Virus record (IMG/VR): IMGVR_UViG_3300023115_000041
Coordinates: 1 to 40,942 of that record
Reading direction: 5' to 3' (one strand)
From: a virus
DNA length: 40,942 bases
Part shown: piece after piece, positions 1 through 40,942 of the stretch
How the letters are laid out: each line of letters opens with the position of its first letter
Numbering within the stretch: position 1 is the first letter of the stretch
Made by a program: the position numbers and the translations under genes
Notes under the pieces: generated by a model
Databases searched by the model: none
The model's input: the letters and a program-made list of their open reading frames with translations, nothing else
Told to the model about the DNA's origin: nothing

Positions 1-3000
1 TACCACTACTGTTAATAGTTTGATTTGCTGTTGCAAAACCTACATCACTATTTGCACTTGCTGCACTAATAGTTAAACTAAACGGTTGTGACGTATCATT
101 TGTAGTTTTTGTTACTATCAGATTGCCGCCTGTAGTTTGTCCAGCTGTAACATTCGGAATACTAGCATTATTAATTTTTTGTATAATTTCTGTTAAGTTA
201 TAAACTTTTCCGCTAGTACCAGTTTCTGTTGCAATTACTTCACTTGCAGCAAATGTACTAGAAGAATTGTTTACTGCAAAGTTTCTGATATTAGTAATAT
301 ATGGTGCAGAATCTAATGCGTTTTTAGTTGCTGTTGTGTCTGATGCTAATATTGTAAAAGGATCTGTATAAGAGTTATTAGTAATAGAATTTACTAGTTC
401 CATATCATTATTCGCTAATGCATCTAATTCACTATCAAACGATCCGCCATAGAACGATTGTAGCACTCCAAAATTTAATCCAGATGCATTTGAAAAATAA
501 GATGCTAAGAATGAATCCCATGAACTTAAACCACTTGTGTTAATAAATGCTTGTCTTAGTGTTTCAATTGCAGATATTCTAGCACTAACAAGTGTAGATA
601 TTTGACTAGTATTTGTTACAAACGTTGAATTAAATGCTTGTGTAAATCCTTGTTGTATTGTTACGTTAGTAACTGAACTCTCAGAGTCATCAAATGAAAT
701 TGTTACACCGTCGATAATTAATTCTTTGCCACTAGTCGGTCCACCAGTGATCGTTGGATTAACTACTGTTCCTGTTTTAGTTACATCTTGGAATACAATA
801 TTCGAAACTTCGTTATCAAACACAAGTGTTTGATTAACACTACTACTTTGACCTAGTATTAGTGTAGACCCATGCGGAACGCCAGATGTGTTTAAATTTT
901 CTGTTCCTGTTAGTTCAATAGTATTAAGTGTTGTACTTTCACTTGTTCGCTGAATCGTAACTACTGTTCCGTCAATTGAAATAGTTTGTCCGTCACTTGG
1001 AATAATAGGCAGTGAATTTCTGCCAATAACTTCAATTGGATCGTTTGGTCTTTGTAGTCCACTTGATCCGTCTGGGTCACGCATTCTCCAAACATAGCCT
1101 TCTTGTATAACTTTGTCGTTGAATTTATAAGCTACACGATTATTCCATGCATCAACTTCTTGCCAGTCTCCGCTAAAGTCATATGCAGTTTTGTTTTCTA
1201 CAGGAAATGCTGTAAAGTCTTCTTTGTTTATTACTCTATAGTCTGTTTCTGTTAATAATGGTAAGCCAGCAGTTACAAAATCATTTTCAAATTGATCCAT
1301 GTCTGCTAAAGACTGTGTATTGTATTTTTTTGCAGCTCTAGTTCTAAACACATTTTCTGTAGAACCAGTAACTAATAAATTACTAGTAGGATCTATGTTA
1401 ATGATATCTTCTGTAATAATATCGCTAACATCATCTGCATGAAATTGCACAACTTGCGGACTAGTTGATAAAATGTCTGTATTAAGTTCAAACTCTACAG
1501 TATCTCTACTTCTGATATCACCAAAGTCTGCTGTACGCAATGCCCACATTTCATATAAGTTTGCATCAGCTTGTCCGCCGAGCATACTTGTATTTCTCAT
1601 AAATGCATTAAGTCCAAATTTAGTACCTCTGTATTTTCTTGTACTTTTTGTAAAGTTGAATACAGTGTCGTTGTCTAAATTTAAATATTCGCTCCACTGC
1701 GGTTTATTATAACCAACGTTAAATCTAGCAGTATCAGTCATTTGTGTATTATTAACACCTGCACTAGATTCGTTAAAGTATTCTAGTGTACTATTTGCTG
1801 TAGTATCAAAGTTATCGATAATTGTATTATTGTTTACAAGATATCCAGGTGTATATAGTTTACCGTTCCAATCTTTTGTACGTGCACCTTTCCAAATAAC
1901 ACGCAAATGTCTTTGACCTATTTCTGGTTTATAGATAACATCGTCAAAATCTGTTTCATTGTCAACAACAAGTACATGTTCTAGTTCAACACGGTATAAA
2001 CGAAGTCCAAGTATATTTGTATCATCTGACTTTGTTTCAATTGTTGTAATAGGATCTTCCGAAGAGTTGATAGGTCTACTAACTACAATTTTGTTAGCAG
2101 GTACAGCACTACCTGTTTCATCTATTAGGTTATTAATTCCGTCATAACGATTTATAACAGTGTCGTAGTATCCTCTTGTTCCATCATTAATTTCAAACTT
2201 CTGTGTATCTGGAATACAAACATATGTTTTGCCAACCTCTGCTGTTTCACTCCAACGAGCAAACAAGTCTGCTGTTGTTTTCCAATTTGTAATCCAACCT
2301 TCAGATTTTAAGTATTCGCCATGTCCTAATAGGAAACTGTATGCATCTTGTAAAGAATTAAATGTAGTGCCATAATATATTCTACTAGGTGTATTCAAAA
2401 ACTTAGTATATCTAACAAGGGATGTATTTGCTAAATTTACATAAACTTGTCTACTGTTTTCTGCAGGTTTAAAGTAATTTGCATACAGTGTATTTCTATC
2501 AATGCCTGCAACTCTGAATCCAACTTCAAGTTTTGTAAATTGTAGTGCACCCATAAATGTTTCTTTGTTAGGCTGATTTAAGTAAAGTAGTGTTTGAATA
2601 TTTTCTTCAGGTATAGTTACTTTACCTTTATCTTGACTACTTTCTAGTACAACACTTTGTCTATTAGGATTAACAAACCCACCTGCTTTAATAATTGGCT
2701 GCATCGCTGCTCTTGTAAATCTATCAGCTAGTGTATTTGCATTAGTGTTATTATATTCTGCAAAGTCTACAATAGCATTGTTAAGTCCAGTTTTATAACG
2801 TTTAGCTCCTTGACGTAAAAATACTTCTGTAGTGATAGTTCCTTCGTCAAATACAAGACCCGGCTTACTTTGATAGTCTTTACCGGGATTGGTAACTGTA
2901 ATGCCAACTACACGATTGTTTTCTACAATTGCTCGTGCAGCGCCTTCTGAACCATAGTTTCCAAAAATATTAATTGATGGTACAGTTGTTACATCAGAAC

Positions 3001-6000
3001 TCGATTTTACAAGTATTCTTTCAATAATACTGTCGCTATAATTTATGTTTGAAATAATTTTATTTTTATAATTACCAAGTCCACGTAAGTCGCTATCAAT
3101 AACAATGTCGTCTGGAATATTAGCATTACTAATAATACTTCTATTAGTACTGTCATAATATGTATTTGTAACCCACAGTGGACGCAGTCTTAATAGTGCA
3201 AGTATTTGTAAAATTTTAAATTCGCTTGTTTTAACCCATTCAAATTCTACATTACCCATGTCGCCAAATGTAAAGTCAGCAGCACGTTCCACTGTACCAG
3301 GTGCTGTTACAATACCTGCTGTTACTGGGCCATTTAGTTCGCCACTTACTGTAACTAGTGTATTATTATCCCAATCATATCCTGTATAAGCATATGCTTT
3401 ATTATATTTTGGAGCATCATCTGGATTATTATAGTGTCCTGTTTTTAATGCATTAATTAGCGAGAAACGTCTTGCAGAATTTGTCCAATTATATTTTGAA
3501 TCCCACCAAGTTGGCTTTGTATTATGACCTAACATTTCCCAAGGATGTGTATGAGGACGTACTGTATTGAAATAGTATGTATAGATTCCTTTCCAGCCTC
3601 CGATGCCGTTACCAACACTGCTATAATTCCAAGTAAACTCATCTGCAGAATCAAATGAAGAATCAGTTAGTGTAGTTAAATTTTCAGTAACTGAATAATG
3701 TTTAAAGTCTGGTTCCAATGCTGCAATAAAGTTGTCCCAATTATAAGGAGTAGGTCTGTTTGCATTTGGCATTATTTCTTTATAATCAACTACAGTTGAA
3801 ATATTTTCGTTTAAGTTGTTATAAATTCTTAGTTCTAAATCCCATAATGCAGCATCATTGATACTGAAGTCAACACTAGATCTATTTGTTAAGTTTGATC
3901 CTGATCTTTCAACAATACTTCCGTCATGTCCTTCGATATAACTTGTGTCAACTGTAGGCTGATACATTTTAATAAGTCCTAGTTTAACTGCACTAGGAGG
4001 TACGTAACTTACAGTATTTTGAGGATACCAACGTATGTGTGTAGCAACTGTATTGTTAGTTTTATATGTAACAGATTTAGTTATAGTGATTTTATTATCA
4101 GACAGTGTATAATCAACGCCTTTAACTAAACTATGCCAACCGTCTGCATCTTCAACCCATGCTTGAATATGATTTTTAGCGTCATGATATGTGTTGATAA
4201 TTTGTGGTAAATCAAATACAAGTGTTTCGCCTGATATGCTAACATAGTCTACACTTTCATAATCTTTAAACATTGCCATATTACTATTAGCATATGGACT
4301 GTTAATACTTTTTCCTAAATTAATACTTGCAAGTGCACCGTCAACAATTTCATGTACAGGTGTTTCAATTGGAGTCTGCTTGTGTAATTGTTCTACTTTA
4401 CGTAAGAATTGTTTTTTAAATTTTTTATAACTACGGGCAGCATACTTTAAACTATTATAAACATTAGTGTCAATATCTGCACTCAATTGATTTAGTAGTG
4501 CTGTACTGTAAGGCTGTTTTCTAATTGTTCCATCGAAATCATGTGCGTGTGGCAAATCGACATAGTTGTTGTCACCAAAGTAGTCACCTGTAAAACCTGG
4601 CATACGTGTCATTCCACGACGCAAATGTTCTTGTAAATCTCCAAAGCTAACTTCTGTTGCCCAGTCATTCATTGCATTATATAAATGTGTATCTGCTGGT
4701 ACGAAATTGCCGTCAGCATTAACAGATAATTCTGCATCACTATGCCAGTATACATCTACTGTATCATTATTGTTTGCAGTTACAGTTAGTTTGGTATTTG
4801 CAATTGTATAATTTGTAGATGTTTTACCATTAACAAAAACTTCAACGTTTTTATGATCGGTATTATCATTGATCCAAATTAAACCAGTATTAGTTGTGTT
4901 GCCTACTTCACGATATCTAATAACCGATCCTGTAAATGCAGCATTGACTTGAATTTCAGTGTTATATGCATCTGTGTTTATTTTTGTAAAATTAGAAAGT
5001 ACGTTGCCGTCAAAGTCTGTAAACTCTAAATCATTTATGCTAAAGTTAGATTGTACATAGTATGTTCTATCTTTACTCATAAACAAGTCTGGATTAACAT
5101 CTGATACGTTGTGTAATCTTGTAACAGAATTTTCTGTGCTTGTAGTAGCAAATTTAAATCCGTTTTTGTCTTTGTGAACAACAAATTTATTATCTGTGTT
5201 TAGATCAGTTGTACCTAATTCTACAACAACATCTCCTGTTGCAATAAAACTAGCATGACGTTTTACAGGCTGACCATTTCTTAATAATTTCCAGCCATTA
5301 TAATATTTGTCAGCATCTAACATTTTATAGAAGTAATAACCTGTAATTTCTTCTATGTTTCCTGTGTCAAATGTTTGATGATAAGAATTATTTTCTTTAA
5401 TAACATTGTACTCGTAGCGTTTTGCTCCGAGCTCTAAGTCGAAACTTAATCCAGGTGTATTGCCATAGTCGACATAACGTGGGGCAAACCCTAAACTTTC
5501 ATCAACACGCCCAGAACCTTTTCCATAGTCAAAAATTCTATCGCCTTTGAATGTACTATTTGGATAAACTGTTGTATCTTGTAGTTCTACTAAATCTGTA
5601 TCATATAACTGGAACAATGCACCTTGACTTGTATGTTCTTTTTGTTGTCCGTACACCCATGTTGTGCCATCCCAATACCATTCGCTTCCACTATAAATGT
5701 ATCCGTTGTAGCTATCATAAAATACAGCATTATATCCGTTAACACACATTATTTTATGACCTACTTCATAATCTGTTAAGTCGTATATAAGTGTTAAAGC
5801 TAAATTACCTGTTGCATATCCGCTTACACGGAATATTTTATTATTGTAATTTACATCTGTACAGTTAGTGAATAATACTAGTTCGTTGTCTTCTATTACT
5901 CTAGAATATATTTGATTCCAATATTTACGATTTTCATACTGTGTTGGGTCGAATGCTTCGCCATGTGTTTGCTTACAATCCCAATAAGTTATTTCTCCGC

Positions 6001-7414
6001 CGATTGTTCTTTTAACTAAGTCACCTTTATTGTATCCTTTATGAACCCATTCATCGGAAACTAAATGCCTTGCAATATCAAAGTAAGTTTGTCCAATAAT
6101 ATCATTTGCAGGATCTAATTCATCAAACATATAATCAACAAATGTTAAATGTTTTGTGCCGTAATTATATTTTTTAATATTTGCTTTGTATTCGATAATA
6201 GGTCTTGTTGCACGGAATATTTCTTTTGTGTATAGTGCAGGATCTTCATCTAAGAAATCACAAATATTTTCGATTGTGTTTTGTTTAACCCAAAGATTAC
6301 TACGAGCCCATGCACTTTGATCTTGACTTGTGCGTTCTTCAACTGTATATTCACGTGCTTGCATTTTTAGTTCACGTAAATCAAAAGGTTTAAATTCAAA
6401 ACTTTCCTCAACCTGGTCAAACCTAGTAGGAGCTCTTCCGCTGTAAATTGTTTGGTTAAACCATACTCGTTTACCGTAATTATCTACATTTCCTACCGGA
6501 ACAAATTGCTGTGTAAAACTAATACCTTCTGGTTTACCTACACCGTCGACAATGTAAATTTCTTCTTTTTTATGTGTTCCGCTAACAGTCCAGAAGCAAT
6601 GTATTTCGATTTCATCTCCTAAGTTAGGCGCTGTAGTAAATTCATACTCAGTTGCACTAATTTTATTATAGTCAACTCCTTCTGTTTGTAAAACATTGTT
6701 TAAATAAACGTTACTTTCTGTTGGGTTACTAATAGGACTTGTAAATACTTGATTGTTTGCAACTGTCTGATGTATACGTTCAATATCGATACTTTCAAAT
6801 CGAATACGCATGCCGTTTTCAAGTGTAAGTGTTTTACCATTACTTAATGCTGGAGATGTATATTCAAATTTTCCAATAATATCATCGATTGTAATAGGAT
6901 TACTTGCATTTGGAATAAGATCAATAACAGGAATTGAATCCAGCACCCAAAAGTATTTGTGATAGTTTACAAACATATCATAATTAATTGGCAAGTCTAA
7001 TGTATAGCCTTCTTCATCAAAAACTCTGCTGTTTTGATTTAAGTGCACTCCACTAAAATTCATATTATGAAGTAGGTCATCATATGTAATAGCGTTGGTT
7101 ACAGATCCGTTTGTGTCTTTGTTTACAAGACCCGGAACAAACTGATAAGGATCACTAGTTCTTCCATCTTCAACATATGAGTCATCAATATTTCTTGTGT
7201 GTGTTTTTGCACCTACATAGTGATTAATAGCTTGTAAACTACCGCTACTCATCAATTGTTCTAGTGTACTATCTAAGAAACGTTTGTTTACTTGTGTTCT
7301 GAAAATCTCAGGCAACAATCCTGTAACGTTACGAGTCCCTACATATTCTGTACTTTCGCCAGGTCTAGTAATTAGTGGGGCATCAATTGGATTTGCTCTG
7401 TAATTCTTGCTCAT
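1..7414 (-). CDS. Giant virion structural protein, probable baseplate/tail component (3' end outside window)
   Basis: An uninterrupted leftward frame starts at the ATG 7414-7412 and is still open at position 1, giving at least 2,471 codons. The start overlaps the gp6 stop as ATGA, so the two are probably translationally coupled. The N-terminus reads MSKNYRANPIDAPLITRPGE. The protein is rich in Asn, Thr, Tyr and Asp and has no signal peptide or obvious membrane segment. It looks like a long chain of beta-structured modules; near residue 1,500 there is a stretch of the GxxGxGAxAxVxN...VTNPGxxY kind that also occurs in gp6. Very large proteins directly downstream of gp6 are typical of marine T4-like phages, where T4 itself has gp7 (about 1,030 residues). 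A gp7-like wedge role is inferred from position, not from sequence identity. It may continue into the partial gene at the right edge (see findings). Confidence 0.8.
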   Translation of the reverse strand, partial: MSKNYRANPIDAPLITRPGESTEYVGTRNVTGLLPEIFRTQVNKRFLDSTLEQLMSSGSLQAINHYVGAKTHTRNIDDSYVEDGRTSDPYQFVPGLVNKDTNGSVTNAITYDDLLHNMNFSGVHLNQNSRVFDEEGYTLDLPINYDMFVNYHKYFWVLDSIPVIDLIPNASNPITIDDIIGKFEYTSPALSNGKTLTLENGMRIRFESIDIERIHQTVANNQVFTSPISNPTESNVYLNNVLQTEGVDYNKISATEYEFTTAPNLGDEIEIHCFWTVSGTHKKEEIYIVDGVGKPEGISFTQQFVPVGNVDNYGKRVWFNQTIYSGRAPTRFDQVEESFEFKPFDLRELKMQAREYTVEERTSQDQSAWARSNLWVKQNTIENICDFLDEDPALYTKEIFRATRPIIEYKANIKKYNYGTKHLTFVDYMFDELDPANDIIGQTYFDIARHLVSDEWVHKGYNKGDLVKRTIGGEITYWDCKQTHGEAFDPTQYENRKYWNQIYSRVIEDNELVLFTNCTDVNYNNKIFRVSGYATGNLALTLIYDLTDYEVGHKIMCVNGYNAVFYDSYNGYIYSGSEWYWDGTTWVYGQQKEHTSQGALFQLYDTDLVELQDTTVYPNSTFKGDRIFDYGKGSGRVDESLGFAPRYVDYGNTPGLSFDLELGAKRYEYNVIKENNSYHQTFDTGNIEEITGYYFYKMLDADKYYNGWKLLRNGQPVKRHASFIATGDVVVELGTTDLNTDNKFVVHKDKNGFKFATTSTENSVTRLHNVSDVNPDLFMSKDRTYYVQSNFSINDLEFTDFDGNVLSNFTKINTDAYNTEIQVNAAFTGSVIRYREVGNTTNTGLIWINDNTDHKNVEVFVNGKTSTNYTIANTKLTVTANNNDTVDVYWHSDAELSVNADGNFVPADTHLYNAMNDWATEVSFGDLQEHLRRGMTRMPGFTGDYFGDNNYVDLPHAHDFDGTIRKQPYSTALLNQLSADIDTNVYNSLKYAARSYKKFKKQFLRKVEQLHKQTPIETPVHEIVDGALASINLGKSINSPYANSNMAMFKDYESVDYVSISGETLVFDLPQIINTYHDAKNHIQAWVEDADGWHSLVKGVDYTLSDNKITITKSVTYKTNNTVATHIRWYPQNTVSYVPPSAVKLGLIKMYQPTVDTSYIEGHDGSIVERSGSNLTNRSSVDFSINDAALWDLELRIYNNLNENISTVVDYKEIMPNANRPTPYNWDNFIAALEPDFKHYSVTENLTTLTDSSFDSADEFTWNYSSVGNGIGGWKGIYTYYFNTVRPHTHPWEMLGHNTKPTWWDSKYNWTNSARRFSLINALKTGHYNNPDDAPKYNKAYAYTGYDWDNNTLVTVSGELNGPVTAGIVTAPGTVERAADFTFGDMGNVEFEWVKTSEFKILQILALLRLRPLWVTNTYYDSTNRSIISNANIPDDIVIDSDLRGLGNYKNKIISNINYSDSIIERILVKSSSDVTTVPSINIFGNYGSEGAARAIVENNRVVGITVTNPGKDYQSKPGLVFDEGTITTEVFLRQGAKRYKTGLNNAIVDFAEYNNTNANTLADRFTRAAMQPIIKAGGFVNPNRQSVVLESSQDKGKVTIPEENIQTLLYLNQPNKETFMGALQFTKLEVGFRVAGIDRNTLYANYFKPAENSRQVYVNLANTSLVRYTKFLNTPSRIYYGTTFNSLQDAYSFLLGHGEYLKSEGWITNWKTTADLFARWSETAEVGKTYVCIPDTQKFEINDGTRGYYDTVINRYDGINNLIDETGSAVPANKIVVSRPINSSEDPITTIETKSDDTNILGLRLYRVELEHVLVVDNETDFDDVIYKPEIGQRHLRVIWKGARTKDWNGKLYTPGYLVNNNTIIDNFDTTANSTLEYFNESSAGVNNTQMTDTARFNVGYNKPQWSEYLNLDNDTVFNFTKSTRKYRGTKFGLNAFMRNTSMLGGQADANLYEMWALRTADFGDIRSRDTVEFELNTDILSTSPQVVQFHADDVSDIITEDIINIDPTSNLLVTGSTENVFRTRAAKKYNTQSLADMDQFENDFVTAGLPLLTETDYRVINKEDFTAFPVENKTAYDFSGDWQEVDAWNNRVAYKFNDKVIQEGYVWRMRDPDGSSGLQRPNDPIEVIGRNSLPIIPSDGQTISIDGTVVTIQRTSESTTLNTIELTGTENLNTSGVPHGSTLILGQSSSVNQTLVFDNEVSNIVFQDVTKTGTVVNPTITGGPTSGKELIIDGVTISFDDSESSVTNVTIQQGFTQAFNSTFVTNTSQISTLVSARISAIETLRQAFINTSGLSSWDSFLASYFSNASGLNFGVLQSFYGGSFDSELDALANNDMELVNSITNNSYTDPFTILASDTTATKNALDSAPYITNIRNFAVNNSSSTFAASEVIATETGTSGKVYNLTEIIQKINNASIPNVTAGQTTGGNLIVTKTTNDTSQPFSLTISAASANSDVGFATANQTINSSG

Positions 7415-10400
7415 ACGATGCTTACTCCGGAGTTAGCTGCAATACTTGTTGGATTTGCAACAAATGCATTTGTTATTGTAATATTAGAAGTATTTAAGAT
7501 TGGAACAAATAGCTCGTCGCTGTCGCATCTAATTTCAAATAAGTTAGCTTCAAAGTCACTAACTGGAGCAATTGTTACTTGACTTACTTGTCCGATCATG
7601 TTATTATGAATATATGCTGCTAGCTCAGTGAAATAGAAAGTTTCACCAAAATCCCAGTTATTAATATTGAAATAATCTTCTATTAAACGTACTACTTGTT
7701 GTTTAATTTCAGTATCACTAAGTGTAGAATTACTTGTTTTTGTTACATTAAAACCTGCTTGCAATTCTTCACTTGCTAAGTCTCCAAACAATACCTTATA
7801 CTTGACAGGTCTGTAAATAACCTGATCACTAATTGTTTTTTTGCTATCTAATCTTGCAAACAAATCGTTTAGTTCGTGTACAGTTGGCGGATTAGGTTTT
7901 GTAAATTCTCTGCCATCATTTTTAGCCCAAATTCTAAAATCATTATCATAGCTTTCTAGTAGTACAAATGTGTCAATAATATTTGTAATACTTGGATCAA
8001 TGACCTGTCCTAAGTCTGCAATTCTATTATACTTTGTGTGCAATTTCGCTCTGCCAGGTACAATTTCTGTGCCGTTTGGATCCCATACTTTATACTGAAA
8101 TCCGTCAACATATCTAATACCTAGTTTAGTAGTTTGCGATGTAGCAATATCGTGATATGCTGCAGGGTTATCCGGGAATCCGTCGTTGTCTGGATCTGCT
8201 AGTGCTACTCTAATTTTGTGTGGATCTGTATAACCATCATTATACGTAAAATATCCTGTAGCATTAAACTTATAATCTTTATTGAGTGGTGTATGATCTG
8301 TGCCGCTAGATGTATTAATACTCAATACTGTAACACTGTCTCGACTTGGTTTTAGTGTTTCGCTACTAAATGTTTCTGCAAAGTTTAAATTACCAAATTT
8401 AACTTTTTGATCACTGCCATATATAAGTCTTGTTTTTCTTGTTAATATTTCCCACTTGTCAGTCTGATAGTTAATACGTATAATCCAACTATTGTCGATA
8501 CCTGTGTTACTTGCATCACCTTCGTTGAATCTGCTCCAACTTGCTACACTGTTATTTGTAATTCCACTTGCAGGTAAATCTGCACTATCGACTACTAACC
8601 ATTGTTGTCCAGCAGCATCATATCTTAGTGCAAAACTATTATTATTTTCTAGTTTTGTTAATACTTCAGTTTTAATATTATCTGTAAGTTGTGATTCCCA
8701 ACTTGGAACAATACGTCTGATACGTGCACCACTTGGTACAATTTTGTTTAATACAACTGCGCCACGACCACGCTCGTCAATACCAGTTGGAATACCAGTA
8801 GCGTCATCTATGCCAAGTCCTGTAATGTTTAAACTAACTACTCTTGTCCATACACTGTCAGCGTTCGCTACTTCTACTACTGCAACTGCTCCGCTGCCTC
8901 CAGTTGATTGTGCTTCAAATTCAATGCTGGTAGCTTCGTTATAGTTAATACCACTATTTTCAATGGTAACACTATGAACTGCACCATTGGCAACATCTGC
9001 AGTTAACACTGCGTCCGTGCCAACACCTTTAATTTTAACTATAGGAGCGTCTATATAACCGCTACCGCCATTTAAAATGTTAATACTTTTGATGTATCCG
9101 TCTTTAAATGGAAATGTTACAAATTCAACTAATCCGTTAATTTCTGCTTTACGAAGCGGGTGTTGTGCCATTTCGCCTAAACGCTGTGGAACACCGTTTA
9201 GTGTAATATTGCCTGTACAAGTTTTATGACTTTTAGTAACTTGATTCCAACGATAAACATTTGTTTCTGTATTATCTGCAGTTACGTAAGTAATATAAGA
9301 AGTAGTGTCTGTATATTCTTTAGTAAAGTTATAGTTACCCAATGGACCATAATAATGTCTTGTATAGTAAAAGTTTTTAACTTCTGCATTATCTAGTAAA
9401 GGTCTTAAATGCTGTTGATATAATGCTTCACTGTTTAAATTTGTTGGCAAGTTAACAACTTTACGACTAGTAACATCATCTGTATACAAATAACCATCGT
9501 CAAAATATTGAGTTGCATCACTGTATGTTGCAGTTGGATCATTAAAATCTCTAAAGCGGCTGTGTCCGCTATGAATACGATTTACACTTTTAATTTTTCT
9601 AATGTTGTTGCTAACAGTGAGTGGATAAATGCTGTAATCTTCTGCTGTGACCATACGATCCTGTGTAGCAAAAAATCTACTTGCATTTGCTTTGATACTG
9701 TCGATACTTTCTCTTGCACTTGCATTGTTTATAGTTTCTTTTAAACTACAGTCTAGTGTAGCTCTATACGTTGTACCATCATGTCCTACATAATCAAATA
9801 CAATAGTAGTGTTACCAATGTCACTAGGTAATAATCTATAAGTTAAGTTAAGACCTGTTCTGTACCAAACACGAATTGTTCCACGTGGAATATTACCAAA
9901 GTTACCGTCGGCAAAAACAATACTTACTTGATCATTTTCTCTACTAGATACTGTATAAATGTCACGTTGATTATTTTGTAAACTATTATAAACTGCACTT
10001 AGTCCATACAGTCTGTCAATTTGTGTCCACGTTTTGAGAACTTGTCCTGCTTCGTCGATTGTTTGTACCCAAATGTTACCGTTAGCAATGTTTTCTGAAT
10101 TAACATCTATTACCATGTTTGGTAAACCGTTTTCAATATTAAAATCTTTAAACTCTAGTGTACCTTGTTTCAATCCCATAAAGAATCCAGTGTTTGCACT
10201 GTCTGTACTACTGTTGTCGTTACGATACAACAAATCTATAACACCATAAGGATTAGGTGCTTTTTCTTCTAACTTTCCTAGTGTTTGATTATAGTAAACA
10301 CTGTGTGCACCAAATGCTGCTCTACCGCCGTTTACTTTCCCTGTAAAATTAAAAACAATTTCGTTATTCAAACTGTTAGTTCTATAAATTTCATTACGTA

Positions 10401-10947
10401 TATTATTACTATCTGTAAATTTAGCAAACGGCTGTCCAAACTGACTGTTGTTTTGTAATACTGAATTCATAACAGTTAAGAAATTTTGATAAGTATCTGG
10501 ATTGTTTGTACCGCTAAATTGTACAAACTTGTTTGCAAGGCTGTTGCCATTTACATCGTAAACTTCTTCTGTTGTTTTAATACTGTTTACTTTTAAATAT
10601 CCGCTGGCAACGACATTTCTAGTAGGTGTATATCCTAAAAATTCTGCAATACGTAAGGCGCTTTCTCTACGCTCAGCAGTACTTAAAAAAGTCTCACGAG
10701 CATTTAAGTCGTTTCTAAATGCTAAGTTATGTCCAAGGAATGCCATAAGTTCCATTAAACTTACAAATTCACTTGAACTAATCCAGTCGTTAAAGTTTTC
10801 TGGATAATTATTGTTTATGTATTCTACCATTGTATTACGAATGGTATCAAAATCATATGCTTGGAAATTTGCTTGTGCAAAACTTTCGTATATTACACTA
10901 AAGTCTTCTGCAGCAAATAAACTGCTTTGTCTTGCGCCTTGTGCCAT
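7411..10947 (-). CDS. gp6: Baseplate wedge protein gp6
   Basis: This is the gp6 family of the T4 baseplate wedge, the protein that forms the inner ring linking wedges around the hub. The N-terminal 110 residues are diagnostic: FNDWISSSEFVSLMELMAFL, then LAFRNDLNARETFL and an arginine-rich RRESALRIAEFLGYTP segment. The C-terminus (about residues 1,080-1,178) again looks gp6-like, with TKTSNSTLSDTEIKQQVVR and FYFTELAAYIHNNMIGQV. At 1,178 residues it is far longer than T4 gp6 (660). Part of the excess is a beta-rich insertion around residues 620-700 containing GGSGYIDAPIVKIKGVG. Its ATG overlaps the gp25 stop by one base (TAATG), and its stop overlaps the next start (ATGA). gp25 then gp6 is the usual T4-like order. 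Confidence 0.93.
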   Translation of the reverse strand: MAQGARQSSLFAAEDFSVIYESFAQANFQAYDFDTIRNTMVEYINNNYPENFNDWISSSEFVSLMELMAFLGHNLAFRNDLNARETFLSTAERRESALRIAEFLGYTPTRNVVASGYLKVNSIKTTEEVYDVNGNSLANKFVQFSGTNNPDTYQNFLTVMNSVLQNNSQFGQPFAKFTDSNNIRNEIYRTNSLNNEIVFNFTGKVNGGRAAFGAHSVYYNQTLGKLEEKAPNPYGVIDLLYRNDNSSTDSANTGFFMGLKQGTLEFKDFNIENGLPNMVIDVNSENIANGNIWVQTIDEAGQVLKTWTQIDRLYGLSAVYNSLQNNQRDIYTVSSRENDQVSIVFADGNFGNIPRGTIRVWYRTGLNLTYRLLPSDIGNTTIVFDYVGHDGTTYRATLDCSLKETINNASARESIDSIKANASRFFATQDRMVTAEDYSIYPLTVSNNIRKIKSVNRIHSGHSRFRDFNDPTATYSDATQYFDDGYLYTDDVTSRKVVNLPTNLNSEALYQQHLRPLLDNAEVKNFYYTRHYYGPLGNYNFTKEYTDTTSYITYVTADNTETNVYRWNQVTKSHKTCTGNITLNGVPQRLGEMAQHPLRKAEINGLVEFVTFPFKDGYIKSINILNGGSGYIDAPIVKIKGVGTDAVLTADVANGAVHSVTIENSGINYNEATSIEFEAQSTGGSGAVAVVEVANADSVWTRVVSLNITGLGIDDATGIPTGIDERGRGAVVLNKIVPSGARIRRIVPSWESQLTDNIKTEVLTKLENNNSFALRYDAAGQQWLVVDSADLPASGITNNSVASWSRFNEGDASNTGIDNSWIIRINYQTDKWEILTRKTRLIYGSDQKVKFGNLNFAETFSSETLKPSRDSVTVLSINTSSGTDHTPLNKDYKFNATGYFTYNDGYTDPHKIRVALADPDNDGFPDNPAAYHDIATSQTTKLGIRYVDGFQYKVWDPNGTEIVPGRAKLHTKYNRIADLGQVIDPSITNIIDTFVLLESYDNDFRIWAKNDGREFTKPNPPTVHELNDLFARLDSKKTISDQVIYRPVKYKVLFGDLASEELQAGFNVTKTSNSTLSDTEIKQQVVRLIEDYFNINNWDFGETFYFTELAAYIHNNMIGQVSQVTIAPVSDFEANLFEIRCDSDELFVPILNTSNITITNAFVANPTSIAANSGVSIV

Positions 10948-11312
10948 TATGCTATCTCACCTACAAAATTTAGATATAGTTCTTCTGCTGTACCTGTATC
11001 AACGTATTCTATTTTTGCATGAACATTAATAGTGTGATCATCTGGTTTTTGTAAAAAGGTACTAATTAAATTCCAACGTGGATCATTATTAATAATTCTT
11101 TCCACATCTTCTTTGATTACACTTTCTGTGTAAGAATCCATTGGTTCAAATAACATTTCCCAAATTATACATCCAAATCCTGGATTCATCACTCTTTCAC
11201 CACGACGAGTGTAAAAGTGGTTTGTTAAGTCACGTTTTGCTAAATCCTTATCTGTAAGGATTCTACTTTCTGCTAATTGTCCAATTGAACTATATCCGAT
11301 ATATGTTGCCAT
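10947..11312 (-). CDS. gp25: Baseplate wedge protein gp25
   Basis: This is a 121-residue gp25-like protein (T4 gp25 is 132 residues). gp25 is a small wedge subunit that helps attach the tail sheath to the baseplate and is conserved across contractile injection systems. Typical features are the N-terminal segment with AKRDLTNHFYTRRGERVMNP, followed by GFGCIIWEMLFEP and then EDVERIINNDPRWN. It lies directly upstream of gp6 with a one-base overlap. The 39-base gap before it (11313-11351) contains GATAAATA on the minus strand at 11325-11318, which resembles the gp55 late-promoter motif. That motif is only 5 bases from the ATG, so a transcript from it would be nearly leaderless, and it may be chance. 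Confidence 0.92.
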   Translation of the reverse strand: MATYIGYSSIGQLAESRILTDKDLAKRDLTNHFYTRRGERVMNPGFGCIIWEMLFEPMDSYTESVIKEDVERIINNDPRWNLISTFLQKPDDHTINVHAKIEYVDTGTAEELYLNFVGEIA

Positions 11313-11351
11313 AATAATATTTATCCATAAATTATGTGCTAATATAATTTA

Positions 11352-12251
11352 TTAAATTCTTATAATGGTGTTGATAATATCTTGGTCTTTTAGTGATTTT
11401 GTTACAATAATTTGTGTGCCAACAATTGTATAATCAAATATATTTTGAACCAAATCGCCATTTATGTAAACTTCTAATTTTTCCACTGGACTCATACTAG
11501 GAGCTGCTGGAATAGTAAATGTAGTTGTGGTTCCATCATATACAAACTTGTTAGTTAGTAATGTATTTTCATATTCTTTTACTAACTGCCTTTTATTACC
11601 TTCCGGAGTAAATGGTAAAAACTGTCTAGTTTCAGCATAGTATGCAAATCTTGCTCTTTTAAGTTCTTCTTGTGAATATAATGCAGTTTCGTTATTACTT
11701 CGCATTGCATGTATGCCTTGCGTTCTAAACCAACTACGAGGTTTATTTTTTCCGTAGTCTGCTAGTCGCAACATTGTTGCAGCTTTGATACACTGCTCTT
11801 TGTTGTATTTGCTTCTCATCATCATACTAGCAACTGTGTTCCAGTCTTTATCTATAATATACTGTCTCATATCATAAGTTGTTTCGTTTGCGTATACAAA
11901 ATGAATTTTGTTTACTGCCCAAAAGTAAAGCATAAGACCGTCATAAACACACTGCGGTAGTTCTGTTATGCCATATGATTTTAATTGTCGTCTATAGACT
12001 TGTAATTGTTTTTCAAATTGATCAATCCATACATTGTATGCTTCTTGTTCTGTAATACCACGACTAACTGCGCCTTCACCGTAGCCAAAGCCGTCATAGC
12101 CAACGTACTTGCCAAAGTTTAGTGCAGCAAGTTTTCCCAGATCAGAAATTTCTATTGTTTCAATAGCAAGTTCAGTATTAAAACTAGCTTCGTCTAATAC
12201 TGTAAAATCTGTCCATATAGTTTTATATTGATTTTCAATAGTAGTTAACAT
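11352..12251 (-). CDS. Lysozyme-like tail protein without the N-terminal catalytic segment
   Basis: A 299-residue protein between the gp5-like spike and gp25. Residues about 45-190 resemble a phage lysozyme (GH24) fold: KYVGYDGFGYGEG corresponds to the usual TIGYG segment, followed by ITEQEAYNVWIDQFEKQL, a CVYDGLMLYFWAVNKI helix and a late LRLADYGK segment. The E-G-x-x-x motif that carries the catalytic glutamate of this family is not seen upstream of the GYG segment, so the domain is probably non-enzymatic or strongly diverged. Residues about 232-299 form a separate beta-rich module (FVYDGTTTTFTIPAAP, then EVYINGDLVQN). Its start overlaps the spike stop by one base (TAATG). I infer a structural role in the baseplate. 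The lysozyme resemblance is by eye and moderate. Confidence 0.55.
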   Translation of the reverse strand: MLTTIENQYKTIWTDFTVLDEASFNTELAIETIEISDLGKLAALNFGKYVGYDGFGYGEGAVSRGITEQEAYNVWIDQFEKQLQVYRRQLKSYGITELPQCVYDGLMLYFWAVNKIHFVYANETTYDMRQYIIDKDWNTVASMMMRSKYNKEQCIKAATMLRLADYGKNKPRSWFRTQGIHAMRSNNETALYSQEELKRARFAYYAETRQFLPFTPEGNKRQLVKEYENTLLTNKFVYDGTTTTFTIPAAPSMSPVEKLEVYINGDLVQNIFDYTIVGTQIIVTKSLKDQDIINTIIRI

Positions 12252-13924
12252 TATACATTCCTACGTAAGTCATTTCTAGCTTCCATCATTACATCGCTTT
12301 TCCAACCTCGACGAGTTCGTGGATTTGAATTTCCTTCAAATGTACGAGCTTCTCCTACTAGGGCTATCGTAGCTAGACCAGGAGATCTATCATAATATAA
12401 GTTTGCATCTGGCACAGTGTTTGGTTGCCCTGGTGCTTGTGCAATTTGACCTAAACGTGAGCCTCGTCTGCCGCCTCTGCCGTTTTGTGGACCTTGTGTA
12501 GTTTGAATATCTATACTGTTTCTGTCTATATGTTGGTCAATGTATTGATCAGAGTAAATGCTTGCACGTTCTTTTTCTTCTTCTTTTTGTGCGTCTCGTC
12601 TAACATTGCTACCACCTCTGTATCCGCCTCTTGCTCCAGAACTACTTCCTAAGCTAAAGTCATTTTCGTCTGGATCTACAGGATCACTTTTTGCTTGTGC
12701 AGCAATTTTATCAGACTGTGCAGCGTGTCCTCCCCAAGGTTCGTGTTCTGGTACACGATTTGTTATTGATTCTTTTACTTCTCTGTTAACAGCTAAAGAT
12801 CCTACTGTAGGTCTTGTAGCACACGTTGCAGGCGGTCCGTTTAAATCTATTAAGTCTGCTGTTGCTTTCATGTGTGGTCCTGCACGTAAGTGCATAACAC
12901 TTTTTGTACACAGTTTCATATCATCTTGTGCATATAACTGTATTTGATCAACAGTGGATTCCATTTTTATGCCGCCATCGCCACGTGCTCTTATATTAAT
13001 AGTTTCAGCATCAACATTAAATTCATCGCCTGCATAGAAGTTTATACTTTCCTTGGCATGCATACTAATGTTGCTTTCACTGAATACGTCAATGTTTCCA
13101 TCTGGATCTATTTCAACCCAGCCTGTTCCGTTTTGGTTAATAATATAAACAATACCTGCACTGTCGTTTAAAAGTATTTGCGCACCACGTCCGCTACGCA
13201 ATCTAATTAAGTTATTTTCGCCATCTTTACGACTTTTATCCGGTACAAAGTTTGTACCTTTTTTATATGATTCGGTACCATCATCTAATACTAAACTATG
13301 TCCACCTGGACTGTTAAACCCGCTTAGTCTGCTCGGCGATTCACGTCTAGCACCACTACTAGAATGTCCTCTGTATGCATCTAACCCAAGTCCTTGTATT
13401 GCAATGCCTTGTGATACTGGGTGCTTTCTTCTGGTGCCATCATGCTTTTTTGAAACGTGGTGATCATATGCACTTTGTACATCACCTTCTAATGTATCTG
13501 GACTTGCAGGATATCCGCCTTGCATAGCATTTCGATTAATATCAGGAAGTACGCCTAATAAAAAACCTTCTTGTTCAGCACCAGTAAATGCAACTAGTAC
13601 TTCTGTACCCGGCGCAGGCGGAGTCCAAGTAGCACCGTAGTTATTACTTCCTAAATCGCCCTGAATAGTACCCCCAAATGGACTCATTTGTCTAACTTTG
13701 TGAAACTTATGTCTTTCTTCAATTGTATCTTTTTTGCTTATAATCTCAGATCCAACTATGTCTACCCAAATGTGTTGTTGATAACGTTCGTCTGCAAAAT
13801 CGACAACTTTAGCAATAAACACGCCGTTAAGTTTTCGCATACCTTGACTATTTTCTCTATCATAAAAGTCTGGAATACCAATTGAACTGCGATTAGATCC
13901 TGTAAATTTATTTGCATTTGCCAT
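12251..13924 (-). CDS. gp5: Baseplate spike protein, gp5/VgrG-like, no lysozyme domain
   Basis: A 557-residue central spike protein. Residues about 30-145 look like the gp5/VgrG OB-fold (VFIAKVVDFADERYQQHIWV, then PPAPGTEVLVAFTGAEQEGF and LLGVLPD). Residues about 205-350 resemble the triple-stranded beta-helix needle: GGHSLVLDDGTE, then LRSGRGAQILLNDSAGIVYI and a series of short strands ending in MKLCTKSVMHL. The C-terminal 150 residues are low-complexity and charged, with GGYRGG and a Glu/Lys/Arg run. In T4 the lysozyme is inserted between the OB-fold and the needle of gp5; no such domain is seen here. A GH24 lysozyme domain is instead on the hub protein encoded just upstream (13926-16565). 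One base separates the two genes. The Cys and Thr residues near CATRPTVGSLAV end the needle. Confidence 0.85.
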   Translation of the reverse strand: MANANKFTGSNRSSIGIPDFYDRENSQGMRKLNGVFIAKVVDFADERYQQHIWVDIVGSEIISKKDTIEERHKFHKVRQMSPFGGTIQGDLGSNNYGATWTPPAPGTEVLVAFTGAEQEGFLLGVLPDINRNAMQGGYPASPDTLEGDVQSAYDHHVSKKHDGTRRKHPVSQGIAIQGLGLDAYRGHSSSGARRESPSRLSGFNSPGGHSLVLDDGTESYKKGTNFVPDKSRKDGENNLIRLRSGRGAQILLNDSAGIVYIINQNGTGWVEIDPDGNIDVFSESNISMHAKESINFYAGDEFNVDAETINIRARGDGGIKMESTVDQIQLYAQDDMKLCTKSVMHLRAGPHMKATADLIDLNGPPATCATRPTVGSLAVNREVKESITNRVPEHEPWGGHAAQSDKIAAQAKSDPVDPDENDFSLGSSSGARGGYRGGSNVRRDAQKEEEKERASIYSDQYIDQHIDRNSIDIQTTQGPQNGRGGRRGSRLGQIAQAPGQPNTVPDANLYYDRSPGLATIALVGEARTFEGNSNPRTRRGWKSDVMMEARNDLRRNV

Positions 13925-13925
13925 T

Positions 13926-16565
13926 TTATCTCACGTAACCTCTCATTAATTCTTCGTACGTTAGTTGATTGTTTGTATTCGTATCTCTGTAAGACCTTAG
14001 AAGCATTGTAAATTCGCCGCCGTCATATCTTGCTTGTACTTGTAGTACTACGTACAATCCTGTAATTGTAAATTGACCAGTTGCTTCTCTACTACTTATA
14101 CTGCCCATTAATCCCGAATCCATGTCAGGATATGTTGGAAAGTTTAAATTTAAGAAATAATAAACTCCGCCGGTCATGTACTCAGCACCATTTGATTGAC
14201 CTAGCCAATAGGGATCTCCTCTTATGAAAATCTGCTGTTGCATTAAATCGCCGAGTGCATTTAAGTTTAGCTCCATTGCACCTAGCATACTAGATCCAAT
14301 GTCGTCGTTTTTCTTTTCAGGTCCGCCGTTGGCAAGTGAATTCACCGGAGCGTATTCAAATCTTTGCGGTAAATCTTCTCTTTCATTTGATACATTATAG
14401 TTTCCACTTCCTGAGAACAATTCACTTTGTGTAATATATTTGTTTTCTATAGGAGGAATTCTAGTAGAACGGCCAGAATATCCTTCACGTTGTTGTTTTA
14501 GTGCAGAGGCATATGCTTCTTCTGCTTCTTTTAAATCTATTTTAAGTTGTCTAAGTTTAGCACTTATTTCATCTTGTTGATTGCGTAATTCAGTTATACG
14601 TTTTCGTTGTCTTTGTCCTTCGAAATCTCTAGGATCAGTATTATTAGTTTGTATTTCAATATCTTTATTAATTCTTTTAAGTTGAAGTTCAGCTGCTGAT
14701 ATTTGCCCTTCTAATAATGATGATTGATTTTTCTTTTCATTTGTTTCTTGTTGTCCTTCGAAACTACTACCAGTGAATACATCGGATGTATTTCGAAGTG
14801 CACCACTATTAAGTGCTTGAATAGCATAGTATGCTGTATCTAATTTTATATCTAAATCTAAAACTTCTGTGTTTAGACCAGTCAACATATAATCAAATCT
14901 CTTTTTGAGTAATCCTTTTTCAAATATGTTAGCAAGCCTGTCTTGTTGAAGATCTTTACTTACATGAAGTCGTTTGAAACTAACTGGATCATGAATTAGC
15001 GTTGGCGCAATTATCGAATCGGCACTGTATGTAATTTCTTTTTTATACTGTTTTGCAACAGCGTCATACATAAAATATTTTATATCAGTGTTGAACGAAA
15101 CCCATTTTGTTAGTTCAGCTAGCTTAACAGGATCTGCTTCTCCTTCATCAGGGTCATTTTTTATAAACTGACCTTTGTCAGTTAATATTTGTTTAAATTC
15201 TCTAGTTTGGAATAACGCTGTAGCAATCGCTGCATTTAGTGCTGTACCTTGCGGCAAAGTAAATTTTAAAGTACCGTCTCCTGTTACACTAATACCACGA
15301 GTTTGCGATAGTGCTTCAGTATTAACTTGGTCAAACTTCCAATTAGCCCATTCTTCGGTTGTCTTAAAGAAATATCTATCACGTTCAACTTGTCCTTTAT
15401 TTCTTGCTAATTGTTCTTCTAATTGTTCGTTGTGTCTTGTTTCAAGTTCTTTTAAAAAATCTCCAAATGTTGTAACATTATTAATATGAAGTTCTTCTTT
15501 TATATGTAACTCTAATCTGTTAAATGCTTCGGTTTTTGTTTCAATAAAATTTCCGTAATATGTACTTACTCCGTCTTTAAAATCAAAAGTTATTCCGGTA
15601 CAAGTAGTTGAATAATAGAACGGTCCTGGACCGCTTACAGCTCTGTCACCTACCCAGCCTTTGAATTCCAACTTCATAATATAACAAGCAAGTAAGTGAT
15701 TTTCTATACCTAATCTTTGTGCAGCTTCAACAATTCTATTGAATAATGTAAAACCGCCAGGTTCTACAAATGTAACTGCAAAGGTGTTAGCCGCTGCATT
15801 TCTATTTTCTTGTTCAAAACTTAATACTAAATCTTGTATAACTGATTGTAAACTAACTTCATCGTCTACACCAGTTTGACTTATGATAATAGAGTCGTCA
15901 CCGTCAGCTATTTCTGCTAGGCGATCTTGTTCCATTTTCAGCGGATGTACCATGTATATAGTCCATTGATATGAAAATGTATCATACTGATTAAGAGGAT
16001 TAGATATATAATGACTTGTACCTGCCGGACGTCTACTTCTGCCAGGTTCTTTACCTGCTTTTGTTTCATCTGTTACGTCTTCACCTGCGCCGCCGAATGC
16101 GTCTAAGTCAGATGTTTCAGCTTCTTCAGAACTTGCAGCAAGACCACCATTTAAGAATATTGCTTGTTCTTCTTTACGTCTGTTAAATAAACCTTGTGAA
16201 AATTCACCGCCTGCTTTGTTGTATTCCAACATTTTTTGAGCAATTTGTGATTTTGATCTAGTACCGTTTGCTGTTAACTGATCAATACTGCCTATGTTAT
16301 ATGCAAAACTAGTAAGTGCGTCTCGTTCTTGCGGCGTCCAGTTATATCTACTGTCGTACTTGTCTACTCTTTCCCGATATACAGAAAGTTGTTGTTTAAA
16401 TAAATCATATGCTTGATCTCGTGTGACTTGCATATTAGGTTTATTGTTAGGGTCTGTACTACCTGCATAAGAACCATGACCTATACTCCATTGTTGGACG
16501 TCCCAATACGGATCTGCACTAAATCCTTCTTTTCTAATAATGTAGTCGATTATATCTTCAGCCAT
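13926..16565 (-). CDS. Baseplate hub protein with N-terminal GH24 lysozyme domain
   Basis: An 879-residue protein. Residues 1-140 are a phage lysozyme domain: Glu13-Gly14, Asp22 and Ser27-Ile-Gly-His-Gly align with the Glu11, Asp20 and Thr26-Ile-Gly of T4 lysozyme, so the catalytic threonine is replaced by serine and one residue is missing between Asp and Ser. Helices with DQAYDLFKQQL and ERDALTSFAYNIGSI follow. The rest (about 190-879) looks like the large hub protein of marine T4-like phages and probably plays the gp27 role of the ring that holds the spike. It has YQWTIYMVHPL, a long Gln/Glu/Arg-rich coiled coil at about residues 615-695, and a beta-rich C-terminus with GLYVVLQVQARY. The adjoining genes encode the spike and gp53, which supports a hub role. 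The lysozyme would cut host peptidoglycan during tail penetration. Confidence 0.75.
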   Translation of the reverse strand: MAEDIIDYIIRKEGFSADPYWDVQQWSIGHGSYAGSTDPNNKPNMQVTRDQAYDLFKQQLSVYRERVDKYDSRYNWTPQERDALTSFAYNIGSIDQLTANGTRSKSQIAQKMLEYNKAGGEFSQGLFNRRKEEQAIFLNGGLAASSEEAETSDLDAFGGAGEDVTDETKAGKEPGRSRRPAGTSHYISNPLNQYDTFSYQWTIYMVHPLKMEQDRLAEIADGDDSIIISQTGVDDEVSLQSVIQDLVLSFEQENRNAAANTFAVTFVEPGGFTLFNRIVEAAQRLGIENHLLACYIMKLEFKGWVGDRAVSGPGPFYYSTTCTGITFDFKDGVSTYYGNFIETKTEAFNRLELHIKEELHINNVTTFGDFLKELETRHNEQLEEQLARNKGQVERDRYFFKTTEEWANWKFDQVNTEALSQTRGISVTGDGTLKFTLPQGTALNAAIATALFQTREFKQILTDKGQFIKNDPDEGEADPVKLAELTKWVSFNTDIKYFMYDAVAKQYKKEITYSADSIIAPTLIHDPVSFKRLHVSKDLQQDRLANIFEKGLLKKRFDYMLTGLNTEVLDLDIKLDTAYYAIQALNSGALRNTSDVFTGSSFEGQQETNEKKNQSSLLEGQISAAELQLKRINKDIEIQTNNTDPRDFEGQRQRKRITELRNQQDEISAKLRQLKIDLKEAEEAYASALKQQREGYSGRSTRIPPIENKYITQSELFSGSGNYNVSNEREDLPQRFEYAPVNSLANGGPEKKNDDIGSSMLGAMELNLNALGDLMQQQIFIRGDPYWLGQSNGAEYMTGGVYYFLNLNFPTYPDMDSGLMGSISSREATGQFTITGLYVVLQVQARYDGGEFTMLLRSYRDTNTNNQLTYEELMRGYVR

Positions 16566-16867
16566 TAACGACTCCCGGTATTACGGAAAGATACAGGAAC
16601 AACGATTTCTAATCCTGCTACAAAATCGTTTAATGGATCTTTAAGTTCTTCTCTATTATAATGTGCAATAACCCACCATAAGTTTGCATTACCAAACAAA
16701 TCATATGCTAACAAATCAGGACGTCTGTCATACTTTGGTTCAACTTTCATAGTTCTCGTTTCAGGACTCAATGAGTCGATTGTTAATTTAGGATTATATA
16801 TTTCTAAATATTTACGATTTAAACTAGTTTTAGAATAGTTACTGTTATCTTTATAATTTATTTTCAT
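16565..16867 (-). CDS. gp53: Short gp53-like baseplate wedge protein (LysM-like)
   Basis: A 100-residue protein whose core RPDLLAYDLFGNANLWWVIA, followed by HYNREELKDPLNDFVAGLEI, matches the LysM-like segment of gp53 family baseplate proteins (T4 gp53, 196 residues, has ELANAIYGNPQLYWVLLM). In T4, gp53 locks neighbouring wedges together around the hub. The version here is about half the T4 length and consists of little more than the LysM-like part plus a basic N-terminal tail. It overlaps by one base at each end: TAATG with the upstream junction-protein gene and with the downstream hub gene, consistent with one polycistronic message. Confidence 0.75.
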   Translation of the reverse strand: MKINYKDNSNYSKTSLNRKYLEIYNPKLTIDSLSPETRTMKVEPKYDRRPDLLAYDLFGNANLWWVIAHYNREELKDPLNDFVAGLEIVVPVSFRNTGSR

Positions 16868-17463
16868 TAGATAAATCCTTCACCGTACAAGCTACCATTT
16901 AAAAATCCATGTTTACTAAACACTTGCTTTTGCCTGTCAGGATTTTGTTGCTGCATCAAGTCTATTGAAATAGTCTGTAATACTGGAACACTTTGACCAT
17001 TTATTTCTACTAGATCAACACCACTGTCATATGTTGTTGCAAAGTTTCCTACTATTACAGGAATTCTATTAAATTGCTGACTACCGAATGCACTAAATCT
17101 TAACACAGGCGGGGGAGTGCCAGCACTAGGATTAGCTTTTATATCTTTAGTACCATAGTACATTTTAGTAACACTACGTAAAAAATGTATCACTCCTAAC
17201 ACATATGCTAGTTCTTCTCGGGTAGTTTGTGCAAACTGTGCAGTAACTTGAATTTGAGCACTAGGTGTGTTTCTATAACTATGATACGAATAATTTGTAT
17301 GAACTAAGTCGTATGTATTATAGTTTACACTTTGTTGGTATGAAATATCAGGCTGATTAGGAAATAATATTCCTCTATTAGTTGTCAATGATACTGCAGG
17401 TCCTTGACAGTATAAATCAGGTCTGCCTGTTTCTAATCTAGCTCTGTTATCACTGATCGCCAT
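16867..17463 (-). CDS. Tail tube/baseplate junction protein (gp54/gp48-like)
   Basis: A 198-residue protein. Recognisable segments are GRPDLYCQGPAVSL, LFPNQPDISYQQSVNYNTYD, a strongly polar NTPSAQIQVTAQFAQTTREE, then LGVIHFLRSVTKMYYG and PPPVLRFSAFGSQQFNRIPV. This pattern is shared by the tail-tube initiator proteins of marine T4-like phages, annotated as gp48 or gp54; in T4 these two proteins cap the hub and start tube polymerisation. I cannot decide between gp48 and gp54 by eye, and only one such gene is present in this window. The start at 17463 lies inside the upstream nucleotidyltransferase gene (14-base overlap), pointing to coupled translation. The next gene (gp53-like) overlaps it by one base. 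Confidence 0.65.
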   Translation of the reverse strand: MAISDNRARLETGRPDLYCQGPAVSLTTNRGILFPNQPDISYQQSVNYNTYDLVHTNYSYHSYRNTPSAQIQVTAQFAQTTREELAYVLGVIHFLRSVTKMYYGTKDIKANPSAGTPPPVLRFSAFGSQQFNRIPVIVGNFATTYDSGVDLVEINGQSVPVLQTISIDLMQQQNPDRQKQVFSKHGFLNGSLYGEGFI

Positions 17464-18037
17464 TTAACTTATCCAATACAAATTCAAATACTTCTGGATT
17501 GAATGCACCAAAGAAATCTTTAAACACACGTTGCTTTTCTGCTTCTTCTAAATCCATACGCATAGCATTACGGAATGTAGTTGCACTGCGTCCATCATCT
17601 TTAACAGGAACAGTGTAAATGTATCCTGCTTCATCACCTGTTGTTAGCGTTTCACCGTCTTTGTACATTCTGAGATAGCCACCGGTTTTTAAACGTCCAG
17701 CATCTTTTTCACTAAACACAAGTAAGATAGCAGTGTTAGAAGGATCTTTTCCTGTTAAACTTACATCTGGTTTGTAAGGCTGTGTGTTTAAAACTTTGTC
17801 AGCTGGTATATTAAACATTTTGTTTGCAATCATTTTCTTTTCATCAAATGTAAATGGGTCTTTGTCGGGCGTTGCAGTTTTACTAACTGTAGTAGCGATA
17901 AATACGTTATCGGAACCAAACTTACGAACAAGGTCCATATATACTTGAAAATGTCCACTATGCATAGGCTGAAATCTACCGCCGTAAAATACAGCAATAT
18001 CTTTTGCTTCTGCTTCAACAAGTTGCGAATATCTCAT
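17450..18037 (-). CDS. Nucleotidyltransferase, NMN adenylyltransferase/cytidylyltransferase-like
   Basis: A 195-residue enzyme of the HxGH nucleotidyltransferase superfamily. YGGRFQPMHSGH carries the ATP-binding His26-Ser-Gly-His29, and DGRSATTFR (Ser151-Arg156) matches the second (ISSTxxR-type) motif. The superfamily transfers AMP or CMP from NTP onto a phosphate; family members in T4-like phages are often annotated as nicotinamide-nucleotide adenylyltransferase or cytidylyltransferase. Substrate cannot be told from the motifs. It is the first gene of the leftward baseplate operon, with AGGAGAT 4-10 bases upstream of its ATG and the late-type AATAAATA motif at 18063-18056. Its stop lies 14 bases inside the next gene. 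Having an enzyme at the head of a tail operon is unusual; it may be a virion component or simply co-expressed late. Confidence 0.85.
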   Translation of the reverse strand: MRYSQLVEAEAKDIAVFYGGRFQPMHSGHFQVYMDLVRKFGSDNVFIATTVSKTATPDKDPFTFDEKKMIANKMFNIPADKVLNTQPYKPDVSLTGKDPSNTAILLVFSEKDAGRLKTGGYLRMYKDGETLTTGDEAGYIYTVPVKDDGRSATTFRNAMRMDLEEAEKQRVFKDFFGAFNPEVFEFVLDKLNGDQ

Positions 18038-18055
18038 AGTAATCTCCTATGTTAC

Positions 18056-18063
18056 TATTTATT
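18056..18063 (-). promoter_or_regulatory. Probable gp55-dependent late promoter of the tail operon
   Basis: The minus strand reads AATAAATA, one base away from the T4 late consensus TATAAATA. It sits 18 bases upstream of the first ATG of the leftward operon, with a good ribosome site (AGGAGAT) in between. The late sigma factor gene gp55 is encoded 110 bases away on the other strand. The assignment is by motif and position only. Confidence 0.5.
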
Positions 18064-18092
18064 GCCTTATAAAGTGCTAATTTAATTTTAGG

Positions 18093-18121
18093 TTGACATT
18101 TATCAATATAATTGTTATATT
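18093..18121 (+). promoter_or_regulatory. Sigma70-type promoter for the gp55 operon
   Basis: TTGACA at 18093-18098 and TATATT at 18116-18121 are separated by 17 bases, an almost perfect bacterial housekeeping promoter. It lies 25 bases before the gp55 start. This would let the host polymerase transcribe gp55, gp47 and gp46 before phage late factors are made. Confidence 0.7.
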
Positions 18122-18145
18122 AAACTAATATTCAAGGAAATTATA

Positions 18146-19024
18146 ATGAGGAAACAAAATTATCTAAACAATAAGGATATGTTAAAAGAAATACACAAAA
18201 GTAAAATGTCTTTTTGCTATTCACTAGACAACGATTACAACAGATTTGATATTATTGTAGAAGAATACGACGACATTTTTAAAGACGATGTAATTCAACA
18301 AGCACGTGAAAATCGTGCTCATCAACTAAGCGGCGAAGGATACGAACGTGCTTACAAAGAATGGTACGACGGTCCACGTAAAGCAAAGGATAAGCCTAAG
18401 CAAGCTGACAGCAGAGTTGATCCTGAAGAAATTGATCCAGATAGTTTAATTTTTAGAGTTATGACATTTGAACATATACCAGAGGAACCAGGACGCAAGA
18501 GTAAACCTAAAACTGTTGCAGATCATCACAGTAAATGTAACTTTCCTCCATTCAAACACTTTGCTAAAGTAAACGGCGAAACAAAAGAAGTAGTTCGCAG
18601 TCATTGGGAAGGTGGATTAGACAACGGTAAATTTAATACACAGCATGGAAAAATTTCCAATGAACTAGCAAAGATGTTTATCAAACTATGTGAACGTTAT
18701 AGTATGCGCAGTAACTGGCGTGGCTACACTTATGTAGATGAAATGCGTAGTCATGCCCTTTTACAGTTATCACAAATTGGATTGCAGTTTAACGAGCTTA
18801 AATCACAAAATCCGTTTGCTTATTACACAGCCGCAGTAACAAATAGTTTCACAAGAATACTAAACTTAGAAAAACGTAATCAAAACATACGTGACGATTT
18901 ACTACAAGAAGCAGGACAAATGCCTAGTTTCAGTAGACAACTTGACCATGAAGCAGCAGAACGTGCTAAGTGGGATGAACAAATGGAAAAAGAACGTAAA
19001 GAAGCAACCGGAACTAATTTCTAG
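18146..19024 (+). CDS. gp55: Late-transcription sigma factor gp55
   Basis: A 292-residue protein of the gp55 family, the phage sigma factor that directs host RNA polymerase to TATAAATA late promoters. The N-terminus NYLNNKDMLKEIHKSK matches T4 gp55 (NYVNNKELLQAI). The sigma-like core is in the C-terminal half: ISNELAKMFIKLCERYSMRS, then GYTYVDEMRSHALLQLSQIG, and QNPFAYYTAAVTNSFTRIL, parallel to the T4 segments containing FNFSGYTQSWKQEMIADGI and NPHAYITQACFNAFV. Residues about 50-165 are an extra charged region absent from the 185-residue T4 protein. The start has AAGGAAA a few bases upstream and a sigma70-type promoter before it. It leads a run with gp47 and gp46. Confidence 0.9.
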   Translation: MRKQNYLNNKDMLKEIHKSKMSFCYSLDNDYNRFDIIVEEYDDIFKDDVIQQARENRAHQLSGEGYERAYKEWYDGPRKAKDKPKQADSRVDPEEIDPDSLIFRVMTFEHIPEEPGRKSKPKTVADHHSKCNFPPFKHFAKVNGETKEVVRSHWEGGLDNGKFNTQHGKISNELAKMFIKLCERYSMRSNWRGYTYVDEMRSHALLQLSQIGLQFNELKSQNPFAYYTAAVTNSFTRILNLEKRNQNIRDDLLQEAGQMPSFSRQLDHEAAERAKWDEQMEKERKEATGTNF

Positions 19025-19053
19025 TTGACATATAACCCTAACAGTAGTATTCT
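19025..19053 (+). promoter_or_regulatory. Sigma70-type promoter before gp47
   Basis: TTGACA at 19025-19030, a 17-base spacer and TATTCT at 19048-19053 fill the 35-base gap between gp55 and gp47. The -35 box is perfect and the -10 box matches the consensus at four of six positions. The -10 box ends only 6 bases before the gp47 ATG, so its transcript would be leaderless or nearly so. Confidence 0.5.
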
Positions 19054-19059
19054 ATAGGT

Positions 19060-20067
19060 ATGACATTTTTTAATCGAGCAGCCTGTTTTACAGATATTCA
19101 CTTTGGTAACAAAAACAACAGTCGTCAACACAATGATGACTGTGCAGAATTTGTTGATTGGTTTATTCAACAAAGCGAAGACTGTGAAACTTGTATATTT
19201 TTAGGTGATTGGCACCATCATCGTGCTGGTGTTAATGTAAGCACTCTTAATTACAGCGTAGACAACGTACAAAAATTAAGTGAAAACTTTGAACGTGTGT
19301 ATATGATTATGGGCAACCATGATTTGTACTATCGAGAAAAGCGAGACTTAAACAGTTTACCTTACGCTGGATTGTTTAGCAACGTTGAATTAGTAGAAAA
19401 CACTCTTGTGCAAGATGATGTAGCACTTGTTCCGTGGCTAGTAGGCGATGAGTGGAAACAAATACACAAAACCAAATGTAGATATATGTTTGGACACTTT
19501 GAGTTACCACACTTTAAGATGAATGCAATGGTTGAAATGCCAGATCACGGTGGGCTAAATGTAGAACACCTTACTGGACCAGAATACGTGTTCAGCGGTC
19601 ACTTCCACAAGCGTCAGCATAAAGGTAATATTCATTACTTAGGGTCTCCTTTTCCGCATAATTATGCTGACGCTTGGGATGATGACAGAGGAATGATGAA
19701 ACTATCATGGGGAGGTAAGCCAGAGTATATAGACTTTGACGGTCCACGTTACAGAACTACTCCTCTCAGTGCACTTATCGACGATGCCGATAGAATACTA
19801 AACAACAAAACATATTGTCGTGCTGTACTTGATGTAAACATTACGTATGAAGAAGCAAGTTTTATCAAAGAAACATTTGCACAACAATATAATTTGCGTG
19901 ACATTACACTAATGCCAAGCAAAAAAGAAGAACACACACAAGATTGGCGACAAGTAGATGATTTAGAAGTTGAAAATGTTGACCAGATAGTGTATAATAG
20001 CCTTAATGCTGTTGACAGCGAAATGATTGATAAGCGACTATTAGTGGACATATATAATAACTTATGA
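19060..20067 (+). CDS. gp47: Recombination endonuclease subunit gp47 (Mre11/SbcD-like)
   Basis: A 335-residue calcineurin-type metallophosphoesterase, the nuclease partner of gp46 in T4 recombination-dependent replication and host DNA degradation. The metal-binding motifs are all visible in order: Asp12-Ile-His14, Gly49-Asp50-Trp-His, Gly-Asn-His-Asp at 85-88, Gly-His-Phe-Glu at 145-148 and Gly-His-Phe-His at 180-183. The length matches T4 gp47 (339 residues). The C-terminal third lacks catalytic motifs and is the likely gp46-binding region. Its stop overlaps the gp46 start as ATGA, as expected for subunits made in fixed ratio. No clear Shine-Dalgarno precedes the start, in line with the promoter being very close. 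Confidence 0.95.
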   Translation: MTFFNRAACFTDIHFGNKNNSRQHNDDCAEFVDWFIQQSEDCETCIFLGDWHHHRAGVNVSTLNYSVDNVQKLSENFERVYMIMGNHDLYYREKRDLNSLPYAGLFSNVELVENTLVQDDVALVPWLVGDEWKQIHKTKCRYMFGHFELPHFKMNAMVEMPDHGGLNVEHLTGPEYVFSGHFHKRQHKGNIHYLGSPFPHNYADAWDDDRGMMKLSWGGKPEYIDFDGPRYRTTPLSALIDDADRILNNKTYCRAVLDVNITYEEASFIKETFAQQYNLRDITLMPSKKEEHTQDWRQVDDLEVENVDQIVYNSLNAVDSEMIDKRLLVDIYNNL

Positions 20068-21836
20068 TTACAATTAAAGATATCACAATTAAAAACTTTA
20101 TGAGTGTCGGTAACGTTACACAAGCTGTACGTTTCAATGATAATGGTTTGACACTAGTGCTGGGTAATAATGTTGACTTAGGAGGTGATGGTTCTCGTAA
20201 CGGCACAGGAAAAACCACAATTATTAATGCATTATCGTATGCAATGTACGGAAATGCGCTAACTAACATACGTAAAGATAACTTAATAAATAAAACGAAC
20301 GGTAAGAGTATGTTAGTTACTCTTGACTTCGAAAAGGATAACGTCCGTTATAGAATTGAACGTGGACGTAAACCAAACATTTTTAAGTTTTATATTAACG
20401 ATAACGATGTTGATGAAAATAATGAAGCTCAAGGTGAAAACAGAGAAACACAACAAGTAGTTGAAAAGCTATTTGGTATGAGCCACGATATGTTCAAACA
20501 CATTGTAGCACTAAACACATACACAGAGCCATTTTTAAGTATGCGGGCGAACGACCAACGTGCTATTATTGAGCAGCTATTAGGCATAACAATGCTCAGT
20601 GAAAAAGCAGAAGCCCTAAAAGAGCAACAAAGGCTTAACAAAGATGCAATTAAAGAAGAAGAGTATCGTATTAAAGCAGTTGAAGATTCAAATGCCACAA
20701 TTGCGAAAAGTATCAGTGACCTTGAACGTAGACAAAGTCTATGGCAAAGCAAAAAACAAGAAACACTGCAAGAACTAGCAAATGCAATTGATGTATTAGA
20801 GAAAATTGATATCGAGAAAGAATTAGAAAATCATAAACTTTTAGCTGATTACCTCGAAAAGAAAACACAAGTAAACACACTTGAATCTGAGATTACGAAA
20901 TTAACTAATAGTATCAGTCGTGAACAAAAGCGATTAGATAAAGCTAAACAAGATTTACTAGCAACCGAGCAACACGAATGTTATGCTTGCGGACAAACTA
21001 TCCATGATAAAAAACATGGTGAAATACTTAAAGCAAAGCAGTTAGCAGTTGAAGAATCACAAGATCATATTAACAATGATTTTACACTAAAATTAGAATA
21101 CAAAAGTGCACTTGAACAGTTAGGCGAAATAGGTATGGAACCTGTTACACTTTACAATACAGAAAAAGAAGCGTATCAACATCAAAGTCAACTTGACAGT
21201 TTGCGTACAGAATATACAAACAAAGAACAAGAAACAGATACGTATCAAGAGCAAATTGACAGTTTAAAGGAAACCGCAATACAAGAAGTTAGTTGGGAAA
21301 AGATGAACGAACTAGTGCGTGTAAAAGAGCACCAAGACTTCCTGTACAAACTGTTAACAAACAAAGACTCTTTTATACGTAAACGTATTATTGAGCAAAA
21401 CTTACAGTACTTGAATAGTAGACTTGCTTACTATCTAACTAAACTAGGATTACCACATGACGTAGCATTTCAACCAGACTTAACTGTAGAAATTACAGAG
21501 CTTGGTAGAGAACTAGACTTCGATAACTTGTCACGAGGCGAACGCAATAGACTTATACTAGGACTAAGTTGGTCGTTTAGAGATGTATTTGAAACTATGA
21601 ATACACCCATTAACTTCTTAGCAATCGACGAACTAGTAGACAGTGGCATGGATACAAACGGAGTTGATAGTGCACTTGGTGTTCTAAAGAAAATGGAACG
21701 TGAGCGTAACAAAAACATATTCTTAATCTCTCACAGAGATGAACTACAAGGTCGTGTTAACACAATCTTACAAGTCACAAAAGAAAATGGCTTTACTACG
21801 TTTAATACTGATACAGAAATAGTAGAGGCTGTTTAA
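20064..21836 (+). CDS. gp46: Recombination endonuclease subunit gp46 (Rad50/SbcC-like ATPase)
   Basis: A 590-residue SMC-like ATPase that works with gp47 to resect DNA ends. The Walker A segment NGTGKTTIINAL is at about residues 46-57. Residues about 180-420 are predominantly coiled coil, broken by a zinc hook Cys306-Tyr-Ala-Cys309. The ABC signature LSRGERNRLILGLS lies near residue 489, Walker B FLAIDE at 518-523 and the H-loop ISHRDEL near 557. T4 gp46 is 560 residues. It begins inside the gp47 stop (ATGA) and ends with TAATG, which starts a small gene. Every functional motif is present, so the complex should be active. Confidence 0.95.
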   Translation: MITIKDITIKNFMSVGNVTQAVRFNDNGLTLVLGNNVDLGGDGSRNGTGKTTIINALSYAMYGNALTNIRKDNLINKTNGKSMLVTLDFEKDNVRYRIERGRKPNIFKFYINDNDVDENNEAQGENRETQQVVEKLFGMSHDMFKHIVALNTYTEPFLSMRANDQRAIIEQLLGITMLSEKAEALKEQQRLNKDAIKEEEYRIKAVEDSNATIAKSISDLERRQSLWQSKKQETLQELANAIDVLEKIDIEKELENHKLLADYLEKKTQVNTLESEITKLTNSISREQKRLDKAKQDLLATEQHECYACGQTIHDKKHGEILKAKQLAVEESQDHINNDFTLKLEYKSALEQLGEIGMEPVTLYNTEKEAYQHQSQLDSLRTEYTNKEQETDTYQEQIDSLKETAIQEVSWEKMNELVRVKEHQDFLYKLLTNKDSFIRKRIIEQNLQYLNSRLAYYLTKLGLPHDVAFQPDLTVEITELGRELDFDNLSRGERNRLILGLSWSFRDVFETMNTPINFLAIDELVDSGMDTNGVDSALGVLKKMERERNKNIFLISHRDELQGRVNTILQVTKENGFTTFNTDTEIVEAV

Positions 21837-22009
21837 TGGAAAATGTAGACATCAATTGGCTATGTAGTAAGATAACTGGACCAATGATATACGAAAGTCC
21901 AGATGGCGGTAAAACTATTAAAAGTAGACCTGCAGTTGATCACCCAATACATATTTTAATAAATGGATCTATTCCTTTAAAAATTTGGTATGAAATATAT
22001 GGAACCTGA
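21836..22009 (+). CDS. Small protein of unknown function (57 aa)
   Basis: The ATG overlaps the gp46 stop by one base (TAATG), and the frame runs 57 codons to a TGA at 22007-22009. The product begins MENVDINWLCSKITGP and ends IPLKIWYEIYGT. No known domain is recognised. The tight coupling to gp46 and the mixed-polarity composition make it a credible gene in spite of its size. Its last residues (IPLKIWYEIY) resemble the segment IPVDIWAKMY near the end of the next gene, so the two may be related by duplication. It overlaps that next gene by 20 bases. Confidence 0.5.
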   Translation: MENVDINWLCSKITGPMIYESPDGGKTIKSRPAVDHPIHILINGSIPLKIWYEIYGT

Positions 22010-22274
22010 TGATTTTGATCCAGATGCATTTGATGATATTATTTTATCAACCGGTACATCAATGGACGATACTTACACAATAGATATAAACGATTACACA
22101 ACTAGTACAGTCAACATAAGCAGTATTACTGCTAATACTACAATATCAGATGATTGGGTGTTTGAAACATCTAGAGACAAAAAAAGAACTGCTCTCAGAA
22201 ATAGTGGAGAAATTCCAGTTGACATATGGGCAAAAATGTATAACAATAGGGTAATAGGTATAGATGATGACTAG
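21990..22274 (+). CDS. Small acidic protein of unknown function (94 aa)
   Basis: An acidic, Asp/Thr-rich protein of 94 residues with no domain that I recognise. The first 55 residues carry many Asp, Thr and Ser (DDFDPDAFDDIILSTGTS). The last 40 are more ordinary, with DDWVFETSRDKKRTALRNSG and IPVDIWAKMYNN. The ATG at 21990 is used here; a second in-frame ATG three codons on (21999) is an alternative start. It overlaps the upstream 57-codon gene by 20 bases and the downstream HAD gene by 11, so it is embedded in one message with gp46. Confidence 0.6.
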   Translation: MKYMEPDDFDPDAFDDIILSTGTSMDDTYTIDINDYTTSTVNISSITANTTISDDWVFETSRDKKRTALRNSGEIPVDIWAKMYNNRVIGIDDD

Positions 22275-22965
22275 TTTTGTTTTTGATGTAGATGGCACAC
22301 TAACTAATGCCCGAGAAACTATTGATCCTGTATTTGAAGAATTTATGTATGATTTTCTTCGTAATAATGTATGTTACATTTGTACAGGATCAGATAGACC
22401 AAAAACAATTGAACAAATTGGTGAAAAGTTAACAAATAGTTTTGACTTAGTTTTTCACTGTAGCGGCAATCATGTATATAAAGGCACAGAAGAATACGAA
22501 CGTAATAATTGGCAACTTACATCAGAACAATACTATTTCTTAGAGGACGCTTTAAGTAAAATAGACTATCCAGAAAAAACAGGCAATCATATAGAACAAC
22601 GTACAGGCACAGCAAATTTTAGTATATGTGGCAGAAATGCAAATTTTGAACAACGACAAAGATATGTACAATGGGAAAAAGAACACAAGGCTCGTAATAC
22701 TGTATCAGAAGAATTTAACAAACTTTTTGGCAATGAAGCAGAGGCACTAGTAGCAGGCGAAACTAGTATAGACATTTTTAAAGCAGGACACAACAAAGGC
22801 CAAGCATTAAATCACATTAAAGGCAACGTAGTATTTTTTGGCGACAAATGTTTTCCGGGCGGTAACGATTGGGATATTGCAAAACGCAGTGATGTATATC
22901 ACCAAATTGACAACGGTTGGAAACAGACTTTTGAAATTTTGAAAAAACAATACCATAATCAGTAG
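22264..22965 (+). CDS. HAD-family phosphatase/phosphomannomutase-like protein
   Basis: A 233-residue haloacid-dehalogenase-like protein. Motif I is FDVDGTLT with nucleophile Asp8 and acid/base Asp10. A CTGSDRP segment near residue 41 fits motif II. The C-terminal GDKCFPGGNDWD (about 193-204) is the metal-binding motif IV in the form seen in eukaryotic-type phosphomannomutases (GDK-x-x-PGGND), with a preceding Lys/His-rich segment (KAGHNKGQAL) as motif III. This places it in subfamily IIB. Known relatives interconvert mannose-6-P and mannose-1-P or dephosphorylate sugar phosphates; activity here is not certain. It overlaps the upstream small gene by 11 bases. It may modify sugars or nucleotides in the infected cell. 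Confidence 0.8.
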   Translation: MMTSFVFDVDGTLTNARETIDPVFEEFMYDFLRNNVCYICTGSDRPKTIEQIGEKLTNSFDLVFHCSGNHVYKGTEEYERNNWQLTSEQYYFLEDALSKIDYPEKTGNHIEQRTGTANFSICGRNANFEQRQRYVQWEKEHKARNTVSEEFNKLFGNEAEALVAGETSIDIFKAGHNKGQALNHIKGNVVFFGDKCFPGGNDWDIAKRSDVYHQIDNGWKQTFEILKKQYHNQ

Positions 22966-22995
22966 ATTTATGAGGACCAAAGATATATATAACGT

Positions 22996-23415
22996 ATGCA
23001 ATGGACATACCAAGGTAAACCCGTAGAGGAAATACCACAAGAATTTATCGGCTTTGTATACCTCATTACAAATCTGACTAATGGCAAAAAGTATATAGGC
23101 AAAAAACTATCACAGTTTAAAAAAACTAGGCCACCACTAAAAGGCAAAAAAAGAAAACGTAGAACACTTGTAGAAAGTGACTGGAGAGACTATTGGGGAT
23201 CTTCAGATAATTTGCAAGCAGATGTTGACAAATTAGGCACAGAAAACTTTACAAGAGAAATTTTATATTTTTGTACAACTAGAGGACAACTATCGTACCT
23301 CGAGGCTAAAGAACAATTCGACAGAGAAGTATTACTTACTGACGAATATTATAATGGCATAATAAATGTCCGTGTAGGCGGATCTAAGGCTCTTACTGAA
23401 TCTCTTAAAAAATAA
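22996..23415 (+). CDS. GIY-YIG endonuclease-like protein
   Basis: A 139-residue protein with a GIY-YIG nuclease domain. GFVYLITNLTNGKKYIGKK supplies the paired Tyr22 and Tyr33-Ile-Gly motifs. A basic stretch (KGKKRKRRT) follows, then the segment ESDWRDYWGSS and a helix with LEAKEQF whose glutamate is the likely metal ligand. Stand-alone genes of this type are common in T4-like phages and often act as free-standing homing endonucleases. It lies at the end of the rightward early block and directly upstream of the hairpin-rich element at 23418-23700. No DNA-binding module beyond the catalytic domain is seen, so its target cannot be guessed. Confidence 0.85.
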   Translation: MQWTYQGKPVEEIPQEFIGFVYLITNLTNGKKYIGKKLSQFKKTRPPLKGKKRKRRTLVESDWRDYWGSSDNLQADVDKLGTENFTREILYFCTTRGQLSYLEAKEQFDREVLLTDEYYNGIINVRVGGSKALTESLKK

Positions 23416-23417
23416 CA

Positions 23418-23700
23418 TACCCCCTCTGTTAAAAGCATTGAGGAGGCAGTACTCTGTACTTGCCAACAGAACTTGCTGGGGGACACAAACCAAAAGACCA
23501 GGCTCTACTGCGCCATTGTAACCTGGGAGTAATGCTAAGTTAGTAGCCGTTATTGCAACTTAGTAGCTTGCGTTGAAAGCAGCGTGTAAAGGGGTACCGC
23601 ACAACCGCCTCTGCCTGAAAAGGTTTCGCTATAACGGTGCGTCTGTTTCCGGGGTAATGCTCTGGTTATTTTTTTGTGCTTAGCCGTAACAAGGCTAAGT
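23418..23700. ncRNA. Putative structured RNA element
   Basis: This stretch is visibly richer in G and C than its surroundings and holds no credible gene. Complementary arms follow one another. CCCCCTCTGTT (23420-23430) pairs with AACAGA (23465-23470) and GGGGG (23478-23482), enclosing GGCAGTAC/GTAC-T-TGCC (23445-23464). CCAGG (23498-23502) pairs with CCTGG (23522-23526). CTAAGTT (23535-23541) pairs with AACTTAG (23557-23563). CGCA and CCG (23598-23607) pair with CGGTGCG (23635-23641), enclosing CCT-GAAA-AGG (23614-23623). CTTAGCC (23679-23685) pairs with GGCTAAG (23693-23699). The GAAA tetraloop argues for RNA. I did not match it to tRNA, tmRNA, RNase P or a self-splicing intron. Strand is not settled; a weak terminator at 23649-23675 favours the plus strand. 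Confidence 0.5.
23649..23675 (+). terminator. Weak possible terminator inside the structured element
   Basis: CCGG (23649-23652) can pair with CTGG (23662-23665) through four pairs, one of them G-U. TTATTTTTTT follows at once. The stem is short, so this is tentative. It would end a rightward transcript from the GIY-YIG gene or from the putative RNA. Confidence 0.25.
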
Positions 23701-23791
23701 GCGACTGAATCCAAGGTAATAACTAAATCATAAGAAAAAGAAAGTTCAAACGAATGCAAATGAGTTTGACGATGAGCTTTAGCTCTTCGAA

Positions 23792-24034
23792 TTAAAATGT
23801 TTGAGTATTAGACTTTTTAGATAATGCTTGCTTTTGTCTTTCTGCTTTAGATGACATTGCTTCAACAATTTCATTGAAATAATACATAGGCATTCCCCAA
23901 ACATCATTCATTGTAAAATTACCTTCACTATAAAGCACTAAATCAAAAATTGTTTTTCTAAATTTTTTAGCATTATCTTTAACTGTATTGATTACAGTTT
24001 TTATGTCTCGTGCTTGTCTAAGTTGCTGGTGAAA
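23792..24034 (-). CDS. Minus-1 frameshift extension of gp26 (gp51/tail-chaperone-like)
   Basis: From the T9 run in gp26, the -1 frame stays open for 80 codons to a TAA at 23794-23792. The product reads FHQQLRQARDIKTVINTV, then KKFRKTIFDLVLY and NDVWGMPMYYFNEIVEAM, ending SNTQTF. There is no ATG, GTG or TTG near its beginning; the first ATG is 42 codons in, after the start of what looks like the folded part. Its composition is protein-like. The natural reading is that ribosomes slip by one base on GCU-UUU-UUU-UUC and make a 355-residue gp26 fusion. This matches the known G/GT arrangement of lambda tail chaperones by analogy. A T10 run would give the same fusion without slipping, so a sequencing error has to be excluded. 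Confidence 0.65.
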   Translation of the reverse strand, partial: FHQQLRQARDIKTVINTVKDNAKKFRKTIFDLVLYSEGNFTMNDVWGMPMYYFNEIVEAMSSKAERQKQALSKKSNTQTF

Positions 24035-24858
24035 AAAAAAGCTGGGTTATATTCCAAAGGTGCTTCGAACGATTCTCCGCAGTCTTCGTTACTGCATACA
24101 AATGTAAATTCTTTTTGCATTCCTGCATTGTTAAGAACAGAACTGTGTTTCTTTATAATTTCTATTGTTGCTGAATCTGTATTTGAAAGCCAATTTGTTA
24201 TGCTTTCCATGTTATCAACTACTGTACCGTCAGGCGTGGTGATATTTTCGATTGCATCTGCTAGTACAACAATAGTTGCTCCTGTTGTTTTTTCTAAACT
24301 AGATCTGAATAATTCTTTTGCATATGCAGGATCTGTATCATCTGTAATTTGCGCTGCAATTCTTACACTTTCTGTATTCATAATATGACTAGCATTAACA
24401 CTAGCAAGTGTGTTTGGTTTAAATGTAATACGTAATCCGTTTTGTAATTCTAACTCTACTGGTTGTGTTGGTATATGCTTTACTTGTGATAGTATACTTT
24501 CTAAATCAACACCATATTCGTTTGTCTTTTTGCAGTGCGGACATCCGGCAATTACGTTCATTTCTCCATCATTTTGATTAATTCGACTAGCAATTAACAG
24601 TACATCAACGTCTACTAGACAAATTTCATATGGGTCGATAATGTCTGGAGCAATACTTTTTATAACTTCAAAAATTGCATCTCCGTTATATAATGTGTCA
24701 GGAATTTTAAATAAAACTTCGTCTTTTACACTCATTGGATATATTCCAATTTCAAAATCGTCGGTCAAATTGGGTTTTTGTTTGTACCAATGCCCTTTAC
24801 TGGGCAGTTTTACAAAGATTTCTTTGTTTCTGTAAAAGTGTGATAGCGGATCGCTCAT
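24001..24858 (-). CDS. gp26: Baseplate hub/tail assembly protein gp26-like (zero-frame product)
   Basis: A 285-residue protein of the T4 gp26-like baseplate hub family. The N-terminus has the typical FVKLPSKGHWYK, GIYPMSVKDEVLFKIPD and NGDAIFEVIKSIAPDIIDPY, followed by DVDVLLIASRI. Two cysteine pairs, CPHC near residue 106 and CSNEDC near 262, may bind zinc together. It is the only leftward gene between 18146 and 39915, and is transcribed away from the tape measure. In the zero frame it ends only nine codons after a T9 run (24040-24032 on the plus strand as A9), which is the setting for the -1 extension listed separately. In T4, gp26 and gp51 are hub assembly factors. Confidence 0.8.
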   Translation of the reverse strand: MSDPLSHFYRNKEIFVKLPSKGHWYKQKPNLTDDFEIGIYPMSVKDEVLFKIPDTLYNGDAIFEVIKSIAPDIIDPYEICLVDVDVLLIASRINQNDGEMNVIAGCPHCKKTNEYGVDLESILSQVKHIPTQPVELELQNGLRITFKPNTLASVNASHIMNTESVRIAAQITDDTDPAYAKELFRSSLEKTTGATIVVLADAIENITTPDGTVVDNMESITNWLSNTDSATIEIIKKHSSVLNNAGMQKEFTFVCSNEDCGESFEAPLEYNPAFFFTSNLDKHET

Positions 24859-24867
24859 GATTTATCC

Positions 24868-24875
24868 TATAAATA
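24868..24875 (+). promoter_or_regulatory. Late promoter motif TATAAATA for the tape-measure gene
   Basis: A perfect T4 late consensus TATAAATA on the plus strand, 46 bases before the ATG at 24922. It lies in the 63-base gap between the divergent gp26 and tape-measure genes. Confidence 0.6.
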
Positions 24876-24882
24876 GTAGTAT

Positions 24883-24894
24883 AACTTATAAGTT
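24883..24894. promoter_or_regulatory. 12-base perfect palindrome between divergent late promoters
   Basis: AACTTATAAGTT is a perfect palindrome lying between the rightward TATAAATA (24868-24875) and the leftward GATAAATA (24902-24895). It could be a binding site for a dimeric regulator, or chance in AT-rich DNA. Confidence 0.3.
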
Positions 24895-24902
24895 TATTTA
24901 TC
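24895..24902 (-). promoter_or_regulatory. Late promoter motif GATAAATA for gp26
   Basis: The minus strand reads GATAAATA, one base from the T4 late consensus, 36 bases upstream of the gp26 ATG (24858). It overlaps the region of the divergent tape-measure promoter. Confidence 0.5.
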
Positions 24903-24921
24903 AGAATTAAGTGAGTAGTTA

Positions 24922-26910
24922 ATGGCAACAGTCACAATACCATTCGGTGGACAAAGTGTTACAGTAGATGTTTCGGATCTTGCGTCTGAAGCAACTCTTA
25001 GAGATTTGTATACAGAATCTGCTAAACAGTCTGCATTATTGTCGTCTATTGCACAACGACTAGGTGCAGATGTACAAAAAGAAATACAAACAGAAAATAA
25101 AAACACTGATAAACTTATAAGAGCAATCCAAGACGAAGGTAGAAAATCTGACAGCAGATTAGGCAGTATGTTTGGCAAAATGCGTGGAGCATTTGGCGGT
25201 GTAGCAACTGCAGGTGGCCGAGTTGTTTCTTCTACAGGCGGAGTTTTTAATAGACTTACTAGTAGTGCTGGAGACGAAAAAGGTTCTACTATGGCAGAAG
25301 AGATGCTAGGATCTCTTGGTTTGGGTGCAATGGGTGCACAGTTAGGAACTTTGTTTGGTATTTTTGAAGAGTTTGGTAATTCTATGTCTAACTTGCGCAG
25401 AGTTGGCACAGGTTATGCAGAAGATTTAGAAGAATTTAAAACTAAGTCATCTGAGATTGGATTAAGTTTAGAACAGTTTGGTGAAATTACAGGACAAACA
25501 GGTATTGCAATCAGAGCATTAGGTGATAATACAACAACCGGTGCTAAAAACTTTTTATCATTAACATCTCAACTAAGAAACGGTATTAAAGAATTCGGTT
25601 ACTTTGGACTGAACAGTAAAGAAATGGCAAGGCTACTTGCAGACGAAGCAGAAATTAGACGTGGTATGTTACAAACAGATATGTCATCTGCTACTGCACA
25701 AGCTGATATGGTTGCAAGTATTAAAAATCAGCTATTGTTAAATGAGCAAATGGCTAGTTTAACTGGACAAGATATACAAGACAGAATCAAAGCAAGTCAA
25801 AACTTTAGACAAGATGCAACTAATGCCGCAATGCTAGCCAGACTAAATGAAAAACAACGGGTAGCAGCTAACAGTGCTATCGAAGGATTAACACAACTTG
25901 GTGGTAGTGCAGGACCAATGTTAGATACAGCAATGAGTAACTTACTAGCCGGACTACCGATGGATTCAATGAATGAAGGATTTTCTGAATTTGCTGCATT
26001 CGCTCAGGCTGAAGGAATTGATCTTCGTGGGGCATTAGAACAAATGCAACAAATGATTTTAGCTGGTGCTGATCCACAGACTCTAAAAGGGACTGCAGAT
26101 CAACTAGCAAATCAATTTAAAGAATTGACTCCTTCGGAAAGTGTAATACGAGCAAGTAGAGCTGGTATCAACGGTGCAACAGCTTTACTACAAGCTAGAT
26201 TAGAATCTGTTAGCAGCGGATCAGATACACTTGCTGGAAGTGTTGAAAAATTAAATGAAACTGCACTTAAAATGACAGAAGCAGCAGAAGCCGGACAGTT
26301 AGCACTGTCTGGTACAGCGGCAGAAATGGGAAAATTTGCAGCAACACTGAGAACTACACTAATGGAAGAAATTACAGAAGCGTTTGACATGGACATTACT
26401 GGTAACGAATTTCCAAAATTTGTTAGAGCTCTTGCAGACTTGCCGTCATCGGATGGCTTTAGGGATGCAGTTAGCTTTATGACAGAAACAACTACGATGT
26501 TATCTGGTGCACAAGGTCTGTTAGGATTATTAAGAGAAAATCAAAGTGCAGCCCAAGGTGAAAATGTTGCATTCATGGCAAGCATACTCGGAGCACTTGG
26601 ACTTCCTGGAGCAGCACAATTAAGACTACTTGCATTAGGCTTGGAAGGAGATGAACTTGGGCCCGAACTACAAGAAGTAATAAAAAACATGTTTGGAGAA
26701 AATGAAATAACTGGATACGATGAAAATGGTGATCCGATTCAAACTAATCCATTGGCAGGCATGTTTGATGGTTTTTTAGAGACATGGGCAAATATGTCTA
26801 CTGACATTAAAAACTCTATCGATAACGGGGCTAGCATAAATCAGGCACTAGCTACTGCTATCGCAAGGCTCAACACAATTCTGCCATCGTTGAATCCAAG
26901 CACTGATTAA
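24922..26910 (+). CDS. Probable tail tape-measure protein (gp29-like role)
   Basis: A 662-residue, largely helical protein rich in Ala, Gly, Leu, Met and Gln. It has a short beta start (MATVTIPFGGQSVTVDV), coiled-coil-like heptads at about residues 25-75, and a Gly-rich hydrophobic stretch at about 125-155 (GSLGLGAMGAQLGTLFGIFE). Long helical segments follow, such as DLEEFKTKSSEIGLSLEQF and the Glu/Ala-rich region at 440-480. Such a composition and size are typical of tape-measure proteins; T4 gp29 is 590 residues. The pairing with the frameshifted gp26 gene supports this, because tail chaperones and tape measure are neighbours in most tailed phages. I see no direct gp29 signature, so the call rests on composition and context. 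GTGAG upstream is a weak ribosome site. Confidence 0.65.
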   Translation: MATVTIPFGGQSVTVDVSDLASEATLRDLYTESAKQSALLSSIAQRLGADVQKEIQTENKNTDKLIRAIQDEGRKSDSRLGSMFGKMRGAFGGVATAGGRVVSSTGGVFNRLTSSAGDEKGSTMAEEMLGSLGLGAMGAQLGTLFGIFEEFGNSMSNLRRVGTGYAEDLEEFKTKSSEIGLSLEQFGEITGQTGIAIRALGDNTTTGAKNFLSLTSQLRNGIKEFGYFGLNSKEMARLLADEAEIRRGMLQTDMSSATAQADMVASIKNQLLLNEQMASLTGQDIQDRIKASQNFRQDATNAAMLARLNEKQRVAANSAIEGLTQLGGSAGPMLDTAMSNLLAGLPMDSMNEGFSEFAAFAQAEGIDLRGALEQMQQMILAGADPQTLKGTADQLANQFKELTPSESVIRASRAGINGATALLQARLESVSSGSDTLAGSVEKLNETALKMTEAAEAGQLALSGTAAEMGKFAATLRTTLMEEITEAFDMDITGNEFPKFVRALADLPSSDGFRDAVSFMTETTTMLSGAQGLLGLLRENQSAAQGENVAFMASILGALGLPGAAQLRLLALGLEGDELGPELQEVIKNMFGENEITGYDENGDPIQTNPLAGMFDGFLETWANMSTDIKNSIDNGASINQALATAIARLNTILPSLNPSTD

Positions 26911-26915
26911 AACAC

Positions 26916-26943
26916 TTGACAACTTCGATAAATATAGTATAAT
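26916..26943 (+). promoter_or_regulatory. Overlapping sigma70-type and late promoter before gp20
   Basis: TTGACA at 26916-26921 and TATAAT at 26938-26943 are both perfect and separated by 16 bases. The spacer contains GATAAATA at 26927-26934, a late-type motif. The portal gene starts 19 bases downstream of the -10 box. Confidence 0.6.
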
Positions 26944-26961
26944 AGAAAAAAGAGTATTCTT

Positions 26962-28647
26962 ATGAGTTGGAAAAAACATTTTACTGTATATCAGGGACAA
27001 AATTCTGAGATGAAACCTAGCAGTGCTAGCCGTTTCCAAAGCTGGTTACCTGAAGTATACAGCGGTCAACCTAACCGTGTTGAAAGATATGCACAGTATG
27101 ACCAGATGGACATGGACAGTGAAATCAATGCTGCCCTTGATATTATTGCTGAGTTTAGCACACAATTAGACGAAACAAACAATTTACCGTTTGCAATTGA
27201 TTATGTAGGTGATACTACTGAAAGTGAAGCTAAAATTTTAGAGCAATCACTTCGTCAGTGGTGTAACTTGCAAGACTGGGACAGACGATTATTTAAAACA
27301 TTCCGCAATGCTGTAAAGTATGGCGATCAGTTTTTCATTCGTGATCCAGAAACATGGGAGTTATATTATGTTAACCCTGTTGACGTTACTAAAGTTATTA
27401 TCAATGAAGCGGAAGGCAAAGAGCCAGAGCAATACATAGTTAAAAACTTAGACTTAAACATGAAAACAAAAACTGTAAGTGAGCCTGTACAACATGCTAA
27501 TACTTACAGTACTGTTAATAGTATGATGCGTGGTAACACTATTGACCGTAACGGTTATGGTGCAGGCTCAGGCAACTACGCTAACAGTGGTGTAGGAAAC
27601 ATTCAAGAATACAACGTAGATGCAACACATGTTATCCATGCAGCACTTACAGAAGGTATGGACAGTGACTATCCGTTTGGTGCAAGTATACTTGATCCAA
27701 TCTTTAAAACTTACAAACAAAAAGAACTGTTAGAAGATAGTATCATTATCTACCGTGTGCAACGTGCACCAGAACGTAGAGTATTTTATGTAGACGTAGG
27801 TAACATGCCAGCAAACAAAGCAATGGGCTTTGTTGAGCGTGTTAAAAACGAAATTCATCAAAAGCGTATTCCAAGTAAAACCGGCGGCGGCACAACTATT
27901 ATGGATGCTGCATATAACCCGTTGAGTATTATGGAAGACTACTTTTTTGCACAAACTGCAGAAGGTAGAGGTTCAAAAGTTGAAGTACTACCAGGTGGCG
28001 AGAACTTGGGACAGATTGATGACTTGCGTTACTTTACAAATAAAATGCTAAGAGCACTGCGTGTTCCAAGCAGCTACTTACCAACCGGACCGGAAGATGG
28101 AACAGCAACACATGTAGACGGTCGTGTAGGCACAGCGTTTATTCAAGAATATAGATTCAATCAGTACTGTCAAAGACTGCAAAAAATTATTGCGCCAACA
28201 TTTGACAAAGAGTTTAAACTGTTCTTAAAGAACAGAGGAATTACAATTGATACTAGTATTTTCAATATACAATTTGTAGAGCCACAGAGCTTTAGTCAGT
28301 ATAAAGAAATCGAAATACATGCTGCCCGTGCTAATGTATTTGGCGGCTTAGAAGGATCACCGTATCTAAGTAGACGCTTTATTTTAAGCAAGTACTTAGG
28401 GTTAACTGAAGATGAGATTTTAGAAAATGAACGTCTATGGTTAGAAGAAAATAAATCAGGAACATCACCCGATGCCGACGGAATGCCAGGACTGGGTAGT
28501 GTTGGTGTTAGAGGATTTGATGTAGACAACGGAGAAGGTGTTCCTGACATGGGAGATTTAGAAGCAGGCGATACTGAAAGCGGCGACTCGCCAATTACAG
28601 GTTCAGAGAATGCAACAACACCTGCAGCGCCTGGGGGAGAAGTATAA
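26962..28647 (+). CDS. gp20: Portal protein gp20
   Basis: A 561-residue portal protein; T4 gp20 is 524. The portal forms the dodecameric ring at the head vertex through which DNA enters and leaves, and nucleates head assembly. Typical segments are EINAALDIIAEFSTQ near residue 55, FRNAVKYGDQFFIRDP near 115, then LLEDSIIIYRVQRAPERRVF and NKMLRALRVPSSYL, and VGTAFIQEYRFNQYCQRLQ in the C-terminal half. The last 60 residues are low-complexity, rich in Gly, Asp and Glu. The stop overlaps the next ATG by one base. The order gp20, small gene(s), gp67, gp21, gp22, gp23 is that of T4. Confidence 0.95.
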   Translation: MSWKKHFTVYQGQNSEMKPSSASRFQSWLPEVYSGQPNRVERYAQYDQMDMDSEINAALDIIAEFSTQLDETNNLPFAIDYVGDTTESEAKILEQSLRQWCNLQDWDRRLFKTFRNAVKYGDQFFIRDPETWELYYVNPVDVTKVIINEAEGKEPEQYIVKNLDLNMKTKTVSEPVQHANTYSTVNSMMRGNTIDRNGYGAGSGNYANSGVGNIQEYNVDATHVIHAALTEGMDSDYPFGASILDPIFKTYKQKELLEDSIIIYRVQRAPERRVFYVDVGNMPANKAMGFVERVKNEIHQKRIPSKTGGGTTIMDAAYNPLSIMEDYFFAQTAEGRGSKVEVLPGGENLGQIDDLRYFTNKMLRALRVPSSYLPTGPEDGTATHVDGRVGTAFIQEYRFNQYCQRLQKIIAPTFDKEFKLFLKNRGITIDTSIFNIQFVEPQSFSQYKEIEIHAARANVFGGLEGSPYLSRRFILSKYLGLTEDEILENERLWLEENKSGTSPDADGMPGLGSVGVRGFDVDNGEGVPDMGDLEAGDTESGDSPITGSENATTPAAPGGEV

Positions 28648-28847
28648 TGCGTAGTGGAGAATTTTTAAGAGAATACTACGAAGCACAAGACGATGAATAC
28701 AGCAATCGTGATATTAACGATGTTAGACGTAGCAGATTAACACTGAAACATCTTAATAGATTACGTAAACAACGTGAGATTCATAAAGTAGAACATGCTA
28801 GTAGACTAGAAAAAGTACAGCAAATCTACCGTGCACCTACCGAATAA
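28647..28847 (+). CDS. Small basic protein in the gp68 position (66 aa)
   Basis: A 66-residue, strongly charged protein. The first half is acidic (EFLREYYEAQDDEYSN) and the second half basic (RLTLKHLNRLRKQREIHK), probably all helical. It starts at the TAATG overlap with gp20. Small prohead-core genes gp67 and gp68 sit between gp20 and gp21 in T4. The next gene fits gp67, so this may play a gp68-like core role, but no sequence resemblance to gp68 is claimed. Confidence 0.65.
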   Translation: MRSGEFLREYYEAQDDEYSNRDINDVRRSRLTLKHLNRLRKQREIHKVEHASRLEKVQQIYRAPTE

Positions 28848-28869
28848 TTCAGTGTAATATATACTTATC

Positions 28870-28886
28870 TTTGACAATTAGTCAAA
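28870..28886. promoter_or_regulatory. Inverted repeat in the leader of the head-core operon
   Basis: TTTGAC and GTCAAA form a perfect 6-base inverted repeat around AATTA in the 144-base gap before gp67. Further down the same gap, CTGGT (28913-28917) can pair with ACCAG, and GTTACTAAATAATAAC makes a second small hairpin. The gap also holds TAAATA, a partial late motif, and ends with a strong ribosome site AAGGAGA. No other gene is seen in the gap. Confidence 0.35.
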
Positions 28887-28991
28887 AAGTACCGTTTTTA
28901 CACCCTTTTTACCTGGTAAAACGTCTTGGTTACTAAATAATAACTGTAAACCAGTCATGGTAAGCCTGAAAATATTTTAAGGAGATATATA

Positions 28992-29795
28992 ATGAGCAAT
29001 CACAAGGATTCACTAGTTAAAGTCCTTGAGTATCTTGTAAATGAAGAGCGTGAGAAGGCATCTGATCTTCTACACGACATTTTTGTTGAAAAAGCAAAAA
29101 ATCACTGGTCAGCACTTTCAGAAAGTGATGAGTCAGTAGAAGAAGATATTCAAGAAGAAGACTTAGACGAAACATACAATGTATCAGAAGAAGAAGTTGA
29201 AGAAGCAATTGATTCATATGATGCAGAAGAAGATTTTTTAGATGACATCGAGTCAGCTGAAGATGAAATCGACGCAGAAGAAGTTTTCGGCGAAGACGAA
29301 GACGAAGACGAAGAAGACATGGATGCAGATGACGCTGAAATGGACATGGCAATGGACATGGACGACGAAGGCGAAGAAGAAGCACCAGAAGCAGAAGAAG
29401 CAATGGCAAACGTTGAAGATGCAATCGCAGAACTACGTGCAGCATTTGCAGACATGATGGGCGACGAACCAGCAGAAGAAGAACCAGAAATGGAAGAAGA
29501 AATTGCGTTCGAAGCAGCAGACGACGATTCAGACGATGAAGAACTAGAAGAAGAGTTCGACGGTCTAGAAGAAGGCGTAGAGCTATCAAAAGTTAACGTA
29601 AGCATGCCAGACAATACAGACAGCGGCGCATCACCAGTTGCAGGTAAAAATGACATGGGTGGTAAAGCAGTTGACATGGCAGGCTCAGAAGAAAAAAGTC
29701 CAAAAGCACCAGCAGCTAAAGACATGGGTGTAACAGGACCAGAAGATGCAGGCGACCCAAAGCCAGCACCAAAACCAAAAAGAGAAATGAAGTAA
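28992..29795 (+). CDS. gp67: Acidic prohead core protein gp67-like
   Basis: A 267-residue, extremely acidic protein. The N-terminal helix LVKVLEYLVNEEREKASDLL and FVEKAKNHWSAL resembles T4 gp67, whose start is likewise a helical segment followed by a Glu/Asp-rich tail. Residues about 38-195 are mostly Glu, Asp, Ala and Met, with runs such as EDEDEDEEDMDADDAEMDMA. The C-terminal 70 residues contain Lys, Pro and Gly (KPAPKPKREMK). gp67 is a component of the scaffolding core and is cleaved by gp21 during maturation. The length is more than three times that of T4 gp67 (80). It is preceded by AAGGAGA and followed closely by gp21. Confidence 0.75.
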   Translation: MSNHKDSLVKVLEYLVNEEREKASDLLHDIFVEKAKNHWSALSESDESVEEDIQEEDLDETYNVSEEEVEEAIDSYDAEEDFLDDIESAEDEIDAEEVFGEDEDEDEEDMDADDAEMDMAMDMDDEGEEEAPEAEEAMANVEDAIAELRAAFADMMGDEPAEEEPEMEEEIAFEAADDDSDDEELEEEFDGLEEGVELSKVNVSMPDNTDSGASPVAGKNDMGGKAVDMAGSEEKSPKAPAAKDMGVTGPEDAGDPKPAPKPKREMK

Positions 29796-29798
29796 GTT

Positions 29799-30440
29799 AT
29801 GTATAAGTCTTTACAAGAGCACTTAACATATAATCAGGCTAATATTGTCACCGAAGCGATTGAAGAATCTGACGGTGGCAAAAGCCTATATATGAAAGGT
29901 ATCTTTATCGAAGGTGATGTACGTAACCAAAACAATAGAATTTATCCTGCTAAAGAAATTCATACTGCAGTTAAAGCAATCAATGAAAAAATTAAAAAAG
30001 GATTTAGTGTTTTAGGTGAAGCTGATCACCCAGACGACCTTAATATTAATCTTGATCGTGTGTCACACATGATTACAGAGATGGATATTGATGGTAACAA
30101 CGGTATTGGCAAACTGAAAATACTTCCGACTCCAATGGGAAACATTTGTAAAACCCTATTGGAAAGCGGTGTCAAACTAGGCGTGTCAAGCAGAGGCAGT
30201 GGCAACGTAAATGAAAGCGGTCATGTTAAAGATTTTGAAATCATTACCGTAGACATTGTTGCCAATCCAAGTGCTCCAGATGCTTATCCCGATCCAATCT
30301 ATGAAAGAATTATGAATCATAGAAGGGGTAATGTACTGATGGATGTTGCTTCAGCTGTTAAGCACGACGACAGAGCACAACGTTATCTCCAGGAAGAGGT
30401 GACACAATTTATAAACAACCTGAAGTATAGGAGAGATTAA
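29799..30440 (+). CDS. gp21: Prohead core protease gp21
   Basis: A 213-residue protein, the length of T4 gp21 (212). gp21 is the serine protease that sits in the prohead core and cleaves scaffold and capsid proteins after (Leu/Ile)-x-Glu. The GEADHP segment carries the catalytic His77, and GVSSRGSG carries the nucleophilic Ser130 or Ser131. The segment DIVANPSAPDA is also typical. The N-terminus contains ESDGGKSLYMKGIFIEGDV. It lies between gp67 and gp22, with only 1-4 bases on either side, as in T4. Confidence 0.95.
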   Translation: MYKSLQEHLTYNQANIVTEAIEESDGGKSLYMKGIFIEGDVRNQNNRIYPAKEIHTAVKAINEKIKKGFSVLGEADHPDDLNINLDRVSHMITEMDIDGNNGIGKLKILPTPMGNICKTLLESGVKLGVSSRGSGNVNESGHVKDFEIITVDIVANPSAPDAYPDPIYERIMNHRRGNVLMDVASAVKHDDRAQRYLQEEVTQFINNLKYRRD

Positions 30441-30441
30441 T

Positions 30442-31530
30442 ATGGCTCACTCAATAGATGAACTATTAAGCTCAGGTGCGCTCTCCGAAGAGGTTAGATC
30501 TTCAATCAGTGAAGCGTGGGAAACCAAGCAAACTGAACTACGTGAAGAAGTTGCAGCAGAACTACGTGAAGAATTTGCGGAACGTTATGAAAATGACAAA
30601 GCGCAGATCGTAGAAGCAATGGACACAATGATTGGCGAAGTTATTGCAAAAGAACTTGAAGAGTTCCAAGCAGACAAAGCTAAAGTAGCAGAAGATCGTG
30701 TTGCTTATCGCAAGCATATGTCAGAACATGCAAATGTACTTGACGAGTTTGTGATGGAAACACTTCGCAAAGAAATTAATGAACTTCGCGAAGACCGTGA
30801 GGCACAAGACAAGAACATGGCTCAATTAGAGGGCTTTGTACTTGAACAACTTACAAAAGAGCTCAACGAGTTTCATGAAGACAAACGCTCACTAGTTGAA
30901 GCAAAAGTCAAATTGATTAAAGAAGGCAAAGAAGCTATCGAGAGTACAAAACGTAAGTTTATTGAAAGTGCTGCAACTAAAGTTGAAGGAATTCTTGAAA
31001 ATACTATTAAGAAAGAACTTACAACACTAAAAGAAGACATCCAAGTTGCTAAAGAAAATACATTTGGACGTAAGATTTTTGAAACATTTGCAGCAGAGTT
31101 TATGAGCAGCTACCTTAATGAAGGTACAGAAGTTGCAAAACTAAACAAATCAATGGACAAGCTAAAAGCACAACTTGATGAAGCAAACAAAGCCGTTGCA
31201 GAGAAAGAAGTTCAGCTAACTGAATCAGCACGTAAAGCACGTATTGAAGCAGATAAAGCAGAACGTAAAACTGCCCTCAACGAAATGATGGCACCACTTT
31301 CAAAGCAACAAAAAGAAATAATGGGTGCACTACTAGAGTCTACTAAAACAGCAGACTTGCAGAATGCATTCAATAAGTATCTACCATCAGTATTGAAGGA
31401 AGATGCTAAACCATTAAAAGAAAAGAAGGTACTTAGTGAATCTACTAAAGAAGTCACTGGGGGAAAAACAGCAGAAGCAAATGTTGATGACAACATTGTT
31501 AACCTTCGCAAATTAGCCGGTATAAGTTAA
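30442..31530 (+). CDS. gp22: Prohead scaffolding core protein gp22
   Basis: A 362-residue, highly charged helical protein in the scaffold position between protease and capsid; T4 gp22 is 269. Most of residues 20-280 are coiled-coil-like with Glu/Lys/Ala/Gln repeats (ELREEVAAELREEFAERYE, then DKLKAQLDEANKAVAEKE). The C-terminus has LSKQQKEIMGALLESTK, KYLPSVLKE and NIVNLRKLAGIS, similar in style to the ends of gp22 proteins. Several Leu/Ile-x-Glu sites (for example LLE and LSE) are possible gp21 cleavage points. A good ribosome site (AGGAGAG) precedes it. Confidence 0.88.
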   Translation: MAHSIDELLSSGALSEEVRSSISEAWETKQTELREEVAAELREEFAERYENDKAQIVEAMDTMIGEVIAKELEEFQADKAKVAEDRVAYRKHMSEHANVLDEFVMETLRKEINELREDREAQDKNMAQLEGFVLEQLTKELNEFHEDKRSLVEAKVKLIKEGKEAIESTKRKFIESAATKVEGILENTIKKELTTLKEDIQVAKENTFGRKIFETFAAEFMSSYLNEGTEVAKLNKSMDKLKAQLDEANKAVAEKEVQLTESARKARIEADKAERKTALNEMMAPLSKQQKEIMGALLESTKTADLQNAFNKYLPSVLKEDAKPLKEKKVLSESTKEVTGGKTAEANVDDNIVNLRKLAGIS

Positions 31531-31541
31531 GGAGACCGATT

Positions 31542-32699
31542 ATGGACGCATTATTTGAAAATTGGAATGCAACCAAAGAAGCACTAACCGACGGTCTAAC
31601 TGGAACAAAAAAGCAAGTGATGGAATCAACACTTGAGAACACTAAGCGTTACTTAGCAGAATCTGCTACAGCTGGTGCAACTCAATCAGGTAACATTGCA
31701 ACACTTAACAAAGTTATTCTTCCAGTGATTCGTCGTGTTATGCCAACAGTTATTGCAAACGAAATCGTTGGTGTTCAGCCAATGACAGGACCAGTAGGTC
31801 AGATTCACACACTACGTGTACGTTATGCAGAAACAGCAGGCACAGCGACAGCAGGCGATGAAGCACTAAGCCCATTCGCAATCGCAACAGGTTACTCAGG
31901 TAACGCATCATCAGCAACAGCAGATGCAACTGCATCACTAGAAGGTGAAGCAGGACGCAAAATGAGTATTCAAGTACTCAAGCAAACTGTTGAAGCTAAA
32001 ACACGTAAGCTATCAGCACGTTGGACATTTGAAGCAGCGCAAGACGCACAGTCAATGCACGGTCTAGACGTTGAAGCAGAAATCATGCAAGCACTTGCAC
32101 AAGAAATTACTGCTGAAATCGACCAAGAGATCATTGCTTCTCTAAGTTCACTAGCAGGTACTGCAGCTGACACATATGATCAATCAGCAGTATCAGGTAC
32201 AGCGACATACGTAGGTGACGAACATGCAGCACTTGCAGTTCTAATCAACAAAAACGCAAACCTAATTGCAGCACGTACACGTCGTGGCGCAGGTAACTGG
32301 GCAATTGTTTCACCAACAATGCTAACAGTACTACAATCAGCGACAACATCAGCGTTTGCACGTACAACAGAAGGTCCATTTGAAGCACCAACAAACACAA
32401 AATTCGTTGGTACATTAAACGGCACAATGCGTGTATATGTAAACCAGTACGCAGCAGACGACACAATCCTAGTAGGATACAAAGGTTCAACAGAAACAGA
32501 CGCAGCAGCGTTCTATTGCCCATATATCCCACTAATGTCATCAGGCACAGTGCTAGATCCAGCAACATTCGAGCCAACAGTATCATTTATGACACGTTAT
32601 GGCTACGTTGAGCTATCAAACCAAGCATCATCACTTGGTAATGCAGCTGACTATCTAAGCAAAATTGCTGTTACAACTAACCAACTTGCATTCGCATAA
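31542..32699 (+). CDS. gp23: Major capsid protein gp23
   Basis: A 385-residue major capsid protein that forms the hexamers of the head. The core is conserved: LNKVILPVIRRVMPTVIANE, then GVQPMTGPVGQIHTLRVRYA, ARWTFEAAQDAQSMHGLDVE, WAIVSPTMLTVLQS, and near the end CPYIPLMSSGTVLDPATFEP with FMTRYGYVELS. T4 gp23 has 521 residues, so this one is compact and may lack the insertion domain. A gp21 site (Leu38-Ala-Glu40) precedes SATAGATQSG, so the mature protein may begin at Ser41, about 345 residues long. AAGGAGA lies 8 bases upstream. A terminator follows 23 bases after the stop. Confidence 0.95.
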   Translation: MDALFENWNATKEALTDGLTGTKKQVMESTLENTKRYLAESATAGATQSGNIATLNKVILPVIRRVMPTVIANEIVGVQPMTGPVGQIHTLRVRYAETAGTATAGDEALSPFAIATGYSGNASSATADATASLEGEAGRKMSIQVLKQTVEAKTRKLSARWTFEAAQDAQSMHGLDVEAEIMQALAQEITAEIDQEIIASLSSLAGTAADTYDQSAVSGTATYVGDEHAALAVLINKNANLIAARTRRGAGNWAIVSPTMLTVLQSATTSAFARTTEGPFEAPTNTKFVGTLNGTMRVYVNQYAADDTILVGYKGSTETDAAAFYCPYIPLMSSGTVLDPATFEPTVSFMTRYGYVELSNQASSLGNAADYLSKIAVTTNQLAFA

Positions 32700-32722
32700 T
32701 AGTTAGTTACTATTTTAAAAAT

Positions 32723-32751
32723 AAAACAGGCTTTTCGGAGCCTGTTTTTTT
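32723..32751 (+). terminator. Rho-independent terminator after gp23
   Basis: AAAACAGGCT (32723-32732) pairs with AGCCTGTTTT (32739-32748) around the six-base loop TTTCGG, and the T-run continues to 32751. It separates the head genes from the fibre genes. Confidence 0.85.
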
Positions 32752-32763
32752 ATGGCTATTATA

Positions 32764-32772
32764 GAATAAATA
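32764..32772 (+). promoter_or_regulatory. Late-type promoter of the fibre operon
   Basis: GAATAAATA contains AATAAATA, one base from the late consensus, 22 bases before the first fibre ATG. TATAAT occurs at 32775-32780 and ACGGAGA serves as ribosome site. The preceding terminator makes a new promoter here likely. Confidence 0.45.
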
Positions 32773-32794
32773 TGTATAATACGGAGATAACAAA

Positions 32795-34240
32795 ATGGCA
32801 AACGAAACAAGATTTCCAAACGGTATAACAGGTGGTAATGGCACCGACTTAGAAATAAAAAGTGATACAGATATTGCACTTTATCCTACGGATCATATTT
32901 GGATTAGTCAAGGAACTAAATTAATTTTTGAAGGCACTGCACCTGACGATTTTGAAATTAAACTACAAGCAACAAGTGTAACAGCAGACAGAAATGTTAT
33001 ACTTCCTGATAGAGAAGGTACACTATCATTAATTGAAGATTTTCAAGATGGCGGATTAGACTTAAATGTTAAAAGTTTAACCATCAGTGGTGCTGGTGAT
33101 ACAAGTATCACAGCCGGCGGCAATCTTGTATTAGATGCACAAAACAGAGTAGTTATTGCAGATACACCATTTAAATTAGCATCAATGACACAAACAGAAC
33201 GTGATGCATTTATTGCTACAAATGGAGATATGATTTATAACACAACAACTAATAGTTTTGATGTGTATGAAGATAGTCAATGGCAAGTAATGGGAACAGT
33301 TACAATTGATAACACAAAAGTAAGTGTAAGCGGTGACACGATGACCGGATTCCTTACATTACATTCAGACCCGACAGCAAATTTACATGCTGCAACTAAA
33401 CAGTACGTTGATGCAGAAGTAGCAAGTGTTGTCGATTCTGCTCCGGCTGCACTGGATACACTAAATGAACTAGCTGCAGCATTAGGCGATGATGCTAGCT
33501 TTGCTACAACTGTTACAAACAATATTGCAACTAAAGTAAGTAAAGCAGGTGATACAATGACTGGTCTACTTACATTAAGCGGAGACCCAACTGCAAATTT
33601 ACATGCTGCAACTAAACAATATGTAGATGCACGTGAGACAGCAATTACTAGTGCATATCAAACATATGCAGATCAGGCAGAAACAGATGCAAATACATAT
33701 ACTGATACTAGAGAAACAGCAATTACTAGTGCATATCAAACTGCAGATGCTTTAAAATTAAATTTAACAGGCGGAACATTAACAGGAAATTTAACTATTA
33801 ATACTGCCTCACCTACTATTCATTTAAACGATACATCAGATACAGGCATAGATGTTGCATTAGTTTCCGAAGGTGAAGCATTCTATATTACTGAACCTGA
33901 AGACACTGCAGGCTTGCAAGCTCCTACAGGCGGTAAGCAATGGTTAAAAATGGCAGACGATACTAGTGGTAATATTGATATATTATTATCTAATAGTGCA
34001 AATTCGACTAATAGAGTTTATCACGATGGTTATCATCCAACTGCAATTTCTGATGTTACTGGACTACAAACTGCATTAGATGCAAAAGTATCAACTACTG
34101 TTGTTAATTTAGGCGGCTGGACAATAACAGAATCTGGTGGTACACTTTATTTCGCTACCGGTGGTGTTAACAAAATGAAAATTGATGCTAGTGGAAATTT
34201 AACAGTAACAGGTGATATCACAGCGTTTGGAACAGTGTAA
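32795..34240 (+). CDS. Tail fibre-type structural protein with TKQYVD repeats
   Basis: A 481-residue protein with a beta-rich N-terminus (MANETRFPNGITGGNGTDLE, then DRNVILPDREGTLS), typical of phage fibre or virion proteins. Two 28-residue units GDTMTG...TANLHAATKQYVDA lie at about residues 180-207 and 252-279. Between and after them come helical DETAIT-type segments (RETAITSAYQTYADQ, RETAITSAYQTADAL). GDTMTG units are well known in trimeric tail fibres. The last 100 residues (NLGGWTITESGGTLYF, then GVNKMKIDASGNLTVTGDIT) resemble fibre ends of marine phages. It shares a TAATG overlap with the next gene. It could be a short fibre or a fibre-connecting protein. Confidence 0.75.
   Translation: MANETRFPNGITGGNGTDLEIKSDTDIALYPTDHIWISQGTKLIFEGTAPDDFEIKLQATSVTADRNVILPDREGTLSLIEDFQDGGLDLNVKSLTISGAGDTSITAGGNLVLDAQNRVVIADTPFKLASMTQTERDAFIATNGDMIYNTTTNSFDVYEDSQWQVMGTVTIDNTKVSVSGDTMTGFLTLHSDPTANLHAATKQYVDAEVASVVDSAPAALDTLNELAAALGDDASFATTVTNNIATKVSKAGDTMTGLLTLSGDPTANLHAATKQYVDARETAITSAYQTYADQAETDANTYTDTRETAITSAYQTADALKLNLTGGTLTGNLTINTASPTIHLNDTSDTGIDVALVSEGEAFYITEPEDTAGLQAPTGGKQWLKMADDTSGNIDILLSNSANSTNRVYHDGYHPTAISDVTGLQTALDAKVSTTVVNLGGWTITESGGTLYFATGGVNKMKIDASGNLTVTGDITAFGTV
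33332..33415 (+). repeat. Fibre repeat unit, copy 1
   Basis: An 84-base unit encoding 28 residues from GDTMTGFLTL to ATKQYVDA. The second copy is at 33548-33631. The two are clearly homologous at protein level and diverged at synonymous sites. Confidence 0.8.
33548..33631 (+). repeat. Fibre repeat unit, copy 2
   Basis: This encodes GDTMTGLLTL to ATKQYVDA, homologous to the copy at 33332-33415 and separated from it by 132 bases. Confidence 0.8.
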
Positions 34241-36012
34241 TGGCACTTCAGAGTTCGGGATCTATTTCAGCATCACAAATCAGAACTGAATTCCAAGGAT
34301 CCGGAACTTGGAGAATAAATGCACATTATCGAGCAGGTGCTCGTGTTCCTGAATCTGTTGCAAATATAAACATTCCTACATCTGGCGAGATTAGTTTCAG
34401 TGACTTTTATGGCGCAGCAAATCAAGTAACATTAGATAATGCTGCTACACCTTTGGTAGTTAATGGAATTAATTCTCTTAAAGAAATAATAGTAAGTGAT
34501 TATATTAGTTCAGGAGGAACACTTGTAATTTCTTCTGGTTGGTGGGTTTGGTCAGATAATACAAATGTTGCTGCAATGACTATTGATATTCCTTGCACTA
34601 TTATTAATGATGGAAATATTATTGGGCGTGGAGGCGACGGCGGCGGAGCCGTTCAAAGTGTCAACGGTGGACCTGCTATTAAAGTTAATCCAGGTGTAAC
34701 TAATGTCACTATTACTAATAGTGCAGGTTCTTACATTGCTGGCGGTGGCGGCGGAGGCGGCGGCGCTGGAGGCGGTGGCGCAGGCGGCGGAAATGGATCA
34801 CGAGCAGGCAGATATGACGGTCTTGTACCTGGGTATTCGCCTAACGGAGGCTCACTTGGACAGCCAGGCGGCAGCGGTAATCTTGGACCATCTGCAGGCG
34901 GTGTACCTAGTGGCGGCGGCGCCGGAGGCGGTGGCGGTAATGATGCAGATCCTCGTCCAACGTGGGGAGGTTATCACGGCGGCGGTGGTGGTGGCCGTGT
35001 TCTTCCTGGTACTGGCGGCGCAGGTGGTGCTAATAGTGTTGGTAATCGAGGCGGAGACGGTGGCAGCGCAAATAATCCTGGCAGCAATGGCTGGGGTGGC
35101 GGTGGTGGTGGCTGGGCTGCCCAAGGTGGTAATAATGGAGGCACAGGCGGTGCTGCAATTGACGGAAGTGTTACATCATTAACTAATAATGGTACAATAT
35201 GGGGATCAATAGGCACTAATTTAGCAACAGTTGCTACTCCTACAATGATTAATGGAAATCCGTCACTACAAGAAATAATAGTAAGTGATTTTATTAATTC
35301 TGGCGAAACTTTATTCGTACCATCTGACTGGTGGATTTGGTCAGATAATATTAGTGTAGCAGCAATGACAGTTGACATTCCGTGTACTATTATCAATAAC
35401 GGTAAAGTTATAGGCAAAGGTGGTCGAGGCGGAGATACTAGTGTTGCTGAAAATGGCGGTCCTGCTATTAAAATTAATTCTAGTATTTCTAATGTTACTA
35501 TTCTAAATGAAACTGGTGCATTTATTGCCGGAGGAGGCGGCGGAGGTGCAGAAAGAACACAAACAGATGGTACTTCTGCTGGCGGCGGCGGTGCAGGAGG
35601 CGGTGCAGGCGGCACCGCAGATGGACCTGTAGGAGCAACTGGAGGTACAGTAGGTGCAGTAGGCGGTACTAACTTTGGTGGAGTAACTGCAGCAGGCGCA
35701 GGCGGCGCTGGAGGCGGCCAAGGTGGAGGTAGAATCTTACCAGGTGTAGCAGGTTCATTGTCAACATCGGGCTTTTCAAATGCTACAGATGGTGGCGGTG
35801 GTGGAAACCCAGGCGGAGATGGTGCTGAAGAATTATTAGGCGCAACGACTTATACCATTGGCGCAGGCGGCGGAGGCTGGGGAGCAGCAGGCGGCGGACC
35901 AGGCACAGGAGCTCTGAATAGTACAACAGGAGGTTCCGGAGGCGCAGCAATAAATGATAGTGGTAATACTTATACATTAAGTAATTCTGGAACAATATAC
36001 GGAACAACATAA
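34240..36012 (+). CDS. Glycine-rich tail fibre adhesin with internal duplication
   Basis: A 590-residue protein. The N-terminus ALQSSGSISASQIRTEFQGS, then ISFSDFYGAANQ, is a short module common at the start of phage fibre proteins. The rest consists of two homologous halves. Each begins with an EIIVSD(Y/F)I(S/N)SG segment, then WW(V/I)WSDN...VAAMT(I/V)DIPCTIIN, then GG.AIK(V/I)N, and leads into long polyglycine runs (GGGGGGGGAGGGGAGGG and similar). Polyglycine sandwich folds with variable loops are known from the gp38-type adhesins of T2-like and S16-like phages, which bind outer-membrane proteins. The resemblance here is in composition. It probably sits at the fibre tip and recognises the host. 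It starts inside the stop of the preceding fibre gene. Confidence 0.75.
   Translation: MALQSSGSISASQIRTEFQGSGTWRINAHYRAGARVPESVANINIPTSGEISFSDFYGAANQVTLDNAATPLVVNGINSLKEIIVSDYISSGGTLVISSGWWVWSDNTNVAAMTIDIPCTIINDGNIIGRGGDGGGAVQSVNGGPAIKVNPGVTNVTITNSAGSYIAGGGGGGGGAGGGGAGGGNGSRAGRYDGLVPGYSPNGGSLGQPGGSGNLGPSAGGVPSGGGAGGGGGNDADPRPTWGGYHGGGGGGRVLPGTGGAGGANSVGNRGGDGGSANNPGSNGWGGGGGGWAAQGGNNGGTGGAAIDGSVTSLTNNGTIWGSIGTNLATVATPTMINGNPSLQEIIVSDFINSGETLFVPSDWWIWSDNISVAAMTVDIPCTIINNGKVIGKGGRGGDTSVAENGGPAIKINSSISNVTILNETGAFIAGGGGGGAERTQTDGTSAGGGGAGGGAGGTADGPVGATGGTVGAVGGTNFGGVTAAGAGGAGGGQGGGRILPGVAGSLSTSGFSNATDGGGGGNPGGDGAEELLGATTYTIGAGGGGWGAAGGGPGTGALNSTTGGSGGAAINDSGNTYTLSNSGTIYGTT
34442..34760 (+). repeat. 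Adhesin internal duplication, copy 1
   Basis: This encodes about residues 68-173 of the adhesin, from ATPLVVNG to the start of the polyglycine run. The homologous copy is at 35233-35540. AAGAAATAATAGTAAGTGAT is identical in both. Confidence 0.75.
35233..35540 (+). repeat. Adhesin internal duplication, copy 2
   Basis: This encodes about residues 332-433 of the adhesin, from ATPTMING to the next polyglycine run. It shares a word-for-word 20-base stretch with the copy at 34442-34760 and is otherwise diverged. Confidence 0.75.
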
Positions 36013-36021
36013 GGAAATACA

Positions 36022-37581
36022 ATGAGTGAGCGTGAATATATTGTAATTTTAAATAGAGGTGTAGATTATGATGCATTTTGGGATCAAATCGAAAATGCTA
36101 GTGAAGATGATGGATTTGTTCCTACTAGACGTGTTGATATATTAAACAGTCGTCCAGGTAGCTTGCGTTCTTGTCATTATAAATTATCAGATGATGAAGC
36201 TAACGTATTACGTAATGATCCGAGAGTTTACGGAGTTGAAATTCCTCCTGATCAACGTGATGATATTGACATGGGTTTTGATGCAGTACAAACAGGAAAT
36301 TTTACTAAAACAACTAGTGATAGCGGCGACTTTGTTAACTGGGGCCTTAGACGTTGTATTAGTGAGTCTAATCCTTACGGTAGTGCAACAACAGAGAATA
36401 CTGGAGAATATAGTTATAATTTAAACGGAGAAGGTGTTGACGTTGTAATTCAAGACAGTGGCATACAAGCCGATCATCCGGAATTTTATGATGAAAATGG
36501 AAATAATAGAGTACAAGAAATCGATTGGTACGCAGAAAGTGGAATACCAGGAACAATGCCATCCGGACATTATACAGATTACCACGGTCATGGAACACAC
36601 TGTGCGGGCATAGCAGTAGGTAAAACTTATGGTTGGGCAAAGGATGCTAGAATTTATGCTGTTAAAGTTGACGGACTACAAGGAAGTTCAGATCCGGGTA
36701 ATGGAATACCTGTATCTGATTGTTTTGATGTAATCAAGTTGTGGCATCGAAATAAACCTGTAAATCCTGCAACAGGTTATAAAAGACCTACAATTGTCAA
36801 CATGAGTTGGGGATATGGCGGATATAGAAGTACACCATCGACTGGTACTTATAGAGGTTCAAGTTGGAACTATTCAGATCCTACTCACAATAGTTCAACA
36901 GAATTATGGCATGAAACTGGAATTGTTCCTCCTGTTAGTTTTTTCGGAAGACGTATTCCAGTTAGAGTAGCAAGTGTTGATGCAGATGTACAAGAAATGA
37001 TTGACGAAGGTATCCATATTTGTATTGCTGCAGGAAACAGTTATTATAAGATAGAAGCAGCAGGCGGAGTTGACTATGATAATAATGCAAACTTTGGCAG
37101 AGGTTATAACGAATATTATCATCGTGGTAGTAGCCCATATGACGACGAAGCATTTATTGTTGGAAACATAGATAGTGACGTGCATTCTTCAGGACTCGAA
37201 CAAAAAGCAAGTTCGAGTTGTTCTGGGTCAGGTGTTAACATTTATGCGCCCGGAACAGATATAATGAGTACAACTAGTTCGATAAATGAAATGAACGGAG
37301 GAAATTATCCGTTAAATGAATCTTATAAAATTGCTAATATTTCAGGAACTAGTATGGCATCTCCGCAAGTGTGCGGACTAGGTGCATTGATGTTACAGCT
37401 AAATCCACATGCAACACCACAACAACTAAAAAGTTTTATGTTAAGTAAATGTACAAATAATGTCATGTATTTAGGTACAGGCGATGCTAATTATAATGAC
37501 ACTAGAAGTATTTACGGCGGTGAAGAAAAATTCATGTTTAATCCGTTTAATAGTTCAGCACAAATAAGAATATTAACTTAG
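36022..37581 (+). CDS. Subtilisin-like serine protease (S8 family)
   Basis: A 519-residue protease with a complete catalytic triad: Asp145 in VVIQDSGI, His190 in HGHGTHCAG, and Ser444 in SGTSMASPQVCG. The oxyanion Asn339 is in AAGNS. Residues about 5-75 (YIVILNRGVDYDAFW, then HYKLSDDEANVLRNDPRVYG) look like an I9-type propeptide or inhibitor domain, which normally folds the protease and is then cut off. There is no signal peptide. It lies between two fibre/adhesin genes, 9 bases after the adhesin and 10 bases before the next fibre, so it is most likely made late. It may process a fibre protein, be carried on the virion to digest host surface proteins, or act in lysis. The sequence does not decide among these. 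Confidence 0.92.
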   Translation: MSEREYIVILNRGVDYDAFWDQIENASEDDGFVPTRRVDILNSRPGSLRSCHYKLSDDEANVLRNDPRVYGVEIPPDQRDDIDMGFDAVQTGNFTKTTSDSGDFVNWGLRRCISESNPYGSATTENTGEYSYNLNGEGVDVVIQDSGIQADHPEFYDENGNNRVQEIDWYAESGIPGTMPSGHYTDYHGHGTHCAGIAVGKTYGWAKDARIYAVKVDGLQGSSDPGNGIPVSDCFDVIKLWHRNKPVNPATGYKRPTIVNMSWGYGGYRSTPSTGTYRGSSWNYSDPTHNSSTELWHETGIVPPVSFFGRRIPVRVASVDADVQEMIDEGIHICIAAGNSYYKIEAAGGVDYDNNANFGRGYNEYYHRGSSPYDDEAFIVGNIDSDVHSSGLEQKASSSCSGSGVNIYAPGTDIMSTTSSINEMNGGNYPLNESYKIANISGTSMASPQVCGLGALMLQLNPHATPQQLKSFMLSKCTNNVMYLGTGDANYNDTRSIYGGEEKFMFNPFNSSAQIRILT

Positions 37582-37591
37582 AAAGAGTATA

Positions 37592-39919
37592 ATGTCGATT
37601 AATTTAAATCATAGTAGAGATGGAATTAGTACATCTTCTAACATATTAACAATAACAGGGACCGGTGCTCTAGTTATACCCGTCGGCAATTCTAGTCAAA
37701 GACCAAATATTAATATTCCTGGGCAGTTAAGATATAATACTTCAACACGTGGAATTGAAATATCAGATGGTTCAAATTGGACTGATTTAAACGGTAGCGA
37801 CTTAGATAAAGATACTTACATTAAATATGAAACTGCTACCGGATCAGATGAAGATACAATTTACTTTTATACTGCTAATGCATTAAGTGCAACACTTGAT
37901 AGTACTGCATTTGATACTAGTAAAATTACAGTAGCAGATGTTGAAATTAGTAATACACTAGATGTTACTGTATCTGCTACACTAGCAAGTGCAAGCATAA
38001 CAGACTTAACAGATACTCGTGTTGTGTATTCTGGCACAAGTGGCGAATTACAAGATAGTGCCAACTTAACATTTGATGGAACTACACTGTCTAGTACATT
38101 TGCAGGAAACTTAACAGGTGATGTTACTGGAAATCTAACAGGTAATGTAACAGGTAATGTAACTGGAAATTTAACAGGTAATGTAACTGGAGATTTAACT
38201 GGAAATGTAAACGGCGGCACTATAACAGACGGAACTCTTACTATTAGTTCTGGAAGTATCTCTGGAGTAGTTGGTATAATAGCAAGCAATACTATTACTG
38301 CAAATGCATTTACTGATGGTGTACTGACAATTAGTAATGGTAACATAACTGGCGCAACAGCCGTTGTAACAGGAACTATAACAGGCGGTACTGTAACAGA
38401 CGGCACACTATCTATTACCAATGGAACAATAACTGATGCTGTAGACGCTACATATAGTGGCGATGTAAGTATAGGCGGCAATGCTACTATATCTGGAGAC
38501 TTAACTGTACAAGGTACAACCACAACTGTAAACAGTACAACAACTAGTATTGTTGACCCTGTTATGTTTATTGGTGGCAATGCAGATGGTACTCCTCTTA
38601 CTGTTGATGATAATAAAGATAGAGGCGTAGCATTTGAATATCATGATGGTACTAGTGCTAAGACTGGATTTTTCGGATGGGATGACAGTGCACAAAAGTT
38701 TACAATGATACCAGATGCTACAATCACAAATGACGTTGCTAGTGGCAATGTTGGAGATTTTATTGTAAACGAACTAGAGTCTACTACTATAAATGTTGAA
38801 ACAATAAACATATCAACAGATGCTTATATTGTAGATCCAAATAATGTCGATCCTGATAAACGCATAGCAACTGCTATTGTAACAAGTGCAACTGTTCCTA
38901 CTAGTGGTGTAAAAGAAGGTGATTTATGGGTTGACAGCGACAGTTTAAATCTATATATGTATAGTAACAGTGTGTGGGTTCCGCTTGCACCTGGTATTGT
39001 AAGTAGTGTGAACACTAATGTACTTGGACTTACCGATCTCAGTGTTACAGTAAATTCTGTAGGCACATCAAATTTAACTTACGATAATACAACTGGCATA
39101 TTCAGTTATACACCTCCAGATCTAAGTTCTTATGCAACACAGTCTGGGCTAACAACACTAACTAACAGTTTCAATACACATGTTTCTAGTTTAAGTGCAG
39201 TTGCACTTAGTGGTGATTACGGAGATTTATTAAACAAACCTACACTTGCAACTGTTTCAAGCACAGGTGATTATAGCGATTTACTAAACACACCTACTAT
39301 ACCTGTAGACTTAGGAGATCTGACAAATGTAGATAATACAATGCCTGGCGAAGGACAAGTACTAAAATATAATAGTACCACTGGATTATGGCAACCTGCA
39401 ACAGATAATGCAAGTACAGCAACAGGAGGTGTATTAGGATATGGAGACTTAACACTTATCGTTCAAGCACCTGATTCTGTAAACTATCCGAATGGTAATT
39501 TAACTTATGCTGGCAGTGGTTTAAATAAAGGACAATTTACTTTTACACCAATAGATACAACATTATTTTCTAAGAAACTAATTGCAGATAGTGTAACATT
39601 AGAGTTCGGTGATGCTAATGATGTGAAAATGTTTTATGATAGAACAGCAAACCGTTTCAACATAGAACTTGAACAAAACGCAACTGGTGTACAAATAACA
39701 AATAATGGCACACCTGTTGTTGATATTACTAAAACAGGTAATGTAGAAGTAACTGGAAGTTTTGTCGGAACAGGTAGTGTTGCAAGTGTTACAACAACAG
39801 TACCTAGTAGTAGTACTGACACAGGCACTAAAGGGCAAATAGCATACGATGCGTCATATGTTTATATCTGTGTTGCTACAGATACATGGATACGCTCTGC
39901 AATTGATAGCAGTTTTTAA
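37592..39919 (+). CDS. Tail fibre protein with GNLT/GNVT repeats
   Basis: A 775-residue fibre-type protein. The start (INLNHSRDGISTSSNILTIT, then GQLRYNTSTRGIEISDGSNW) is a module common in fibre proteins of marine T4-like phages. Around residues 172-207 there are nine tandem GN(L/V)T-type tetrapeptides. A segment with TTTVNSTTTSIVDPVMFIGG and GFFGWDDSAQKF follows; this too is widespread in such fibres. The C-terminal half contains further beta-rich repeats (GDYGDLLNKPTL, GDYSDLLNTPTI) and ends TKGQIAYDASYVYIC...DSSF. The last codon overlaps the convergent Nudix gene by 4 bases. It is probably a long or short tail fibre that contacts the cell. Weak GAAAGAG serves as ribosome site. Confidence 0.8.
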   Translation: MSINLNHSRDGISTSSNILTITGTGALVIPVGNSSQRPNINIPGQLRYNTSTRGIEISDGSNWTDLNGSDLDKDTYIKYETATGSDEDTIYFYTANALSATLDSTAFDTSKITVADVEISNTLDVTVSATLASASITDLTDTRVVYSGTSGELQDSANLTFDGTTLSSTFAGNLTGDVTGNLTGNVTGNVTGNLTGNVTGDLTGNVNGGTITDGTLTISSGSISGVVGIIASNTITANAFTDGVLTISNGNITGATAVVTGTITGGTVTDGTLSITNGTITDAVDATYSGDVSIGGNATISGDLTVQGTTTTVNSTTTSIVDPVMFIGGNADGTPLTVDDNKDRGVAFEYHDGTSAKTGFFGWDDSAQKFTMIPDATITNDVASGNVGDFIVNELESTTINVETINISTDAYIVDPNNVDPDKRIATAIVTSATVPTSGVKEGDLWVDSDSLNLYMYSNSVWVPLAPGIVSSVNTNVLGLTDLSVTVNSVGTSNLTYDNTTGIFSYTPPDLSSYATQSGLTTLTNSFNTHVSSLSAVALSGDYGDLLNKPTLATVSSTGDYSDLLNTPTIPVDLGDLTNVDNTMPGEGQVLKYNSTTGLWQPATDNASTATGGVLGYGDLTLIVQAPDSVNYPNGNLTYAGSGLNKGQFTFTPIDTTLFSKKLIADSVTLEFGDANDVKMFYDRTANRFNIELEQNATGVQITNNGTPVVDITKTGNVEVTGSFVGTGSVASVTTTVPSSSTDTGTKGQIAYDASYVYICVATDTWIRSAIDSSF
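38105..38212 (+). repeat. Nine 12-base tandem units (GNLT/GNVT)
   Basis: Nine in-frame 12-base units encode GNLT, GDVT, GNLT, GNVT, GNVT, GNLT, GNVT, GDLT and GNVN. Some units are nearly identical in DNA (GGTAATGTAACA/T). Because the period is a multiple of three, gain or loss of units would keep the frame. Confidence 0.9.
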
Positions 39920-39924
39920 AAACT
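39911..39924. repeat. 14-base palindrome at the convergent gene ends
   Basis: AGTTTTTAAAAACT is perfectly self-complementary and spans the 4-base overlap of the stop codons of the fibre (39917-39919) and the Nudix gene (39916-39918). It might act as a weak two-way transcription stop. It has few G-C pairs. Confidence 0.5.
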
Positions 39925-40374
39925 ATCTAACCAGTTTGATAAGTCTTCTGAATCCTTTGCATTATCCCAAATAGTTTTAATCTTATCAATCATATCAGGT
40001 TTTTCTAATACAACACGTGCGCCTCTATGTAAAGGCTTTGGCCAACCATTTAGTTCAACCCATGCGTATCCGGCACTTTCTCCGTTTGTGTTAGGAATGA
40101 ATTCTTCATACACTGTAATAACATATGTATGATATGTAAACTTTTTATCTTCACTTAAAAATGTATGTATAGGATAAACTTTTTCTAAACTTGGCAGTTT
40201 ACCCATTTCTTCTTCACATTCACGTAACAATGTTTCTACTGGACGTTCATTGTGTTCACTTTTACCTCCCCAAAAACTCCAAGTAAGAGGATGTGAAACT
40301 TCCTTGCTACGTTGTTGTAGCATTATGCGTCCTGTATTAAGTGCTAAAAAGCAGCAACCGCTTGCTGTTATCAT
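39916..40374 (-). CDS. Nudix hydrolase
   Basis: A 152-residue Nudix protein. The box is Gly37-x5-Glu43-x7-Arg51-Glu52-Cys53-x-Glu55-Glu56-x-Gly58, matching GX5EX7REUXEEXGU except that the last hydrophobic position is Lys59. The preceding strand SGCCFLALNTGRIMLQQRS, then WSFWGGK, is also typical. The family hydrolyses nucleoside diphosphates linked to another moiety (such as ADP-ribose, NADH, or oxidised nucleotides); the substrate is not visible. It starts with ATGA overlap at the stop of the upstream structural gene and ends tail to tail with the fibre gene. Nudix genes occur in many T4-like phages. Confidence 0.9.
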   Translation of the reverse strand: MITASGCCFLALNTGRIMLQQRSKEVSHPLTWSFWGGKSEHNERPVETLLRECEEEMGKLPSLEKVYPIHTFLSEDKKFTYHTYVITVYEEFIPNTNGESAGYAWVELNGWPKPLHRGARVVLEKPDMIDKIKTIWDNAKDSEDLSNWLDSF

Positions 40375-40942
40375 AAGTAAATTCGCCAGTATCCTGGGTT
40401 GTATGTTCCTTCAAATGCGTTGACCCACTGTGAGCCAGTCCATTTGAGTTTGTCCTGAGTTGTTATATTTGTTGTAAATTGTTCAGCAGTTATAACATCA
40501 CTGTCAAATGTAATGTTCCACTGTCCAGTAGAACTGTCATACTGAATAATATCGTTTGCTTTTGCTGAACTGCTTGCCCATCCGCTTCCGCTTGGAATAT
40601 CTGCTAGTAGCAAATATCTATCTCCATTAGCAGCGGCAGTTAATGTTCCGTCTCCTGGATAGTTGAATGTAGGATCGATTACTGCATCAACTGCATCTTC
40701 TGTGTTTGCAGGTAATGTATCAGTATCTAATACAACTTTAAGTATATTTGGATCTGTAGTTTTGTAAATAGTGCCAATAATATCTTTACTTGTGTCTCCT
40801 GGATCAGCAGTTTGCTTTAATCTAATTTGTGTAATACCATCACGTAGTTCGCCGTATGGAAGTAGTTCTTGTTGCCAGTCTAATATACCTCCGTTGTCGT
40901 CTGTGTTGCTTGTGTTACGATGTCTAAGGCTAGCAGTAGCAT
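40371..40942 (-). CDS. C-terminal end of a large virion structural protein (5' end outside window)
   Basis: A leftward frame is open from the right edge to the TGA at 40373-40371, about 189 residues. The visible part reads ATASLRHRNTSNTDDNGG, then GILDWQQELLPYGELRDGIT, QIRLKQTADPGDTSK, DAVDAVIDPTFNYPGDG, GDRYLLLADIP, and ends AFEGTYNPGYWRIYL. The run from GDRYLLL through ANDIIQYDSSTGQWNITFD and TQDKLKWTGSQWVNAFEG is a module I associate with large structural proteins of marine T4-like phages, which supports a tail/baseplate role. A start codon inside the window (for example an ATG downstream) is not needed because the frame is open to the edge. The stop overlaps the Nudix ATG (ATGA), implying co-transcription. 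It may be the end of the giant gene at 1-7414. Confidence 0.75.
   Translation of the reverse strand, partial: ATASLRHRNTSNTDDNGGILDWQQELLPYGELRDGITQIRLKQTADPGDTSKDIIGTIYKTTDPNILKVVLDTDTLPANTEDAVDAVIDPTFNYPGDGTLTAAANGDRYLLLADIPSGSGWASSSAKANDIIQYDSSTGQWNITFDSDVITAEQFTTNITTQDKLKWTGSQWVNAFEGTYNPGYWRIYL

Follow-up and report, generated by a model that had tools for sequence, protein, structure and literature searches.

The window analysed here is a virus record from IMG/VR of 40,942 bases, which carries on its minus strand an open reading frame (ORF) of the gp26 family. The features of this locus are the following:

24858..24001, minus strand: short form of the gp26-family protein (proposed TAC-N), 285 aa, matching PF12322 and phrog_150
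24031..24042, minus strand: putative slip site GCT TTT TTT TTC, with the T9 run at 24040..24032
24040..24034 and 24037..24031, minus strand: the overlapping in-phase heptamers T_TTT_TTT and T_TTT_TTC within the slip site
23792..24031, minus strand: extension in the -1 frame (proposed TAC-C), 79 codons and a stop (23794..23792), giving a fusion of 355 aa
24922..26910, plus strand: divergent neighbour of 662 aa, a probable tape-measure or virion structural protein by position and weak homology
23416..23760, plus strand: conserved non-coding region of about 345 nt, directly beyond the extension, core GGGGTACCGCACAACCGCCT

The gp26-family ORF ends with GCT TTT TTT TTC ACC AGC AAC TTA GAC AAG CAC GAG ACA TAA, which bears out the statement of the initial annotation that GCT-TTT-TTT-TTC lies nine codons short of the gp26 stop. 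Two slippery heptamers of the type X_XXY_YYZ (T_TTT_TTT and T_TTT_TTC) are thus in phase on the 5' side of the 0-frame stop, and from 24046 the -1 frame runs without interruption to its stop at 23794..23792. The 355-residue fusion is predicted from the reading of TTC followed by a backward slip of one base. The forms of 285 and 355 residues and the open -1 frame are those originally proposed, with 79 residues beyond the last Phe in place of the 80 codons given. It was also correct that no usable start codon occurs near the beginning of this frame: counted from the slip, the first ATG is codon 41, not 42, and a GTG is codon 32. The chance of an open -1 frame of about 80 codons ranges from approximately 5e-5 to 6e-3, depending on the stop-codon background chosen. 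The T9 is the sole A/T run of at least eight bases in the 41-kb window, and the gp26-family gene is the one ORF among the 19 checked in the window that contains an in-phase T_TTT_TT[TC].

The short form matches the T4 baseplate protein family PF12322 (46.6 bits, cut-off 24.5, E 4e-12) and the baseplate hub family phrog_150 (E 2e-14), and its AlphaFold2 model matches models predicted for T4-like baseplate hub assembly proteins in BFVD with E values of 1e-19 to 1e-20. Its relatives in named phages, mostly jumbo phages, are 24-31% identical. A nucleotide search of phage records gave no match, and no relatives were found in a scan of bacterial genomes. The gene is best explained as encoding a tail-assembly chaperone in a jumbo phage related to T4.

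The T9 run and the open -1 frame that follows it recur in seven further IMG/VR contigs; the initial annotation had suggested looking for them in related phages. Six came from a first scan and one (L035) was found beyond these. L001, L002 and L006 are nearly identical to the window (about 99%), and the others are diverged, with protein identities of 79% (L003), 78% (L004), 77% (L005) and 77% (L035). Across four lineages (the window, L003, L004 and L035) codons 273-276, which form GCT TTT TTT TTC, are invariant; at conserved residues with a synonymous choice, the same four lineages keep the same codon in only 35% of the cases. Homopolymers are prone to error, and an assembly artefact would mean that the real run is T10 and the gene a single ORF of 355 codons. 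This explanation is exceedingly improbable, because the identical T9 recurs in near-identical contigs and in four diverged ones, and the two-frame layout is found, with T6, in relatives sequenced by many laboratories.

The conservation of the site extends far beyond this clade. An in-phase T_TTT_TTY near the end of the gene was found in all 20 non-T4 gp26-family genes tested, compared with one of 117 other ORFs (at least 150 aa) of the same loci. The 20 genes comprise that of the window, those of the cyanophages S-SM2 and P-SSM2 and of KVP40, and those of 16 jumbo loci: Vibrio 2.275.O, Cassandra, 121Q, Atu_ph07, XaC1, CBB, Munch, Serratia BF, Kaldavass, Hallingskeid, XacN1, RAS14, SCTP-2, RaK2, Phosso and XbC2. 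Each of the 19 relatives has T_TTT_TTC or T_TTT_TTT in the -1 phase at a distance of 1-11 codons from the stop, and beyond the slip its -1 frame runs open for 57-80 codons. Ten IMG/VR marine or clade loci agree with this pattern (one more is truncated), as do three further marine loci found by another route. The window group differs from most relatives by its T9, which adds a Phe codon to their T6, and its slip lies nine codons before the stop.

Some more distant gp26-like genes are without a -1 site (L022, SagGXN1; L030, LIS04; L031, immuto; L023, LR756508), and an open +1 (or -2) frame after them could encode a similar extension, as at CCC_CGA in SagGXN1. In L024 (LR756511, about 3640-3930) a gp26-like ORF with GFFFPRRRRK has a long open -1 frame over its Phe run and is likely another -1 case.

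In public records the extension may appear as a separate small gene (121Q gene 595 at TAATG; P-SSM2 gp51; KVP40.0327), and an ATG or TTG does lie near the slip in 121Q, KVP40 and P-SSM2. Accordingly, the extension could be thought of as a free protein of 55-70 residues, made when ribosomes re-initiate past the stop of gp26 or when its translation is coupled to that of gp26. The position of the start nevertheless varies: the window, L003, L004, XaC1, RaK2 and Hallingskeid have no start codon close to the slip, and Cassandra has none anywhere in its -1 frame. Since the starts are not conserved and the slippery heptamer is, re-initiation does not explain the pattern and is very improbable. A separate ATG-started gene for the extension, named in the initial annotation as evidence against a frameshift, therefore exists in relatives only as an annotation, at loci where the slippery site is always kept and the start is not.

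The same 355-residue fusion could also be made by the RNA polymerase, if it stuttered on the T9 so that some mRNAs carried U10. The length of a T9 suffices for the polymerase to slip; the window has no other A/T run of eight or more, and throughout the clade the run is longer than the T6-T7 of the relatives. On the other hand, the run in most relatives of this architecture is a T6 or T7, which is too short for the polymerase to slip on efficiently, and these relatives keep the in-phase T_TTT_TTC that is typical of tandem ribosomal slippage. The ribosomal route is taken as the default because the relatives have T6, and transcriptional slippage as the source of the fusion is improbable. Polymerase slippage could still add to ribosomal slippage in the window clade. 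It is rather unlikely that the run was lengthened to T9 in this clade to let polymerase slippage supplement or take over the ribosomal event, with a TAC-N:TAC-NC ratio unlike that of the T6 relatives. Sites of -1 frameshifting commonly have a downstream stimulatory RNA structure, which is not obligatory. A hairpin search found no conserved stimulatory structure 3' of the slip: the hairpin in the window has a z of about -1.1 to -1.4, and L003, L004 and L035 do not preserve its arms.

Purifying selection acts on the -1 frame, in which the extension evolves as protein. Past the 0-frame stop, the window clade has a dN/dS of 0.16-0.35 in this frame and of at least 0.8 in each of the other two. In the most diverged marine pairs one of the other frames goes down to 0.34. 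In two other groups the -1-frame values are 0.06-0.36 where computable; some Munch and SerBF pairs are saturated at synonymous sites, with pN/pS of 0.16-0.36.

The identity of the extension is clear in the cyanophages and KVP40. T4 gp26 (208 aa) and gp51 (249 aa) both match PF12322 and phrog_150 and are members of the same gp26 family, gp51 having an extra C-terminal domain that matches phrog_634, the family of the baseplate hub assembly catalyst, with an E value of 1e-23. The -1 extensions of S-SM2 (E 1e-28), P-SSM2 (E 1e-28) and KVP40 (E 6e-21) match this same family, and the stretch is annotated as gp51 in P-SSM2. By these profile matches, cyanophages and KVP40 carry the gp51 C-terminal domain of T4 as their extension. 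A profile of the jumbo and window-clade extensions aligned with the phrog_634 domain at an hhalign E of 2.6e-4 (a single comparison) and a probability of 42%; the alignment to the gp51 C-terminal domain is weak and lies at the right place. The window-clade extension alone reached no named profile in the profile search, its best match being phrog_7255, of unassigned function, at E 0.003. AlphaFold2 predicts the extension alone to be all helical, with low confidence (pLDDT 67, pTM 0.37). No relatives were found in the PDB by sequence, where the extension gave chance matches only, or by fold, where the best E was 0.7.

In T4 the short and the long proteins come from two separate, divergently oriented genes, whereas the window has one gene with a slip site. 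T4 gp26 ends in GAG TTC TTT GAG, in which the Phe-Phe is kept as TTC TTT without a frameshift site. Vladimirov and colleagues are said to have found frameshifting conserved in several T4-like groups, T4 itself using the separate genes 26 and 51. The initial annotation had the long form join the functions of gp26 and gp51. The link to these two proteins stands; the joining of two unrelated functions does not, as gp51 is itself a gp26 paralogue with a C-terminal domain added. Consequently, gp26 would be the equivalent of the short form (TAC-N), and gp51 that of the long form (TAC-NC).

The large divergent neighbour had been described as a probable tape measure. Marine relatives carry homologues of the 662-aa protein next to gp26 in the same divergent arrangement (tblastn E down to 5e-10), and jumbo phages have a large protein at the equivalent position, of which RaK2_00088 is annotated as similar to tape measure. 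With hhalign the neighbour matched neither T4 gp29 nor the S-SM2 protein. The gp26-like gene of LIS04 and immuto sits between the genes for sheath/tube and tape measure, the classic chaperone position. By position, weak homology and the RaK2 annotation the neighbour is probably the tape measure, as described earlier, although this identification is weak. The homology of the gp26-family product and its place beside a large virion protein suggest that it would act as a chaperone.

The non-coding region directly beyond the extension (23416..23760) is 94-97% identical in L003 and L035, compared with about 78% in nucleotides for the flanking gp26 gene, and its 20-base core was found in 13 IMG/VR stretches. 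Its relatives are in L003, L004, L035, L051, L053-L055, L057, L060 and L063. In the consensus fold of eleven sequences, 16 of the 36 pairs show double-sided compensatory changes, and the region is probably a structured RNA, a candidate for a new phage RNA family. No Rfam family matched it at the gathering score (L063 was unmatched up to E 1), and phage records and bacterial genomes gave no match either. A sub-threshold hit to mir-876 at 23655-23733 (28.6 bits, cut-off 88) was taken as chance. In 121Q, CBB, Munch and Serratia BF a terminator-like hairpin with a T-run (CCAGC...GCTGGTTTTTTT) directly follows the extension frame, at L009 5066, L012 4066, L013 4057 and L014 4060, respectively. The window also contains a small GIY-YIG-like endonuclease ORF (22996-23415, plus strand), approximately where 121Q and others carry endonuclease VII, and a nucleotidyltransferase-like ORF with a FYGGRFQPMHSGH motif (17450-18037, minus strand) among the baseplate genes.

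With a probability of roughly 0.9, judged from sequence, a programmed -1 ribosomal frameshift makes TAC-N and TAC-NC tail-assembly chaperones from this gene. The best-supported mechanism is a tandem slippage of two tRNA-Phe on the U9, which would give a major TAC-N and a minor TAC-NC product. Most ribosomes would end at 24001 and release the 285-residue TAC-N, the counterpart of T4 gp26. A minority, with tRNA-Phe in both the P and A sites on the U9, would slip back one base (from T_TTT_TTC to TTT_TTT) and read 79 further codons, producing the 355-residue TAC-NC, the counterpart of T4 gp51. Both forms may then coat and deliver the tape-measure protein in tail assembly, by analogy with lambda G and GT. 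The site, its conservation and the selection on the -1 frame are observed, while the slippage itself, its rate and the chaperone action of the products are inferred.

The -1 shift, the two product lengths and the lambda analogy of the initial annotation survived the tests. In lambda, gpG is the short form of a tail chaperone and gpGT the long form made by a -1 shift, with a link to the tape-measure protein. The slip sequence in lambda G/GT is GGGAAAG, and the tape measure lies downstream of the chaperone, whereas the tape-measure candidate of the window is divergent. A TAC locus of similar layout belongs to phage Adele (Pakpunavirus/Vandenendeviridae), which is of a different phage family from the window phage: the -1 shift occurs at the poly-T GTTTTT at the end of TAC-N, and the extension was mis-annotated as a separate hypothetical gene (PMC12846349). 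Closest is the -1 frameshift between TAC-N and TAC-NC of T4-like phages (Vladimirov, Gautam and Davidson 2022, Virology 566:9-15, as presented in PMC10885494 and PMC12846349), which, as far as these two accounts describe it, involves the same gene family, a short and a long form and a frameshift near the end of gp26. As this frameshift was already reported in 2022, the window gene is one more solid case of a known mechanism. The literature search gave nothing on point for a gp26 frameshift in jumbo phages.

Cyanophages, KVP40 and a very broad range of jumbo phages all keep the gp26 frameshift site, and annotation of these phages often overlooks the extension or lists it as a hypothetical gene of its own. 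For annotation, the rule would be to fuse gp26 to the -1 frame at T_TTT_TTY. In the simplest account the frameshifted gene is the general condition, and we infer accordingly the direction of change between it and the T4 gene pair. These results support the view of T4 genes 26 and 51, a short/long pair, as the exception and of the frameshift as the rule.
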